Part shown: positions 1-64,000 of the stretch, piece after piece
Position numbering within the stretch: the first letter of the stretch is position 1
How the letters are laid out: every line of letters begins with the position of its first letter
Assembly: GCA_004292755.1 (NCBI GenBank)
Contig: RDXE01000040.1
Coordinates: 1 to 64,000, forward strand
Source: Alphaproteobacteria bacterium
Lineage (GTDB): Bacteria; Pseudomonadota; Alphaproteobacteria; Elsterales; Elsteraceae
Direction of reading: 5' to 3'
DNA length: 64,000 nucleotides
The notes under the pieces: generated by a model
Database searches by the model: none
What the model was told of the DNA's origin: nothing
The model's input: only the letters and a program-made list of their open reading frames with translations
Position numbers and translations under genes: made by a program

Positions 1-1971
1 CAGCCAAGCGCGGTCAGCCTCAGCCAGCAGTGGCGCGAGGGTGGCGCGGACGCGGGCGTGGTAGGTGTCGATCCAGGTGCGCTCCTCACTCGACAGCAGG
101 GTGGGGTCGATCAAGCGGCGGTCGATCGGGGCGAGGGTGAGGGTTTCGAACTCCAGCATCACCCGCTCGGCTGTGGGTTGGGCGGGGGCCTCGCGCACCA
201 CCACGAGGTTTTCGATGCGGATGCCATAGGCGCCGGTTTTGTAATATCCGGGCTCGTTGGACAAGATCATGCCAGGGCGCAAGGCCACGCTGTTGGCGGC
301 TTTGGCGATGCGCTGCGGCCCTTCGTGAACCGACAGGTAGCTGCCCACCCCGTGGCCGGTGCCATGGTCATAGTCGCAGCCGATCTCCCACAAGGGGCGG
401 CGGGCCAGTACGTCAATCTGTGAGCCTGTGGTGCCCTTGGGGAAGCGCACCGTCGCAATCGCGATGTGGCCCTTCAGCACGCGCGTGAAGCGGTCGCGAT
501 GCTCGGCACTGGGGGCGCCAATCGCCACCGTGCGGGTGATGTCGGTGGTGCCGTCGGCATATTGCGCGCCGGAATCGATCAGATACAGCTCGCCGGGGGT
601 CAAGCGCCGCTCCGTGCGCTCCTCCGCACGGTAGTGGACGATGGCACCGTTCGAGCCCGCCCCCGAGATCGAGGGGAAGGAGAGATCGCGAAACCCGTCG
701 CCCAGGCGGCGGAAGGCCTCCAACTGCTCAGAGGCAGCAATCTCCCCAACGGAGCCGTCGCTCGCTTCCCGTTCCAGCCACGCCAGGAAGCGAACCATGG
801 CGAGACCGTCGCGGATGTGGGCGGCACGCGCGCCATCCAACTCCACACTGTTCTTGCACGCCTTGGCGAGCAGGCAGGGGTCGGGCTGACGCACCAACTC
901 CGCCCCCACCTTGACGAGGCGCTGGGTGACGGAGGCTGCGGTTGTCGTCGCGTCCACCAGCACCCTGAGACCAGCGCAGCCATCCAGCGCTGGCTGGAAT
1001 GCCTCTGGCTGTTCCAGGCTGACCCCGTTGCCCAAGGCCTCGCGCACGCCGGGCAGCAGCTTGCGGCGGTCAACGAACAGGCGCACCGCGCCATCGCTGT
1101 CGATCAGCGCGAACGACAGCGGCAGCGGCGTGTGCGGAACATCGCTGCCACGGATGTTCAGCAGCCAAGCGATCGAATCCGGTTGGGTCAACACGGCAAG
1201 GTCAGCCCCGTGGCGCCGCAGCTCCCCGGCCACCTCCGCACGCTTGTCGGCTGAACTGCGCCCGGCATGGCGGATGTCCTGCACGCGAATGGGGCCGAGC
1301 GGCGGCGGCGGCTGGTTCTGCCACACCGCATCAATGGGGTTGTCTTCCAGCAGCACCAGCGTTGCCCCGGCGCGCCGGGCGGCAGCGGCGAACCGCTCGC
1401 ACTGCTCATCGGTGTGGAGGCGGGCGTCGATACCAATCCGCTCCCCCGTCGCGGCGGTCTCGGCAATCCAGTCGGTGGCCGGTTCGTCGATCAGGTGACG
1501 GATGGTGAACAGGCCGGTGTCCACTTGATCGCGCACCTGCAGGGTGTAGCGGCCATCCACAAACACGGCCGCAGCACTGCCCAGCACCACGGCCAAACCA
1601 GCTGAGCCCGTGAAGCCAGTCAGCCACTTCAGCCGCTGTGCCCGGCCCGGCACGTATTCCCCTTGATGCTCATCAGCCCGCGGCACAATCAATCCCGTGA
1701 GGCCACGGCTGGTCAAATCAGCACGCAAGGCCGCCATGCGTTCGGCTGCAGAGCGCGGATCGCGGGGTTGGCGCAGGCTGGCGCGCAGGGCGGCAATCTC
1801 GCGGCGGAGGTCCGGCCCGGCCTCAGGTACGACCAAGTCAAACCAGGAGAGATCGGCTGAATCGAGCGCTGCCGCGGCCACGCCCGCCACCAAGGCCCGT
1901 GCCTGTCCGGCATCAATCGTCGCCTGATGCTGCCGCAACAGCTCATCCAACACCTGATCACCTTGATACAT
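1..1971 (-). CDS. pepP: Xaa-Pro aminopeptidase (aminopeptidase P, M24B), cut at window edge
   Basis: Cytosolic metallopeptidase that removes an N-terminal residue from peptides with proline in position 2. The reverse strand is open from ATG at 1971 (MYQGDQVLDELL) to base 1, so the C-terminus lies outside the window. The N-terminal creatinase-like domain shows RLKWLTGFTGSAGLAVV and a VDGRYTLQV segment. The M24 catalytic half has the dinuclear metal signatures LIDSGAQYADGTTDITRT (near 545-590) and GTGHGVGSYLSVHEGP (near 320-360), followed by the NEPGYY-type segment. The length so far (657 codons) fits the long, two-creatinase-domain aminopeptidase P of alphaproteobacteria. It stands alone; a gap of 363 bp separates it from the next, divergent gene. 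Start choice rests on position only, as the upstream GGGGCGG is a poor ribosome site. Confidence 0.93.
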   Translation of the reverse strand, partial: MYQGDQVLDELLRQHQATIDAGQARALVAGVAAAALDSADLSWFDLVVPEAGPDLRREIAALRASLRQPRDPRSAAERMAALRADLTSRGLTGLIVPRADEHQGEYVPGRAQRLKWLTGFTGSAGLAVVLGSAAAVFVDGRYTLQVRDQVDTGLFTIRHLIDEPATDWIAETAATGERIGIDARLHTDEQCERFAAAARRAGATLVLLEDNPIDAVWQNQPPPPLGPIRVQDIRHAGRSSADKRAEVAGELRRHGADLAVLTQPDSIAWLLNIRGSDVPHTPLPLSFALIDSDGAVRLFVDRRKLLPGVREALGNGVSLEQPEAFQPALDGCAGLRVLVDATTTAASVTQRLVKVGAELVRQPDPCLLAKACKNSVELDGARAAHIRDGLAMVRFLAWLEREASDGSVGEIAASEQLEAFRRLGDGFRDLSFPSISGAGSNGAIVHYRAEERTERRLTPGELYLIDSGAQYADGTTDITRTVAIGAPSAEHRDRFTRVLKGHIAIATVRFPKGTTGSQIDVLARRPLWEIGCDYDHGTGHGVGSYLSVHEGPQRIAKAANSVALRPGMILSNEPGYYKTGAYGIRIENLVVVREAPAQPTAERVMLEFETLTLAPIDRRLIDPTLLSSEERTWIDTYHARVRATLAPLLAEADRAWL

Positions 1972-2334
1972 CCGCCCCTCCCTGCGCCGCAGGACTCGCT
2001 GGTGGGGTTTGCCAAGACCGGCCACCACCCTGACAGGAGTAAGCATAGTGACCAGCCAAAGTGCCGCAAGTCGTCTGTCTCAGGTCGTTTGAGACGAAGT
2101 GGTCTGCGACACAGTTTCACCACACTGCGCGTTTTTGTCATGGCTGTGGCAATGGTTATGCGATCACCTCATTGCTGCGTTGCACAACAGACGCTCGCAC
2201 CAAAGGCAAGGATGGCTATCTTTCTAAGGGTGACGCGGCGCACTGCGGTGCAGCAAAGTCTGGTTTGACAGATCAGACGCAGCCCCGACAGACGCCGCAC
2301 CCAAACTGACTTATCCACAGAAGGAACCACTCCA
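1972..2334. other. Intergenic region between pepP and a DUF1127 gene
   Basis: No convincing gene. The interval separates two divergent genes and should hold both promoters. A small hairpin is visible at 2077-2095 (GTCTCA, 7-nt loop, TGAGAC). A TTGACA hexamer at 2265-2270 lies upstream of the DUF1127 gene but has no good -10 partner at 16-18 nt. Short open frames here have no family resemblance. Confidence 0.5.
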
Positions 2335-2613
2335 ATGTCAGCCACCTTCGACAGCGCGGCACGTGCCCAGTCGCTGTCCGCCGACGTGATGGCCGTTGTG
2401 CGCGCTTCGAGTGCCGCCCGGCAATCCTGGTTCGGCCGGGTGATCCAACCGATGATTGCCAAGCTGCGCACTGCCATGGCAGTTCGCCGCGCGGAAGCAG
2501 AACTGATGGCTCTGGATGATCGCTTGCTGGCCGATATCGGCATTCAGCGCGCCGAAATCCACACAGCTCTGGCCGCCGCCAACGCCAACACCCGCCCGCA
2601 CCGGGCAGCCTAA
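2335..2613 (+). CDS. DUF1127 (YjiS-like) small protein
   Basis: A 92-residue protein ending in the DUF1127 signature: an arginine-rich helix (RRAEAELMALDDRLLADIG) followed by IQRAEIHTAL. Proteins with this domain are common small regulators in alphaproteobacteria; some bind RNA and affect phosphate, carbon or stress responses, but no specific role can be assigned here. The first ~45 residues are a non-conserved extension. ATG at 2335 is preceded by AGAAGGA at about 8 nt. The gene stands alone and is followed by a repeat region with strong hairpins that may end its transcript. Confidence 0.85.
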   Translation: MSATFDSAARAQSLSADVMAVVRASSAARQSWFGRVIQPMIAKLRTAMAVRRAEAELMALDDRLLADIGIQRAEIHTALAAANANTRPHRAA

Positions 2614-2748
2614 CCTTACCCCCTTGCCCGTTGCGACGGGACAAGCCGCCGAGCGTCCTCTCCCCCCTCCCCCTGACGACGCTCCGCGGATCGGTGACCG
2701 ACCGCACCCTCCCCCTCCCCCCAGCGGATCGGCACCCTCAAAAGACGC

Positions 2749-2900
2749 GGACCAGGCTCCCCCCTGGTCCGCGTCTCTCATTTCTGAACCAAGCTGCACG
2801 CAGCTTGGGGGGACCAGGCTCCCCCCTGGTCCGCGTCTCTCATTTCTGAACCAAGCTGCACGCAGCTTGGGGGGACCAAGCTCCCCCCCTGGTCCGCGTC
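2749..2900. repeat. 62-bp tandem repeat built from two hairpins (2 perfect copies plus a partial third)
   Basis: Bases 2749-2810 and 2811-2872 are identical 62-bp units; 2873-2900 is a degenerate start of a third copy (one base change and one extra C) that then diverges. Each unit contains two inverted repeats: GGACCAGG facing CCTGGTCC around a CT-rich loop, and the near-palindrome AAGCTGC/GCAGCTT. At the left border the first hairpin extends to a 13-bp stem (2744-2756 with 2763-2775, 6-nt loop). The flanks (2614-2743 and 2901-3011) contain no gene. The hairpins lack a T-tract on either strand, so a plain rho-independent terminator is not obvious. Confidence 0.9.
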
Positions 2901-3011
2901 GCTCACGACGCCTCGCCTCAGCCATCGCCCCGAAGCATCCCGGCGTGACGGTGCTGGGACTGGACGTCGCATCCCCCCTTGGGCACTCTCAGCCAACAGG
3001 GAGGAACTCGC

Positions 3012-4421
3012 ATGGCCCATCCAGCCGTCGCCACACCGCGCGCCGCTCCAGCAGCGCTGACTGCAGCCCTCACCGCCGTCGGCGCGTTGCTCGGACCGCG
3101 GCTCTCCACTGCGACCGCGGTGCGCGAGCAGCATGGCCGCGATGAAAGCTACCATGCGGGCTTTCCCCCCGACGCTGTGGCCTTCGCCCAATCGACCGAG
3201 GAAGTGCAGGCCATCCTTCGCATTGCGGCTGAGCACGGCGTGCCGGTGATTCCCTTCGGAACCGGGACATCGTTGGAGGGCCATGTGGCCGCTTTGCATG
3301 GCGGCATCTGCCTGGACCTCAGCCAGATGAACCAGATCTTGCGCGTCTCGCCCGAGGATCTGGATTGCACGGTTCAGGCCGGGGTCACGCGCAAGCAGCT
3401 GAACGAGCATCTGCGCGACACCGGGCTATTCTTCCCCATCGACCCCGGCGCCGATGCCTCGCTCGGCGGCATGACGGCTACCCGCGCATCGGGTACCAAT
3501 GCCGTGCGCTACGGCACGATGCGCGAAAACGTGTTGGGTCTGACGGTGGTGATGGCTGATGGCCGGATCATCCGCACCTCCCGCCGGTCGCGGAAATCGG
3601 CCGCTGGGTATGATTTGACGCGGCTGTTCGTCGGCTCCGAAGGCACACTGGGTGTGATCACCGAGGTGAGCCTGCGCCTGCACGGCATTCCGCAGTCGAT
3701 CGCGTCGGCCGTGGTGTCGTTCCCCACCATTGCCGGAGCGGTTAACACGGTGATCGAAACCATCCAGTGCGGTATTCCCGTGGCCCGGATGGAGTTGCTG
3801 GACGAGGTGCAGGTGGACGCCTGCAACCGCTATTCCAAACTCTCAATGCCGGTGCAGCCAACGCTGTTCTTTGAGTTTCACGGCACCGAGGCCGGCACAG
3901 CCGAGCAAGCCCAAATGGTTGCCGATCTAGCCGAAGCCAATGGCGGCGGCGGCTTCCAATGGGCCAGCAGCGCCGAAGAGCGCACCAAGCTGTGGGAGGC
4001 GCGGCACAAGGCCTACTACGCCGCACTGGCGCTGCGTCCAGGCTGCAAGGGCTGGGCCACCGATGTCTGCGTGCCTATCTCGCGTCTGGCGGAGTGCATC
4101 CTGGAAACCAAGGCTGACCTTGCCCAGTCCAACTTGATTGCGGCGATGGTTGGTCATGTCGGCGATGGTAACTTCCACCTCGTCTACTTGATCGACCCGG
4201 ACAATGCCGAGGAAGTCGCCGAGGCAGGTCGCCTGAACGATCGCATGGTGATGCGCGCCCTGGCGATGGACGGCACCTGCACTGGCGAACATGGCGTCGG
4301 CTACGGCAAGATTGACTTCCTGACTGCTGAGCACGGCGACGCCGTCGCCGTGATGCGGCAGATCAAGCAAGCGCTGGACCCGCACAATTTGCTGAACCCT
4401 GGCAAAGTGGTGCGGGTGTAA
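3012..4421 (+). CDS. FAD-linked 2-hydroxyacid oxidoreductase (D-lactate dehydrogenase, cytochrome / GlcD type)
   Basis: A 469-residue flavoprotein of the vanillyl-alcohol-oxidase fold that oxidises a D-2-hydroxyacid such as D-lactate or glycolate and passes electrons to a cytochrome or quinone. The FAD-binding PCMH domain is shown by VIPFGTGTSLEGH and FPIDPGADASLGGM; the C-terminal FAD-oxidase domain ends with MVGHVGDGNFH and CTGEHGVGYGK, both characteristic of the D-LDH/GlcD family. The first ATG with a ribosome site is at 3012 (AGGGAGGA 8 nt upstream); an in-frame start at 2979 lacks one. It is followed by a convergent solute-binding protein gene of a carboxylate transporter, so the substrate may be imported by the neighbouring system (inference). 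Cytochrome-linked D-LDH and GlcD cannot be separated from the sequence alone. Confidence 0.9.
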   Translation: MAHPAVATPRAAPAALTAALTAVGALLGPRLSTATAVREQHGRDESYHAGFPPDAVAFAQSTEEVQAILRIAAEHGVPVIPFGTGTSLEGHVAALHGGICLDLSQMNQILRVSPEDLDCTVQAGVTRKQLNEHLRDTGLFFPIDPGADASLGGMTATRASGTNAVRYGTMRENVLGLTVVMADGRIIRTSRRSRKSAAGYDLTRLFVGSEGTLGVITEVSLRLHGIPQSIASAVVSFPTIAGAVNTVIETIQCGIPVARMELLDEVQVDACNRYSKLSMPVQPTLFFEFHGTEAGTAEQAQMVADLAEANGGGGFQWASSAEERTKLWEARHKAYYAALALRPGCKGWATDVCVPISRLAECILETKADLAQSNLIAAMVGHVGDGNFHLVYLIDPDNAEEVAEAGRLNDRMVMRALAMDGTCTGEHGVGYGKIDFLTAEHGDAVAVMRQIKQALDPHNLLNPGKVVRV

Positions 4422-4454
4422 CACCCAGCCGAGTGCGCCAGCAGCTGCGGTGGC

Positions 4455-5447
4455 TCAGCCCTGCTGGCGTGCGCCGGTTGCGCGGACAATGGGAATCCAC
4501 ACATCGCGCTCGCGCGTGTAATAGGCATCCACCTCGCGCGGGCTCATCGCGGGGGGCACGAAGCTGCCAAGGCGTTCCAGCCGTGAACGCATCTCGGGCG
4601 CTTGGACGACTGCTGTCACCGCACGATTGATCTGGGCCACCACCTCATCGGGCGTCGCGGTCGGCACGGCGATGGAGTTCCAGGTGCCCGTCACAAACCC
4701 GGAGACGCCCGCCTCCACCATTGTTGGAACACCGGGCAGCGGCTCCAGCCGCTGTGGCGACGACACCGCGAGCCCCCTGACGGCACCCCCAGTGATCTGC
4801 GGAATTGCGGTAACGGCAATGTCGAACATCGCCGTTACCCGGCCGCCGACAATGTCGCGCATGGCCTGCGACCCTGCCGGATAGGACAGATGCTCAAAGC
4901 TGGTGCCCGTGCGCTGGGCGAAATGAAGGCCCATGATGTGCGTGGTTGTGCCTGCCGGTCCGCTGCCAATCACCATCTGCCCCGGCTGTGCCTTGGCGCG
5001 TGCGATGAAATCGGCCAGGTCGCGCGCCGGATGGTCTGCCTTCACCACCAACACACCGGGCGCTTCGTTGATCATCGCCACACCCCGCAAGGCGGTGGTG
5101 ATGTCGACGGGCAACGGCTCAAACAACGCAATGTTGTGCACCAGTTGCGAGGATGTTCCGACCAACCAGGTGTAGCCATCGGGCGCAGCGCGGGCGGCTG
5201 CCTCGGTTGCGCGCATGCCAGATGCGGCTGCCACGTTCTCCACCACTACCCGCTGGCCCAGCGTCGGCTCCAGCGCATTGGCGAGCAGGCGCGCCACCAC
5301 GTCTGCATTCCCACCGGCGGCTGAGGCGACGATCATCCGGATCGGGCGCGTGGGAAACAACGGGCTAGCCGCAAGTGCTACCGGTGCGACGGCAGTGGCT
5401 GCTGGGGCTGCGGCAACCAGGGACAGGATAGAGCGGCGGGTCAGCAT
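4455..5447 (-). CDS. tctC: Tripartite tricarboxylate transporter substrate-binding protein (TctC/Bug family)
   Basis: A 330-residue periplasmic receptor that captures a carboxylate and hands it to the TctAB membrane pair. It begins with a Tat-like/Sec export signal (MLTRRSILSLVAAAPAATAVAPVALA) and continues with the Bug-family opening FPTRPIRMIVASAAGG, then the VVVENVAAASG and AAPDGYTWLVG segments that line the ligand cleft. The start at 5447 is chosen because GGAGGAAAA sits directly upstream; an upstream GTG (5462) would place the ribosome site inside the gene. It faces away from tctB, 44 bp apart, so the two halves of the transporter share a short divergent promoter region instead of the usual tctCBA order. 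Confidence 0.93.
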   Translation of the reverse strand: MLTRRSILSLVAAAPAATAVAPVALAASPLFPTRPIRMIVASAAGGNADVVARLLANALEPTLGQRVVVENVAAASGMRATEAAARAAPDGYTWLVGTSSQLVHNIALFEPLPVDITTALRGVAMINEAPGVLVVKADHPARDLADFIARAKAQPGQMVIGSGPAGTTTHIMGLHFAQRTGTSFEHLSYPAGSQAMRDIVGGRVTAMFDIAVTAIPQITGGAVRGLAVSSPQRLEPLPGVPTMVEAGVSGFVTGTWNSIAVPTATPDEVVAQINRAVTAVVQAPEMRSRLERLGSFVPPAMSPREVDAYYTRERDVWIPIVRATGARQQG

Positions 5448-5491
5448 CGATTTTCCTCCCACAACGGGCTGCGCTTGGTTATGGTGCGCCC

Positions 5492-6007
5492 ATGAGGTAT
5501 TTGCAAGTCATTCGCGTTCGCGTTCGTAACTGGACTCGATCCGCTGTGGTGGTGCCGCTGGTGCTGGCGGCCCTCGGTGGGGCGGCAGGCGTGATCGCAA
5601 CATCGCTGCCGATGCTCGCGCGCAACGGCACGCCAGCGTCGGGCTTCATGCCAGCCTTGCTGGCGGGGTTTCTGACGGTGCTGGGTTTGGCAGCGGCGGT
5701 GGCCGCGTTGGCACGCAGGCCCGACCCACCCGATCGGGCCCCGGGACTGGGGAGCCGGGACATCCCCCAGCGACAGGAAGTCCGCGCCGGGCTTGCGCTG
5801 TGCCTAGCCGTGGGTCTGTTTGCCGCACTGGCACCCGCAGCAGGGTTGCTGCCCGCTGCAGGCGTTGCGGCTGTGGTGTGCCTGGTGGCAACGGAGGAGG
5901 CGCGGCCAGCCACCGTTGCCCTGGGCGCCCTGACCCTGATGGTCATCACCGCTCTGCTGTTCAGGGGGCTGCTCGGATCTGCGGTTCCGCTGTTCGGCGC
6001 CCGATGA
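5492..6007 (+). CDS. tctB: Tripartite tricarboxylate transporter small membrane subunit TctB
   Basis: A 171-residue protein with four hydrophobic segments (about residues 18-38, 52-72, 98-118 and 140-160), the size and layout of TctB-family subunits, which pair with TctA in the inner membrane. Sequence conservation in this family is low, so the call rests on topology and position: it is directly followed by tctA with an ATGA overlap and preceded by the divergent tctC. It starts with ATG 44 bp from the tctC start. Confidence 0.85.
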   Translation: MRYLQVIRVRVRNWTRSAVVVPLVLAALGGAAGVIATSLPMLARNGTPASGFMPALLAGFLTVLGLAAAVAALARRPDPPDRAPGLGSRDIPQRQEVRAGLALCLAVGLFAALAPAAGLLPAAGVAAVVCLVATEEARPATVALGALTLMVITALLFRGLLGSAVPLFGAR

Positions 6008-7509
6008 CCGAGGGCGTGGCACTGCTGGTCAGCGGTTTGGCCCAGGCGTTTGACCCCACCACCTTAGGGCTGTGTTTGGCGGGCGTGCTGCTCGGCACCT
6101 TAGTGGGCGTTCTTCCTGGCCTTGGGCCGGTGGCGACCATTGCCTTGCTGCTGCCGATCACCTTCAGCCTGCCAACCGCTGGCGCGCTGATCATGCTCGC
6201 GGGCATTTACTATGGTGCGCAGTACGGCTCTTCGACCACGGCGATTCTGCTGCGCGTGCCTGGCGAAGCCTCCGGCGTGGTCACCGCCCAGGAAGGCTAT
6301 CGATTGGCGCAAGCGGGTCGTGGTGGGCCCGCTCTTGGCATCGCAGCCCTCGCGTCGTTGGTTGGCGGCGTCCTCTCCGCCCTCGCCCTGGCCGTGGTGA
6401 TGATCCCACTTGCGCGATGGTCGGTCACGATTGGCCCAGCCGAGACGGCGTGCCTGATGGTGTTGGGCATCGCTGCTGCAGTGGCCCTCACCCGCGGATC
6501 GCTCACGGCGAATTGGGCGCTGGCTGCGTTTGGGGCGCTGCTCGGATTGATTGGCACCGATGTTGCCGGTGGGCATCCCAGATTCACGTTTGGGATTCCG
6601 GAGTTGCGCGATGGCATTGGTTTCATTCCCCTGGCGATGGGGTTGTTTGGCGTGGCCGAACTGATTCGAGCGCTGGGCGCCCGCGAGCAGGACTCACCAC
6701 CACTCAGTGCAACCTCTGCCTGGCCGACGCGCGCTGATCTCACCAGCGCTCTGGCCCCAGCGGTGCGCGGAGGGGTGATCGGTACGGCGGTTGGCCTGCT
6801 GCCCGGTGCATCAACACTGCTGGCAGCGCTTGCAGCCCAAGCCAGTGAGCGGGGGCTGTTTCGCCGACACGGTGCCTGGGGTCACGGCGAGATGGCTGGA
6901 GTCGCAGCCCCGGAGGCCGCCAACAATGCGGCCGCTCAGTCCTCCTTCGCGCCGCTGTTGGCCCTTGGTCTGCCCGCCAACGCCGTGATGGCGGTGATCG
7001 CTGGCGCCATGGTCCTGCAAGGGGTCGCTCCTGGGCCGGCGGTGGTCACCCACCACCCAGAGCTGATTGGCGCGATCATTGCCTCCCTGCTGCTCGGCAA
7101 TGGCATGTTGGTTGTGTTGAACCTGCCTCTGGTCGGACTGTGGGTAGCAGTCCTGCGGGTTCCCTTGCGCTGGCTTGCAGCGTTTGTCGTTGTGGTGTCC
7201 TGCGGGGGGCTGTGGATCAGCACAGGCAGCGCCGTTGATCTCTGGCTGCTGCTGGCATTCTCCCTGCTCGGCTGGGCTCTGTTGCGTGCGGGGATGGACG
7301 CAACACCGGTGCTGACTGGGTTTGTGCTCGCACCCCCCTTTGAGGAGGCGCTGCGGCGCACCCTGGTGCTGGCGCGCGGTGATTGGGGTGTGTTCCTTGA
7401 GTCGCCGCTGAGCGCGACCCTGCTGGTAGCAACCGTCGGCGTTACCGGTATCGCTGTGTGGCGCACTCACTGGAGCGTGTCGCTGCGACCTTCTGGCAAC
7501 TGTAAATGA
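6004..7509 (+). CDS. tctA: Tripartite tricarboxylate transporter large permease TctA
   Basis: A 501-residue inner-membrane permease of the TTT family with about twelve hydrophobic segments. It shows the family hallmarks LLGTLVGVLPGLGPVATIA near the N-terminus, YYGAQYGSSTTAILLRVPGE, and a mirrored second half with GVIGTAVGLLPGAS and APEAANNAAAQSS. The ATG at 6004 overlaps the tctB stop (ATGA), indicating translational coupling. The likely job is sodium- or proton-driven uptake of a di/tricarboxylate or hydroxyacid delivered by TctC. The longer open frame beginning at 5800 runs through tctB and is not used. Confidence 0.95.
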   Translation: MTEGVALLVSGLAQAFDPTTLGLCLAGVLLGTLVGVLPGLGPVATIALLLPITFSLPTAGALIMLAGIYYGAQYGSSTTAILLRVPGEASGVVTAQEGYRLAQAGRGGPALGIAALASLVGGVLSALALAVVMIPLARWSVTIGPAETACLMVLGIAAAVALTRGSLTANWALAAFGALLGLIGTDVAGGHPRFTFGIPELRDGIGFIPLAMGLFGVAELIRALGAREQDSPPLSATSAWPTRADLTSALAPAVRGGVIGTAVGLLPGASTLLAALAAQASERGLFRRHGAWGHGEMAGVAAPEAANNAAAQSSFAPLLALGLPANAVMAVIAGAMVLQGVAPGPAVVTHHPELIGAIIASLLLGNGMLVVLNLPLVGLWVAVLRVPLRWLAAFVVVVSCGGLWISTGSAVDLWLLLAFSLLGWALLRAGMDATPVLTGFVLAPPFEEALRRTLVLARGDWGVFLESPLSATLLVATVGVTGIAVWRTHWSVSLRPSGNCK

Positions 7510-7562
7510 GAACGCGTCGCATTATCGTTTCGACGGACACCCTTGCTATCGGAAGGTTCGCA

Positions 7563-8192
7563 ATGATTCGTCGCACACTGCTGGCCGCCTGCCTCGCCCT
7601 GCCCCTCGCCGCTCCGGTTGGGGCGGAGGACGCTCCTCGCACCATCCCAAATGCCCAGTCCCCCCAGCGACTGGTCACCCAGCTGCGCGACGGCGGGTTG
7701 GTGATCTATGTCCGCCATGCCCCAACCGAGCGCGATACCGCCGACCAAGTCAGCGCCGTGATGGGCGACTGCAGCACCCAACGCATGCTCAGCGAGGCCG
7801 GATGGGCGCAGGCTCGGCAGTTGGGCGCGCATATGCGTCGGCTGCAGATTCCGGTCGGCACGGTCATCAGCAGCGAGTATTGCCGGGCGTGGCAAACAGC
7901 CGACCTCGCGTTCGGGCGCTATCGCAAGAACGCCGCGCTGAATTTTGAAAAGGCGGCTGAGTACACGGAGGAGCAGACCGCGGCGATGCGCAGCCGCCTG
8001 CAGCCCCTGCTATCGCAGCGACCGGCGCCTGGAAAAAACACCGTGATTGTGGGTCATGATGACCCGTTCGAAGCGGCAACGGGCATTTATCCCGACCCCA
8101 TGGGCGTGGCCTGGGTCCTGCGTCCCGACGGCAATGACCGCTTCGCCCTGCTGGGCCAGATCACGCCCGACCAGTGGGCGGCGGTGCGCTGA
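7563..8192 (+). CDS. Exported histidine phosphatase family protein (branch 1)
   Basis: A 209-residue protein with an N-terminal signal peptide (MIRRTLLAACLALPLAAPVGA) and a histidine-phosphatase core. The catalytic RH motif is in GLVIYVRHAPTERDTAD, the SSEYCRAWQTADLAFG segment supplies the second arginine region, and the second histidine lies in NTVIVGHDDPF. The fold includes phosphoglycerate-mutase-like and phytase-like phosphohydrolases; the export signal suggests a periplasmic or lipoprotein-like phosphatase of unknown substrate. GGAAGG upstream of the ATG at 7563 supports this start over the longer frame opening at 7506. It lies downstream of tctA in the same direction with about 50 bp between. 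Confidence 0.88.
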   Translation: MIRRTLLAACLALPLAAPVGAEDAPRTIPNAQSPQRLVTQLRDGGLVIYVRHAPTERDTADQVSAVMGDCSTQRMLSEAGWAQARQLGAHMRRLQIPVGTVISSEYCRAWQTADLAFGRYRKNAALNFEKAAEYTEEQTAAMRSRLQPLLSQRPAPGKNTVIVGHDDPFEAATGIYPDPMGVAWVLRPDGNDRFALLGQITPDQWAAVR

Positions 8193-8203
8193 TCGAATGG
8201 GAG

Positions 8204-8279
8204 TGGTGCCGGCTGTCAGAATCGAACTGACGACCTTCCGCTTACAAGGCGGGTGCTCTACCAGCTGAGCTAAGCCGGC
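8204..8279 (-). tRNA. tRNA-Thr (anticodon TGT)
   Basis: A 76-nt cloverleaf on the reverse strand: acceptor stem GCCGGCT/AGCCGGC, D-arm GCTCAGCTGGTAGAGC, anticodon loop CTTGTAA with anticodon TGT, T-arm GTCAG-TTCGATT-CTGAC, discriminator A and an encoded CCA. The outermost anticodon-stem pair is a C-A mismatch. It stands alone between a phosphatase gene and a rhodanese gene. Confidence 0.96.
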
Positions 8280-8383
8280 GCCGCGCGCTTGATGCACGAG
8301 GTCGGGTCAATTGGCAAGCCTGTTGGCTGACCATCCGACCCGACCAAGGCACTCGACCCTAAGTGTCGTCCACTGAGTCCAGG

Positions 8384-8815
8384 CTAGTTCGCCACCACCA
8401 GCGGCAGACCCATCTTCTTCCACTCATCCATGCCCAGGGCATAGTAGTAAACGCGGGTGTAGCCCCACTCGATTGCCATGCTGGCGGCCTTCGCTGCGCG
8501 ACCGCAGGTCAAGCCGTTGCAGTAGAACAGCACCGGTGTGGTCTTGACCGGCACCATCTCAGTCATCTTTGCCTGAGTGAGGTCTGTGTCGAGGATGCGG
8601 CGGGCATTCTCGATGTGGCCCTGCGCATAATCTTCCGCTCGGCGATTGTCGAGAATCACCAGAGTGGACTCACCCTCGACCAGCTTGATGACGCCATCAG
8701 CATTGACGGTGGTGGCACCGCGGATTTCCAACGGCGCCTGCTGCGCAACCGCTGGTTGCGCAATCAAGCCCAACCCGATAACAGCCAAAGCCAATCCGAA
8801 CACGCGACGTAACAT
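8384..8815 (-). CDS. Exported rhodanese-like domain protein
   Basis: A 143-residue protein with a signal peptide (MLRRVFGLALAVIGLGLIAQPAVA) followed by one rhodanese domain: LVILDNRRAEDYAQGHIENA, then the active-site loop FYCNGLTCGRAAKAA, in which the first cysteine is the expected sulfur carrier, and GYTRVYYYALGMDEWKKMGLP at the C-terminus. It may move sulfane sulfur or act as a redox/sensing domain in the periplasm. ATG at 8815 is preceded by a run of six G. A longer frame back to 9112 overlaps the divergent MCP start and has no family content. A sulfite dehydrogenase operon lies about 2 kb away, so a shared theme of sulfur chemistry is possible but unproven. Confidence 0.88.
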   Translation of the reverse strand: MLRRVFGLALAVIGLGLIAQPAVAQQAPLEIRGATTVNADGVIKLVEGESTLVILDNRRAEDYAQGHIENARRILDTDLTQAKMTEMVPVKTTPVLFYCNGLTCGRAAKAASMAIEWGYTRVYYYALGMDEWKKMGLPLVVAN

Positions 8816-9041
8816 GACGCCCCCCTTTCGCGTTAAACCCACGCAGGTTGCGTGGGTATCGCCGAGTCCTAGGCAAGGAGAATACCGGTCCTTGAAATGC
8901 CTGTCCAGAAACGAGGTTTGCGGGGGCCAATTTACGACACGAGGTTGATTGAACTGGGCGTACACGACATATTGCCACATCACTGGAGCAGCGCTGCGGG
9001 TGGCTGCGGCGTTTTGGGTGATCAGGCGGGAGGGTTGGAGA

Positions 9042-10877
9042 TTGGGCGGGCGAAGCATTACGCTGGCCGTAGCGTTGGCCAACCTGTTTCTATTAGCAGT
9101 CGCAGCCACCATCGGTTGGTGGGTGACGACGCAATACGATCAGCGGATCAGAAGCTTCCAGGCCGAGAGTGTGGCGACGCTGGTCGGCACCACCACGCGC
9201 CAGCTGTTGCTGGAGGCTGAAACCTCTGCCGCACCGGTTGCGCGGGCAATCTCCCAGGCGGCACCCTTGCGTCAGGCTGTTCAGGAGCGCGCGGGCGACC
9301 AGTTGCGCACCCTGTTGACCGACGAATTCGGACGCGGCGCCGTCAGTTCTGGCGAAGTGCCAATGCTGGGCCTGTCTGTCCACGGGCTTGACCTTGCCGT
9401 GATTGGTCAGGTTTGGCGACGCACCACAGCAGATCGCGTTTGGGTTGAGCCGGTTCCAATTGCCGAGGAGGTCTTGCGCACCATCGGCGCGCGGGAAGGT
9501 GCTGCGCGAAACCAAATCGCCACACTGTACTGGACAACACCCGATGGCCGCCCGGTGTTCAGTTTGTTCGCCCCGGTGGGTGGGCTGCGGCTCACTGGCT
9601 ACATCGCTGTCCACATCGACACCGTGGCAGCGCTGAAGTCACTGTCTGACCGGTTGACGATGCCGGTGCGCCTGGTCACCCGTGATGCCGCCACCACCCT
9701 CAGCACTCTTGGTGATTCAAGCGAACGAGGCGGCGCAGGCACGATTGAAGTGGCGGTGCCGCTGGTTGGCCCGCGCGGCGGCGATCCGGTGGCGCTGATC
9801 AAGCCCTTGGTCGATATCACCAAGTTGAACGCAGAACTCGCCGAGAGCCGCAGCTCCGCCATCACGCTGTTCCTATTGGCGGGCGGTGGCGCTGCCATTC
9901 TGGCGGTTGGTCTGGTTGGTCTGTACCTCCGCCGGATTTTCGCCCGACTGGCAGGGCTGGAGCATGCGTTGCGGGATTTGGGCGAAGGCAACCTTGACGC
10001 CGATATCCCGGAAACCACCGCCCAGGATGGCTTGGGCGACATGGCGCGGGTGATTGTCCGGTTCCGCGATCAAGCCGTCTCCACGGGTGACCTGACCCGC
10101 ACTGTGATCGAGAGCATCCATCAGGTCAGCCGGGCAACTGCTCAGGCCTCGACGGCGATTGGTCAGGTCAGCGATGGGTCCTTCTCCCAATTGTCGGCTC
10201 TGCGCCAGGTGGCGACCGGCATGCAGCAGTCCAGTGGCGCGATTGCCGACGTTGCCCAGTCGACGCAAGAGGCCTCCTCCCAAGCGCGCACAGCCGCTGA
10301 GCAGGTCGCTGTTGGCGTGGACCGGGTGGAGGCCATGCTGGCTGAGATGCGCACCATCGCAGACAGCTCGCGCCAGATCACTCGGATCAGCGCCGCGATC
10401 AGCCGGATTGCCAGCCAGACCAACATGCTGTCGCTCAACGCCGCTATTGAGGCGGCGCGAGCGGGCGAGCATGGCCGGGGCTTCGCCGTGGTGGCCGAGG
10501 AAGTGCGCAAGCTGGCGGAAAGCTCGGCCGTGATGGCGAAGGAAATTTCCGGCCTGATCGCGGAAGCCTCCTCGCGGGCCGAGCGCGGCGTGGAAGTGGC
10601 GAGCGAAGTGGCCGAGCGCATGGGCGACATTGAGCGCGCAGTCAAGGCCTCTGACGGCTTGATCCGTGCCATTGCCACCGCGATGGAAGAACAGCAATCG
10701 ACCGTGGTTGAAATCAATACCAACGTTGCCGATCTCACTCGCATTGGTCAGTCGAACGCGACTGCGGCCGAAGAGATCACTGCGACGATGGTCGATTTGG
10801 CTCGGTTGGCCGAGCGGACTCGCCAGCAAGTGGACGAGTTCAACAAACGCGCCGTAACGGGCGCTGCGGCTGGTTAA
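9042..10877 (+). CDS. Methyl-accepting chemotaxis protein
   Basis: A transmembrane chemoreceptor of about 611 residues. A first membrane helix ([20 protein letters not shown], about residues 5-26) is followed by a periplasmic sensor region of ~250 residues of no recognised type, a second helix ([20 protein letters not shown]), a HAMP domain ([20 protein letters not shown]) and a cytoplasmic signalling domain whose hairpin tip reads [20 protein letters not shown] near residue 460. The start is uncertain: TTG at 9042 has GGGAGG 8 nt upstream and gives a receptor-like N-terminus, while GTG 9018 and TTG 8949 are in frame but lack a ribosome site. No che genes lie in the window. It faces away from the rhodanese gene. 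Confidence 0.92.
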
Positions 10878-10937
10878 CCAGTCGCAGCCTCGGTGCGGAG
10901 ATCGAAGATTTGGCTGAAAACAGGGGGAGTAGGCATC

Positions 10938-12272
10938 ATGGCACACAAGCGCGAACGCAGCTTGGTTGAATTGTATCGCGATGATCCAGAACGGGCTGAT
11001 GCGATTGCCTTTGGTCGGCGGACGGGCCCAAGCCGCCGTGGCTTCCTCGGCGGGGCTGGCCTTGCAGGCCTGGGGGCCTTAATTGGCACGCAGATTCCAT
11101 TCGCCGCCAATATGCCGAGTGGTCTGGTGCCGATGGCGCTGGCCCAAGCACCGGCCAATGCGCCCAAGACACTGACCTTCCCGGGCAAAGCCCCAGGGTT
11201 GCTGCTGCTGCAAGAGCGTCCGCTGGTAGCTGAGACGCCAGAGCACATGCTGGATGACGACGTCACACCGACTGAAAAGTTCTTCATCCGCAACAATGGT
11301 TTGGTGCCGGACGCGATTCCATCCGACGTCAACACCTGGCGTTTGACCATTGATGGTGAGGTCAACACTCCGCTGCAACTCACGCTCGGTGAGATGAAGC
11401 AGCGCTTCCCCGTTGTCCGCTACAAGCTGCAGATGGAATGCGGCGGTAACGGTCGTAACCAGTTTGTGCCAGAGGCCCGCGGCAACCAGTGGGGCAACGG
11501 CGCCATCGGCAATGCCGAGTGGACCGGGGTGCGCCTGCGCGATGTGTTGCAGGCCGCGGGTGTGAAGCCGAGTGCTGTGTACACCGGCAATTTCGGCGCC
11601 GACCCGCACCTGTCTGGCGCAACCGATCGCCAAAGCATCTCCCGCGGGGTGCCGATTGCCAAGGCGATGGACGAGCACACTCTGCTGGTGTTCGAGATGA
11701 ATGGTCAGCCGCTGCCGGTGATCCATGGTGGCCCGCTGCGCGTTCTGGCTCCGGGTTGGCCCGGTTCCGCCTCGCACAAGTGGATCAACCGCATCTGGAT
11801 TCGGGATCGGGAGCATGATGGTGCTGGCATGACCGGCACCTCCTACCGGATTCCGCGGGTGCCGATGGTGCCGGGTTCCGAGGCCGTCAACAGCAACATG
11901 ATGGTGATGCAATCGATGCCGTTGCGTTCCATCATCACCAGCCACGCCAATGGCACTGAACTCGCCGCAGGCGCGCGTGAAATCGCCCTGCGTGGTTCGG
12001 CCTGGGCGGGTGAAAAGACGGTTCGCGCCGTCGACGTCTCCATCGACTTCGGTCAAACGTGGCAGTCCACCACCCTGGGTGCGCCTGCCAACAAGTATTC
12101 CTGGCAGCGGTGGCAAGCCACTGTCCGGCTGCCAAGCCATGGCTACTTCGAAGTCTGGGCGCGCGGCACCGACCAGGATGGCATCATGCAACCGCACGTT
12201 GCCGCTAACTGGAACCCACAAGGCTACGGCGCGAATGCCATGCACCGGGTTGCGGTGCTGGTTCGGTCCTAA
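10938..12272 (+). CDS. sorA: Sulfite dehydrogenase molybdopterin subunit (SorA/SorT/SoxC-like)
   Basis: A 444-residue periplasmic molybdenum enzyme expected to oxidise sulfite to sulfate. The N-terminus has a Tat signal (SRRGFLGGAG at residues 32-41), followed by the sulfite-oxidase fold. The molybdenum-coordinating cysteine is in KLQMECGGNGRNQF (Cys168), and WTGVRLRDVLQAAGVK, HGGPLRVLAPGWPGSASHKW and a C-terminal dimerisation domain (from about residue 310) complete the family pattern. ATG at 10938 has GGGGGAG upstream; the earlier frame opening at 10893 does not. The next gene, 2 bp downstream, encodes a c-type cytochrome that should accept its electrons. Whether it prefers free sulfite or thiosulfate-pathway intermediates as in SoxCD is not decidable, but no other sox genes are nearby. 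Confidence 0.92.
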   Translation: MAHKRERSLVELYRDDPERADAIAFGRRTGPSRRGFLGGAGLAGLGALIGTQIPFAANMPSGLVPMALAQAPANAPKTLTFPGKAPGLLLLQERPLVAETPEHMLDDDVTPTEKFFIRNNGLVPDAIPSDVNTWRLTIDGEVNTPLQLTLGEMKQRFPVVRYKLQMECGGNGRNQFVPEARGNQWGNGAIGNAEWTGVRLRDVLQAAGVKPSAVYTGNFGADPHLSGATDRQSISRGVPIAKAMDEHTLLVFEMNGQPLPVIHGGPLRVLAPGWPGSASHKWINRIWIRDREHDGAGMTGTSYRIPRVPMVPGSEAVNSNMMVMQSMPLRSIITSHANGTELAAGAREIALRGSAWAGEKTVRAVDVSIDFGQTWQSTTLGAPANKYSWQRWQATVRLPSHGYFEVWARGTDQDGIMQPHVAANWNPQGYGANAMHRVAVLVRS

Positions 12273-12274
12273 CC

Positions 12275-12751
12275 ATGGGCCTGTCGCTTAGCCGGTCGCT
12301 GGTTATCTCGCTGGGGGTCGCCATCGTTGTGATGGCGGCCGACCGCGCGGGTCTGGTGCGGGAGCGTCCAGCCCAGCCCCGCCCGGCGGTGGCTGCGGCA
12401 CCAGCCGCCGTTACGGCTGCGCCCGCAACTGTTGTTGCGGCTGCACCGGCTGCAGCGCCTGCCCCGCAGGTTAACGCCCATCCGGAGGAAACTCCGGATG
12501 TGCTGCCTGAGGGGCATGGTCGTGATGAGACCTTCTACTTCTGCACCAGTTGTCATGGCAGCGCGGTGATCACCCGCACTGGTGCAACGCGTGAGCGTTG
12601 GGACTATCTGCTCACCTGGATGACCGAGGTCCACGGGATGGCACCCCTGGCTGGCTCGGAACGCGAGATGATTCTCGCCTACCTCTCGACCAGCTTCCCA
12701 CCCCGCCGCCGCGGCCCAACCAACCCGTTCCTGACCCAATCCTCCAACTGA
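12275..12751 (+). CDS. sorB: Monohaem cytochrome c, electron acceptor of the sulfite dehydrogenase
   Basis: A 158-residue protein starting 2 bp after sorA. It has an N-terminal hydrophobic anchor or signal (LVISLGVAIVVMAADRAG), then a long alanine/proline-rich linker (about residues 30-68), and a small cytochrome c domain with one CTSCH haem site (Cys90, Cys93, His94) and a likely distal methionine in VHGMAPLAG. The order SorA-SorB matches sulfite:cytochrome c oxidoreductase systems. The linker suggests the haem domain is tethered to the membrane with a flexible arm (inference). A strong terminator follows at 12778. Confidence 0.85.
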   Translation: MGLSLSRSLVISLGVAIVVMAADRAGLVRERPAQPRPAVAAAPAAVTAAPATVVAAAPAAAPAPQVNAHPEETPDVLPEGHGRDETFYFCTSCHGSAVITRTGATRERWDYLLTWMTEVHGMAPLAGSEREMILAYLSTSFPPRRRGPTNPFLTQSSN

Positions 12752-12777
12752 GGATCGTCACAACGGGCCAGCAACAG

Positions 12778-12807
12778 CAGGGGGCTTCGGCCCCCTGTTT
12801 GTTTGTT
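12778..12807 (+). terminator. Rho-independent terminator of the sorAB operon
   Basis: An 8-bp stem CAGGGGGC/GCCCCCTG with a TTCG tetraloop (12778-12797) is followed by TTTGTTTGTT. It lies 27 bp after the cytochrome stop codon. Confidence 0.88.
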
Positions 12808-13055
12808 CACCCTCCGATCCCAGGCCCTCACCAGCCAAGCCCTGCCCGCCCCTAGACCAACGTCCAGCGGCTTTGCGCCGCAGCATGGGGGAGTGGCGGA
12901 TTTCCTCAAATTTTCTGCGGGTACGACCTTGGTCGCGCTGTTGCGCAGCCATGATCTTGGCAAGGTCGTGGTCGACGCGCGGGACTGTCCCGTGCACCGG
13001 CTCCCGCCTCCCCACGGCATTCGGGAGCCGGCTTGAGGAGGAAACGGAGGCTCCA
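12808..13055. other. Intergenic region upstream of the DUF485-actP operon
   Basis: No gene is seen between the sorAB terminator and the DUF485 start. The stretch should contain the promoter of the acetate symporter operon. CCGTGCACCGGCTCCCG near 12990-13006 and the mirrored CGGGAGCCGG near 13023-13032 form an imperfect inverted repeat just upstream of the ribosome site, possibly a leader hairpin. Confidence 0.45.
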
Positions 13056-13364
13056 ATGTCGACCTCACTGGCATCTCGGATCGCACGCGATCCCCGGTTC
13101 CTGGAGTTGTCGCGTAAGCGCGGCAGCTTCAGCATTGTGCTCAGCGTTCTCATGCTGTCGATCTACTACGGTTTCATCGCGATCATCGCGTTTGCGCCGA
13201 AGTCGTTGGCGGTTCCATTGACGGCAGGCAGCGTCACCACCATCGGCTTCCCGCTGGGTGTTGGCGTCATCCTGGCCGCCATCATCCTGACGGGTGTCTA
13301 TGTCGTGCGCGCCAATGGCGAGTTCGATGCCCTGACCCGCAAGATCATTGAGGACGTGAAATGA
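13056..13364 (+). CDS. DUF485 membrane protein (YjcH-like) of the acetate permease operon
   Basis: A 102-residue inner-membrane protein with two hydrophobic helices ([21 protein letters not shown] and [20 protein letters not shown]) and the DUF485 signature [12 protein letters not shown] at the start and [12 protein letters not shown] near the end. In many proteobacteria this family is encoded directly before ActP, as here, where the two genes overlap by ATGA. Its molecular role is not established; it is presumed to support the symporter. ATG at 13056 has GGAGG upstream at 5-6 nt. Confidence 0.9.
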
Positions 13365-15025
13365 GCCGGATCGCACGTATCCTGTCCCTGGCCCTGCCGC
13401 TGGCGCTTGCCGCTGGCTCGGCCCTCGCCGCCGGTGCCCTCGAAGGCCAAGCTGAGAAGCAGGCGACCAACTGGTCGGCCATCGGCATGTTCTTCGCCTT
13501 CGTGGCGGGCACGCTTGGCATCACGTTCTGGGCAGCCTCCAAGACCAAGTCGGCCTCAGACTACTACACCGCTGGCGGTGGCATCAGCGGCTTCCAGAAC
13601 GGTCTGGCGATCGCTGGTGACTATATGTCGGCCGCCTCGTTCCTGGGTATCTCCGCCCTGGTGTTCACCTCGGGCTTCGATGGCCTGATCTACTCCATCG
13701 GCTTCCTGGTCGGCTGGCCGATCATCATGTTCCTGATGGCGGAACGGCTGCGCAACCTCGGTCGCTACACCTTCGCGGACGTGGTGTCCTACCGCCTGGG
13801 CCGCACGCCAGTGCGCACCTTCTCGGCCACGGGCACCTTGACCGTGGTGGCGTTCTACCTGATCGCCCAGATGGTTGGCGCTGGTCAGTTGATCAAGCTG
13901 CTGTTCGGTCTGGAATACACCTACGCCGTCATGATCGTCGGCGTGCTGATGATCCTCTACGTCACCTTCGGCGGCATGTTGGCCACCACTTGGGTGCAGA
14001 TCATCAAGGCCGTGCTGCTGCTGGGCGGTGCCTCGTTCATGGCGCTGATGGTGCTGGTGAAGTTTGGCTTCAACCCGGAAGCGCTGTTCGCCAAGGGCGT
14101 CGAAGTCCATGCCAAGCACAATGCGATCATGGGCCCTGGCGCTTTGGTGTCCGACCCGGTTTCAGCCGTGTCGCTGGGTCTGGCGCTGATGTTCGGCACC
14201 GCTGGTCTGCCGCACATCCTGATGCGCTTCTTCACCGTGGCTGACGCCAAGGAAGCCCGCAAGTCGGTGTTCTGGGCAACCACCTTCATCGGCTACTTCT
14301 ACATCCTGACCTTCATCATCGGCTTCGGCGCGATCGTGCTGGTCGGCACCAACCCGTCCTACCTGCAAGGCGCTGGCCTGCGTGGTGGCAACAACATGGC
14401 CGCGATCCACTTGGCCCATGCGGTTGGTGGCGACGTGATGCTGGGCTTCATCTCTGCGGTCGCGTTCGCAACCATCCTGGCGGTGGTCGCGGGCCTCACC
14501 CTGGCTGGCGCCTCGGCGGTCTCGCATGACCTCTACGCCCAAGTCATCTGCAAGGGTAAGGTTGACGAGGCGAAGGAAATCCGGGTCTCCAAGATGGCGA
14601 CTGTGGCTCTTGGTGTCCTGGCGATCCTGCTCGGCATCGCGTTCGAAAAGCAAAACATCGCCTTCATGGTCGGTCTGGCCTTCGCGATTGCAGCCTCGGC
14701 CAACTTCCCGATCATCATCCTGTCGATGTACTGGTCGAAGCTGACCACCCGCGGTGCCGTGACCGGTGGCGCTGTTGGTCTGGCAACGGCGGTGGTGCTG
14801 ACCACCTTGTCGCCCGCCATCTGGGTGAAGGTGATCGGCTTCAGCACCGCCATCTTCCCCTACGATGCGCCGGCGATCTTCTCCATGCCGCTTGCCTTCT
14901 TCGTCTCCTGGCTGGTGTCTGTAATGGACAACTCCGCCCAAGCCGTCGAAGAGCGCAGCCGGTTCGAGAACCAGTTCGTCTGCTCGCAAATCGGCCTGGA
15001 TGTGGCGCCTGCCGCCAAGCACTAA
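13361..15025 (+). CDS. actP: Cation/acetate symporter ActP (SSS family)
   Basis: A 554-residue sodium:solute symporter for acetate and other short monocarboxylates. An N-terminal leader ([23 protein letters not shown]) precedes thirteen or so membrane helices. Family marks include [57 protein letters not shown] and [20 protein letters not shown]. The ATG overlaps the DUF485 stop, so the two are co-translated. It has the size of Escherichia coli ActP. No acetyl-CoA synthetase gene lies in the window. Confidence 0.95.
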
Positions 15026-15140
15026 GGCCCGTTGGAGCTCTCGGAGGTGGTCCCCCACCTCCGGGTTGCTCTCAAGCCAAGCATTCGGATCGGGACGCGG
15101 CGCGGGTCCCCTCCTCCCCCTCCCTGAAACGCGCCGCTGT

Positions 15141-15177
15141 CGCCCCGCGGGTCCCCTTCCCGCGGGGCGTTTGCGTT
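15141..15177 (+). terminator. Likely terminator after actP
   Basis: An 11-bp perfect stem CGCCCCGCGGG/CCCGCGGGGCG with loop TCCCCTT (15141-15169) is followed by TTTGCGTT. An additional 9-bp hairpin (CGGAGGTGG/CCACCTCCG, 15042-15063) lies closer to the actP stop. The first lies between the convergent actP and RTX hydrolase genes and may serve both. Confidence 0.65.
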
Positions 15178-15197
15178 CGGGGTGTTGGGTTTGACCG

Positions 15198-17360
15198 TCA
15201 CCCCCACAGGCCACTGTCTGCTGCCGGTGCGCTCAGCCCCTGCGGCGCGCCGATCACCAGGAAGTGAAGCAGGGGATTAACCCCCTGCGGCACCGCTGCC
15301 GCCTCGCGATAGTGCGCACCATCGAACCAGGGACTGGGATTGCGCCCCTCTCTGGCACCAAAGGCCAAGTAGTGGTCATAGGCCGTGATTGTGCCCCGCT
15401 GAACAGCCTCGCCAACGTCTCGGTTCGTGGTCAGATACCAAGTCGTATCAAACAGGGAGGTTGGGTCACGCCCCTCCCGCCGTCCGAACCAATCGAAGTG
15501 ATCACTGGCGCTGCGAATCACACCAGCGTTGATCGCTGCATCCACGTCTGGATGCTCTGCCCGATAAAACGCCTCATCGACAACCAGTCGATCAACCCGC
15601 CCTTCTCTCAGGCCGAAGCTACGGATGTGGTCGTGGGCAGCCACGCCCGCCTTTGCCACATCGGGATTGCGCGCCAGATAACTTGTGGCATCAACGGGAA
15701 GTTGAAAGCCTGGATCAGCCATGCGAACCCCGGCATCGGTGCGCAGCAGTTCCACTTGCTCCAGCCGATCGACGCCATCGGCGCTGACCACAATGACGGC
15801 ACCACCGTCTGACCGCAGCGTTACAGGACCAGTGACGCGCGCGATATCCGCACCGCTGCCACCAACCAGCGTGTCATTGCCGCGCCCGCCCTGCAGCAGA
15901 TCAGTCTTCTCACCCCCCAGCAGCCGGTCGCGACCATTCCCGCCGATCAGCGTGTCGGTCCCGCCAAGTCCAATCAGCTGATTGTCCTTGCCCATCGCTG
16001 CCGGGGCGAGGCGGGCGATATCCAGTCGGTTGCCGAGCATATCCCCACCCGTCATTGCCAACCCGTCGCCAACCAACAGGGTTGAGCCATCGAGGAAGAC
16101 CACATCGCCCGTCGCGATTCCGGGCAGGCGTAACGCGACGTCAAGCGTCAACCCCGCCAGCTGCATCTGGCTTCCCGTGCCCGTCTCCGCCAGCACCAAG
16201 TCGGCAGCGCTGCCAGAAGCAAAGGCAACCTGCGTCACGGGAGCGAGCAGCGCGTCCGGCAGGCTCTTTTGAGCCGCCAGTTGGTCAACGAGTGGCAGCA
16301 AAGCTTGCAAGCCGCCTGTGATGGCACCGTCACCAGCCGATTCGATCCGGCCATTGACGGCCATACCAAAGGTCGTGCCGCTGCCCAACGCGGTGAACCC
16401 CATCGTGACGGTGCCGAGCGTGCCACCGGTATGCCCGGCCATCAGCGAAGTACCGTTCAACATACCGGTGTCGATACCCAGCCCATAGCCAGCAGGCCCA
16501 GGTGCCACACCCGGCAGCGTAAACGGGACCTGCATGTCAGACAGCAAGGAGCCGGGCAGCAGCGTCCGGTCGACCAGCAGGGCCCGCTGGAACTTGACCA
16601 TGTCCGCAGCGGTCGAGACGACGCCGCCATCACCACCGCTATCAATGCGCAGCATGCCGACATCGGTCAGGGGTCCACCCCCCAGCTGCGCATAGCTGGA
16701 CCAACGGGCGGGATCGGGCGAGAAATCGTCCAGGCGCGTGTTGTCCATCCCCAGCGGCGTGAAAATCCGCGCCTGCAGCACAGTGTTCAACGGCGTACCG
16801 GTGACTGCCTCGATCACTTTCTGCAGCAAGAGATAGCCAGTGTTGGAGTAGTTGAACCGTGTGCCTGGCGCAAACTCAGCATCCAAGCCCCGAACCAGAT
16901 TGAGGAAGGCGTCAACAGTGAAGATCTGGCTGGGATCAGCGCGTGCTGCTTCAACATAGGCTGGCAGTCCACTCGATCCCGGCACCTGATCACAGTCCGG
17001 GATGCCGCTGCTGTGGTTGAGCAATTGGCGAAGCGTCGCCGTTTGGGCATTGGGAATGCCCGCCAGAGTGGAGCCATCCAGGTAACGGGCGACAGGCTCG
17101 TCGAGGGCGAGCCGCCCCTCGGCCACCAATTGCAGCACGACTGTGGCCGTCATGGTCTTGGTCTGGGAGCCAATCTCGTAAGCCGTGGTGGCCTGCGCTG
17201 GCGCTCCAGTCGCGAGGTCCCCAGTGCCGTCAGTGGCAGTGATGGTGGCAGCGCCACGCCCGACATAGGCGATGGCACCGGGCGACGCGGCAGCCTCCTT
17301 CACAGCCGCCGCAGCAGCGTCGACGGCCTGAGTGAGGGCCACGGGATCAAGGGTAAGCAT
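15198..17360 (-). CDS. Secreted serine hydrolase (beta-lactamase/D-aminopeptidase fold) with RTX repeats and C-terminal ~40-residue repeats
   Basis: A 720-residue protein in three parts. Residues 1 to about 370 are a class C beta-lactamase-like serine hydrolase with the SxxK motif (GSQTKTM, Ser65 and Lys68), the tyrosine motif YSN (171-173) and an HTGGT box in place of KTG. Around residues 490-550 come RTX nonapeptides of the GGxGxDxL type (GGNGRDRLLGG, GGRGNDTLVGG) that bind calcium. From about 590 four copies of a ~40-residue repeat follow, each with Y(L/R)xxNPDV and FGxREGR. There is no Sec signal, and the RTX tract predicts type I export (established for RTX proteins), but no type I secretion genes lie in the window. 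ATG at 17360 is preferred; the frame extends to 17444 without a ribosome site. Substrate unknown: peptidase, esterase or transpeptidase-like activity are all possible. Confidence 0.88.
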   Translation of the reverse strand: MLTLDPVALTQAVDAAAAAVKEAAASPGAIAYVGRGAATITATDGTGDLATGAPAQATTAYEIGSQTKTMTATVVLQLVAEGRLALDEPVARYLDGSTLAGIPNAQTATLRQLLNHSSGIPDCDQVPGSSGLPAYVEAARADPSQIFTVDAFLNLVRGLDAEFAPGTRFNYSNTGYLLLQKVIEAVTGTPLNTVLQARIFTPLGMDNTRLDDFSPDPARWSSYAQLGGGPLTDVGMLRIDSGGDGGVVSTAADMVKFQRALLVDRTLLPGSLLSDMQVPFTLPGVAPGPAGYGLGIDTGMLNGTSLMAGHTGGTLGTVTMGFTALGSGTTFGMAVNGRIESAGDGAITGGLQALLPLVDQLAAQKSLPDALLAPVTQVAFASGSAADLVLAETGTGSQMQLAGLTLDVALRLPGIATGDVVFLDGSTLLVGDGLAMTGGDMLGNRLDIARLAPAAMGKDNQLIGLGGTDTLIGGNGRDRLLGGEKTDLLQGGRGNDTLVGGSGADIARVTGPVTLRSDGGAVIVVSADGVDRLEQVELLRTDAGVRMADPGFQLPVDATSYLARNPDVAKAGVAAHDHIRSFGLREGRVDRLVVDEAFYRAEHPDVDAAINAGVIRSASDHFDWFGRREGRDPTSLFDTTWYLTTNRDVGEAVQRGTITAYDHYLAFGAREGRNPSPWFDGAHYREAAAVPQGVNPLLHFLVIGAPQGLSAPAADSGLWG

Positions 17361-17561
17361 GGGGTCTCCAGGTGAAAGACAATGGTTCTGGAGCGGGCTA
17401 ACCACTCCGGCATCCTCCCTAGGCCCGGCACATGACCTGTGCATGACTTGACGGTGCGCGGTGCGAGATCGCCAATCACCCGGCAGAGATCACGGCACCG
17501 GCGGGTCATCCCCAAGTCAGGTTGACGGGCTAGACTTCCCCCGCGGTGATCGGGAGGACCC

Positions 17562-18257
17562 ATGCGCATTCTGCTGGTGGAGGACGAACAGGACCTTGTG
17601 GCCCAACTTGTCCGCAACCTTTCTGCTGTCGGCTTCGTGGTGGATCATGCTGGCAAGATCGCCGAGGCAGAGGCAGCGGCTCAGGGTGGGCGGCATTCCC
17701 TGATCATCCTTGACCGGCGCCTGCCAGATGGCGACGGGCTGGAGGCAATACCCCGGCTGCGCGCGGCCCAACCCGGTGTGCCCATCCTGGTGCTGACGGC
17801 CCTCGACAGCGTGGCCGCCCGTGTGATTGGGCTGGATCGCGGCGCCGACGACTACCTCGTTAAGCCCTTCGCGATGGACGAATTGCTGGCGCGCATCCGT
17901 GCTGCGCTGCGCCGTCCCGGCGGCGGGCCGCAGCCGCCGCTGCGCTGCGGTGCCCTCACCTTCGACCTCATGGAGCGATGCTTGCGAGCCCATGGCGAGC
18001 CAGTGGTGTTGGCCCGGCGGGAACTCGCGCTGATGGAGGCTCTGTTGCAGCGCCAGGGGCGCGTTGTCGTGCGCGACACACTGATGGACGCCATTTACAG
18101 CTACGACGACGAGGTGACACCCAACGCCTTCGACGTGCTGGTGTACCGGCTGCGCCGACGCATGGCAGAGCTTGGGGCCGGAGTCGACATCCTCACCATG
18201 CGCGGTCTTGGCATCATGATCCGCGCCACGGACCAGCCATGCGCCACAGACGACTGA
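17562..18257 (+). CDS. OmpR-family response regulator
   Basis: A 231-residue two-component regulator. The receiver domain has the acidic pair in LLVEDEQDL, the phosphoacceptor Asp51 in LIILDRRLPDGDG, Thr79 in VLTA and Lys101 in LVKPF. The C-terminal winged-helix domain is of the OmpR/PhoB type (LARRELALMEALLQRQGRVV, FDVLVYRLRRRM). It resembles the QseB/TctD/PmrA group. ATG at 17562 has GGGAGG at 5-10 nt. The gene overlaps the following kinase gene by 19 bp, so the two form one operon; the divergent RTX hydrolase lies 200 bp upstream and is a plausible target (inference). Confidence 0.94.
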   Translation: MRILLVEDEQDLVAQLVRNLSAVGFVVDHAGKIAEAEAAAQGGRHSLIILDRRLPDGDGLEAIPRLRAAQPGVPILVLTALDSVAARVIGLDRGADDYLVKPFAMDELLARIRAALRRPGGGPQPPLRCGALTFDLMERCLRAHGEPVVLARRELALMEALLQRQGRVVVRDTLMDAIYSYDDEVTPNAFDVLVYRLRRRMAELGAGVDILTMRGLGIMIRATDQPCATDD

Positions 18258-19603
18258 TCCCCAGCCTGATCCTTCGCCTGGTTGCCGTGGTGTCGGCGAC
18301 CACAGCGGTCATGGCCGTGCTGCTGGTCGGCTGGGTGAACCCACCACCGAACGAGGTGCACTACTGGTGGCACCGTGCGTTCGGCATCCTGACCAATGCC
18401 GTTGAGAGAGACACGGACGGTCGGCTGGTTATCCGCGAAACGGCGGCGTTGGCCGAGCTTCGGGCGCTCCAACCGTCGCTTGCCGTGGCTGTGATCGCGC
18501 GCGACGGGGGCGAGATCGCCATGGGCTCCAACCCGGTGCTGGTGGAAGCGCTGGCGCCGAGAGGCCAGATGCTGCCGCTCGAAGCCGTCTGGCACGATGA
18601 GACGGCAGTCTGGGGGCCGTATGCAGGGGCCGGAGCCCAGCGGCTGGCCAACACGGAGGTAACAGTTCTGATCGCTGGGATCCGCCCGGATGTACAGGAT
18701 TGGCTCGGCTTCAGTGCGCGGATCGCGGGCGATATCCTGCTCTACCTGCTGCCAGCCTACCTTGCGATTTGCCTTGTCTGCTGGTTGCTGGTTCGTCGTG
18801 CCCTGGCACCACTGCGCGAGGCCGCAGCCGAGATTGCACAGCTTGACTTCCGCAACACGGGTGCGCGATTGCCAGAGGATCAGCGCGTGCCGCTGGACCT
18901 TTTGCCACTGACACAAGGGGTCAACCGCGCACTGGACCAATTGGAGGAAGGCTTCCAGCGGCAGCGTCGGTTCACCACGAACGCCGCGCACGAAATCCGC
19001 ACACCCCTTGCCGTTTTGATGGCGCGGCTGGACACCTCAGACACGCCGCTGCCACGCGGTGCGCTTCGGCGCGACGCGGCACGGATTGCCCTCCTGATCG
19101 AGCAGATGCTGGCGATCGCGCGGTTGGAGCATCAGTCAGAGGCTCTGGAGCCGCTAGACCTCGCCGAGATCGGGATGGAGGTTGCCTGTGATCTCGCGTC
19201 GCTGGCAGCGGACCGGGGCTCGCGGATCGAGTTTCACCGACCACCAGAGCCGGTGCCGATTCTCGGTGCCCCAGCTGCCTTGCGCAGCGCGATTGGCAAT
19301 CTGGTCCACAACGCGCTGCAGGTGGAGCCGCCGGGCGGAACTGTGCTGGTGACAGTGGCAGAGGATGCGAGTCTGCGGGTCTCCGACCATGGTCCTGGCG
19401 TACCGCCGGACCTCCGCGAGCAAGTGTTCGAGCCGTTTTGGCGCGGTGGTGCGCGGTATGGCGGCAGTGGCCTTGGCCTTGCGATAGCGCGGGAGATTGC
19501 CGATCTGCACGGCGGCACCCTTGTGGTGGAGGCAACCGATCCCAGCGGTGCAACCTTTGTGCTCGCCTTGCCGCGGCGGGCGGCAGCTAGCGGGACCGAT
19601 TGA
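18239..19603 (+). CDS. Sensor histidine kinase partner of the OmpR-type regulator
   Basis: A 454-residue membrane kinase. A first helix (LILRLVAVVSATTAVMAVLLV, about residues 9-30) is followed by a periplasmic sensor of ~130 residues, a second helix (ILLYLLPAYLAICLVCWLLV), a HAMP-like linker, HisKA with phosphoacceptor His251 in FTTNAAHEIRTPLAVL, and an HATPase domain with N box GNLVHNALQVEP, G1 SDHGPGVP and G2 GGSGLGLAIAREIADLHGG. ATG at 18239 overlaps the end of the regulator gene. The open frame continues upstream to 17978 inside the regulator, but that part is antisense-like noise. The signal sensed is not evident. Confidence 0.93.
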   Translation: MRHRRLIPSLILRLVAVVSATTAVMAVLLVGWVNPPPNEVHYWWHRAFGILTNAVERDTDGRLVIRETAALAELRALQPSLAVAVIARDGGEIAMGSNPVLVEALAPRGQMLPLEAVWHDETAVWGPYAGAGAQRLANTEVTVLIAGIRPDVQDWLGFSARIAGDILLYLLPAYLAICLVCWLLVRRALAPLREAAAEIAQLDFRNTGARLPEDQRVPLDLLPLTQGVNRALDQLEEGFQRQRRFTTNAAHEIRTPLAVLMARLDTSDTPLPRGALRRDAARIALLIEQMLAIARLEHQSEALEPLDLAEIGMEVACDLASLAADRGSRIEFHRPPEPVPILGAPAALRSAIGNLVHNALQVEPPGGTVLVTVAEDASLRVSDHGPGVPPDLREQVFEPFWRGGARYGGSGLGLAIAREIADLHGGTLVVEATDPSGATFVLALPRRAAASGTD

Positions 19604-19621
19604 CGGCAATCGCCTCGTCTT

Positions 19622-20854
19622 TCAGCCGCGGTCTGGCCGCAGGTCTTCGGCGCGCTTGATCCGCGAGACGGGCGAGACCACCAGCAACACCAAACTGGCC
19701 GCGACAGCCACCATCGCCACCATCAGCGAGGCGCGGGCGCTCACTGCCTCGGCGATCACGCCCGCCGTCAAGGCTCCGAGCGGGCGGCTGGAAGCGGCGA
19801 TCATCCGCACCACGGCCGCCAGACGGCCCAACATGCCGAGTGGTGTCGCACTCTGGCGCAGCGTGGTGGCGGCAACCACCCACAGAGTTGAGCCGAGGCC
19901 ATCCAGAAACAGGCCCGCCGCCAACACGGCCACCGCCAGCGGGCCAGATGGGGTGATCACCAGCAGCCCATAGCCAATGGTGCCAAGCAACGGGCCGACA
20001 GCCACAATCCGACCAACGGAGATGCGGCGCATGAGTGGCTCTACCATCACACCGCCCAGCAAGCCACCCGCACCCGCTGCTGCAAGGGCGATCCCGAATG
20101 CATCGGCGCCGAGCTCCAAATCCGACAGGGCCAGCACGACAATGGCCGCCTTCATCCCTGTGGCGCCGAATGTCCACAGGGCAGCAGAGAGCGACAAATC
20201 CCGCAGCACACGGGTTTGAAAGACAAAGCGCAGACCCTCCACCATCTCCGGCCACGGACGGCTGGGGCCGCGGGCAGCCACCTGCTCCACCACGGAGATG
20301 CGCTGAAAGGAAATCGCCGCAACCAACAAGAGGCCAGCAGCCAGTGCCGTCGGCCCGGTCGGGCCGGTGACCGCAAGGGCCACGCCCGCCAGAGCCGGTG
20401 CGGCCACCTGCGCCAGGGATCGCATCAGCTCCAACCGAGCATTGGCGCGGCCAAGCTGGTTGTCCTGCACCAGCTGCGGTACGAGAGCGACCGCCGCGAT
20501 GTCCCCCACCATCGCCAATCCAGCGAAGCAAAACGCCATCACGGCCAGCTGGACGGGCGTCCCCAGGCCGAACCACAAACCGGCGGTCAAACCAACGACC
20601 AGCACCGCGCGGGCGAGGGCTGTGAGGCGCAACACGGGGGCGCGCGTCCGCCGGTCAATCCAGACACCAGCGGGCAAGGCGAACAACAGGGCTGGCAGCG
20701 TAGACGCCGCGGTCACCAGTGCAATTTCGCCAGGACTCGCGTCATAAAGTGTTGCAGCCAGCGTCGGCAACACAAACAAAATGGTTTCAAATGCCACTTG
20801 ATTGGCACTATGGGCGCGCCAAAGGTGACCAAAATCAATAGACAATCGTTCCAT
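19622..20854 (-). CDS. Major facilitator superfamily transporter (EntS/MdtG-like)
   Basis: A 410-residue permease with twelve hydrophobic segments. The loop between helices 2 and 3 carries the MFS signature AGVWIDRRTRAPVL, and the opening LWRAHSANQVAFETILFVLPTLA resembles the enterobactin-exporter-like (MFS_3) group. The role is probably efflux of a small molecule; the substrate is unknown. ATG at 20854 gives the usual N-terminus, but no good ribosome site is visible; an alternative TTG lies at 20890. It converges on the histidine kinase gene with 18 bp between stops. Confidence 0.85.
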   Translation of the reverse strand: MERLSIDFGHLWRAHSANQVAFETILFVLPTLAATLYDASPGEIALVTAASTLPALLFALPAGVWIDRRTRAPVLRLTALARAVLVVGLTAGLWFGLGTPVQLAVMAFCFAGLAMVGDIAAVALVPQLVQDNQLGRANARLELMRSLAQVAAPALAGVALAVTGPTGPTALAAGLLLVAAISFQRISVVEQVAARGPSRPWPEMVEGLRFVFQTRVLRDLSLSAALWTFGATGMKAAIVVLALSDLELGADAFGIALAAAGAGGLLGGVMVEPLMRRISVGRIVAVGPLLGTIGYGLLVITPSGPLAVAVLAAGLFLDGLGSTLWVVAATTLRQSATPLGMLGRLAAVVRMIAASSRPLGALTAGVIAEAVSARASLMVAMVAVAASLVLLVVSPVSRIKRAEDLRPDRG

Positions 20855-20966
20855 GGTCAAGTTTTGGCCGATTCGGTCGGCGCCCGCCAAGTCCTTTTTG
20901 GCGCCGACCTAGATTGCATGGGGAGCAGCCGTTCTCCTCTGCATCTCGTTGTTCTCTGGCGACAGC

Positions 20967-21788
20967 CTAACGTTGTGCCAACACTGAGCCGAGGTGAGTT
21001 CGCGTGATTTCTGCCAGACGACCACTCTCTTTCAAACGGGCGAGGCCCTGATTGAAGGCCTGGATCACCACTTGGCCACGGTAGAAGTAGCGCGGCACCA
21101 CCAAGTGGTGAAAGCGCCGCTCCCCAGGCAAATCACCCGCCACCAGGGGTGCCAGCGCGCGGTCAGCGTCCAGGCCAAAGCGGACGAGGCGCGGCAGCAG
21201 CATGACGTCGGCTTGACCACGTTGCACTTTCAACGCGCACTCCTCCACCGTCGCCACTCGGGCGATGCGCAGTTTCATCTCTTCCACCACGCTGCGCAGC
21301 GGCGTCGGTGGCGCAATCCCCAGCGGCAGGCACAGCTTCAACCGGCCCAACTCCATCCGCGGGTCGGTGTGATCGGCGCGCCGGAACACGGCGATCTCGG
21401 CAGGCAGAATGGGGGCGGAGAAGGTCATTTCCTCCTGCCGGGCGGTGGTAGGGGCGAAGGGGAACGCGGCCGCGAACCCCTGTTCTAGCGTCGAGGACCA
21501 AGCCTCCCCCCAACTGGTGGTGACGACCTCAATCGGTCGGTCCGTTGCCTCGGCAAACGCCGCGCGGACAATCGCAGCCAACAGACCACCCTCGGGCAAG
21601 GCTGGGTCGACGAACGGCGCGTAGTTTGCACCCGTTGCAATCACCCATGGCTCCTCGCCTGGGGCCGGGGGACCGGATCGGTTTTGCGCCAGTGCCTTGG
21701 CTGGCATGAACGCTGCTAGCGTCCAGACAAGAAGCGCCGCACCAAAGGCGGCAAGACGGGCGGGCGGGGGGAGGATGCGAGGGATCAT
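20967..21788 (-). CDS. Periplasmic solute-binding protein, family 3 (amino-acid-binding-like)
   Basis: A 273-residue exported protein. After an N-terminal signal (ARLAAFGAALLVWTLAAFMPAKALA) come the family-3 binding-protein elements: EEPWVIATGANYAPFVDP, GGLLAAIVRAAFAEAT, a TTSWGEAW segment, a TFSAPILPAEIAVF strand and ALKVQRGQADVMLL. No ABC permease or ATPase genes lie beside it, so it may work with a distant transporter or as a sensory receptor partner. It is upstream of the MFS gene on the same strand, but the 112-bp gap does not prove an operon. Confidence 0.85.
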   Translation of the reverse strand: MIPRILPPPARLAAFGAALLVWTLAAFMPAKALAQNRSGPPAPGEEPWVIATGANYAPFVDPALPEGGLLAAIVRAAFAEATDRPIEVVTTSWGEAWSSTLEQGFAAAFPFAPTTARQEEMTFSAPILPAEIAVFRRADHTDPRMELGRLKLCLPLGIAPPTPLRSVVEEMKLRIARVATVEECALKVQRGQADVMLLPRLVRFGLDADRALAPLVAGDLPGERRFHHLVVPRYFYRGQVVIQAFNQGLARLKESGRLAEITRTHLGSVLAQR

Positions 21789-21921
21789 GGCACCAACAGC
21801 GTCCTTCGCAGTGCAGCATGATGAGAAGGAGACGAACTGTCTCAGATGCCACAGTTTCGATTGCCTGATTGCCGCACTGCGTCAAGACTGATTGGACCTT
21901 GGTCGAGAACGGGACCCGCCG

Positions 21922-22407
21922 ATGGCTGCCACATCCGATGACGACGTGACCTTTATGCGACGCGCCATCGCGCTCTCGCGCACGCACATGGCCGCGGGCG
22001 ATGGCGGGCCATTCGGTGCTGTGATCGTGTTGGATGGCGCCATCGTTGGCGAGGGCTGGAACCAAGTCACCTCCACCAATGATCCAACCGCCCATGCTGA
22101 AGTGGTGGCGATCCGTGAGGCCTGTCGGCGGCTCGGTCGGTTCTCCCTCGAGGGGGCGACGCTCTACACCTCGTGCGAGCCCTGCCCGATGTGCCTGTCG
22201 GCCACCTATTGGGCCAGGATCAGCCGGATTCATTATGGCAACACGGCTGCTGATGCCGCAGCCATTGGCTTTGACGACGCGTTCCTTTATCGCGAGGTGG
22301 CGTTGCCGCTGACGGCGCGCAGTGTGCCGACCACGCAGTTGCTCGGCAGCGAGGCCAAGGCTGTGTTTCACGAGTGGGACGCCAAGCCCGACAAAGTCCC
22401 CTACTGA
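21922..22407 (+). CDS. Nucleoside/nucleobase deaminase, guanine deaminase-like
   Basis: A 161-residue zinc deaminase of the cytidine deaminase fold. The catalytic HAE triad is in PTAHAEVVAIREACRRLG and the two zinc cysteines are in TSCEPCPMCLSATYWARI. The MAAGDGGPFGAVIV opening and the C-terminal AKAVFHEWDAKPDKVPY match the bacterial guanine deaminase (GuaD of Bacillus type) rather than TadA. It would convert guanine to xanthine and ammonia. ATG at 21922 is chosen over the TTG at 21892. It ends 1 bp before ureD, which suggests a purine-degradation/urea link (inference). Confidence 0.85.
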   Translation: MAATSDDDVTFMRRAIALSRTHMAAGDGGPFGAVIVLDGAIVGEGWNQVTSTNDPTAHAEVVAIREACRRLGRFSLEGATLYTSCEPCPMCLSATYWARISRIHYGNTAADAAAIGFDDAFLYREVALPLTARSVPTTQLLGSEAKAVFHEWDAKPDKVPY

Positions 22408-22408
22408 G

Positions 22409-23209
22409 ATGCGCGGCGGCGTTGAGATTGCCGTTGCCAAGCGCGGTAGCGACACGCGATTGGTCGATCAATGGCAGCGCGCGCCCTTGCGTGTGCTGTG
22501 GCCTGCAGTACCAGCGGGGGAATGTGCCCAGGCGGTGCTGGTCACCACCTCAGGCGGTCTGGTCGCAGGCGACCACCTGACCCTCACCAGCCGGGTGGCA
22601 GAAGGCGCCGCTTTGCGCCTCGGCCCCCAGGCAGCTGAGAAAGTGTACCGCTCCACCGGTGCCACCACGCTGGTCACTGCGGAGCATCACGTCGCCGATG
22701 GCGCCTGGCTGGAAGTGCTGCCGCTGGAGACCATCCTGTTCGATGGCGCCCGGTTTGATCGGCGCACGCGCTTCACCCTGACCGGTGCGGCTCAACTGCT
22801 GGCAGGCGAAATCCTGGTCTTCGGTCGCCTCGCCCGTGGCGAGACGATGCGGCAGGGCTTTGTCCATGATGGTATGACCGTGGACGTGGACGGCCGCCTG
22901 ATCTGGGCTGATGCCTTCCGCGCCGACCCGCCCGATGCCTTGCTGGATGCTCCGACTGGCCTGAGGGGTGGTCGGGCCCTGGCGACGCTGGTGCACCGCG
23001 CGCCCGATCCCGATGCGGCGCTGAGCACGTTGCGCGCCCTGCCTGCCCCGGACACGCTGTTTGGCGCAACCAAGATTGGCCCTTTGGTGATCGCCCGCTG
23101 GCTGGGTGGGGAGGCCGGTCCCGTCCGCGCTGGGTTTGGCGCCGCGTTTTGTGCCTTGCGCGCAGCGGCCGGGTGGCCGGACCGTCTGCCCGTCAATTGG
23201 AGTGCTTGA
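22409..23209 (+). CDS. ureD: Urease accessory protein UreD
   Basis: A 266-residue urease chaperone (UreD/UreH) that binds apo-urease and helps nickel and carbamate assembly with UreF and UreG. Recognisable segments are VTTSGGLVAGDHLTLTSRV, GPQAAEKVYRS, LPLETILFDGARFDRRTRF and GEILVFGRLARGE. ATG at 22409 lies 1 bp after the deaminase stop. It opens the urease cluster ureD-ureA-ureB-ureC, as in many alphaproteobacteria. A 115-bp gap follows before ureA. Confidence 0.93.
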   Translation: MRGGVEIAVAKRGSDTRLVDQWQRAPLRVLWPAVPAGECAQAVLVTTSGGLVAGDHLTLTSRVAEGAALRLGPQAAEKVYRSTGATTLVTAEHHVADGAWLEVLPLETILFDGARFDRRTRFTLTGAAQLLAGEILVFGRLARGETMRQGFVHDGMTVDVDGRLIWADAFRADPPDALLDAPTGLRGGRALATLVHRAPDPDAALSTLRALPAPDTLFGATKIGPLVIARWLGGEAGPVRAGFGAAFCALRAAAGWPDRLPVNWSA

Positions 23210-23324
23210 GGATGGCCGCTTCGTCGCACCCCTCGGCATCGCCAAGGCTTGAGCGCGAGGCCATTTCGCTTCTAGGGTTTTGGGAGGCCATTGGGATGTC
23301 AGCATCGAGGGAGCGGGTACCGCC

Positions 23325-23627
23325 ATGCGATTGACGCCGCGTGAAAAGGACAAGCTGCTGGTTGCCACCGCAGCCATGGTGGCGCGCCGCCGGTTGGAGC
23401 GCGGCGTGAAGCTGAACCATCCCGAGGCGGTGGCCTTGATCACGGATTATGTCGTCGAAGGCGCGCGCGATGGGCGGTCGGTCGCCGATCTGATGGCGGC
23501 GGGTGCCAAGGTGCTGACTCGGGATCAAGTTATGTCCGGCGTGCCGGAAATGATCCACGAAATCCAAGTCGAAGCGACGTTCCCGGACGGGACCAAGCTG
23601 GTCACTGTCCACGAACCGATCCGCTAG
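23325..23627 (+). CDS. ureA: Urease gamma subunit UreA
   Basis: A 100-residue structural subunit with the classic opening [20 protein letters not shown], the [21 protein letters not shown] segment and the C-terminal [18 protein letters not shown]. Three copies each of gamma, beta and alpha assemble the cytosolic nickel enzyme that splits urea to ammonia and carbon dioxide. ATG at 23325 has GAGGGAG upstream. Length is normal for separate UreA. Confidence 0.97.
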
Positions 23628-23647
23628 TCACGGAAGGCGGCCATCCA

Positions 23648-23956
23648 ATGATACCCGGTGAAACCCTGCCCGCCCCTGGCGAGATTGAGTTGCTGGAAGC
23701 GCGCGAAACCTTTGAGATCACAGTGGCCAACACGGGTGATCGGCCCATTCAAGTGGGCTCGCATTATCATTTCTTCGAAGCTAACCCGGCATTGAGCTTT
23801 GATCGCGACAAGGCGATGGGCTGCCGATTGGCCTTGCCGGCGGGCACCGCCACTCGCTTTGAACCCGGCCAAACCCGCACCGTCACGCTGGTGCGCTTTG
23901 CTGGATTGCGCCGCATCGTCGGCTTCCGCGCCCAAGTGATGGGAGCTGCCCCATGA
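23648..23956 (+). CDS. ureB: Urease beta subunit UreB
   Basis: A 102-residue structural subunit: [16 protein letters not shown], then [19 protein letters not shown] and [16 protein letters not shown], all standard UreB segments. It lies 20 bp after ureA and its stop overlaps the ureC start (ATGA), so beta and alpha are translationally coupled. Confidence 0.97.
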
Positions 23957-25650
23957 AGATCAGCCGCGCCAGCTATGCCCAGCTTTACGGACCCACCGTC
24001 GGCGACCGCATCCGCCTTGCTGACACCGACTTGCTGATCGAAGTGGAGCATGACCACACGATCTATGGCGAGGAGGTTACCTTCGGCGGCGGCAAAGTGA
24101 TTCGCGATGGCATGGGCCAGTCCCAGCGCAGCCGTGCCGATGGCGCCGTCGACACTGTGATCACAAACGCAGTTATTCTGGACGCCCGGCTGGGGGTCGT
24201 GAAGGCCGACATCGGCATCAAGGACGGACGCATCTGCGGCATTGGCAAAGCAGGCAATCCCGATACCCAGCCAGGTGTATCCATCGTCATCGGGCCGGGA
24301 ACCGACATCATCGCGGGCGAGCGCAAGATCATCACCGCGGGCGGTATTGACAGCCACATCCACTTGATCTGCCCGCAGCAGGTGGAGGATGCCATCGCCT
24401 CGGGCATCACCACGTTGCTGGGCGGTGGCACTGGTCCATCATCGGGAACAGCTGCCACCACCTGCACGCCCGGGCCGTGGCACATCGCCCGCATGTTGAA
24501 GGCAGCCGAGGGGTTGCCGGTCAATATCGGCCTGTTCGGCAAAGGCAATGCCTCGGACCCCGCCGCTTTGGAGGAGATGATCCGCGCCGGTGCCTGCGCC
24601 CTGAAACTGCATGAGGATTGGGGCACCACGCCCGCTGCCATCGACTGCTGCCTCACTGTGGCAGACCGGATGGACATCCAGGTTGCCATCCACACTGACA
24701 CTCTGAACGAGAGCGGATTCGTGGAGGAGACGATCAAGGCCTTCAAGGGCCGCACCATCCACGCCTTCCACACCGAAGGGGCAGGCGGCGGACACGCGCC
24801 GGACATCATCTCCGTGGCCGGGTTGCCGAATGTGCTGCCGTCCTCCACCAATCCAACCCGGCCCTATACGGTGAACACGCTGGATGAGCATCTGGACATG
24901 CTCATGGTCTGTCACCACCTGAGCCCGCGCATTCCCGAAGACGTGGCCTTCGCCGAAAGCCGCATTCGGCGCGAAACCATCGCCGCCGAGGATATTCTGC
25001 ACGACCTCGGCGCGATCAGCATGATGTCGTCGGACAGTCAGGCGATGGGCCGGATTGGCGAGACCATCCTGCGCACGTGGCAAACCGCGCACAAGATGAA
25101 GCGCCAGCGCGGCAGCCTGCCGCGTGATGGCGGAGCCGACAACCAGCGCGCGCGCCGGTACATCGCGAAGTACACCTGCAACCCAGCCATCGCCCATGGC
25201 ATCGGCCATGTCGTCGGCTCGGTGCAGGTGGGCCTGCTGGCGGACCTAGTGGTGTGGACGCCTGCGTTCTTTGGCGTGAAACCGGACATGGTGCTGAAGT
25301 CTGGGATGATCGCCCACGCCATGATGGGGGACCCCAACGCTTCCATCCCCACCCCAGAACCCGTTCACGCCCGCCCGATGTTCGCCAGCTTTGGTCGCGC
25401 GATGACCGCGAGCGCCGTCACCTTCGTCTCCGCCGCCGCTCTGGACGAAGGTGTCGGCCGCGACCTGCGTCGCCCTCTGGTCGCTGTGGAGAATTGTCGC
25501 AAGATCGGCAAAGCCGACATGGTGATGAACGCTGCCACGCCCCACATCGAAGTCGACCCCGAAACCTACGAAGTCCGCGCTGACGGCGAGCTGCTCACCT
25601 GCGAGCCAGCCGAGGAACTGCCGATGGCGCAGCGGTATTTCTTGTTTTAG
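23953..25650 (+). CDS. ureC: Urease alpha (catalytic) subunit UreC
   Basis: The 565-residue catalytic subunit. It opens [20 protein letters not shown], carries the nickel-binding [14 protein letters not shown], the carbamylated lysine in [15 protein letters not shown] (Lys218), histidines in [13 protein letters not shown], the mobile flap [20 protein letters not shown] (from about residue 319) and [17 protein letters not shown]. All active-site ligands are intact. The usual ureE, ureF and ureG maturation genes do not follow; an Mrr-like nuclease comes next, so maturation factors must be encoded elsewhere. Confidence 0.97.
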
Positions 25651-25667
25651 GGCGATGGCGTCATTCG

Positions 25668-26588
25668 GTGGCCATCCCTGACTTCCAGACCCTGATGCTG
25701 CCGGTGCTGCAAGCATGTGCAGCGGGAGAGATCCGAGCGGCTGACTTGGTTGAGGCCTTAGCCAAGCGATTCGATCTAACAGTTGATGAACAAGCCGCAC
25801 TCTTACCGTCAGGGCGCCAGACGACCTTTGCGAACCGTACCCATTGGGCCATCTCCTATCTCGGCAAGGCCGGGTTGGTGGAGCGCACACGACGGGCACA
25901 TTATCGGGTGACTGCCCGCGGGCAACAGGTTCTTGCAACTTCACCGCCGCGGATTGACATCAAATTCCTAGGGCAATTCCCTGAATTCCAGAGCTTTCGA
26001 GAGACTCCGGACCGTGACCACGCGGCGCCCCTGACAAGCGCCGCACCTGAAGCAAGCCCAGTGTTGACCCCCGACGAAGTCATGCGCCGCGCGCACCAGC
26101 AGCTTGAAGATGCACTCGCTGAGGAGTTATTGCAGCGTATCTGGACCAGCACGCCGAAGTTCTTTGAAAGCCTTGTCGTGCGTTTGCTTGTTGCCATGGG
26201 CTACGGCGGCTCTGTTACAGATGTCAGCAAAGCCTTGGTTGGCGGTCCTGGAGATGGCGGAATCGACCGCGTGATTGATCAGGACGCACTCGGCCTCGAC
26301 CGGATATTTGTTCAAGCAAAGCGATATGCTCGGGAAAATGTGATTGGTCCCGGTGCCATTCGCGATTTCTTTGGTGCGCTCGACATAAAGAAAGCCTCGA
26401 AGGGCGTCTTCGTGACCTCCTCCGCCTTCTCAACCGACGCGATACAAACCACCAACCTGCTGGGCAAGCGCATCGTGCTGATCGATGGCCCCCAACTGGC
26501 GCGCATTCTGATCCGATTCAATGTCGGGTGTCGGGTTGAAGAAACTCTGACAATCAAGAGAATCGACGAAGAATTCTTTGAGGGATAG
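25668..26588 (+). CDS. mrr: Mrr-family restriction endonuclease
   Basis: A 306-residue nuclease predicted to cut modified (methylated) DNA. Residues ~1-90 are the Mrr N-terminal winged helix (ADLVEALAKRFDLTVDEQAA, FANRTHWAISYLGKAGLVER). The C-terminal PD-(D/E)XK catalytic domain has FFESLVVRLLVAMGYGG, then GGPGDGGIDRVIDQDALGLD with the catalytic aspartate, and FVQAKRY (QxK). GTG at 25668 is the only in-frame start near the beginning; the ATG at 25655 is out of frame. Base composition is less GC-rich than ureC, and the following DNA is AT-rich, consistent with acquisition. As a type IV-like enzyme it needs no methylase partner, and none is seen. Confidence 0.92.
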   Translation: MAIPDFQTLMLPVLQACAAGEIRAADLVEALAKRFDLTVDEQAALLPSGRQTTFANRTHWAISYLGKAGLVERTRRAHYRVTARGQQVLATSPPRIDIKFLGQFPEFQSFRETPDRDHAAPLTSAAPEASPVLTPDEVMRRAHQQLEDALAEELLQRIWTSTPKFFESLVVRLLVAMGYGGSVTDVSKALVGGPGDGGIDRVIDQDALGLDRIFVQAKRYARENVIGPGAIRDFFGALDIKKASKGVFVTSSAFSTDAIQTTNLLGKRIVLIDGPQLARILIRFNVGCRVEETLTIKRIDEEFFEG

Positions 26589-26986
26589 GCATAACCAAAA
26601 TCCCGATCAAGCGCGCTCCAATCCTCCAAGTGATAAGTATTAGTGATACCAAACCATCAAGCGACAATAGCAGTGACTTGATTATGGAATTGAGGTGGAC
26701 CCCATTTATTGGACATGTCAGTCAATATAGCCTACACTAAGAAGTGATGGTGCTGGCTCTGCCCGCATGGGCCAGAAATCTTGAAATGCCGCCTACGATA
26801 GCGAGAAATCGGCGCCTGATCGGTCTGCAAACCAATCGGACTGAATTCAATCGGTCCCGGATCACCCGAACCCAGCGCAAAACGTGGTTATCGGAGGTGT
26901 CCGCCTGGTTTAAGCGCTTCGACCACCTGAAACAGCGTGCTTGTGCTTGACCGGGCGGGATGGAATTCCCCCGCGACCACCCGCTG
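26589..26986. other. AT-richer intergenic region, possible insertion-sequence remnant
   Basis: No firm gene. Near 26691-26720 the string GAGGTGGACCCCATTTATTG followed by GACA looks like the terminal inverted repeat of an IS3-family element, but no transposase and no matching opposite end are visible. A 68-codon frame (26744-26950, starting MMVLALPAWARN) and a 91-codon reverse frame (26737-27012) resemble nothing known to me and may be chance. The region separates the Mrr gene from the end of mutL. Confidence 0.35.
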
Positions 26987-28828
26987 CTACCGCCGCCCGA
27001 ACAACCGTTCAATGTCGGCGCGTTTCAGCTCCACCCATGTGGGGCGACCGTGGTTGCATTGGCCGCTGTGGGGGGTGGCTTCCATGTCGCGCAGCAGGGC
27101 GTTCATCTCGGCTGCGCTGAGGGTGCGACCAGCGCGCACGCTGCCATGGCAGGCCATGGTGGAGCAGATGGCGTCCAGCCGCTCTCCCAGTGCCAGGGTT
27201 TGGCCAAGTTCGGCCAAATCATCGGCAAGGTCTTCCACCAACCGCCGTGTGTTGGGATGGCCGAGGGCGGCTGGGACGGCACGCACCAGCACGGCACCGG
27301 GCCCAAAGCCTTCGAGATCCAGGCCAAGGCGACCAATCTCGGCTGCCGCAGCGACGAGGCGGGCGGCGGCAGCCTCTCCCACCTCCACCACGTCGGGCAG
27401 CAGCAACAGCTGGCGCGGTGGGTCACGGGTGGCGAGGGCGGCCTTCAAGCGCTCGTAGACCAAGCGCTCATGGGCGGCGTGTTGGTCAACCAGCACGATG
27501 CCATCCGCGGTCTCCGCCACGATGTAGGTGCCGTGCAGTTGCGCCCGCGCAGCCCCCAGCGGGTAGGCGTCGGGCGGCGGCCCGCCAGCAGTGGCGTCCT
27601 CCACGCGGGCGGCGGGCGGCAGGTCGGCACGGGGGATGGTTGGGGCTGGTGCTGGGGTGTAGCCAGCCGCTTCCTCCCGCATCCCCTGCCCCCATGGCGC
27701 GCTGGCTGGCGCTTGCGCCGCTGCGTGGAGGTGAATGGCACCAGGCGTGAGGCCCGCCAGAGATGGCTGCCAACCACTGGCCCCGATGCCTGCAGCGGGC
27801 CGTAGGGCGGCCAGGGTGTCGGTCGCCACGGTGTTCGAGGCGCGATGGCCCGCCGCTGCCAGCGCGTGCTTGATCGCGCTGACAATCATGCCGCGCACCA
27901 GGGCTGGGTCGCGAAAGCGCACCTCGGTCTTGGCAGGGTGGACGTTGACATCCACCTCCTGCCCCGGAACCTCTAGGAACAGGGCGACCATCGGGTGGCG
28001 ATCGCGCGCCAACAGGTCCTGATACGCGCCGCGGACCGCGCCAACCAGCAGCTTGTCCCGGACCGGGCGCCGGTTGACGAACAGATACTGACCAGCGGCT
28101 GTGCCCTTGTTCAGCGTTGGCAAACCGGCATGCCCGGCCAGACGTACCCCGTCACGCTCCGCCCGGATTGGCACAGCATTCGCGCCAAACTCTGCCCCCA
28201 GCACGGCCGACAAGCGCTCCAGCGGGGAGGAGGCTGGCCAGCGGCGCGGCGTGCGAGAGCCGTCGCCGACGCTGAAGGCGATCTCCGGCCAAGCCATCGC
28301 CAACCGCTCCACCACATCCACCACGGCGTCCCACTCGGCGCGCAGGGATTTCAGGAACTTCAGCCGCGCCGGTGTGGCGAAGAACAAATCCCGCACCTCC
28401 ACCCGCGTGCCGGGATTGCCCGCCGCTGGGCCGACTGGCGCGACCTCGCCCCCCTCGACAGCGATCAGGGCCGCATGGTCGGCCCCGCGCGGGCGGGACA
28501 CGATGGTAAGTCGCGCCACGGCCCCGATGGACGGCAAGGCCTCACCGCGAAAGCCAAGGCTTTGGATCGCCAACAGGTCGTCATCGGGCAATTTGGAGGT
28601 GGCGTGCCGCTCGACCGCGAGGGCTAGGTCCCCTGGGGCCATGCCGATCCCGTCATCGGTCACCTGGATCAGCGCTTTACCGCCCTCGCGCGCGATCACG
28701 TCGATGCGGCGCGCACCGGCGTCAATGGCGTTTTCCACCAGTTCCTTGACCGCAGCCGCCGGTCGCTCAATCACCTCGCCCGCAGCAATGCGGTTTACCA
28801 GCGTGCCGGGTAACCGGCGGATGCTCAT
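26987..28828 (-). CDS. mutL: DNA mismatch repair protein MutL
   Basis: A 613-residue mismatch-repair ATPase that links MutS recognition to strand incision. The GHKL domain has [28 protein letters not shown] and [13 protein letters not shown]. The C-terminal dimerisation domain has the metal-binding [12 protein letters not shown] motif together with ACHGSVRAG and [10 protein letters not shown], the signs of an intrinsic MutL endonuclease as in organisms without MutH. ATG at 28828 overlaps the stop of pgi by 4 bp, so pgi and mutL are co-transcribed. A long poorly conserved linker (about residues 330-420) joins the domains. Confidence 0.96.
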
Positions 28829-30075
28829 CCCGCCATCTCCGCCAAGTAGCGGCGAGCCAGCACCTTGCCGTCCTCCACAGCGGGTTGATCGAACGGGTCA
28901 ACGCCGATCACCAGGGCGGCAAGGATGGTTTCTAGCATGAACATCATGAACAAACCGCCGAGGGTCCGCTCGTCCACAGTCGGCAAGGTGATGGTGCGCA
29001 CTGGACGACCGGCTGAAACCAGGGTTTCGATGGTCGCCCGCGTCTCCGCGTCCAGCAGATCGCCGATGCAGCGCGCCGTCAAATAGCCAAGGCGACCGTC
29101 CGCCGGTGCTGCAAGCTTCGGTCCGAGGCCACGGGCTGGGCCTGCAATGATGGTGTAGAGCTTGTCGGCTGGCCCAGCACGATACAGCTGCAGCTGGCTG
29201 TGCTGGTCCACGGTCCCCATCGCACGGATCGGTGTGGTGCCGTGACCGTCTTTACCCAGGCTCTCCGCCCACAATTGCCGATACCACAGGCCGAACTCAG
29301 CCAACCGGTCAACATAGGGCATCAGCACAGTGATCGGCAGACCGGCGCGCATGGCAGCGACGGCCAGACCAGCGCCGCCCACGGCGGGCCCCGTGCCCGC
29401 CAAGGTGGCCTCCAACACCTCCGCTGCCCCGGCGCGCACGGCGCTGGCATCCAGCCCTGCCAGCAAGGCTGGCAGCAGGCCGACAATCGACAGAACCGAG
29501 TAGCGCCCGCCCACCTTGGGGTCGTGATCCAGCACCGTGCCACCGTGCGCAACGGTCAACCGCCGCAGCGGGTTGTCACCTGGCTCGGTGATGGCAACGA
29601 ACGGGCTGCCAGCGGGCAACGCTGGCAGCAGAGACAATAGGGTAGACAGGGTCTCAGCCGTTGAGCCGGATTTGGACACTGCCAACACGCCAACCCGCCG
29701 CCCCTGGATCGCCTGGGTGGTGGCGACGAAGGTGTGCGGGTCGATGTTCTCCATCACCACCAGCTTCGGCAGGCCGGGCGGTGGCCCAAAGCCGACATCG
29801 CTGAGGGCGTTTAAGGTTTTGGCACCGAGGCTCGACCCACCAGTGCCCAGCAACAGCACAACCTCGCAGGATTGGATCAACTGCTGGGCCACCGGCCGCA
29901 CGGCGTCCAGATCATCCCGGCGCTCGGGCAGGCCCAACAGCGGCAAGCTGCCATCTGCCTGCCACTGCCGGAGTGTTGCCACTGCCGCCGCCGCCTCGGT
30001 CACAGCCTCTTGAAGCCGCTCCGCATCCAACGGCGGGCAGCACTGCGTCACTGAGACGGCAAACGGCAGAGTCAC
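28825..30075 (-). CDS. pgi: Glucose-6-phosphate isomerase
   Basis: A 416-residue cytosolic enzyme interconverting glucose-6-phosphate and fructose-6-phosphate. Visible sugar-phosphate isomerase motifs are [32 protein letters not shown], the catalytic [14 protein letters not shown] region, [12 protein letters not shown] and [11 protein letters not shown]. At ~416 residues it is shorter than the 550-residue E. coli enzyme and matches the compact alphaproteobacterial form. GTG at 30075 is preferred, with GGGAG upstream; the open frame runs to 30105. It overlaps mutL by ATGA and starts 5 bp after the preceding small gene on the same strand. Confidence 0.93.
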
Positions 30076-30079
30076 AAGC

Positions 30080-30460
30080 CTACTCCCACACAGCGGATGT
30101 AACACCAGTGCTGCGGTTGTAGCGGAGCGTCAAGCGGCTGATTTCACACAAGTTGAAGGGCTGATCCCATTCAACGTCGGAGCCATCATCGAACCTCACC
30201 ATGATGTCCCACTCGCAGCCCTGGGTGCCCGCCGCAAAGCGAATCGCCTTGCTAGCGCCATTGGGCAGCACACCGTCACCCAGAATGTCACGACCCCATG
30301 TCTTGGCCGTGGGACGCGACACATACACCTCATCAATCTGATAGCCGGTGCGGTTGACCAGGGTGAAATCCTGCTGCCCCTGGGCGGCCACCGGGGTTGC
30401 GGCCATCACAGACAGGAAAAAGCTAGCAGCGAGCCCTAGAAAACGGACGCGGGAGATCAT
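30080..30460 (-). CDS. Exported small protein of unknown function
   Basis: A 126-residue protein with a clear signal peptide (MISRVRFLGLAASFFLSVMAATPVAA). The mature part has a pattern I have seen in conserved alphaproteobacterial secreted proteins: NRTGYQIDEVYVSRP, a WGRDILGDGVLPNG turn, CEWDIMVRFDDGSD and FNLCEISRLTL, with two cysteines that could pair. No enzymatic motif is seen. ATG at 30460 has AGAGGTGA upstream. It ends 4 bp before the pgi start, so it heads the pgi-mutL transcript, though a functional link is not apparent. Confidence 0.8.
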   Translation of the reverse strand: MISRVRFLGLAASFFLSVMAATPVAAQGQQDFTLVNRTGYQIDEVYVSRPTAKTWGRDILGDGVLPNGASKAIRFAAGTQGCEWDIMVRFDDGSDVEWDQPFNLCEISRLTLRYNRSTGVTSAVWE

Positions 30461-30576
30461 CGGATCACCTCTTTGCCAAAAAACGGCCACACTTGGCCGC
30501 ACCCGGTACTTACGCCGGATCGAGGCTGCCGCCAACAGTCACGAAACCGATACACAATGACAAAGATGCACGACTG

Positions 30577-32043
30577 CTAGACTGTTGGATTGCGCAGCCG
30601 TTGGGCAATCCCCGTAGTGGACTGGCCAGGAACCAGACCCGCCAGCACCACGCGTCCACCCCAGCCGATCACGTCACTGGCACCGACCACGGTTTCGACA
30701 GTGTAGTCCGCCCCTTTGACCAGCACGTCGGGCTTCAAGGTTGTGATCAGGTCAATCGGCGTGTCGTCCGCGAAGGGCACCACCAGATCGACGCTGCTGA
30801 GCGAGGCCAACACCACGGCGCGCGCATGCTCGGTCTGGATCGGGCGTTCCGGTCCTTTCAGGCGCTTGACTGAGTCGTCGGAGTTGAGCCCGACCACAAG
30901 GCGATCACAGGCCGACCGTGCCTCGGCCAGCAGCGAGACATGGCCCGGGTGCAGCAAATCAAAACAGCCATTGGTGAAGCCGACAGCAAGGCCAGCTGCG
31001 CGCCAATCGGCGACCCGCTGCATCGCCTCTGCACGGGTGGCAACCTTGCTGTCCTCACGCAGGGCATCGACGGCGCGAATGGCATGGGCAAGTTCGTTGG
31101 CACTGGCCGTCGCGGTTCCAGGCTTGGCGACCACCAATCCCGCGGCGATGCTGGCCAGATGACAGGCAACGGGCAACTCCACTCCCGCCGCCAGCCCAGC
31201 GGCGATGGTCGCGATCACAGTGTCCCCCGCACCCGAGACATCGATCACCGCCCGCGCCTCGGCACTGAAGTGATAGACCTGCCCCTCGCGCGGTACCAAC
31301 GTCATGCCATCCTGGCTGCGGGTCACCAGCACGGCGCTCACGGCCACACTGTCGAGCACAGCGCGGGCCGCGGCCACCACCTCCTCATCGGTGGTGGCGG
31401 GCAGGCCGGTGGCCTCCACCAACTCCTTGCGGTTGGGGGTGAGCAAATCGGCCCCGGCATAGCGGCCAAAGTCGCGCCCTTTGGGGTCGACCATCACCGT
31501 CAGGCCGCGCGCACGGGCAGCCGAGATCAAATCCGCGACGGTGCTGGGCTGCAGCACACCCTTGCCATAGTCCGACAACACCAGAACCCGGCAATCATCG
31601 AGGCAGGACAGCGTGCGAGAGACGAGATCGGCCGCGCGATCCTCCCCCAATGGGCGCACGGTTTCGCGATCTGCCCGCAGCAACTGCTGGCGCCCCGCGA
31701 TGAAGCGGGTTTTGATCGTGGTGGCGCGCCCAGGCTCCACCATCAAATGCGGCTCCACGGTTGGCTCGCGCCCGACCAAGTGGATCACCTCGCGGCCCGC
31801 GGCATCATCGCCAATCACCGCGACAAAGCAGGTCTCCGCCCCCAGTGCCGCCAGATTGCGCACCACATTGCCTGCCCCACCCAGCATCGCCTGCTCGGTG
31901 CGGACACTCAAAACCGGAATCGGCGCCTCGGGCGAGATGCGATCCACCACCCCATCGACGAAGCGATCCAGCATCACATCGCCCACACAGGCAACGCGCG
32001 CAGTGGCAAGACGGTCGAGCAGTGGCAACAGGGAGAGCGTCAT
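30577..32043 (-). CDS. hldE: Bifunctional D-glycero-beta-D-manno-heptose-7-phosphate kinase / heptose-1-phosphate adenylyltransferase
   Basis: A 488-residue two-domain enzyme making ADP-heptose for the lipopolysaccharide inner core. The N-terminal ribokinase-like half has VACVGDVMLDRFVDG, MLGGAGNVVRNLAALG and the anion-hole VIDVSGAGDTVIATIAAG. The C-terminal nucleotidyltransferase half begins near residue 345 with VGFTNGCFDLLHPGHVSLL. Full length for HldE. It is the last gene of a four-gene glycan operon on this strand; two intercistronic hairpins separate it from the glycosyltransferase upstream. Confidence 0.96.
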   Translation of the reverse strand: MTLSLLPLLDRLATARVACVGDVMLDRFVDGVVDRISPEAPIPVLSVRTEQAMLGGAGNVVRNLAALGAETCFVAVIGDDAAGREVIHLVGREPTVEPHLMVEPGRATTIKTRFIAGRQQLLRADRETVRPLGEDRAADLVSRTLSCLDDCRVLVLSDYGKGVLQPSTVADLISAARARGLTVMVDPKGRDFGRYAGADLLTPNRKELVEATGLPATTDEEVVAAARAVLDSVAVSAVLVTRSQDGMTLVPREGQVYHFSAEARAVIDVSGAGDTVIATIAAGLAAGVELPVACHLASIAAGLVVAKPGTATASANELAHAIRAVDALREDSKVATRAEAMQRVADWRAAGLAVGFTNGCFDLLHPGHVSLLAEARSACDRLVVGLNSDDSVKRLKGPERPIQTEHARAVVLASLSSVDLVVPFADDTPIDLITTLKPDVLVKGADYTVETVVGASDVIGWGGRVVLAGLVPGQSTTGIAQRLRNPTV

Positions 32044-32055
32044 GGCCGCTCTCTA

Positions 32056-32113
32056 ACCCCTTTGCCGCCTGGGCTCAAGGGGTGGGGGTGAGGGGGGAGC
32101 TGCACCTCACCCC
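32056..32113 (-). promoter_or_regulatory. Two adjacent hairpins between a glycosyltransferase gene and hldE
   Basis: ACCCCTT (32056-32062) pairs with AAGGGGT (32077-32083), and GGGGTGAGG (32085-32093) pairs with CCTCACCCC (32105-32113), the latter overlapping the end of the upstream gene. There is no T-tract, so they may pause or partly end transcription, or protect the mRNA 3' end, instead of acting as a full terminator. Confidence 0.5.
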
Positions 32114-33351
32114 GCCTGCCGCCGCGCTTGATCGAGCAGGGTTTCGAAGCCGGTGGTGATGGCGTCGATGTCGAAGGTGGTTTCGGCGTAGCGGCGGCCG
32201 TTGGCGCCCATATCGGCGCGGGCGCGGGGGTCGGCGAGGAGGCGGAGGGCGGCGTCAACGAAGCCGGGGCCGTCCTGGGGGCTGACAGTGACGCCGATGT
32301 GGTTGCGGGCGATGATGCGGGCGGCCAAATTGTCGGCCGGTATCGCGCCTAAGACCGGGCGGCCCGCACAGCAATAGGTTAGGAGTTTGGATGGCACGGA
32401 ATAAATGCCTGCCTCGGCCTCCAGCAGCACACACAAGATGTCGCCGGTTGCCACCATGTCCGGCAGCAGGTCATAGGGCTGGAACGGCAGCTGCAGGATG
32501 TTTTCCAGCCGCTCCTCGACCGCCAGCTCGCGGATGCGGTCAGCCCCGATGCCTTCAGAGACAACCACGATTTTGACATCGGAACGGTCGCGAAAGGCGC
32601 GGGCAAGGTCAACCATGCGCTCTGGGTTGTGCTTCAACCCCATGGTGCCAGTGTAGAGCAGTACAGTTTTGTCAACCAAACCATGGGCGCGGGAGAAGGC
32701 ATTATCCTTGGCACGGGGCGACAATTCCTGCAGGTCGGCCCAGTTCTCCACCACTGCCACCCGCTCGCGCGGTACGCCAGCCGTGGCGAGGATCGGGCGG
32801 AAGTCTTCCGTGATCGCCACCACAACATTGGAGCGGCGCCACAACGCCTCCTCCTTCATCGTGTAGTAGAGTGCGACGGCGCTGCCAAACACTGACAGTT
32901 TCTTTGCCAAGATCGCGCGCATGGCAATGCCATGGACATCTTGCAGCCAATAGAGGAAGCCAACCTTGTTCCTGCGTGCCCAGCGCTGCAGGGCGGCTTG
33001 CGGGTCCACCGAGGCGTTGCCACCCAGCACCACGTCCGGCTTGAACGCGGCCACCCGCTCAACCAAACGTGTGGCATAGGCGCGCTCTTGCAGCCAGCGG
33101 CGCAGGAAGTCGTATTTCTTCACCTCGCCATCGAGAGTCAGTGCCTCCAGCGTCAAGGATGGTGGATCCTCCGGCCGGGGTGCCAAAGGGCCGCGGGGGG
33201 ATGAAAAGCTGGAGCAATGCAGGTGCAATACCTCATGCCCGCGCGTCGCTAAGGCACGCGCCAATTGCACGGGAAACGCATGGCCGGGATAGTCATGCAG
33301 CAGCACCCGCAGCCGCGGCACCATGGGCCGGTCAATGGCGGGCAGAGTCAT
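32107..33351 (-). CDS. Glycosyltransferase family 4 (WcaI-like)
   Basis: A 414-residue GT-B glycosyltransferase. The N-terminal acceptor domain opens LRVLLHDYPGHAFPVQLARALATRGHEV; the C-terminal nucleotide-sugar domain has VLLYTGTMGLKHNPERMVDLA, VVVSEGIGADRIRELA and the EX7E-type EAEAGIYSVPSKLLTYCCAG. ATG at 33351 overlaps the stop of the methyltransferase gene (ATGA); the frame upstream of this is not used. It probably adds a sugar to lipopolysaccharide or a surface glycan, judging from the neighbours. Confidence 0.88.
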   Translation of the reverse strand: MTLPAIDRPMVPRLRVLLHDYPGHAFPVQLARALATRGHEVLHLHCSSFSSPRGPLAPRPEDPPSLTLEALTLDGEVKKYDFLRRWLQERAYATRLVERVAAFKPDVVLGGNASVDPQAALQRWARRNKVGFLYWLQDVHGIAMRAILAKKLSVFGSAVALYYTMKEEALWRRSNVVVAITEDFRPILATAGVPRERVAVVENWADLQELSPRAKDNAFSRAHGLVDKTVLLYTGTMGLKHNPERMVDLARAFRDRSDVKIVVVSEGIGADRIRELAVEERLENILQLPFQPYDLLPDMVATGDILCVLLEAEAGIYSVPSKLLTYCCAGRPVLGAIPADNLAARIIARNHIGVTVSPQDGPGFVDAALRLLADPRARADMGANGRRYAETTFDIDAITTGFETLLDQARRQAG

Positions 33352-34313
33352 GGCGTTGGCTGCGGCGAGGATGAGGTCGCCGGCACCGGCGGCTCCGCAA
33401 TCGCGATCAGACAATCGCCCCGGCCCAGCCGGTTGGCGAGCCAAAGCCACGGAAACATCAGACACCGGGCAACTCCCATCAGCGCCAACACCGCAAGCGG
33501 GTTGCGCAACGAGCGGGTGGGCACGCCGGGCTGAGCCGTCAGGCGCGCAAGAAGGGTATAGGCGACCCACAGGGCCGGGGTTTGCTGATCGGCCTCGCGC
33601 ACACGCCAGCCAGCGCGGCCCAAGGTTGCCGCCAGCGTCTCCTGGCTGAAGTGGACGATGTGGAACGGCACATGCCAGTTGATCCAGGCCGCGCCGCCCA
33701 CTGTGCGCAGCCAGGAGCGCGCATTCGGACAGCTGATCCAGAGCTGGCCGCCGGGTTTCAGTACGCGGGCGACATGATCCAGCATTTCCTTGGGATCAAG
33801 CGCGTGCTCCAACACGTTGGAGAGCACGGCGACGTCATAACCCTCCGGCGGCTGAAACACCTCCAACTCGGCGCCATGAACGGTAAACCCAAGGGACTGG
33901 GCCGTGGCGCGGGCAACCGGGTTGGTCTCCAAGCCCTCGACCGTGAAGCCGGAACGCTGATAGAAGGCAAGATTGCGCCCCTCGTTGCAGCCGATGTCCA
34001 ACAGACGCCCACGACCGCGCCGGCCATGGAAGCTGATATCGCTGTCGAGGGCGAGGAACAGCCGATACAGCGGGGAGGCAAAGAACCGCTCCCGCCAGAC
34101 AGCATAGCGTGAGCCCTTGCCCGCACCGGCGTTGTAATGAGCGGCGTAGAAGCCACCCAACTCCGGCCCCGTGGGACGGGGCAGCGTCTGCTCCAGCCCG
34201 CAGGCTGTGCAGCGAGCAATCTCGTAGCGATTGGGGATGCCGAAGCGGGTATCATAGACCGGCGCCAGACTGGTTTCCAGCCGACCACCACAGGCAAGGC
34301 AGGCGTCAGCCAC
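33348..34313 (-). CDS. Class I SAM-dependent methyltransferase with N-terminal zinc-finger-like cysteines
   Basis: A 321-residue protein. The first ~50 residues carry two CxxC pairs (CLACGG and CTACGL), like a small zinc ribbon. The methyltransferase core has RLLDIGCNEGRNLAFYQRSG (SAM site), VAVLSNVLEHALDP and ARVLKPGGQLWISCPN. A hydrophobic segment near the C-terminus (PLAVLALMGVARCLMFPWLWLAN) may associate with the membrane. GTG at 34313 is chosen because GTGGCTGA overlaps the upstream stop codon by 8 bp, the type of coupling seen throughout this operon. Likely methylates a sugar or lipid-linked glycan. Confidence 0.85.
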   Translation of the reverse strand: MADACLACGGRLETSLAPVYDTRFGIPNRYEIARCTACGLEQTLPRPTGPELGGFYAAHYNAGAGKGSRYAVWRERFFASPLYRLFLALDSDISFHGRRGRGRLLDIGCNEGRNLAFYQRSGFTVEGLETNPVARATAQSLGFTVHGAELEVFQPPEGYDVAVLSNVLEHALDPKEMLDHVARVLKPGGQLWISCPNARSWLRTVGGAAWINWHVPFHIVHFSQETLAATLGRAGWRVREADQQTPALWVAYTLLARLTAQPGVPTRSLRNPLAVLALMGVARCLMFPWLWLANRLGRGDCLIAIAEPPVPATSSSPQPTP

Positions 34314-35139
34314 CGGCGTTCTCCCGTTCCCACAGCTTGGCATCCACCAGAAAGCGGAACCAGAAGGTTTGTAGCACAAAGAAAATCAGGCCCGGCACAC
34401 CATCGCGAAACCCACCCCGGATGATATATCGATACAGAAACAACCCAAGCGCCCGCCAGAATTTTGGTGCTGCGTTGTAGCGACTGCGCAAGGCGCGCTT
34501 TTGCTCTACTGGGTTGCCTTTGGCATCGGCCTTGACCAGCGCACCGGGATCGGTGCCAAGACGGCTTTCGTCGGCTTCGGCGTCAGACCAGCGATTGTGC
34601 CGCACCGTCCATTCCGACAACGACATGCGGATGTCATCGATCATCGGCTGCGTCAGCTGCGCCGTCGGGCCATCGACGAGAAAGTGCTGGTCATAGCGCC
34701 GCGCCTCGCAGCGCCCGCGACCAGTTTGAAACAGCCGCATGTGATAGATCGGGTACATGCCGCCATGGCGGATTGGTGCGCCCAGGAAATGAACCAAGCG
34801 CGGAATGAAGTACCCAACTGCTGGCCCCGCGAAGTTGGTTGCTGCCAGGGCTGTGATCTCCGCCACCAGCGCGTCGCTCAACCGCTCATCAGCGTCTAGG
34901 TGCAACTGCCAGCCATGTTTCAGTGCCAGGGTGTCAATCGCCCAGTTGCGCTGCGCGCCATAGCTTTCAAACGGATGTTGAACCAGCGTCGCGCCAGCGG
35001 CACGCACCAACTCCAACGTGCGGTCGGTCGACCCCGAATCGACGACGTGAATGTCGTCCGATACCGTGGCCGCACTGGCGAGGGTGGCGGCAATGGTCGC
35101 TTCGGAGTTGAAGGTGAGGATGACGACGGAAACAGGCAT
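34306..35139 (-). CDS. Glycosyltransferase family 2 (lipopolysaccharide core type, WaaE/KdtX-like)
   Basis: A 277-residue GT-A enzyme. It opens MPVSVVILTFNSEATIAATL, has the DIHVVDSGSTDRTLELVRAAG nucleotide-binding segment and the metal-binding LHLDADERLSD (DxD variant), and a C-terminal half with YHMRLFQTGRGRCEARRYDQ, typical of the WaaE group that modifies core heptose. A hydrophobic helix lies near residue 250. ATG at 35139 begins the conserved domain; the long N-terminal extension of the frame (to 35580) runs antisense over the divergent glycosyltransferase. First gene of the GT2-methyltransferase-GT4-hldE operon. Confidence 0.9.
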   Translation of the reverse strand: MPVSVVILTFNSEATIAATLASAATVSDDIHVVDSGSTDRTLELVRAAGATLVQHPFESYGAQRNWAIDTLALKHGWQLHLDADERLSDALVAEITALAATNFAGPAVGYFIPRLVHFLGAPIRHGGMYPIYHMRLFQTGRGRCEARRYDQHFLVDGPTAQLTQPMIDDIRMSLSEWTVRHNRWSDAEADESRLGTDPGALVKADAKGNPVEQKRALRSRYNAAPKFWRALGLFLYRYIIRGGFRDGVPGLIFFVLQTFWFRFLVDAKLWERENAGG

Positions 35140-35280
35140 CGAACAGATCAATCGGGGCCGGTCGATCAAGCCATGGCGCGTTCGGCTGGCCCAGAAACCG
35201 ACGGCGGCGATGGAATAGCACCTTCCGCTGCTGAGCGGTAATGACAAGCGCGCAAGGTAGCGGCAAGGTCTTTGCCTGAC

Positions 35281-36399
35281 ATGCATGTACTTCACGTCTC
35301 CAGCGGGCTGGACCCGCGCACCGGTGGCACCGCCACAGCCGCCATCCAAATCGCTCTGGCCGCGCGCCGGGTTGGACTGGACGTCACCCTCGCCTACCCA
35401 ACCCAGGAGGATGAGGCGGAGTTGATTCAACCGGCCCTCGACCGCTTGGCTGAAGCCGGGGTGACCACCGAAGGCTTTCCCTTCGGTCAAGGAGCGCGCG
35501 CCAAGCGCTGGGGCATCTCGCCTGCGCTCAATCGTTGGCTGGCTGCCGAGGCTGGTCGTTTCGATGCCGTTCACACCCACAGCGCCTGGGTGTGGAGCAG
35601 TGTGGCAGCAACCCGCACCGCTCGCAGGGCGGGCAAACGCGCGATTCTAATGCCGCATGAGGCGCTGACCCGCCACGATATCCAAGGCAGCCGCCTGCAG
35701 TTGGTGAAACAGCTGCTGAAAGGCTGGTACGGTCGCAACATCGACCGGTTCGCCTTCACCAGCGGGCTGGAAGCGCGGGACAGCCTGCTGGCCGATGACA
35801 GCCGGGCCCGCGTGATTGGCCTGCCAGCGGTCGATGAAACCCTGCCCGCCTCTGCCGAGCCGCCGGACCGCCAAGGCCCGCCAGTTGTTGGCTATCTCGG
35901 GCGGTTTCATCCGAAGAAGAACTTGGACCTGCTGATCCGCGCCGTTGGTCACAGCGCCGACGCGCGGCTGGTGATCGCAGGCGGCGGGGAGGATGCCTAT
36001 AGCGCGGAGGTGCGCAGCCTCGCAGACCGGCTGTCCTTGGGTGACCGGGTGGACTGGCTTGGGTTCCTCACGGTTTCCGGTAAGCCAGCGTTCTTCCAAT
36101 CGATTGATGCGCTGGTGGTGCCGTCGTCGTTCGAATGCTTCGGCTTGGTGGCAGCCGAAGCCTTGGCCCATCACGTGCCGGTGATTCTCTCGCCAACAGT
36201 GGGCGTGGCGGAAGATCTGCACGCCGAAGGTGTTGGGCTGATCGTGCCGCCGCGGCCTGACGCGCTGGCGGTGGCGATCAGCAAGCTGCGGGACCGCGCA
36301 CAACTGGCCGAATGGCGCGTGCGCTGCCGCCGGGTCGCGCTGGCGCGCTATTCCTACAAGGCCTTCGGCCAGCGCCTGGTGGAGCTGTACAGCGATTGA
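35281..36399 (+). CDS. Glycosyltransferase family 4
   Basis: A 372-residue GT-B enzyme, divergent from the core-glycan operon. The N-terminus MHVLHVSSGLDPRTGGTATA is typical of family 4; the C-terminal domain has VGYLGRFHPKKNLDLLIRAV, VIAGGGEDAYS, VDWLGFL and the EX7E region SSFECFGLVAAEALAHHVPV. ATG at 35281 is the first start giving the conserved opening; a TTG lies 9 bp upstream. Together with the divergent operon it should build part of the cell-surface polysaccharide. The 141 bp between the two divergent starts must hold both promoters. Confidence 0.92.
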   Translation: MHVLHVSSGLDPRTGGTATAAIQIALAARRVGLDVTLAYPTQEDEAELIQPALDRLAEAGVTTEGFPFGQGARAKRWGISPALNRWLAAEAGRFDAVHTHSAWVWSSVAATRTARRAGKRAILMPHEALTRHDIQGSRLQLVKQLLKGWYGRNIDRFAFTSGLEARDSLLADDSRARVIGLPAVDETLPASAEPPDRQGPPVVGYLGRFHPKKNLDLLIRAVGHSADARLVIAGGGEDAYSAEVRSLADRLSLGDRVDWLGFLTVSGKPAFFQSIDALVVPSSFECFGLVAAEALAHHVPVILSPTVGVAEDLHAEGVGLIVPPRPDALAVAISKLRDRAQLAEWRVRCRRVALARYSYKAFGQRLVELYSD

Positions 36400-36469
36400 C
36401 CCAAAGGTTTCACTTGCGCAATGACTGATGGTGCGGAATGGTCATCGCACATCAAGATCGAGCCGCCCC

Positions 36470-36850
36470 ATGCCGCTGCCGCCGCTGTCTGCCACTGACG
36501 CGTTGGAACTCTGGCGCCAAGCCGCCGTTGAGACGGTGCGCCGCGACGCACCGGACCTCACCGCCCGCCAATTGGCGGTGCTGCTCACGGTGTATCTAAC
36601 GCCACCGCCGCACACGGTCCGGGGCCTCTCGGCCTTGCTGAAAGTCGCCAAGCCAGCGATCACCCGCGCGGTCACGCGCCTATCAATCCTGGGCCTCGTC
36701 CGCCGCAAGCAAGACCCGGCCGACCGCCGCTCCGTCCTGGTCCAGCGCACCGTCAAAGGCTCGATCTACTTGACCGAGTATGGAGAGATCGTCAGCGCCT
36801 CAGCTGCGCGCTTCACCGTGGCGGAGGCTGATTCGGAGAGTTTTGATTGA
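36470..36850 (+). CDS. MarR-like winged-helix transcriptional regulator
   Basis: A 126-residue DNA-binding protein. The helix-turn-helix and wing are seen in TVRGLSALLKVAKPAITRAV and GLVRRKQDPADRRSVLVQRT, the MarR-type recognition helix plus beta-wing with DxRS. ATG at 36470 is chosen; the open frame from 36428 has no better ribosome site. Its TGA stop (36848-36850) lies inside the TTGACA that may serve as the retron -35 box, so the retron is inserted immediately behind it. Target genes unknown. Confidence 0.82.
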   Translation: MPLPPLSATDALELWRQAAVETVRRDAPDLTARQLAVLLTVYLTPPPHTVRGLSALLKVAKPAITRAVTRLSILGLVRRKQDPADRRSVLVQRTVKGSIYLTEYGEIVSASAARFTVAEADSESFD

Positions 36851-36875
36851 CACACGGTGACTACTCTAGTACGCG
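36847..36875 (+). promoter_or_regulatory. Candidate promoter of the retron noncoding RNA
   Basis: A perfect TTGACA (36847-36852) is followed after 17 nt by TACGCG (36870-36875), a weak -10. A start 6-7 nt later would fall at about 36882, exactly at the candidate a1 sequence GCTTTAC. The -35 is good and the -10 poor, so this is tentative. Confidence 0.4.
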
Positions 36876-36881
36876 TTAAGA

Positions 36882-37082
36882 GCTTTACGCGTTTGTCGGC
36901 ACCGAGCGTCGCTACTAACACAGCCATGCATGGTTCCGATAGTCCGATGTCATCGTCGGGCTGAAGTAATTGGTTGCATTCTGCGGCGCGGGTCGGTTCC
37001 GGAGCAAACCGCGCTGCTAACTTGCTCCGGAACCGACCCGCGCCTTGGATGATGGTAAAGCGTGACTAAACCAGTGGCGACG
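36882..37082 (+). ncRNA. Predicted retron msr-msd noncoding RNA
   Basis: This is the RNA template and primer for msDNA synthesis by the retron reverse transcriptase. In the msr part two hairpins are visible: AGCCA-TGCA-TGGTT (36922-36935) and AGTCCGA/TCGGGCT with an 8-nt loop (36941-36962, one G-U pair). The msd part is a perfect 23-bp stem (36985-37007 with 37022-37044) around a 14-nt loop, unusually strong for this AT-rich island. Two candidates exist for the outer a1/a2 pairing: GCTTTAC (36882-36888) with GTAAAGC (37055-37061), or CGTCGCTACT (36907-36916) with AGTGGCGACG (37073-37082, one G-U pair, overlapping the effector start). Exact ends and the branching guanosine are not determined. 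Position directly before the effector gene matches Retron-Eco1. Confidence 0.8.
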
Positions 37083-38048
37083 ATAAGAACTTCACTTCAA
37101 AATTTCTTTTTGGGGGTAGACCTGTCCAACTCCTATGTTGTGACGGGTCTACCCCTTATTTTTTTGTGCGGAGGTTCTATTAATGATGGATCATCTGGAA
37201 CGCAATCCCTGCGAAAGGCATTGGTTAAAACTCAGATTTTTCAAGATACGAGTAAAGTAAAGATTTTTATCGCGGAGAAAGTTTTGAACTTTGAAACGAC
37301 AAAACATAAGGATTTAAAGAGGTTTGAGAAGCTTATTGGGAACTATTGTGACATCGTGGTGGTCATTTTGGAAAGTCCAGGCTCAATTTGCGAACTTGGA
37401 GTTTTCTCTGAAATTGTTGAGATTTCGGAGAAGCTGCTTGTAATTATTGAGGGCTGCCACTTTGAAAAGAGCTCTTTTATTCGACAGGGAGTGCTCCAGG
37501 CGTTGGGCGAAAACGTTAAACCTATTAGTTGGCAGACAGTCACGGGCGACAATATGCTGTTTACCTTAGAGCCGGATGACCTAGCAGACATTGCGGATCA
37601 AATCATATCAAAAGCTAGTCAACTCACTACATCGCGGAAAAAGCTGTCTCTCGATAAGACTAGGCATCAAGTAGCTTTTGTTTATTCCTGTTGCAGACTT
37701 TTGATAGGTCCAACCAAGTCTGAGATTGAGGAATGCTTAGAGATTTTCCAAAATATTGCCGGCCTACCGCCGGAACCTTCATTCTCAGTTCAAGAAATAC
37801 TGGAAATGATGCAAGTGTTTGAGATGATTACGGTTAACTACTATCGCGGTAAAAAACACCATTTTCTCTCCGATCCCACCGAAAGTGTGATTTCGTCCCG
37901 CGTCCCATGGCCGCATGTCCAGTTTAACTGGCACTCTGGAACAAAAAATTATGATCAGAGAAAACTAGATGTATTCAGTGATCTGAAGGATAGTAGCGAG
38001 GGGAAGTGGCGTATCAAAACTAGCCCTCACTTTGGGACTAAGCCATGA
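37062..38048 (+). CDS. Retron effector with nucleoside deoxyribosyltransferase-like domain (type II-A, Ec86/St85 family)
   Basis: A 328-residue protein. The N-terminal domain has the nucleoside-deoxyribosyltransferase-like pattern: LPLIFLCGGSINDGS (residues 31-45), then CDIVVVILESPGSICELGVF (96-115) with the presumed catalytic Glu111. The same two blocks, IFLCGG and ESPGSxxELGxFS, occur in the Retron-Eco1 (Ec86) effector at matching spacing. The C-terminal ~150 residues (from about 190) are helical and probably bind nucleic acid, as in that family. In Retron-Eco1 this protein forms filaments with the msDNA and RT and hydrolyses NAD+ (established for the relative). GTG at 37062 gives an N-terminus of the same length as the relative. 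It overlaps the RT gene by ATGA. Codon use and AT content differ sharply from neighbours, pointing to horizontal transfer. Confidence 0.88.
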   Translation: MTKPVATIRTSLQNFFLGVDLSNSYVVTGLPLIFLCGGSINDGSSGTQSLRKALVKTQIFQDTSKVKIFIAEKVLNFETTKHKDLKRFEKLIGNYCDIVVVILESPGSICELGVFSEIVEISEKLLVIIEGCHFEKSSFIRQGVLQALGENVKPISWQTVTGDNMLFTLEPDDLADIADQIISKASQLTTSRKKLSLDKTRHQVAFVYSCCRLLIGPTKSEIEECLEIFQNIAGLPPEPSFSVQEILEMMQVFEMITVNYYRGKKHHFLSDPTESVISSRVPWPHVQFNWHSGTKNYDQRKLDVFSDLKDSSEGKWRIKTSPHFGTKP

Positions 38049-38962
38049 CTGAAATCATAAAAGAGATCATGCGGCATACAGGCTTTTGGCCGTCGGACAT
38101 TGTCCGTATATCACGCGATGCACCCCGTAGCTATAAGGTTTTCTCTATTCCAAAACAAAACGGGAGTTCTCGGACGATTGCACAGCCAACGAAGGAACTG
38201 AAGGCAATCCAACGGGCGATCGTCGAATGTCTTAGGAAAATTCTACCAGCTGAACATACTACAGCGACTGCGTACGTCAAAGGAAAAAGCATCATCGACA
38301 ATGCAAAGCCACATAGAAACTCTCGTATTTTTTTGAAAACAGATTTCCAAAACTTTTTCCCATCGATCATGCCAAGTCATTTTGATCAGTTGCTTATCCA
38401 AAATGAGATACACTGGGAGCCAGAGATCTGTAACCTTATTAAACGCCTACTCTTTTTTGGGAACCGGACAAGCACTCCGCAATGTTTGGCAATTGGAGCT
38501 CCATCTTCTCCCTATATCTCCAATGCCATCATGTATCAGTTTGATCTCAGATTTTCACAATATTGTGCCAGCAACGAACTCATTTATACTCGGTATGCTG
38601 ATGATGTTACTGTTTCTGGAAATGGTAAAATGAACCAGTCAGCGGTCCTTAATGAGATTGATCGTAATTTAGCTAGTGTCGGACTTAGTGCATTGAAAAT
38701 CAACCCATCCAAAACACGAGTTTTCTCCCATAAACACGGGGTAAAGATCACCGGCATCAGAGTGACAAGTGATGGAGAAATCAAGGTAGATCGTGAATTA
38801 CGGAGAGAGATTCGTGCAAGACTGCATAAGATCAGAATACAATCTGCTAGCACGGAGATGATTGCAGAAACTCACGGCTTACTTTCATTTGTTCATATGA
38901 TAGACGAAGAATTGGAGGAGAATTTGCTTTCTCAATACAAGTTAGATAGCTATGACTGGTAG
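38045..38962 (+). CDS. Retron reverse transcriptase
   Basis: A 305-residue RNA-directed DNA polymerase that copies msd into msDNA primed from a branching guanosine of msr. Motifs in order: SIPKQNGSSRTIAQPTKEL (palm entry), the retron-specific NAxxH as NAKPH (86-90), FLKTDFQNFFPSI with catalytic Asp100, GAPSSPYISN (151-160), YTRYADDVTVSG with the YADD box (184-187), and the retron hallmark (V/I)TG in HGVKITGIRV (235-237). Size is that of retron RTs and it lacks the maturase and endonuclease domains of group II intron proteins. It is last in the order ncRNA-effector-RT. AT-rich like the effector. A 75-bp gap follows before the convergent TVP38 gene. Confidence 0.95.
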   Translation: MTEIIKEIMRHTGFWPSDIVRISRDAPRSYKVFSIPKQNGSSRTIAQPTKELKAIQRAIVECLRKILPAEHTTATAYVKGKSIIDNAKPHRNSRIFLKTDFQNFFPSIMPSHFDQLLIQNEIHWEPEICNLIKRLLFFGNRTSTPQCLAIGAPSSPYISNAIMYQFDLRFSQYCASNELIYTRYADDVTVSGNGKMNQSAVLNEIDRNLASVGLSALKINPSKTRVFSHKHGVKITGIRVTSDGEIKVDRELRREIRARLHKIRIQSASTEMIAETHGLLSFVHMIDEELEENLLSQYKLDSYDW

Positions 38963-39037
38963 ACCAACTGAAGCTCGGGATGAAAGTTTGAGGCTGAGTG
39001 TATTCGTTCTGTGGCGCTTTGCCGGACGCAGTGCTCC

Positions 39038-39694
39038 TCATCCCACCTGCTGACGGCGGCTCAACACCCGGCTGAGGATTGCACTCGCACCGAGGACTGC
39101 CACGCCAAAGGCTGCGGGCAGCAGCCAGTCCCAGCCGCCGTCGAACAGAGAGCGGCCGGACACGCCAAGGTTCACGAAGGCGACGGTGGTTGGCACCATG
39201 CCGATGAACGAGCCCAGGGCGAAATCGCGGATGCGAATGCGGGTGAGGCCAATGCCGTAATTGACCAGCGCATGCGGCACCACTGGCACCAGACGGGCAA
39301 TCATCACCGCGCGCCAGCCACCGGCCTCGGTGCGATCCAGCAGGGGTTTCAGGCGCTGCATGTCGGGTCGATCGACCCAGTCTTGAGCGACTGCGCGGGC
39401 GATCAGAAACCCAGCCATGGCCCCGGCCATGGCGCCGGTTTGTGCCCAAACCAAGCCCCATTCCAGGCCAAACATCAGTCCCGCCGCGCCACCCATGACC
39501 GCGCGTGGCAGAAATGCCAAGGAGGCCGGGATATGCAAGGCGATGTAGACCAGCGGTGCGGCCATGCCGACCGCAGCGATCCATTGACCGATGGCATCGG
39601 AAGAGCGCACCTCTTCCACACCAATCATCACACCGACCGCCGATAGCACCGCTGCAATCAGGCAAAGGCGAATCCAAAGAGGGGGCTTGCGCAT
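39038..39694 (-). CDS. TVP38/TMEM64 (DedA-related) inner-membrane protein
   Basis: A 218-residue polytopic membrane protein with about five hydrophobic segments. The family core is visible in IPASLAFLPRAVMGGAAGLMFG and RAVMIARLVPVVPHALVNYG, followed by GSFIGMVPTTVAFVNLGVSG. Members of this SNARE-associated/VTT-domain family are proposed lipid scramblases or transporters supporting membrane homeostasis. The start at 39694 is 50 bp from the divergent glycosyltransferase start. Longer reverse frames overlapping this gene are artefacts. Confidence 0.9.
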   Translation of the reverse strand: MRKPPLWIRLCLIAAVLSAVGVMIGVEEVRSSDAIGQWIAAVGMAAPLVYIALHIPASLAFLPRAVMGGAAGLMFGLEWGLVWAQTGAMAGAMAGFLIARAVAQDWVDRPDMQRLKPLLDRTEAGGWRAVMIARLVPVVPHALVNYGIGLTRIRIRDFALGSFIGMVPTTVAFVNLGVSGRSLFDGGWDWLLPAAFGVAVLGASAILSRVLSRRQQVG

Positions 39695-39743
39695 GGGGCG
39701 CGGTTATACTGGCAACCCGGGCGAAACACCACCCGGAGCAAGC

Positions 39744-41216
39744 GTGACCGAGCCCCGCACCTCCCACAGGGCAGCCGACGCGGATCAGCGACTGATCGGC
39801 CTTGCCACCTGGGTGGTGTTTGGGTTGGCCGCGTGGCGCTTGATCCTCCTCGCCACCAGTCCGTTGGGCCTGCATGGCGATGAAGCGCAGTATTGGGTGT
39901 GGGCGCAAACGCCTGACTGGGGCTACTACTCCAAGCCGCCATTGATCGCGTGGCTGATCTGGGCCAGCACGGCGCTGTTGGGGGATACTCCCTTTGGTGT
40001 GCGCGCGTCGGTGCCGCTGATCCATGCGGCAACCGCCCTCATCCTGATGTCCCTCGGCCGTGCCATGGGGGGAGCGCGGGCGGGTGCGCTGGCCGCCGTG
40101 CTGTTTGCCAGCCTGCCTGGGATTTCCGTCTCCGCTCTGTTGATGACCACCGACGTGCCGCTGCTGTTTTTCTATGCAGCCGCCAGCCTGTGCCTGTGGC
40201 ACGCGCTGGAGACTGACCGATGGCGCTGGTGGCTCGGGTTTGGTGCGGCTCTCGGCCTTGGCATCCTCGCCAAATTCGCAATGGGGATGCTGCTGGTGTC
40301 GCTGCTGGCGTCACTGCTGCTGCTGGGCAAGCGGCAGAGCATCAGCGCCAGCAGAGTGTTGGGTGCCCTCGGCCTAGCTGTGCTGATCTATGCGAACAAC
40401 CTGCTCTGGCAATGGAATGCTGACTTTGCCAGCTTCCGCCATGTCAGCCAGGACGCCAAGGTGGAGGGCAGCGGCTTCAATCCCCTGTCGGCTCTGGAGT
40501 TCCTGGGCTCCCAGTTCGGAGTGTTCGGGCCGTTGTTGTTCGCGGCCCTGCTGGTGCTGATGGCACGCGCGATCCGTGACCGACGGCACTGGTTCCTTAC
40601 TCTGTTGATCCTGCCACAGCTGCTGACCATGACCGCTGTCGCGCTGTTGGGCGAGGCGAATGCCAATTGGGCCGCAATGGTCTACGCGCCTGCTGCCGTA
40701 CTGGTCGCCCTTTGGTTGGCCGACGCCGGGCGCTTCACGCGACCGGTGCTGATCGGCAGCTTGGCCCTGCATCTCAGCCTCGCGGTTGCAATCCCAGCAG
40801 TGGAGCCGGTCACCCGCCTCACCGGGATCGATTTGCCGGGTGATCCATTCCGGCGGTTGCGCGGGTGGGATCAAATGGGCGAGGCGATTGCCCGCATCCA
40901 CGCGACCGATCCCGATGCCGTGATCCTGGTGGAGGAGCGCATGTTGTTCGCCTCCCTCGCCTTCGCGATTCGGCCAATGCCTGACCTCGCAATGTGGAAT
41001 CCGAATCGGCGCATCGACAATCATTTTGAAATGACCGCCAGCATCGAGCGGTTCCCAGGCCGCCGCTTCCTGCTGGTGGCCTGGTCGCCAGAACCAACGG
41101 GCATCATCCCGCACTTCCAAAGCTGGCGCCACGAAGGGGCAGTCTCGGTGCCGACCGGTGGTGGGCGTCTCAGGCGCTACCATCTGCACTGGCTAGAGGG
41201 GTATCGCGGGCGCTAA
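39744..41216 (+). CDS. Glycosyltransferase family 39 (ArnT/PMT-like) membrane protein
   Basis: A 490-residue integral membrane glycosyltransferase with about ten to twelve helices. After the first helix the periplasmic loop has LGLHGDEAQYWVWAQTPDWG, containing the DE(A/P)xYW catalytic motif of the family, and then YYSKPPLIAWLIW, the hallmark of ArnT-like enzymes that use polyprenyl-phosphate sugars. It likely decorates lipid A or another surface molecule. GTG at 39744 is chosen because GGAG sits 7 nt upstream; ATG 39693 in the same frame would overlap the divergent gene. It converges on gshA. Confidence 0.9.
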   Translation: MTEPRTSHRAADADQRLIGLATWVVFGLAAWRLILLATSPLGLHGDEAQYWVWAQTPDWGYYSKPPLIAWLIWASTALLGDTPFGVRASVPLIHAATALILMSLGRAMGGARAGALAAVLFASLPGISVSALLMTTDVPLLFFYAAASLCLWHALETDRWRWWLGFGAALGLGILAKFAMGMLLVSLLASLLLLGKRQSISASRVLGALGLAVLIYANNLLWQWNADFASFRHVSQDAKVEGSGFNPLSALEFLGSQFGVFGPLLFAALLVLMARAIRDRRHWFLTLLILPQLLTMTAVALLGEANANWAAMVYAPAAVLVALWLADAGRFTRPVLIGSLALHLSLAVAIPAVEPVTRLTGIDLPGDPFRRLRGWDQMGEAIARIHATDPDAVILVEERMLFASLAFAIRPMPDLAMWNPNRRIDNHFEMTASIERFPGRRFLLVAWSPEPTGIIPHFQSWRHEGAVSVPTGGGRLRRYHLHWLEGYRGR

Positions 41217-41234
41217 CCCCTCCGCCCGCAGCGG

Positions 41235-42605
41235 CTACAGCGCCTGACGGCGGAAGTACTCGCCAATGTCGCCACCCCACAGGTCGTGGAAGTCGGCCAA
41301 CAGGTCATCGGCGACAGTGCGCCCGGACGCCGCAATGGTGAACAGCGGGTCTAGGTACTTCGCCTCATCCTCGCCACCCGGGCCGACGATTGCTCGCCGA
41401 CGCAGGCCCTCACGGGCGATGGTCAGCACTTCCAGAGCGACATCCCGCACGCTGCCCTGGCGGAACGGCGCGGCCAGCGCCAGCCGCGGCACATCGCGGC
41501 GCAGGGCCACATGCTCCTCCATCGACCAATCGGCAACAAGGTCACTGGCGGCTTCCAGCATCACCTCGTCGTACAACAGCCCCACCCACAGGGCAGGCAA
41601 CGCCGTCAGCAAGCGCGGAGGGCCTGCATCCGCACCGCGCATTTCCAGATAGCGCTTCAAGCGGACATCAGGGAATGCAGTTGAGACATGATCAACAAAG
41701 TCGCCAATGGTTGCCCGCTCACCGGGCAGCGCTGGCAGCCGACCATCCAGGAAATCCCGGAAGGATTGTCCCGCTGCATCGATGTAGCCATCCCGCCAAA
41801 CGAAATACATTGGAACATCCAGCATGTATTCGGCATAGCGCTCAAACCCGAACCCATCCTCAAATACGAAGGGCAAAAGGCCACTACGGTCTGGGTCGGT
41901 GTCCAACCAAATGGCAGAGCGCCAGCTCTTAAATCCATTTGGACGCCCCTCAGCAAAGGGCGAGTTGGCAAACAAGGCTGATGCAATTGGTTGCAGGGCC
42001 ATTGCGACCCGCATTTTGGCAACCATGTCGGCTTCGCTGCCATAGTCCAGGTTCACTTGAACCGTACAGGTCCGCGTCATCATGTCGAGGCCGAGGGTGC
42101 CGCGGGTCGGCATATACCGCTTCATGATCGCATACCGACCCTTCGGCATCCAGGGCACCTCGGCACGCTGCCAATGGGGGGCGTGCCCCGCCAGCAGCAT
42201 GCCCGCCCCCATCGCGTCGGTCACCGCACGGGTCTCGGTCAGATGGTTGACCAGTTCGGCATAGGTCTCGTGCAGGCTATCCACCGCAGCGCCGGACAGT
42301 TCCAGCTGTCCCGCGGGCTCCAGCGAGATCGCCTCCTGCCCGCGCACCAGGGCGATGGTGCGCCCGGCCTCCTGCACTGGCTGCCAGCCAAACTGGGTCA
42401 AGCCCGCCAGCACCGCCTGGATCGAGGGGCCACCAGTTGGGTCATCATAAGGGACGGGGCCAAGGTCTTGGCGACGGAAGACGAATTTTTCGTGCTCCGT
42501 GCCCAGTTTCCAAGCGCTGCGTGGCTTGCAGCCAGCGGCAAACCAGTCAACCAAAGCGCGCGGAGTGTCGATCGGTGTGCCGCGAGCGGAGGGGGTTCCA
42601 GCCAT
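41235..42605 (-). CDS. gshA: Glutamate-cysteine ligase (plant/alphaproteobacterial type)
   Basis: A 456-residue cytosolic enzyme that joins glutamate and cysteine, the first step of glutathione synthesis. It has KLGTEHEKFVFR, ISLEPAGQLELSGA, WMPKGRYAIMKRYMPTRG, MMTRTCTVQVNLDYGSEADM and FEDGFGFERYAEYMLDVPMY, all characteristic of the alphaproteobacterial/plant class, which differs from E. coli GshA. It lies 36 bp after rsmE on the same strand, a pairing widespread in alphaproteobacteria. Confidence 0.95.
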   Translation of the reverse strand: MAGTPSARGTPIDTPRALVDWFAAGCKPRSAWKLGTEHEKFVFRRQDLGPVPYDDPTGGPSIQAVLAGLTQFGWQPVQEAGRTIALVRGQEAISLEPAGQLELSGAAVDSLHETYAELVNHLTETRAVTDAMGAGMLLAGHAPHWQRAEVPWMPKGRYAIMKRYMPTRGTLGLDMMTRTCTVQVNLDYGSEADMVAKMRVAMALQPIASALFANSPFAEGRPNGFKSWRSAIWLDTDPDRSGLLPFVFEDGFGFERYAEYMLDVPMYFVWRDGYIDAAGQSFRDFLDGRLPALPGERATIGDFVDHVSTAFPDVRLKRYLEMRGADAGPPRLLTALPALWVGLLYDEVMLEAASDLVADWSMEEHVALRRDVPRLALAAPFRQGSVRDVALEVLTIAREGLRRRAIVGPGGEDEAKYLDPLFTIAASGRTVADDLLADFHDLWGGDIGEYFRRQAL

Positions 42606-42641
42606 GAGGCAAGGTCCTGTGCGGGGATCGGAAAGGGTGAA

Positions 42642-43451
42642 CTAAGCCGCGGTGTCGTCGGGTCCAGCCCGGACCGGTCGTGCCACGGCATGGCGGCTTT
42701 GCACAATGGCAAGAGCAGCCAGCGCTGCTGTGTCGGCTCGTAGAATGCGGGGGCCAAGACCGACCAGCACGGTGTTTGGCCGGTCCGCGAGCATGGCGAG
42801 TTCGCTGGGGTCGAAGCCGCCCTCAGGGCCAATCAGCACCGCAGTGTCCGCTGGGATCATCACCTCGGCCAAGGGTTGGGCTGGACCCGCCTCGGCGGCG
42901 ACCAACAACAGCCGGTCTGGCGGCAGGTGGCTCAACGCCCGCTCCAGCGCCTCGGGGGCCTCAATTGTTGGCACCGTCAACCGCTCGCACTGCTCCGCTG
43001 CCTCGGCGGCGATCATGCTCAAACGCTCCAGGTTGGTGCGGTTGGACTGGGTGCGGCGGGTGACCACTGGAACCAACCGCTCCACCCCCAGCTCGGTCGC
43101 TTTCTCAACGATGAAGTCCACTCGGGTGCGCTTGACCAAGGCGAACAGCAACCAGGGGCCTGGTTCTGGGGCCGGGGTACGCGTGGTGCGCACCAGCGAT
43201 AGGGTGGCGCTGCCCTTGGCGAATCCCGCCAAGACGGCAGCCACTTCGCCATCGCGCGCATTGAACAGGGCCAGGGCCGCGCCGGGCTTTAGACGCAACA
43301 CCGTGCGCAGGTAGGTTGCATGCTCCGGCCCCAGCACGACGTCGCGACCGGGGGTAAGGTCAGCATCCAGGTACAGGCGGGCGCGGGCAGCCTCCAAATC
43401 ATCAGACGCAACGGGCGACGGCCCGATGGGTGGTTTGCCTTTGGTCGTCAT
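42642..43451 (-). CDS. rsmE: 16S rRNA (uracil1498-N3)-methyltransferase RsmE
   Basis: A 269-residue SPOUT-fold methyltransferase that methylates U1498 of 16S rRNA. Key segments are LGPEHATYLRTVLRLKPGAALAL, KRTRVDFIVEKATELGVERLVPV, AEAAEQCERLTVPTIEAP, the SAM-knot VLIGPEGGFDPSELA and LGPRILRADTAALAALAI. ATG at 43451 begins the conserved RNA-binding domain more plausibly than the far upstream start at 43532. Operon with gshA. Confidence 0.94.
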   Translation of the reverse strand: MTTKGKPPIGPSPVASDDLEAARARLYLDADLTPGRDVVLGPEHATYLRTVLRLKPGAALALFNARDGEVAAVLAGFAKGSATLSLVRTTRTPAPEPGPWLLFALVKRTRVDFIVEKATELGVERLVPVVTRRTQSNRTNLERLSMIAAEAAEQCERLTVPTIEAPEALERALSHLPPDRLLLVAAEAGPAQPLAEVMIPADTAVLIGPEGGFDPSELAMLADRPNTVLVGLGPRILRADTAALAALAIVQSRHAVARPVRAGPDDTAA

Positions 43452-43585
43452 GCCAACCACCCAGCCGGATGAGTCATCGGAAGACACGAGGTGCCGGGTG
43501 AGCCCGGGACAGTGCGGTGCATCATGATCCAAACGGAGCGTACCCGCGTAATATCGTCAAGTTTTCATCTCGATGAGCCGCTGCA

Positions 43586-44101
43586 ATGCCCCACCCGCCC
43601 CCGCCCCTTGCCACGACGCCGCTGCGCCTGGAGCGATTTTTTGCAGGCCAGGTCCAGTGCCATGGGTGGTTTGAGGATCGCTTTGGCCGGATTCGGCGGC
43701 GCATGGCCGTAACCGTCGAAGGGCACTGGGACGGTCACACCCTGACCCTTGACGAGCATTTCCGCCACGATGATGGCTCGACCGACCATCGCGTCTGGCG
43801 GCTGGTGCCGGAGGGGCGGGAGCGCTACCGCGCCGACACCGACGGCCTCGTTGGGCCCGCCATTGGCATGGTGGACGCCACCAGCTTCCGCATGCGCTAT
43901 CGGTTGCGGCTGTCGATGGGCCGCCACCACTTGACCGTAGCGTTCGACGATTGGATGCAGCTGCAGACCGAGGATGTGCTGCTGAACCGCAGCACGATCA
44001 CGAAGTTCGGCATCCGCCTCGGTACGGTGTGCTTGGTGTTCACTCGGAGGGCCGCCGCAGTGGCAGAGGCTACCGCGCCGGCCGATGCCGTCGCCGCGTA
44101 G
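43586..44101 (+). CDS. DUF3833 family protein
   Basis: A 171-residue protein matching the DUF3833 pattern: LERFFAGQVQCHGWFEDRFG near the start, VEGHWDGHTLTLDEHFRHDDGS, WRLVPEGRERYRADTDGLVG, and FDDWMQLQTEDVLLNRSTITKFGIR at the C-terminus. This is a predicted lipocalin-like beta-barrel of unknown function. There is no lipoprotein signal here, unlike many relatives. It is alone, divergent from rsmE, and converges on the amtB terminator. Confidence 0.82.
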   Translation: MPHPPPPLATTPLRLERFFAGQVQCHGWFEDRFGRIRRRMAVTVEGHWDGHTLTLDEHFRHDDGSTDHRVWRLVPEGRERYRADTDGLVGPAIGMVDATSFRMRYRLRLSMGRHHLTVAFDDWMQLQTEDVLLNRSTITKFGIRLGTVCLVFTRRAAAVAEATAPADAVAA

Positions 44102-44124
44102 GCAGCCAACCGACTGCTTGAGCA

Positions 44125-44157
44125 TGAAAAAAGGGGCGCCCAGAGAGGCGCCCCTTT
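44125..44157 (-). terminator. Rho-independent terminator of glnK-amtB
   Basis: On the reverse strand an 11-bp perfect stem AAAGGGGCGCC/GGCGCCCCTTT with a 6-nt loop (44130-44157) runs into TTTTTT, 24 bp after the amtB stop. On the forward strand the same hairpin is followed by only CTCATT, so it works mainly for amtB. Confidence 0.9.
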
Positions 44158-44180
44158 CTCATTCCGGCAGACGTCCTGGG

Positions 44181-45494
44181 TTAGTGGACGCTCTCGCCAT
44201 GCAGGCGAAGGTCCAGACCTTCGCGTTCGGTTTCTGGATCGACGCGCAGACCCATCAGCATGTCGATCACCTTCAGCACGATGAAGGTCACCACGGCCGT
44301 GTAGGCGACCACGACGATGGCGCCCAGGAACTGGGTGACCACCTGACCGGGGTTGCCCTCGATCAGACCCGGTGAGCCACCGGGTGAGGCCTCAGTGGCT
44401 GAGAAGGCACCAACGGCGAACACACCGGTCAGAATTGCTCCGACAAAGCCGCCGACACCGTGCACGCCGAAGGCGTCCAGGCTGTCGTCATAGCCGAGCA
44501 TGTTCTTGAGCGAAGTCGCACCCCAGTAGCAGATGAAGCCGGAGATGATGCCGATCAGCAGGGCCGAACCCGGCGTCACAAAGCCAGCCGCTGGCGTGAT
44601 CGCAACCAAGCCACCAACTGCACCGGAGATGATCCCCAGCACCGAGGGCTTACCCTTCACCATCCACTCCGCAATCATCCAGGCCAGCGCTGCGGCAGCC
44701 GCAGCCACCTGAGTGACCAGCATCGCCATGCCCGCACGGCCACCCGCCGCGACGGCCGAGCCCGCATTGAAGCCGAACCAACCCACCCACAGCAGCGAGG
44801 CACCGATCACCGACAGCACGAGATTGTGCGGCGCGAAGATCTCTTTGCCATAGCCTTTGCGCTTGCCGATCACCAAGCAGGCAACCAGACCAGCCACGCC
44901 CGCATTGATGTGCACAACCGTGCCACCCGCGAAGTCAAGCACGCCCCAGTCGTACAGGAAGCCACCGCCCCACACCCAGTAGGCAACCGGGCAGTACACC
45001 AGGATCATCCAGGCTGCGGTGAACACCATCAGCGCGGAAAACTTCATGCGGTCGGCCACTGCACCGGTGATCAGCGCGCAGGTGATGATCGCAAAGGTCA
45101 ACTGGAAGGTGGAGAACACCGTCTCTGGCACCGTCGCGGCAAGGTCATGGGTCCCTTCCAGGGTCATGCCCATCATCAGCACGCGGTCAAGGCCACCAAT
45201 GAAGGTGCCTGCCTTCACGAAGGCAATGGAATAGCCGATCAGCATCCACAGCACGGTCACCAAGGCGCAGATGGCGAAGGACTGCATGATGGTGGCGAGC
45301 ACGTTCATCTTGCGGACCATGCCGCCATAGAACAGTGCCACACCGGGGATGGTCATCATCAGCACCAAAGCCGTCGCGGTGATCATCCACGCGGTATCGC
45401 CGGTGTCGATTTTGGTCTCCGCCGCCTGAGCGACACCAGCCGTAACAACGGCCAGCAGTCCGCCGAGAGCGGCGCGGGACAGGGTTCGCATCAT
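44181..45494 (-). CDS. amtB: Ammonium transporter AmtB
   Basis: A 437-residue inner-membrane ammonium channel. After a cleavable-looking leader (RTLSRAALGGLLAVVTAGVAQA) come eleven helices with the Amt signatures DTAWMITATALVLMMTIPGVA, FYGGMVRKMN, DFAGGTVVHINAGVAGLVAC (pore histidine) and DDSLDAFGVHGVGGFVGAIL (second pore histidine). ATG at 45494 has AGGGAGA upstream. It follows glnK by 32 bp; GlnK binds and blocks AmtB when nitrogen is plentiful (established). Confidence 0.97.
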   Translation of the reverse strand: MMRTLSRAALGGLLAVVTAGVAQAAETKIDTGDTAWMITATALVLMMTIPGVALFYGGMVRKMNVLATIMQSFAICALVTVLWMLIGYSIAFVKAGTFIGGLDRVLMMGMTLEGTHDLAATVPETVFSTFQLTFAIITCALITGAVADRMKFSALMVFTAAWMILVYCPVAYWVWGGGFLYDWGVLDFAGGTVVHINAGVAGLVACLVIGKRKGYGKEIFAPHNLVLSVIGASLLWVGWFGFNAGSAVAAGGRAGMAMLVTQVAAAAAALAWMIAEWMVKGKPSVLGIISGAVGGLVAITPAAGFVTPGSALLIGIISGFICYWGATSLKNMLGYDDSLDAFGVHGVGGFVGAILTGVFAVGAFSATEASPGGSPGLIEGNPGQVVTQFLGAIVVVAYTAVVTFIVLKVIDMLMGLRVDPETEREGLDLRLHGESVH

Positions 45495-45526
45495 GTTTTC
45501 TATCTCCCTGTTGTCGCGACCGCGGC

Positions 45527-45865
45527 TTACAGCGCGTCGCCGTCGGTCTCGCCGGTGCGGATACGAACCGCACGCTCGATATCCATCACGAAGATCTTGC
45601 CGTCGCCGATCCGGCCGGTATTGGCAGCCTTTTGAATCGCTTCGACGGTCTGATCCAGGAGGTCGGCGGAAATCACCACCTCAATCTTCACCTTCGGCAG
45701 GAAGCTCACCGAATACTCCGCGCCGCGGTAGATCTCGGTCTGGCCTTTCTGCCGGCCGAAACCCTTCACTTCCGACACGGTCAACCCCTGAATCCCGAGG
45801 GTGGTCAGGGACTCGCGAACTTCGTCGAGCTTGAAGGGTTTGATGACTGCGATAACCATTTTCAT
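45527..45865 (-). CDS. glnK: Nitrogen regulatory PII protein GlnK
   Basis: A 112-residue PII signal protein reading MKMVIAVIKPFKLDEVRESL, with the T-loop GRQKGQTEIYRGAEYSVSFL containing uridylylation site Tyr51, and the C-terminal GRIGDGKIFVMDIERAVRIR with the ATP-binding B and C loops. Starting at ATG 45865 makes the tyrosine residue 51 as in all PII proteins, which decides against the GTG at 45874. Pairs with amtB under a sigma-54 promoter. Confidence 0.96.
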   Translation of the reverse strand: MKMVIAVIKPFKLDEVRESLTTLGIQGLTVSEVKGFGRQKGQTEIYRGAEYSVSFLPKVKIEVVISADLLDQTVEAIQKAANTGRIGDGKIFVMDIERAVRIRTGETDGDAL

Positions 45866-45905
45866 GGGCTTCACCCGCCTGCTGCGTCAGCGCAGCCCTG
45901 CCGGT

Positions 45906-45922
45906 TCCAAGAACCGTGCCAA
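45906..45922 (-). promoter_or_regulatory. Sigma-54 (RpoN) promoter of glnK-amtB
   Basis: On the reverse strand TTGGCACGGTTCTTGGA matches the -24/-12 consensus TGGCACG-N4-TTGC(A/T) with the full -24 box and one mismatch in the -12 box. It ends about 40 bp before the glnK start, the right distance for nitrogen-regulated (NtrC-dependent) expression. Confidence 0.78.
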
Positions 45923-46113
45923 CCGAGCGAAAACCTAACCTGACAGCGGGATTATCCTGAGGCTCCGGCGCTCGACCACGGGCAATGTTGCGCCGCAGCA
46001 TCGTTTCACAGCAGTGTTTGCCTATTTTTTGGTCAGAAGCTCAAACCCCGTGCATCTTTGCGCGCGCGATTGTCGCCTAGACGGATGGTGGACAGGGCCG
46101 CAAACATGCGCCC

Positions 46114-47331
46114 ATGACACAGACTTTCCCGTCCCGCGTTGATGTCGCGATTGTTGGCGGCGGCCCAGTGGGCGGCGCCCTGGCCCTGGGCTTGGCGCGC
46201 GCTGGCCTGTCGGTTGCGCTGATCGAGCGCGAAGCCCCCCCGCGCCAGCGCGACCGCGGCCTGGATGGCCGCGGCTGGGCGCTTTCCCAAGGCAGTCGGA
46301 CCATTCTGGCAGGGCTGGGTTTGTGGGAGGCCTGCCTTGCTGAGGCTGGCGCGATCCGCGATATCCGGGTGACCGATGGTCCGGATGATGGCGGCCTGTC
46401 CCGGTTGTTCCTGCACTATGACCACCGTACCGTCGGCGATGAGCCGATGGGCTGGATTGTTGAGGCTCCGGTTATTCGCGCCAGTGTGCTTGCAGCCTTG
46501 GCGGCAGCACCGCGCGGTGTGACTTGGCTGACTGCAACTGCGGTGACCAACCTGCGCCCCGGTGACGGCGGCTGGACCCTGTCGCTCAGCACTGGCGCCT
46601 GCCTGACAACAGCGCTGGTGGTTGGCGCCGATGGCCGTGGCAGTCTGGTTCGCAGCGCTAGCGGCATCCGCGCCGCAGACTGGTCTTACGGCCAAACAGC
46701 GATTGTCTGTGCGGTGCGCCACGACCTGCCGCACCACGACACGGCCCATGAGCGGTTCCTGCCGGCCGGTCCGTTTGCCTTGCTGCCGCTTGCCGATCCT
46801 CACACCTCCTCCATTGTGTGGACGGAGCGCACAGCCGACGCCGACCGCATCCTGGCTCTTCCAGAGGCAACCTTCGAGCGGCTGGCGACCAGCCGGTTTG
46901 GCCCCAGCGTTGGGCGGCTGCATCTGGCAGGCAAACGCTGGCGCTGGCCGCTGCGCTTCCACTTGGCGGCTCAGTATTGTCGACCCGGCCTTGTGTTGAT
47001 CGGCGATGCAGCCCACGGCATGCATCCAATTGCTGGCCAAGGCCTCAATCTCGGTCTGCGCGATGTTGCAGCCCTGACCGAGGAGATCGTGGATGCCAAG
47101 GCCAGTGGCCTCAGCCCCGGCGATCCGGTTGTTCTCACCCGTTACGAACGCCGCCGCCGCCCCGACACCGTCGCGATGATGGCGGCCACCGATATGCTGA
47201 ACCGCTTGTTCTCCAACGACGTAACCGCCCTTCGCCTTGCCCGCACCCTCGGCCTCGCAGCCGTGGAACGCATGCCAGCCCTGAAACGCCTGTTCATGCG
47301 TCAAGCCATGGGGACGTTGGTGCGGCCTTGA
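46114..47331 (+). CDS. UbiH/UbiF-family FAD-dependent ubiquinone biosynthesis hydroxylase
   Basis: A 405-residue flavoprotein monooxygenase of ubiquinone ring hydroxylation. It has the dinucleotide site VDVAIVGGGPVGGALALGLA, an ALSQGSRTILAGLGLW segment, the DG motif ALVVGADGRGSLVR and the second FAD motif VLIGDAAHGMHPIAGQGLNLG with RDVAALTE. Which ring position it hydroxylates (UbiH, UbiF, UbiI or UbiL type) is not decidable. ATG at 46114. No ubiquinone genes adjoin. A long reverse-strand frame over this gene is an artefact of GC-rich coding. Confidence 0.92.
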   Translation: MTQTFPSRVDVAIVGGGPVGGALALGLARAGLSVALIEREAPPRQRDRGLDGRGWALSQGSRTILAGLGLWEACLAEAGAIRDIRVTDGPDDGGLSRLFLHYDHRTVGDEPMGWIVEAPVIRASVLAALAAAPRGVTWLTATAVTNLRPGDGGWTLSLSTGACLTTALVVGADGRGSLVRSASGIRAADWSYGQTAIVCAVRHDLPHHDTAHERFLPAGPFALLPLADPHTSSIVWTERTADADRILALPEATFERLATSRFGPSVGRLHLAGKRWRWPLRFHLAAQYCRPGLVLIGDAAHGMHPIAGQGLNLGLRDVAALTEEIVDAKASGLSPGDPVVLTRYERRRRPDTVAMMAATDMLNRLFSNDVTALRLARTLGLAAVERMPALKRLFMRQAMGTLVRP

Positions 47332-47648
47332 CCGACGGTCGTTGGAGGTGCGCGATTGTCTCCAGCAATGCTGGAAACTCTGATCCATGGTCAGGACAGT
47401 ATCCCGCCAAGTCAGCACGTCACTCACAAACCAATCCGATCCGGGTTGGACGAGAAGCCCGCCGGATACCTCCCAAACCTAACGCGCTGGGAAGCTCCCG
47501 GCCGAGGTTGAGGTTGTTCGTTCCAAGTTTCGCGGCGCGGGTCGACCGCAACAGTCTGTTACCGTCAACCCACGCCAAGGGTTTGACATGCCAAGCCAGC
47601 CTCCACCACCTAGTTTGGTGCGGCTAGCCGGTGTTTGGCTAAGCCAGG
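47332..47648. other. Intergenic region without recognised features
   Basis: This 317-bp stretch between the convergent hydroxylase and small secreted protein genes shows no plausible gene; reverse frames running through it resemble nothing known. A small CCAGC-AAT-GCTGG hairpin near 47365-47377 is the only structure seen. Confidence 0.45.
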
Positions 47649-47969
47649 TCAGTTCGTGCGGTTGCGGTCGTGGCGCTGCCGGGCGATGCGTGCGGACTGG
47701 CGGTCTTGCAAGGTTTCCAGACGCCGCCGCTCACGCGCCGTGACGGTGCCATCGGCGGCGGCGCGCCCTTGGGCAGCATCGACGCGGGCTTGGCCGTTGT
47801 TGAGGCGGTTTTGCTCCTGCACGGTCAATTGACCGCTGGAGGTACCCTGTTGAATGCGGCGCTCCTGATTGGTTTCGCGCGTGTCGGTGCGCGAGGTTTG
47901 AGCAACCGCTGGTGTCGCGGCGAGGCACACAGCAACCAGCACACTGGCGACAGACAGAACACGGGCCAT
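47649..47969 (-). CDS. Exported small charged protein of unknown function
   Basis: A 106-residue protein with a signal peptide (MARVLSVASVLVAVCLAATPAVA) and a highly charged, helical mature part containing two related halves: RRIQQGTSSGQLTVQEQNRL and a later AAADGTVTARERRRLETLQD, each like a weak EF-hand-type or helical-hairpin repeat. Proteins with this layout are frequent in proteobacterial genomes and remain uncharacterised. It is isolated and convergent with the UbiH-like gene. Confidence 0.8.
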   Translation of the reverse strand: MARVLSVASVLVAVCLAATPAVAQTSRTDTRETNQERRIQQGTSSGQLTVQEQNRLNNGQARVDAAQGRAAADGTVTARERRRLETLQDRQSARIARQRHDRNRTN

Positions 47970-48136
47970 GATGCAGTCCTCCGAAGCGACCGGACCCTGC
48001 GTCCGGCTCCTTGGGAATGCCGATATCCTGCCAAAATCGATCCTCTCAGCCGAGTGACGAATCTTTCAGGCAGCCTGCAACCCGACCCAAGCCGCCAGCG
48101 TAGGAGAGATAGGTCATCACGTTGGGGGGGCTTCCC

Positions 48137-48532
48137 ATGACACTGTCGCGTCGATCTGTTCTGATGTCTTTGACCCTGGCTGGGGTTGTTGGGACACCAT
48201 CGCTCAGCGTTGCGCAAACCAATTTCACACAGGAGGCTTTCCGGGCCGCTCAGGCCGCGGGCCAGCCCATCCTGGTGGAGGTTCATGCTGACTGGTGCCC
48301 AGTGTGTGTGCGCCAAAAGCCGATTCTGGGTGCGTTGGCGGCTGATCCTGCCTTTGCCTCGCTCACCCGGTTCCTGGTTGATTTTGACACGCAGAAGGAC
48401 GTCGTCCAGCACCTGCGCGTCACGCGCCAGTCCACGCTGATCGTGTATCGCGGTGCGACGGAGCGGGGTCGGTCGATTGGCGACACCGACGCTGCCTCCA
48501 TCCGCGCACTCGTCACCCGCGCGCTGGCCTGA
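48137..48532 (+). CDS. Exported thioredoxin-like protein
   Basis: A 131-residue protein with a signal peptide (RRSVLMSLTLAGVVGTPSLSVA) and a thioredoxin fold with active site VEVHADWCPVCVRQKPIL (CPVC). ATG at 48137 has a run of G upstream. It lies 12 bp before a CcdA-like membrane protein, so it probably receives electrons from it and reduces disulphides in the periplasm, for instance in cytochrome c maturation or metal resistance. The active-site dipeptide PV is unusual compared with GP of classical thioredoxin. Confidence 0.9.
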   Translation: MTLSRRSVLMSLTLAGVVGTPSLSVAQTNFTQEAFRAAQAAGQPILVEVHADWCPVCVRQKPILGALAADPAFASLTRFLVDFDTQKDVVQHLRVTRQSTLIVYRGATERGRSIGDTDAASIRALVTRALA

Positions 48533-48544
48533 TCGGGGGTCGCG

Positions 48545-49264
48545 ATGCTGGCATCACTGGGGTTCTCCTGGCTGGCCGGGGTGCTGTCCACTCTGTCCCC
48601 GTGTGTTTTGCCCATCCTTCCCATTGTGGTCGGTGCGGCCGCCAGCGCGCATCGTTTGGGGCCAGTGGCGCTTGCCGCTGGCCTCTCTTTATCCTTCACT
48701 GCAATTGGTTTGTTCGTTGCCACCATTGGACAGGCCATTGGATTGGATGGGGAGGTGTTTCGCCTCGTCTCCGCCGCCATGTTGGGGGCGTTTGGCCTTG
48801 TCTTGCTGTCCACCAGCTTGCAGATGCGGCTGGCCACAGCTCTCGGGCCGGTCAGTGCCCTGGCGGAGCAGCGCTTGACTGCCATTGGCGGCGATAGCCT
48901 GTCAGGCCAGTTTGTCATCGGCTTGTTGCTGGGAGCAGTGTGGAGCCCTTGTGTCGGCCCAACTCTCGGCAGTGCGAGCTTGATGGCAGCACAGGGCGAG
49001 TCGCTTGGGCAGGCAGGCGTGATGATGGCGCTGTTTGGTCTTGGTGCGGCAACACCTTTGGGACTGCTGGCCCTTGCCTCGAAGGACCGGGTGCGCGCGC
49101 TGAAAGCCAAGCTGATGACCGCAGGCTCCGCGGGCAAGGTGGTGCTGGGAGTTTTGCTGCTGGCAGTCGCGCTTGCCGTTGCGACCGGCCTCGACAAGCG
49201 GCTGGAAGCTGCTGTCTTGACCATCGCGCCAGAGTGGCTGATCACGTTGACCACCACCTTCTAG
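48545..49264 (+). CDS. CcdA/DsbD-family membrane thiol transporter
   Basis: A 239-residue membrane protein with six hydrophobic segments. Two cysteines at symmetric positions mark the family: TLSPCVLPILPIVVG in helix 1 and VWSPCVGPTLGSASL in helix 4. They carry electrons from cytosolic thioredoxin across the membrane to a periplasmic thiol protein, here most likely the thioredoxin encoded just upstream. Both genes form an operon ending before metK. Confidence 0.92.
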   Translation: MLASLGFSWLAGVLSTLSPCVLPILPIVVGAAASAHRLGPVALAAGLSLSFTAIGLFVATIGQAIGLDGEVFRLVSAAMLGAFGLVLLSTSLQMRLATALGPVSALAEQRLTAIGGDSLSGQFVIGLLLGAVWSPCVGPTLGSASLMAAQGESLGQAGVMMALFGLGAATPLGLLALASKDRVRALKAKLMTAGSAGKVVLGVLLLAVALAVATGLDKRLEAAVLTIAPEWLITLTTTF

Positions 49265-49275
49265 CCCCTGATCAG

Positions 49276-49356
49276 CAACTGAATTTTGCCGTTCCTAACC
49301 GGGATTTCAGTTGACCGCGCTTGAATGCCGCCGCACAACGGCGACCGGCTGCGCGG
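49276..49356 (+). promoter_or_regulatory. metK: Structured leader upstream of metK
   Basis: Two stems lie between the ccdA-like stop and metK. Stem 1 pairs CAACTGAA (49276-49283) with TTCAGTTG (49306-49313). Stem 2 pairs CCGCGC (49315-49320) with GCGCGG (49351-49356) and encloses GCACAACGGCGACCGGC, in which CACAACGGC resembles the core of the SAM/SAH riboswitch. The resemblance is partial and the distance to the metK start (about 90 bp) is longer than usual, so a riboswitch call is only a possibility. Confidence 0.35.
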
Positions 49357-49446
49357 ACCTATCCACGCGCGGGGCAACAGGTGCCGTCGGTTGGCCCTGC
49401 GGCCAGCACATTCGGCTTCATCCCGTTCCCGTCCAGGGGGGTTCCC

Positions 49447-50616
49447 GTGATCAAAGGCGAGTATCTTTTTACGTCCGAATCGGTGTCCGAAGGCCATCCG
49501 GACAAAGTGTGCGACCGGATTTCGGACGCCGTGGTCGATACCTTTCTGACCCATGACCCCTACGCGCGCGTGGCGTGCGAAACCCTCGCCACCACCCAGC
49601 GCGTTGTGCTGGCCGGTGAAGTGCGCGGTCCCGCCTCGATCACGAAGGAATTGCTGGAAGAGGTTGCCCGGCACGCCATTAAAGACATTGGCTACGAGCA
49701 AGGGGGCTTCCACTGGCGCACCGCTCAGGTTGATGTGTTGCTGCACCAGCAGTCCGCTGACATTGCCGTTGGCGTTGATGCCGCTGGCAACAAGGATGAA
49801 GGCGCAGGCGACCAAGGCATCATGTTTGGCTTTGCCTGCCGCGAAACCGACAGCTTGATGCCGGCTCCAATCCACTATGCGCACAACATCCTGAAGAGCC
49901 TGTCTGAGGCCCGCCATTCCGGTGCTGCCACTGGCCTTGGCCCCGACGCCAAGAGCCAGGTGACGCTGAAGTATCTGGACGGCAAGCCGATCGGCTGCAC
50001 CTCCATCGTGGTTTCCACCCAACATGACGAAGGGCTGGATACCGAAGCCGTGCGCGAAATCGTTCGCCCGCACGTGATGAATGTGCTGCCGCAAGGCTGG
50101 ATGCCGCCGGAAGACAGCTTCTACGTGAACCCAACGGGTCGCTTCGTGATCGGTGGCCCCGACGGCGATTGCGGCCTGACCGGGCGGAAGATCATCGTCG
50201 ACACCTACGGCGGCGCCTCGCCCCATGGTGGCGGCGCGTTCTCCGGCAAGGACCCGACCAAGGTCGATCGCTCAGCCGCCTATGCGGCACGGTATCTGGC
50301 GAAGAACGTGGTCGCAGCTGGGCTGGCGGATCGCTGCACCATCCAGGTGTCCTACGCGATTGGCGTGTCCAAGCCGCTGTCGGTCTACGTCAACACCGAT
50401 GGCACGGGTCAGGTGTCAGAACAGGAACTGGCGCGGGTGCTGCAGGAGTTGATGAACCTCAGCCCGCGTGGCATCCGCGAGCACCTGGGCCTGAACAAGC
50501 CGATCTATGCCCGCACCGCGGCCTATGGTCACTTCGGTCGGACCCCAGAGGCCGATGGCGGCTTCTCGTGGGAAAAGACCGATTTGGTCGCCGAACTGAA
50601 GCGTCACTTCGGCTAA
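49447..50616 (+). CDS. metK: S-adenosylmethionine synthetase
   Basis: A 389-residue enzyme making S-adenosylmethionine from methionine and ATP. It opens [20 protein letters not shown], has the ATP motif [32 protein letters not shown] with the phosphate loop [16 protein letters not shown], and ends in the usual helical region. GTG at 49447 is preferred: it has GGGGGG upstream and gives the standard N-terminus, while the open frame extends to 49321 with non-conserved residues. It sits 4 bp before trmB, whose enzyme uses SAM. Confidence 0.96.
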
Positions 50617-50620
50617 CCCC

Positions 50621-51382
50621 ATGACCCCCGACCCCACCAACCGAACGGAGGGGCCCCCCTCCCCGGTTGGTGGGGCGGGGGATCCCGGTCCTGCTGCAGG
50701 CGCCAACCGCCGCCCTGCTGCAGATCGATGGTATGGGCGCGGCCAAGGCCGCCCCCTCAGACCCCGCCAGCAGGCGCTGCTGGATGAGGTGCTACCCGCG
50801 CTTGCTTTGCCCCAGACAGGGCCCCTACTGCTGTCCGACCGATTCGGCGATCGCCCGGTCTGGCTGGAGATAGGCTGTGGCGGCGGCGAGCATGCTGCTT
50901 GGCAACTGGCGCACACCCCCGACATCGCACTGATCGCCTGCGAGCCATTCGTCAATGGCATCGCCTCGTTGCTGGGCCATGCCGTAGCGGATGGCACGAC
51001 CGACCGCCTTGCCGTCTGGCCAGCACCTGCCCAGCCGTTGCTGGAGCGGATACCCGACGCCAGCATTGATCGCGCCTTCGTTCTGTTCCCCGATCCGTGG
51101 CCGAAGCAGCGCCACCACAAGCGCCGGTTCGTCCAAGCCCGCAACTTGGATCGGCTGGCCCGCGTTCTGCGGCCCGGAGCGGAACTGCGCCTCGCCACCG
51201 ACCACACGGATTATCTGGAATGGATGCTGGCCGCCCTGCTGGCGCACCCCGCATTTCAGTGGACGGCCCGCGGCCCCAGCGATTGGACCCAGCGTCCTAG
51301 TGACTGGCCCGCCACCCGTTACGAACAGAAGGCAGCAAGAGACGGGATTGTTTCCAGTTATCTTCGTTTTTTGCGCGTTTGA
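50621..51382 (+). CDS. trmB: tRNA (guanine46-N7)-methyltransferase TrmB
   Basis: A 253-residue SAM-dependent enzyme that methylates G46 of tRNA. Key segments are WLEIGCGGGEHAAWQLAHTP (SAM site), the family hallmark FVLFPDPWPKQRHHKRRFVQ and LRLATDHTDYLEWML, with the C-terminal TRYEQKAARDG substrate loop. A ~50-residue proline/arginine-rich N-terminal tail is typical. It follows metK by 4 bp, so substrate supply and use are encoded together; the same order occurs in many alphaproteobacteria. Confidence 0.95.
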   Translation: MTPDPTNRTEGPPSPVGGAGDPGPAAGANRRPAADRWYGRGQGRPLRPRQQALLDEVLPALALPQTGPLLLSDRFGDRPVWLEIGCGGGEHAAWQLAHTPDIALIACEPFVNGIASLLGHAVADGTTDRLAVWPAPAQPLLERIPDASIDRAFVLFPDPWPKQRHHKRRFVQARNLDRLARVLRPGAELRLATDHTDYLEWMLAALLAHPAFQWTARGPSDWTQRPSDWPATRYEQKAARDGIVSSYLRFLRV

Positions 51383-51399
51383 TTGTGATTACGTTGGAA

Positions 51400-51427
51400 T
51401 TGACCCTGGCTCCAGTCCTGCTACTGT
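51400..51427 (+). promoter_or_regulatory. Candidate sigma-70 promoter of the first tandem MCP gene
   Basis: TTGACC (51400-51405) and TACTGT (51422-51427) are spaced 16 bp, upstream of the MCP start at 51491. A comparable TTGACG-16-TAGGGT lies at 54252-54279 before the second MCP. Both fit the consensus only in part. Confidence 0.4.
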
Positions 51428-51490
51428 GACCAAAACGTCATCCGACCGGGGAGATCCGCCACCCCGAATGTCGGGACTCAGGGGGAAGCC

Positions 51491-54142
51491 ATGGCAGGAC
51501 TGGATGACGCCGCGGTGGCTGACACCGCTGGCAGCAAGCAATCCGTAACCTCGTCACCGCGATTGGGCATACGGGCCGAAATCGGCTTGGCCTTTGGCGC
51601 CTTGGTGCTGATGGTGGTTGCCGCCTGCGGCATCGCGTTCTGGTCCTACCGTGGAATAGAACAGCGGTTGGAAAGCATTCTGGATCGCGGCCAGCCTGTG
51701 CTGGCAGCGGCGCAGGAGTTGACGGCGGGTGCCTCGTCGCTGGCTGCCATCGGGCCAAGACTGGCCGAGCCGCGCAGCGACACAGACCGTCGCGCCATTG
51801 CCGGTCAAATCAGCACCACCCTGGATACGCTGGAGCAGCGCACCACTGCGCTCGAAAGCCTGATGGGCGAAAGCGACTTGATCGATGAGGCCGCCCAGGC
51901 GCTGCGCATGCTGCGCACCACCCTCGACCGTCTGAGCAGTGTCACGCGAGAGCGTCTGGCCGCGGAAAATGTGGTCGCCAATCACTTGAACGAAGCCGTG
52001 AAGGCGCTTGCCGCCCTGCGCCGGGAAACCGGACCGATGGTGCAATTCGCCCAGATGGATTTGTCGGTGATCGGGCAGACCATGGTGTCGTCCAATGAAG
52101 AAACCATCAATCAGGTGGTGGGCCGCAATATGGCGCGTCTGATGGCGCTGATCGACCTGCGCGGCGCTGTGCAAGTGATGACGGAAACCCTGACCAACAC
52201 TGTCACCCTGGGCACGCTGCTGGGTGTGGTTGACACGCCTGACGCCTCCATCCTCTCGGCCAGCTTCCGGCAGACGTTCCGGGCCGCTGCTGTCTCGGCC
52301 CGCCAAGCCTTAACGCGGTTGGAAGAGGTGGACCCCGCGTTGGTGCTTGAGTTGAAAAACCCACTGGAGCAGCTGATCAACATCGGTGATGCACCAGAGA
52401 ACAACGTCATCCTGCAAATCGCCGAACCGGGTGGCTTAAGTTTTGACGTGCAGCAGGAGATTCCATCCCGGATTGGCGGCCTGCGCGTCGACATCAATCG
52501 CAATCTGCTGCCGGTGATCGTGCAAGCGCGCGAAGAAATCGAGCGGGCAGCGCCGCAGGTGGCCGAACTCACTCGGCTGGCCGTCCAGCGCATGCTGGGG
52601 GAAGAAGGCATCCTGCGGGTGACCACCATCTACGAAGTTCAGGACTTGGCTGAGCAAATCGTTGCGCTGCTTGGCTCGATCGCAGCATCGGGGACAGAGA
52701 ATGAAAGCGTGCGCGCTGGTGCCCGCCTGGCACAGTTGATCGGCTCGCTCACCACCTTGACCAGCTCCCACGAACAACTGTCAGAGTCGCAAGATGTGCG
52801 CGCCGCTTTGGAAACCCTGCGCGCAGCCGCTGATCGCGAGGCTGGTTTGGCACCAGCGCGCGTGATCGTGGTTCGCACCCGCGCCGCGGCGAATGAGCAA
52901 TTGGCCGTGGTGCGTGACAGTGCCACCGAGTTGACCGATCAGGTGGAGCGGATCGCTGCCCTGGCGGTTGAAACCAATCGCACAGCCGGAAGCGAGGCGC
53001 GGGCCGCAATTGAAGAGTCGCGTACCTATCAATCCGCGTTGCTGTTGGCCGCGTTGGTGGTGTCTGGCCTCTTGGTGTGGTTGCTGGTCGGCAGGCGCGT
53101 CGTTGCGCGGATTGCCGGGTTGACCAACGCCATGGCCGCCCTCGCGGCCGGGGACAAGACCGTGGTCGTCCCGCGCGGTGGTGCAGCCGAATTGGTTGCC
53201 ATGGCCGACACGCTGGAGGTGTTCCGCGCCCAAGCGCTGGAGAATGACCGTTTGGCAGCGGAACGACGCGAGATGGAATCGCGGGCATCTTCAGAACGGC
53301 GCGAGGCCCGCTTGGCGCTGGCGGATCGGTTAGAGCACTCCGTCCGTGGAGTGGTCGAAACCCTGACGCGAGCGGCTGGCAGCATGCAGCGCTCCGCCGA
53401 AGGCCTGACCACATCGGCCGAGCGCACCAGCCAGCGCGCCCAGAGCGTGGCGGCTGCGTCCGATCAAGCCAATGTCAACGTTGAAACCGTGGCGACGGCG
53501 GCCGAGCAGTTGACCGCCTCGATTGCAGAGATTTCGCGGCAAGTCGCCACCTCTGCGCAAATCGCCACCGACGCCGTGACCCAGGCGCGCGACACCAGTG
53601 GCACCGTCGCCGATCTCGCCGCCGGTGCGGCCCGGATCGACGATGTCGTGCGTCTGGTCGCTGATATCGCGGAGCAGACGAACCTTCTCGCCTTGAACGC
53701 CACCATCGAGGCCGCCCGCGCGGGTGAGGCGGGGCGCGGCTTTGCGGTTGTCGCCAGTGAAGTGAAAAACCTCGCGAGTCAAACCTCGAAAGCCACTGAC
53801 GACATCAGCCGTCAAATCAATGATGTTCGCCAGTCGACCGAGGCTGCAGTTGGGGCGATCCAAGGTATCATCACAACGATTGAGCGGATTGATCGTATCG
53901 CTGCCTCAATCGCTTCGGCTGTGGAGCAACAAGGCGCAGCAACTGCTGAAATCGCCCGCAATGTGCAGGAAGCCGCACGCGGCACCCACGATGTTACCCG
54001 CATCATTGGCGAAGTATCCGCCGCTGCCGGTGAGACGGGGCTCAACGCTGCCGAGGTACGGACCGCTGCCAATGACCTTGCCACTGGTGCTGCGACCCTT
54101 GACCGCGAAGTGACCAGCTTCATCGCTGGCATCAGAACCTAG
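51491..54142 (+). CDS. Methyl-accepting chemotaxis protein (tandem paralogue 1)
   Basis: An 883-residue chemoreceptor. A first helix ([20 protein letters not shown], about residues 34-55) is followed by an unusually long, helix-rich periplasmic region of about 460 residues, a second helix ([19 protein letters not shown]), a HAMP domain ([20 protein letters not shown]) and the signalling domain with hairpin tip [20 protein letters not shown] near residue 728. No CheR-docking pentapeptide ends the protein. The C-terminal ~330 residues are almost identical to the next gene, whereas the sensor regions differ. ATG at 51491. Confidence 0.95.
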
Positions 54143-54332
54143 CAGACTGACGAGGATTTCAGTTCTGACTCAACACCTTCCGACAAACTCGAGAGGAATG
54201 TCACCACTCCACCGACTCAAGGCTCCAAGAAGAATAGTTTCCTTAGAGCAATTGACGGAGGCCGTTTGACCGATAGGGTTGTTGCGGACGATCACCGCTG
54301 CGGGAGACCGCACTGTGTGGGGGAGACCGCAG

Positions 54333-56960
54333 ATGACCGACGCTGTCGATGGCACACCGACTGGGCGCTCGAATACCGCGCGCATTGGGATCCGGGGCGA
54401 ACTGGCACTGGCCTTCGGGGTGCTGGTTGCTTTGATGATCGCTACCTGCGCAATTGCGTTCGTGGCCTATCGCGGCATCGACATGCGGCTGGGTACGATC
54501 TTGCGGGAGGGGCAACCGATCCTGGCGCTGGCGGAGGAATTCAGCGCCAAGGTCACCCAGCTTGCTGCTCTTGGGCCCCAACTCGCCCGGGCTGAAACCG
54601 ACACCGGACGCGCCGCTGCCTTCAGCGCCGTTGAAGCCCGCCACACCGATGCGACCGAGGCCCTCACGCGCCTGACCGAACGCGTTGGCAAGACCGATGA
54701 TGTGGTTGCCGCAGGCGAAGCCCTGGACACGCTGCGACGCACCTTGGGGCGCCTGAACCGCGCAACCCGCGAGCGTCTGGCCGCAGAAGGCGAAGTGCTG
54801 AGCCGCCTCGGGTCGGTGCAAGGCACACTGGATGGTCTGCGCTCCGATTTGGTCTCGCGCATGGAGGAAGCTCAGGAACAGCTGGAGGCTGCCGCCCGCC
54901 AGCTCACCATCTCAAACCGCGACGCGATTGACGTGACCGTTGGTCAGAATGTCGCGCGGATGGCTGCCATTTCTGAGTTCAGCGCCAGCGTCACCGCAAT
55001 GATTGACGTGCTGGAGCAGGTCGCAACGGTGGCGGCTCTGCCCTCGCTCGCCAACACCGACGAGGCCATCGCGCTGTCTGCGCGCTACATGGCGCAGTTC
55101 ACTGGCGCCTCCGGGCGGGCGTGGCAGCCGCTGTTCACCATCCGCCAGCTTGATGCGGATCTAGCCGATCAAATTCAGAAACCGTTCGAAACCCTTGCCC
55201 GCTTCGGTGAAAGCGGCGGGAGCCCGATTGGTCGGTTGGCGATGCCAGGAGGGTTGGACGAAGCGGCACGCCTTGCACTGCGCGACGAGGTGACCACGGT
55301 GCGCCAAACCCTGGACGGTGTGCTGCGGGATGCCACCATGCTGTCGCGCATGGATATGGACGACGCGGGTCCCCGCGTGGCTGAGTTAACCCGCACCAGC
55401 CTGGAGCGGATGCTGGGCGTCGATGGCATGCGGCGGGTGACCGGCCTGTACGACATCCTGGACCGCACCAACCAGATGTTCACGCTCCTGGTCAGAGTGG
55501 CGATCAACGCCAATGAAGAAGAAACCCTGGCAGGCGAAGAGCGCTTGACCCAGCTGGTTACCGGCTTGATTGCCCTGGTCCGGGCCCAGCCGGGCCTGGG
55601 CGAAGACGCCATTCTGGGCGAGGCGATGGAGAACCTGCGCGGCGCAGTCAACCGGTCCAGTGGCATCCCGCGCGACCGCGTCGTGGTGCTGCGCAGCCGG
55701 ATCGCTGCGGCCGAACAGCTGGCCGATGTTGAACGTGTGACGGCCGATGTCACCCAACGGGCTGCCACGGTCCGCGACCGGGCGGTTGCAGCCAATGATG
55801 CAGCCGGTGCCGAGGCAGACGCCGCCATCGCCGATGCCACCCGCTATCAGGCCGCGCTGCTGGTGGCCGCTCTCGTCCTGTCGGGCTTGCTGTTGTGGCT
55901 GCTGGTCGGCAAGCGGATCGTGGCCCGCATCGCTGGCATGACCGGGGCCATGGCTGCCCTGGCGGCGGGCGATAAGGCTGTCGTGGTTCCGCGCGGCGGA
56001 GCAGCCGAGCTGATTGCTATGGCCGACACCCTGGAAGTGTTCCGCGCCCAGGCCCTGGAGAATGAGCGGTTGGCAGCGGAGCGTCGGGAGATCGAAGACC
56101 GCGCTTTGGCAGAGCGGCGCGAGGCCCGGCTGGCGCTCGCCGATCGGCTGGAAAACTCTGTCCGGGGTGTTGTTGAAACCCTGACCCGCGCGGCAGGCAG
56201 CATGCAGCGCTCAGCCGAGGGGTTGAGTTCCTCAGCCGAGCGCACCACCCAACGCGCCCAGAGTGTTGCCGCAGCCTCCGACCAGGCCAACATGAACGTC
56301 GAAACCGTGGCGACAGCCGCGGAGGAGTTGACCGCGTCGATTGCAGAGATTTCTCGGCAGGTGGCAACCTCCGCCCAAATCGCCACCGACGCCGTCACCC
56401 AAGCGCGCGACACCAGCAGCACAGTCGCAGACCTTGCGGCTGGGGCTGCGCGTATCGACGACGTGGTGCGACTGGTGGCCGATATTGCGGAACAGACCAA
56501 CCTTTTGGCGCTCAACGCCACCATCGAAGCAGCCAGGGCCGGCGAAGCGGGACGCGGCTTCGCCGTTGTCGCGAACGAGGTGAAAAACCTCGCCAGTCAA
56601 ACCTCGAAGGCGACGGATGACATCAGCCGCCAGATCAATGAGGTGCGCCAGTCCACGCAAGCTGCAGTCGGGGCCATCCAAGGCATCATCTCCACCATCG
56701 AACGCATCGATCGCATCTCTGCCTCGATTGCTTCGGCTGTGGAGCAGCAAGGGGCGGCCACCGCTGAAATCGCCCGCAATGTGCAGGAGGCTGCCCGCGG
56801 CACCCACGACGTCACCCGGATCATTGGCGAGGTTTCCACGGCTGCGGGCGAAACCGGCGCCAATGCCGCAGAGGTCCGCATCGCTGCCAATGATCTGGCC
56901 AACGGGGCTCAGACGCTGGATCGCGAGGTGACCAGCTTCATCGCGGGGATTCGCAGCTAA
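54333..56960 (+). CDS. Methyl-accepting chemotaxis protein (tandem paralogue 2)
   Basis: An 875-residue paralogue of the preceding receptor with the same layout: helix 1 ([20 protein letters not shown]), a long helical periplasmic sensor, helix 2 ([19 protein letters not shown]), HAMP ([20 protein letters not shown]) and signalling tip [20 protein letters not shown] near residue 720. The sensor regions of the two have diverged strongly while the cytoplasmic halves remain near identical, the mark of duplication followed by ligand specialisation. ATG at 54333 has GGGGGAG upstream; the frame from 54279 is not needed. A 190-bp gap with its own candidate promoter separates it from paralogue 1. Confidence 0.95.
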
Positions 56961-57051
56961 TTCTGCACTGCCCCATGACCGTTAGACCGTGGCAGCGCGT
57001 GCCATGTGCGCTATGGTCATGAACGGTATGATCCAACCGTGAAGGGCGTTG

Positions 57052-57606
57052 ATGGCACACCCAGCGGATACCAGTGATCACGCCCTCCGACGGCGGGCTG
57101 TCCTGGCGGGCCTCGGCCTCCTCACTCTCTCTCCACCTGGAATGGTTGGTCGGGTAGCGCACGCCCAACCAACCCCCGAGCCCCTACCCGCAGCCACGGG
57201 GCCGATCATCCTCAGCATCACGGGTGCCATCGCCCTGCCGCAGGCGGAGTTTGACCTTGCGGGGTTGGAGGGGCTGGGCATCACCCGCCTGACCACTCGC
57301 AACCCGTTCTTAACTGGTGTGCAGGAGTTTGATGGGGTGCTGCTCTCCCGGGTGTTGGAGCGAGTGGGCGCCTCTGGCACCCGCTTGGTCGCGCGCGCAC
57401 TTGATGGCTATCAGGCTGACATCCCCGTGGCCGACGCGCGGCGCTTCCCCGTCTTGATCGCCACGCGGCGCAATGGGGCGCCGATGCGGGTGCGGGACAA
57501 GGGACCGTTGTGGATCATCTATCCCATCGACCAACACCCTGAGACCGCGCAGGAGCGATTCAGCACCCGCTCGGTTTGGCAATTGCGGCACCTTCAGGTG
57601 GTTTGA
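57052..57606 (+). CDS. Small exported protein with a sulfite-oxidase (SUOX) fold domain
   Basis: A 184-residue protein with a Tat-like signal (RRRAVLAGLGLLTLSPP) and a molybdopterin-oxidoreductase-like domain: LSITGAIALPQAEFDLAGLE, FDGVLLSRVLERVGASGTRL, VARALDGYQADIPVADARRF and GPLWIIYPIDQHPETAQERF. It is under half the length of SorA in this window and has no cysteine in the position that ligates molybdenum, so it is probably a non-catalytic or ligand-sensing relative. It lies 6 bp before a histidine kinase gene, a pairing that suggests it senses something for that kinase (inference). ATG at 57052. Confidence 0.82.
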   Translation: MAHPADTSDHALRRRAVLAGLGLLTLSPPGMVGRVAHAQPTPEPLPAATGPIILSITGAIALPQAEFDLAGLEGLGITRLTTRNPFLTGVQEFDGVLLSRVLERVGASGTRLVARALDGYQADIPVADARRFPVLIATRRNGAPMRVRDKGPLWIIYPIDQHPETAQERFSTRSVWQLRHLQVV

Positions 57607-57612
57607 GGCGCG

Positions 57613-59082
57613 ATGTCTGCCCCCCGCAGGACGCCAGCGCGAAAGCTGAACGGCTTGATCGACCATGCGGTTCGGGTCGGCTTAGGACTGGTGACCGCGA
57701 CGTTTCTGGTGCTGACCGTGGCGGCGCTAGTGGTCTCTTGGCAGGCGTTGAAGGCGTCCCACGCCCCGTCCTATGACCGTAGCGGGATCGCTGCGATTCA
57801 GATCCGCTTCCACCATGAGCGGTTGATCCGCGCGCTGATCGAGTTGGAAGCCGGACGCGCCGGTGCCGACGTAGCGGCTGCCAGCCTGGAGTTTGATATC
57901 TTGAGTGAGCGGGTCCAGGCCCTGCCAACCCGCCCACCCTATGACCGCATCCTGGACAGCGAGTTGCAGCGTCTGGTGCGGGAGATCACCGAGGTGCTCG
58001 CCCGCTGCGATGCGAAGTTCGAGGCGGCCCAAACCCGTGGTCCCGCCAGCTTGATCGGCGTGGCGGACACGTTGGCCGGTTTGCGCCCAACACTGGATCG
58101 GCTGAGTGCGCGTGCTGTGCAGGTCGCCTCGGAAACTTTTGCCGACGAACGCACCGAATGGCGCAGTTCCGCCACCATGCTGACTGTCCTGGTGGTTGGC
58201 TTGATTGTCTCCGGTGGGTTGTTTGGCGTGGCGTTGAGCCAGGCACTGCGCCGCAATGAAGCGCAGGTTGAGCAGCTTCAGCGTTTGAGCACCGAGCTAC
58301 GCCTTGCCCGCGATGACGCCGTAACAGCCAACCGAGCCAAGTCCAACTTCCTGGCATCGATGAGCCACGAGTTGCGCACCCCCCTCAACGCCATCCGTGG
58401 CTTTTCGGAAAGCCTGCTGGCAGTACCGGCTTTGCGCGCTGACCAACAGCGAGTGGTCGCCTATCTGGAGCATATCCATACCAGCAGCGGGCAGTTGGCT
58501 GGTCTGATCGACGATTTGCTGGACCTGTCGGTTATCGAATCCGATGGCCGCCAAATCACACCGGAGGCCATTGATGCCGGTGTTGAGGTGCGTCGCGCGG
58601 TGGACATGGTGCTGTCCGCGCGGCCGGAGGCGCGGGCCCGCGTGACCTTGACCGTACCGGACCAGCCGCTGCCACTGGTCGCCGACGCCAAGAGCCTGCG
58701 CCAAGTGGTGATGAATCTCACCACCAACAGCATCCTGTATTCCGGTGCGGATGCCCAGATCACGGTGCAGGTTCAAGCAGGCGATGGCAAGACGAGCAGC
58801 GCGCCGGGCGTTCTGCTGACCATCGCAGACACCGGCCCCGGCATCCCGGAAGAGGTGATGGACCGCATCGGCCAAGTGTTCATCCACGCCCATCAAGCCT
58901 TTGTCGGCCCCGCGACCAACCAGCTGCGTCGTGGCGGTGCGGGCTTGGGTCTGTCAATCGTCACCAAGTTGATGGCACTGGCCGGTGGCCGCTTGAGCAT
59001 CGACAATCGCCCGACAGAGGGCGTGACCTTTCAGTGCTGGTGGCCGCCGGAGCCACCGGCGCCCACCGGCGCCACGCAATAG
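57613..59082 (+). CDS. Sensor histidine kinase
   Basis: A 489-residue membrane kinase. Helix 1 (GLGLVTATFLVLTVAALVVSW) and helix 2 (ATMLTVLVVGLIVSGGLFGVAL) flank a ~140-residue periplasmic sensor. The cytoplasmic part has a short coiled segment, HisKA with His252 in FLASMSHELRTPLNAIRG, N box QVVMNLTTNSILY, and G boxes IADTGPGIPEE and GGAGLGLSIVTKLMALAGG. It lacks a receiver domain and no response regulator follows, so its partner is elsewhere. Translated together with the small SUOX-fold protein. Confidence 0.93.
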   Translation: MSAPRRTPARKLNGLIDHAVRVGLGLVTATFLVLTVAALVVSWQALKASHAPSYDRSGIAAIQIRFHHERLIRALIELEAGRAGADVAAASLEFDILSERVQALPTRPPYDRILDSELQRLVREITEVLARCDAKFEAAQTRGPASLIGVADTLAGLRPTLDRLSARAVQVASETFADERTEWRSSATMLTVLVVGLIVSGGLFGVALSQALRRNEAQVEQLQRLSTELRLARDDAVTANRAKSNFLASMSHELRTPLNAIRGFSESLLAVPALRADQQRVVAYLEHIHTSSGQLAGLIDDLLDLSVIESDGRQITPEAIDAGVEVRRAVDMVLSARPEARARVTLTVPDQPLPLVADAKSLRQVVMNLTTNSILYSGADAQITVQVQAGDGKTSSAPGVLLTIADTGPGIPEEVMDRIGQVFIHAHQAFVGPATNQLRRGGAGLGLSIVTKLMALAGGRLSIDNRPTEGVTFQCWWPPEPPAPTGATQ

Positions 59083-59217
59083 GACTTGCGCTGCGGCAAA
59101 TGCAGGAAGTCGGAAAAGGATACGTGCTTGGCGTGTTATCACACCAATAGGAACTAGGAATTTCCGCACTCCCGGTCTGCTGGCCCATGTTCGACCACCA
59201 GTTCGGGAGTGAAAACC

Positions 59218-60003
59218 ATGACCCTTGCCAACAAGGCCGCCATCGTCACGGGTTCGACCAGTGGCATCGGTCTCGGGATTGCCACGGCGCTGGCCGAAGC
59301 AGGTGCTTCGGTCATGCTAAACGGATTTGGCAATCCAGACGAGATTGAGCAAGTCCGCGCCGAGCTTGCCACCCGCACCGGTGTCGACGTGCGTTACTCA
59401 GCAGCCGACATGTCAGACCCCTCCTCCGTCATCCAGATGGTCAAGGATGCCGAGAGTGTCTTCGGTAAGGTTGACATCCTGGTCAACAATGCCGGCATCC
59501 AGCATGTCGCCGCGATTGATGAGTTTCCCGCAGACCGCTGGCACAAGATTCTGGCGATCAACCTGTCGTCGAACTTCTTCGCGATGCAGGCGGTGATCCC
59601 CGGAATGAAGGCCCGTGGCTTCGGTCGGATCGTCATGGTCGCCTCGGCCCATGGCCTGGTGGGGTCGCCCTTCAAATCCGCCTATGTGGCGGCGAAGCAT
59701 GGACAGGTTGGACTGACCAAGGTTGCCGCCCTGGAATTGGCGGAAACCGGCATCACCGTGAACGCAGTGTGCCCTGGCTACGTGCGCACGCCGCTGGTCG
59801 AGGGCCAGATTGCTGACCAAATGAAGGCGCACAATCTGGATCGCGAGGAAGTGATCAAGACTGTCATTCTGGGCAGCCAACCAAACAAGCGCTTCGTCGA
59901 AGTGGCGGAGATGGGTGCCGTCGTGGCGTTCCTGTGCTCTGACATGGCGCAATCGATCACGGGCATCTCCTTGCCGGTCGATGGCGCTTGGACGGCGCGC
60001 TAA
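59218..60003 (+). CDS. bdhA: 3-hydroxybutyrate dehydrogenase (SDR family)
   Basis: A 261-residue NAD-dependent short-chain dehydrogenase converting D-3-hydroxybutyrate to acetoacetate. The nucleotide site is AAIVTGSTSGIGLGIATALA, followed by VDILVNNAGIQHVAAIDEF (NNAG plus the BDH-specific IQHV), catalytic Ser in IVMVASAHGLVGSPFKSAY with YVAAKHG (YxxxK), and VNAVCPGYVRTPLVEGQI, the latter characteristic of BDH. ATG at 59218 has GGGAGTGA upstream. Its stop overlaps the start of the patatin gene (TAATG). Confidence 0.93.
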   Translation: MTLANKAAIVTGSTSGIGLGIATALAEAGASVMLNGFGNPDEIEQVRAELATRTGVDVRYSAADMSDPSSVIQMVKDAESVFGKVDILVNNAGIQHVAAIDEFPADRWHKILAINLSSNFFAMQAVIPGMKARGFGRIVMVASAHGLVGSPFKSAYVAAKHGQVGLTKVAALELAETGITVNAVCPGYVRTPLVEGQIADQMKAHNLDREEVIKTVILGSQPNKRFVEVAEMGAVVAFLCSDMAQSITGISLPVDGAWTAR

Positions 60004-61031
60004 TGGCCGCGCTTCAGTCTGCGCCGAAGCGCATCAACCTTGCCTTTCAGGGCGGTGGATCGCACGGCGCATTTACCTGGGGTGTCGCGGACCGCTTGCT
60101 CGGTGAGCCACGGGTCGAGATTGAAGGCATCTGCGGCGCCAGCGCCGGGGCCATGAATGCCTCGGTCCTCGCCTCCGGCTTTGCCGCGGGTGGCAGGGCG
60201 GGTGCGCGCGCCGCGCTTGCTGCATTCTGGCGCCAGATCGGCGAGGCGGGTAACCGCTCGCCGATTCAGCCATCCTGGTTGGACCAGTGGCTTGGTACCA
60301 ACCGCATGGACTACTCGCCGACCTTCCTCGCCTTCGACATGGTCAGTCGGCTGTTCTCTCCCTACGAACTCAATCCAGCCAATGTGAATCCCCTGCGCGA
60401 TGTGGTGGCTGCGAACATTGATTTCGGTGCGGTTCGCGGTCTGAGCGATCTGAAAGTGTTTGTCTGTGCCACCAATGTGCGCACCGGCAAGATCAAGGTT
60501 TTCGAGAACAAAGACCTGTGCATAGAGGCTGTGCTGGCATCCGCATGCCTGCCCTTCATGTTCCAGACCGTGTGGTACGAGGGCGAACCCTACTGGGACG
60601 GCGGATACATGGGCAATCCAGCCCTCTATCCGTTGATTTACAACTGCAAAAGTCAGGATGTTGTGCTGGTGCAGATCAATCCCTTGACCAGGGAAGAAGT
60701 GCCCCGTACCGCGCGGGACATTCTTGATCGCGTCAATGAGATCAGCTTCAACTCCTCGCTGATGCGGGAGATGCGGGCCGTCCACTTTGTCTCCTCGCTG
60801 GTTGCTGCAGGTCGGCTGCCCGCAGACGAGTTTCGCGACATGTACGTCCACATTGTGGAGGGCGGCGCGCCACTGAACGGCCTCGGCGCATCAACCAAGT
60901 TGAATGCCACCACATCATTCCTCACGCACTTGTTTGAGATGGGTGTTGCCGCGGCAGATGCTTGGTTGGAGGCGAACTATGATGCGCTGGGTCAGCGATC
61001 CAGTGTCGATGTCGCCTCGATTTTCTTATAG
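60003..61031 (+). CDS. Patatin-like phospholipase/esterase
   Basis: A 342-residue serine hydrolase of the patatin family. The oxyanion hole is INLAFQGGGSHGAFTWGVAD, the nucleophile elbow ICGASAGAMNASVL (GxSxG), and the catalytic aspartate is in YWDGGYMGNP (DGG). Patatins with this short form often lie next to polyhydroxybutyrate genes in alphaproteobacteria; overlap with bdhA makes a role in granule or acyl-ester turnover plausible. Its start is fixed by the TAATG junction. Confidence 0.92.
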   Translation: MAALQSAPKRINLAFQGGGSHGAFTWGVADRLLGEPRVEIEGICGASAGAMNASVLASGFAAGGRAGARAALAAFWRQIGEAGNRSPIQPSWLDQWLGTNRMDYSPTFLAFDMVSRLFSPYELNPANVNPLRDVVAANIDFGAVRGLSDLKVFVCATNVRTGKIKVFENKDLCIEAVLASACLPFMFQTVWYEGEPYWDGGYMGNPALYPLIYNCKSQDVVLVQINPLTREEVPRTARDILDRVNEISFNSSLMREMRAVHFVSSLVAAGRLPADEFRDMYVHIVEGGAPLNGLGASTKLNATTSFLTHLFEMGVAAADAWLEANYDALGQRSSVDVASIFL

Positions 61032-61039
61032 GAGCGAGC

Positions 61040-62296
61040 ATGACTGAGACACGTCCGCGCGTGGTGATCGTCGGTGCGGGCTTCGGCGGCTTGTCAGTCG
61101 CCGCAGCCTTGCGCCGGGTGGCGGCCGACGTCGTCGTGATCGACCGGCGCAATTATCACCTGTTCCAGCCACTGCTGTACCAGGTGGCAACCGCCGCCCT
61201 GAATCCGTCCGACATTGCCCAGCCAATCCGCAGTGTGCTGCGCGATCAGGCCAACGCCACTGTCCTGATGGGGCGGGTGATGGGGATCGACCGCGCCGCA
61301 CGCACACTCAGCCTCGCCACCGGGGATGTCGTGCCCTTCGACTGGCTGGTGCTGGCGACCGGGGCGCGTCACGCCTACTTCGGCAAGGATGATTGGGAGC
61401 CAATCGCGCCGGGGCTGAAGAAAATTGACGATGCCACCCACATCCGCCAGCGCGTGCTGACTGCTTTTGAGCGGGCGGAGCGGGCAGATGATGAGGTGAC
61501 CCGCCAGCGGCTGCTGACCTTTGTGGTGGTTGGCGCGGGCCCCACTGGTGTCGAGCTGGCAGGCGCGATCGCGGAGTTGGCGCGCGATGCACTGGCCCGG
61601 GATTTTCGGCGGATCGACCCGCGATCGGCACGGGTGATCCTGGTTGATGCCGCCCCACGCGTGCTGCCGGTGTTTGTTGAGGAGTTGTCGCTCAAAGCCG
61701 CTGCGCAATTGCGCGCCTTGGGCGTGGAACTCAAGCTGGGTGCCCCCGTGGCCGAGTGCGACAGCACTGGTGTGGTGGTTCAAGGCGAGCGAATCGAGGC
61801 TGCCACAGTTCTGTGGGCTGCGGGGGTGCAAGCCTCGCCAGCGGCCAAATGGCTGGGCGTCGCAGGCGACCGCGCTGGTCGCGTGCCGGTGGGACCTAAC
61901 CTTCACCTCGCCGATGACGAGCGCATCTTCGCCATCGGAGACACGGCGTTGGCCCTGGATGCGGCTGGCAAGCCCTTGCCCGGCATCGCCCCCGTCGCCA
62001 AGCAGCAGGGTGCCTGGGTCGGGCAACGGATTGCGGCAGCTCTGACGGGCAAACCACAGCCGCAGCCCTTCCGCTATCGGCACATCGGCAATCTTGCCAC
62101 CATTGGACGCAACTCTGCCGTGGCTGATTTCGGCTGGCTGCGCCTGTCCGGCTATCTGGCGTGGGTGCTATGGGGTCTGGCCCATGTGTACTTCCTGATC
62201 GGGTTCCGCAACCGGCTGTCCGTCGCCCTTAGCTGGGTCTGGGCCTACACAACCCGGCAGCGACCCGCCCGGCTGATCACCGGTGGGGAGGGGTGA
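61040..62296 (+). CDS. ndh: Type II NADH dehydrogenase (NDH-2), FAD-dependent
   Basis: A 418-residue flavoprotein that passes electrons from NADH to quinone without pumping protons. It has RVVIVGAGFGGLSVAAALRR (FAD site), NYHLFQPLLYQVATAAL (family hallmark), TFVVVGAGPTGVELAGAIAE (NADH site), RIFAIGDTALALDAAGKPLP and VAKQQGAWVGQRIAAAL, plus a C-terminal amphipathic/hydrophobic segment (YLAWVLWGLAHVYFLIGF) for membrane attachment. It follows the patatin by 8 bp in the same operon as bdhA, which would reoxidise NADH made by that enzyme (inference). Confidence 0.93.
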   Translation: MTETRPRVVIVGAGFGGLSVAAALRRVAADVVVIDRRNYHLFQPLLYQVATAALNPSDIAQPIRSVLRDQANATVLMGRVMGIDRAARTLSLATGDVVPFDWLVLATGARHAYFGKDDWEPIAPGLKKIDDATHIRQRVLTAFERAERADDEVTRQRLLTFVVVGAGPTGVELAGAIAELARDALARDFRRIDPRSARVILVDAAPRVLPVFVEELSLKAAAQLRALGVELKLGAPVAECDSTGVVVQGERIEAATVLWAAGVQASPAAKWLGVAGDRAGRVPVGPNLHLADDERIFAIGDTALALDAAGKPLPGIAPVAKQQGAWVGQRIAAALTGKPQPQPFRYRHIGNLATIGRNSAVADFGWLRLSGYLAWVLWGLAHVYFLIGFRNRLSVALSWVWAYTTRQRPARLITGGEG

Positions 62297-62414
62297 CCCG
62301 TCCCCGATCCAGACGGCGCTGGACAGGAAGCAGGATGTTTCACGCCAAGTGATGAGTTTCCCGTTGACGGGGGCGCGCCAGCGCAGTATCCGTTCGCCCC
62401 TGCCGCGCGGCGCC

Positions 62415-62491
<77 letters not shown>

Positions 62492-62550
62492 GCGCAGCGG
62501 TAGACTAGGGCCGGCGGCCCGGCCTCCCCTTTCGAGACCGAGACCGCTGC

Positions 62551-62994
62551 ATGTCCGATATGCCCCAACTCGCTGATTTGTCCCACCGTGATTTGCGCCA
62601 ATTGCTGGAATACTGGCAAAATCTTGGCACCGACGGTGGTCTCCCCCTGTCCGAAAGCGTCGACCCGTCGGAATTGCGGCGGTGGCTTGGCCATCTGGTC
62701 GTGATCGACGTGGAGCCGGATGGTAGCTTCGTCTACGCCTATTATGGCGAAGGCTTTGAGATCGCGTTCGGCCAGAACCAGATCGGCCGGTCGGTCGATG
62801 AGTTGCCCGCACCTCAGCGCCATCTGATCCGCACGGAGTATGAGCGTGTGCGCGATTCGGGCGCCCCCGTGGCCCGGCGCTACACAGCCGACTTCGAAGG
62901 CCAAGTGCAAACCTGGGAGCGGTTGGTGCTCCCGCTGTCCGGCGATGGGGAAACCGTAGAGAAGCTGCTGGTTGCAGCCTATCGCCTTAGCTGA
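62551..62994 (+). CDS. PAS-domain protein (PAS_5-like) of unknown function
   Basis: A 147-residue single-domain protein. It has the alphaproteobacterial PAS pattern: LLEYWQNLGTDGGLPLSESV, LGHLVVIDVEPDGSFVYAYY, GEGFEIAFGQNQIGRSVDEL and WERLVLPLSGDGETVEKLLV. No output domain is attached, so it may modulate a partner or bind a small ligand. ATG at 62551 lies 59 bp after tRNA-Ile. Not in an operon with flanking genes. Confidence 0.82.
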   Translation: MSDMPQLADLSHRDLRQLLEYWQNLGTDGGLPLSESVDPSELRRWLGHLVVIDVEPDGSFVYAYYGEGFEIAFGQNQIGRSVDELPAPQRHLIRTEYERVRDSGAPVARRYTADFEGQVQTWERLVLPLSGDGETVEKLLVAAYRLS

Positions 62995-63109
62995 AGGCCT
63001 GCTGCACCAGCGCGCAGCGACAACGCCACCAGCCGCGGTACGCTCCGTTAACCAAGTGATCGATCAGGTGCGGGTGGCCGTGCCTGATCGCTTACCATTT
63101 GGCACGCGA

Positions 63110-63418
63110 TCAGCCGCCACCCGCGATCTTCACGGCAGTGACGATGATGTCCTTGCTGGCGGACTGCTGCTTCACAATCCCTGACACTTCCACCTTGACT
63201 TTCAAGTCACGGATATGACCCAGCCCGTTCTTCGCCGCTAGGCCCTTCATCTTTTCATGCAGTGAGGCAAGGGTTTTGGCCTTTTCGGCATAGGCCAGCA
63301 CTTTCTCTTTGGTGCCACCAGCGTTCAAATACATCTCAACGATATTGGCGCCGTCGGAGCCAATACGCTCCCGGATTTCATCCACTTCGCCCTCGATTGT
63401 GCGGACTTGCTCCACCAC
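63110..63418 (-). CDS. Hypothetical protein
   Basis: A 102-residue acidic-basic, largely helical protein beginning VEQVRTIEGEVDEIRERIGS, followed by a helical AYAEKAKTLASLHEKMKG segment and a beta-like end (LKVKVEVSGIVKQQS). I do not recognise the family. GTG at 63418 has GGGAGCGG directly upstream, which supports translation. Flanked by a PAS protein gene and a radical SAM gene, both on the other strand. It could be cytosolic, having no signal or membrane segment. Confidence 0.6.
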   Translation of the reverse strand: MVEQVRTIEGEVDEIRERIGSDGANIVEMYLNAGGTKEKVLAYAEKAKTLASLHEKMKGLAAKNGLGHIRDLKVKVEVSGIVKQQSASKDIIVTAVKIAGGG

Positions 63419-63646
63419 CCGCTCCCGTCAGGAAACCGGTGCCGAAGCGAGACACATCAAGGCAAAACTCTGGTTGGGCTGAGGGATCATCCAGAACACG
63501 TGCCGAATCGGCTGCAAGGGGCGTTTCGATTTATTAACCGAACTTGCCGCCGTTGGCGACCCCCTCGCGCGCTGGGATCGTGCGGATTCAACACAGCACT
63601 CCACGCATGATCTTGCTTTGTTCTCAAATCTGCGGGAGCATGCCCC

Positions 63647-64000
63647 ATGCCTCCTGCTTCTGACGATGCAGCCCTGCCACTTGTCCCCCCGCCGCTGCTG
63701 AAGGGGCGGGGCACCAGCAGCAATCCTGCCAACCGGTTTGAGCACCAGCACAGTGTTGCCGTGGATGATGGTTGGGGCAGCGCGCTGGAGGACAAGCCCG
63801 CGCCGAAAACCACGGTGACGCCCGATACCAGCCGCACGGTGATCGCGCGCAACGACAGCCCAGACATCCCGTTTGACCAGTCGCTCAACCCGTACCGGGG
63901 CTGTGAGCATGGGTGCGTTTACTGTTTTGCCCGGCCGACCCACGCGTGGCTGGGGCTGTCGCCGGGATTGGAGTTTGAGACCAAGCTGCTGGCCAAGCGC
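63647..64000 (+). CDS. PA0069-family radical SAM protein, cut at window edge
   Basis: The first 118 codons of a radical SAM enzyme. It opens [16 protein letters not shown], continues with the [13 protein letters not shown] segment and the iron-sulfur site [20 protein letters not shown] (CxxxCxxC) that binds a 4Fe-4S cluster, then TKLLAKR. This matches the PA0069 family of spore-photoproduct-lyase-like proteins, of unknown substrate. ATG at 63647 has GGGAGCA upstream. The rest of the gene lies beyond base 64000. Confidence 0.88.

What the first reader, a model, noticed from the sequence alone, without database searches (positions are those of the whole stretch)
25668..26986. Mrr nuclease and a possible IS remnant sit right behind ureC, where ureEFG are expected
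Seen: ureD-ureA-ureB-ureC is intact, then Mrr begins 17 bp after the ureC stop, followed by AT-richer DNA with a possible IS3-type end. No ureE, ureF or ureG lies in the window. Known: urease needs UreEFG for nickel insertion. Inference: an insertion may have separated or replaced the accessory genes, carrying a type IV restriction enzyme.
Basis: partly seen in the sequence, partly recalled or inferred. Interest (0 to 1): 0.5.

Follow-up and report, generated by a model that had tools for sequence, protein, structure and literature searches.

The report
Split urease operon with neighbouring Mrr
The urease helper genes missing from this spot are intact elsewhere in the same genome, and a common mobile defence nuclease gene now sits where they usually are, so this looks like ordinary gene reshuffling rather than a broken or new system.

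Summary
ureD-A-B-C are intact; an Mrr gene (Mrr_N + Mrr_cat) starts 17 bp after the ureC stop; the DNA behind it is AT-richer and carries a 25-bp end like that of an IS3-family element; no ureE, ureF or ureG lies in the window. The accessory genes are not lost or replaced: an intact ureE-ureF-ureG cluster lies on another contig (C26) beside hutC-hutH. In most relatives ureE follows ureC, so the split looks derived here. Mrr has the marks of a laterally moved defence gene: present in 3 of 9 family genomes, 81% identical to a copy beside an HsdR gene in another genus, low GC3, common on plasmids. Purifying selection and a kept catalytic motif suggest a working nuclease. Nothing found shows that Mrr or the IS caused the split: no transposase is left, ureEFG bears no matching scar, and the nearest urease relative's contig ends inside ureC. 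Split clusters also occur without Mrr, both among the loci here and in print (Nostoc PCC 7120). Best reading: a split urease operon activated in trans, plus an independently acquired type IV restriction gene. Low interest.

The parts
22391..23209 (+). ureD, urease accessory protein
   Evidence: Pfam UreD 7.5e-48
23325..23627 (+). ureA, urease gamma subunit
   Evidence: Pfam Urease_gamma 6.6e-48 starting at residue 16 of the ORF 23280-23627
23648..23956 (+). ureB, urease beta subunit
   Evidence: Pfam Urease_beta 6.6e-42
23953..25650 (+). ureC, urease alpha subunit; the metal-ligand and active-site positions checked (H135, H137, K218, H247, H273, H321, D361) are the same in 85 of 85 rows
   Evidence: TIGR01792 over cut-off; column check; the roles of these residues are recalled
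25668..26588 (+). mrr, type IV (modification-dependent) restriction endonuclease, winged-helix Mrr_N plus Mrr_cat
   Evidence: Pfam, PADLOC mREase_IV 4.3e-73, D200...Q216-A-K218 invariant in 6 of 6 aligned
26589..26986 (.). AT-richer intergenic stretch between mrr and mutL (G+C 0.523)
26691..26715 (+). solo terminal inverted repeat of an IS3-like element; second genome copy at C81:9860-9884
   Evidence: pattern search; OrfB-like end next to the other copy
26987..28828 (-). mutL, convergent neighbour, not part of the system
   Evidence: Pfam

Best explanation
This is a urease operon broken in two by ordinary genome rearrangement, with an independently acquired type IV restriction gene in the gap. 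Shown: ureDABC stand here; ureEFG stand intact on contig C26 between a PSD-domain gene and hutC-hutH; mrr occupies the place behind ureC where relatives have ureE. Inferred: UreE, UreF and UreG are made in trans from C26 and load nickel into the UreABC apoenzyme together with UreD, so urease should work. Mrr, on the same strand 17 bp behind ureC, is probably transcribed by read-through from the ure operon and cuts incoming DNA that carries foreign methylation. The order of events (split first or Mrr first) is unknown.
For: ureG at C26:25014-25589; UreE, UreF and UreG Pfam domains in adjacent ORFs; HutC and HutH next door. ureE, F and G all downstream of ureC in 66 of 73 evaluable of 80 loci. 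G000's five UreC sister rows L048, L086, L094, L102, L112 and its five further UreDAB neighbours L049, L052, L063, L073, L116 are all contiguous. Mrr present in 3 of 9 family genomes; 81% identical to the G005 copy, against 61-64% for MutL in that genome; that copy follows an HsdR-domain gene. DNA similarity to the G005 copy ends at the ORF ends. GC3 0.61 against a mean of 0.73 (sd 0.08), third lowest of 47 window ORFs. dN/dS about 0.06-0.09. Two-locus urease precedent: Nostoc PCC 7120, ureDAB and ureC far from ureEFG (PMC6737895, passages read).
Against: Urease activity, co-transcription and Mrr activity are not measured. The nearest urease relative by UreD-A-B (G006, support 0.97) has its contig end inside ureC, and no ureG was found in it, so an older split shared with G006 is not excluded. 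dS between the two Mrr copies is above 1, so they parted long ago and the comparison with MutL is soft. The UreC and UreDAB trees disagree on the next nearest relatives.
Confidence: 0.8

Rival explanations
1. An IS- or Mrr-bearing insertion landed between ureC and ureE, and recombination between IS copies then carried ureEFG away, so that the insertion caused the split.
For: mrr lies at the ureC-ureE junction position; a solo IS3-like end lies 102 bp behind mrr, with one other copy in the genome. The neighbours of mutL in same-genus G001 lie elsewhere here (C52 and C36:76.8k), so this is a rearrangement boundary in one lineage or the other.
Against: No copy of the IS end (up to 6 mismatches) in the 14 kb around ureEFG. 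No transposase left. The sspB and pyrophosphatase genes that are neighbours in G001 are also apart in G000, so loss of gene order is general. Splits or rearranged clusters without Mrr exist in other lineages (L047, L078, L082, L096, L104).
Confidence: 0.13
2. ureDABC and ureEFG were acquired or inherited separately and never formed one operon in this lineage.
For: Urease genes of the family do not form one clade: G003-G005 group with Ancylobacter, G001 with Roseomonas (UreC tree), so urease genes move between lineages. UreG of G000 is an unresolved single branch.
Against: The rows nearest by UreC and, G006 apart, by UreD-A-B have one contiguous cluster. UreG of G000 falls in the same large half of the UreG tree as those rows that it holds.
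Confidence: 0.06
3. The junction is an assembly artefact.
For: Draft genome in 95 contigs, one of which (C81) ends inside an IS copy.
Against: The junction lies about 25 kb inside a 125,720-bp contig; the only repeat is a 25-bp end with one other copy; the ureEFG site is also inside a long contig (169,059 bp).
Confidence: 0.01

Closest known systems
Two-locus urease genes of Nostoc/Anabaena PCC 7120
   Same: ureDAB and ureC in one locus, ureEFG in another, as described in PMC6737895 (passages read)
   Different: Cyanobacterium; an unknown gene between ureDAB and ureC; no Mrr mentioned in the passages seen
Mrr of E. coli (EcoKMrr), type IV modification-dependent restriction
   Same: Winged-helix N-domain plus Mrr-cat nuclease with a PD-QxK site (described in PMC12707154, passages read); same two domains and D...QAK here
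   Different: Stands alone behind ureC instead of in a defence island; specificity untested
hsdRMS-mrr operon of an Acetobacter vaccinii plasmid (NZ_CP043507.1)
   Same: Mrr of the same family, 45% identical
   Different: There mrr follows hsdS by 4 bp in a type I system; no hsd genes are beside the window copy

Membership tests
Urease operon (ureDABC + ureEFG) | Structural subunits UreA, UreB and UreC intact | tested here: met
   active-site columns
Urease operon (ureDABC + ureEFG) | Accessory UreD, UreE, UreF and UreG present in the genome | tested here: met
   UreD in the window; UreE, UreF and UreG on C26
Urease operon (ureDABC + ureEFG) | All genes in one cluster | tested here: not met
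   ureEFG on contig C26, ureDABC on C36
Urease operon (ureDABC + ureEFG) | Urease activity | not testable with these tools
   needs an assay
Mrr type IV restriction endonuclease | Mrr_N winged helix plus Mrr_cat domain above the curated cut-offs | tested here: met
   PADLOC mREase_IV over nearly the whole length
Mrr type IV restriction endonuclease | D...QxK catalytic motif | tested here: met
   D200, Q216 and K218 invariant in 6 of 6 aligned
Mrr type IV restriction endonuclease | Cuts methylated DNA | not testable with these tools
   needs an assay
IS3-family element | Transposase OrfA/OrfB between two terminal repeats | tested here: not met
   one terminal repeat only in the window, no transposase-like frame in 26589-26986
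IS3-family element | Terminal sequence shared with another copy in the genome | tested here: met
   C81:9860-9884, 0 mismatches to the pattern; IS3 label from a recalled OrfB motif

The most novel reading that the evidence does not exclude
Mrr has become the last gene of the ure transcription unit, so that restriction of foreign methylated DNA is coupled to the nitrogen-controlled expression of urease.
Probability: 0.04. Interest if true: 0.4.

Novelty: new member of a known kind. Interest (0 to 1): 0.13.

Why it matters
It shows that a gene missing from a cluster need not be missing from the genome, and adds one clear case of a urease operon split between two loci with a defence gene at the broken end. 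The case would matter more only if Mrr proved to be expressed with urease.

Tried and rejected
Loss or replacement of the accessory genes: rejected, intact ureEFG on C26. Using same-genus G001 as the ancestral state: rejected after the UreC tree placed its urease with Roseomonas; G003-G005 likewise lie elsewhere in that tree. My first reading, that G000's accessory genes were Roseomonas-like, was wrong: that table mixes G000 and G001 queries and the high identities come from the G001 queries; with G000 queries alone corrected it. A chimeric ureC: no break in identity along its length. An empty site for ureDABC-mrr next to mutL: mutL neighbours differ among relatives, and the G001 neighbours lie on C52 and at C36:76.8k in G000, so no clean empty site. 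A solved structure for Mrr: no match at E 0.01. Papers with urease, operon, Mrr and restriction endonuclease: five listed, titles and abstract starts seen, none on such a junction by title. Papers with ureDABC and ureEFG: three listed, of which I read passages of one. Order-level searches returned the same nine genomes as family level. Part of the tree output, including the UreD tree, was cut and not seen.

Full report
What is there. The window carries ureD-ureA-ureB-ureC on the + strand (22391-25650), then an ORF of 306 aa (25668-26588) with Mrr_N and Mrr_cat domains, the PADLOC type IV enzyme model over its length and the invariant D200...Q216-A-K218 (6 of 6 aligned). The gap to the ureC stop is 17 bp. 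Behind it lie 398 bp of lower G+C (0.523) and then mutL on the other strand. Inside those 398 bp, 26691-26715 matches one other place in the genome, C81:9860. There, just inside the repeat, the reverse strand reads like the end of an IS3-type OrfB (motif recalled).

Where the accessory genes are. A UreG search of the whole genome gave one match over the curated cut-off, C26:25014-25589 (E 7.7e-100), and a weak one below it on C41. Around the first, adjacent ORFs carry UreG, UreF and UreE domains, in the order ureE-ureF-ureG, between a gene with phosphatidylserine decarboxylase domains and hutC-hutH. UreC keeps the catalytic and metal-ligand positions checked (85 of 85 rows for each) and departs from 1 of 211 columns invariant in the other rows. 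UreG departs at 1 of 73 near-invariant columns, UreF at 1 of 15, UreD at 0 of 11, and UreE at 1 of 15, where the first His of WHxGNRH is Ala; the GNRH His and the His-rich tail are kept. Nothing here suggests a dead urease, but activity is not shown.

Is the split old? Of 80 UreC relatives fetched from named genomes, 73 had at least 4 kb held downstream; 66 of these have ureE, ureF and ureG all downstream of ureC. The seven that do not are L047 and L096 (no ureEFG found within 8 kb), L078, L082 and L104 (rearranged), and L088 and L098 (ureE and ureF found, ureG not). No Mrr relative was found in any of 86 loci examined. In the UreC tree the sister of the window's UreC is a five-row clade of Acetobacteraceae and others, all contiguous. 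By UreD+A+B the nearest is G006 of the same family (support 0.97) and then five other rows, these five all contiguous. The two trees disagree, but both put contiguous clusters around G000, so the split is most simply derived. G006 itself cannot decide: its contig ends 42 codons into ureC, and no ureG was found in that 75% complete genome. Same-genus G001 and family members G003 and G005 are contiguous, but their urease genes are of other lineages, so they are no direct comparison.

Where Mrr comes from. It is present in 3 of 9 family genomes. The G005 copy is 81% identical, whereas MutL of G005 is 61-64% identical, and it lies 133 bp behind a gene with HSDR_N and helicase domains, with a PIN-domain gene on the other side. 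A relative on an Acetobacter vaccinii plasmid lies 4 bp behind hsdS in an hsdRMS operon; two other plasmid relatives looked at have no hsd genes within 4 kb. Of 72,556 plasmid records, 145 have a match, 48 of them covering at least 80% of the query; of 50,697 phage records, 3. DNA similarity between the window and G005 stops at the ORF ends. G+C and GC3 are low for the window. dN 0.12 and dS 1.36 (NG86), or 0.11 and 1.72 (YN00), give dN/dS of about 0.06-0.09: selection has kept the protein, and the two copies parted long ago. A review describes EcoKMrr as a winged helix fused to a Mrr-cat domain with a PD-QxK site, and the enteric immigration control region as a defence island with hsdRMS and mrr (PMC12707154, passages read).

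Did the insertion cause the split? Not shown. mrr sits where ureE is in most relatives, and an IS end is near, which fits. But there is no matching IS end within 14 kb around ureEFG, no transposase, and no relative with an intermediate state. The surroundings of mutL are variable: in G001 mutL is followed by a caspase-domain gene, sspB and a pyrophosphatase gene, whose counterparts lie on C52 and at C36:76.8k in this genome. With gene order that loose, a split operon needs no special cause. The literature has the same two-locus arrangement in Nostoc PCC 7120 and fully scattered ure genes in Synechocystis PCC 6803 (PMC6737895, passages read).

Verdict. A real junction, ordinary parts: a split urease operon with its accessory genes intact elsewhere, and a laterally acquired Mrr behind ureC. 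Whether Mrr is read through from the ure promoter is the only open point of some interest.

Noticed in passing
window 37062-38962 (+): Two-gene retron of the St85 / type II-A kind: effector (NCBIfam STM3845_fam, over cut-off; PADLOC NDT_II-A) and reverse transcriptase (NCBIfam retron_St85_RT, over cut-off), GC3 0.44 and 0.41, far below the window's mean of 0.73. The ncRNA was not sought.
   Followed up: partly
L028 9922-10069 (G005:C72): Fragment holding only the last ~49 residues of an Mrr (75% identical), a likely gene remnant in the genome that also has the complete copy on C82.
   Followed up: no
window 21892-22407 (+): Deaminase-family gene overlapping the start of ureD; below the TadA cut-off, so perhaps another deaminase such as guanine deaminase (my guess). 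In G006 purine-degradation genes (HIUase/transthyretin, OHCU decarboxylase) lie upstream of ureD.
   Followed up: partly
L004 8263-8769 (G000:C26, ureE): UreE has Ala in place of the first His of WHxGNRH, which is His in the 81 other rows of 82; the GNRH His and His-rich tail are kept.
   Followed up: partly
L023 (G001:C290): The same-genus genome has a Roseomonas-like urease cluster; with 4% contamination in that assembly this may be a stray contig or a lateral transfer.
   Followed up: no
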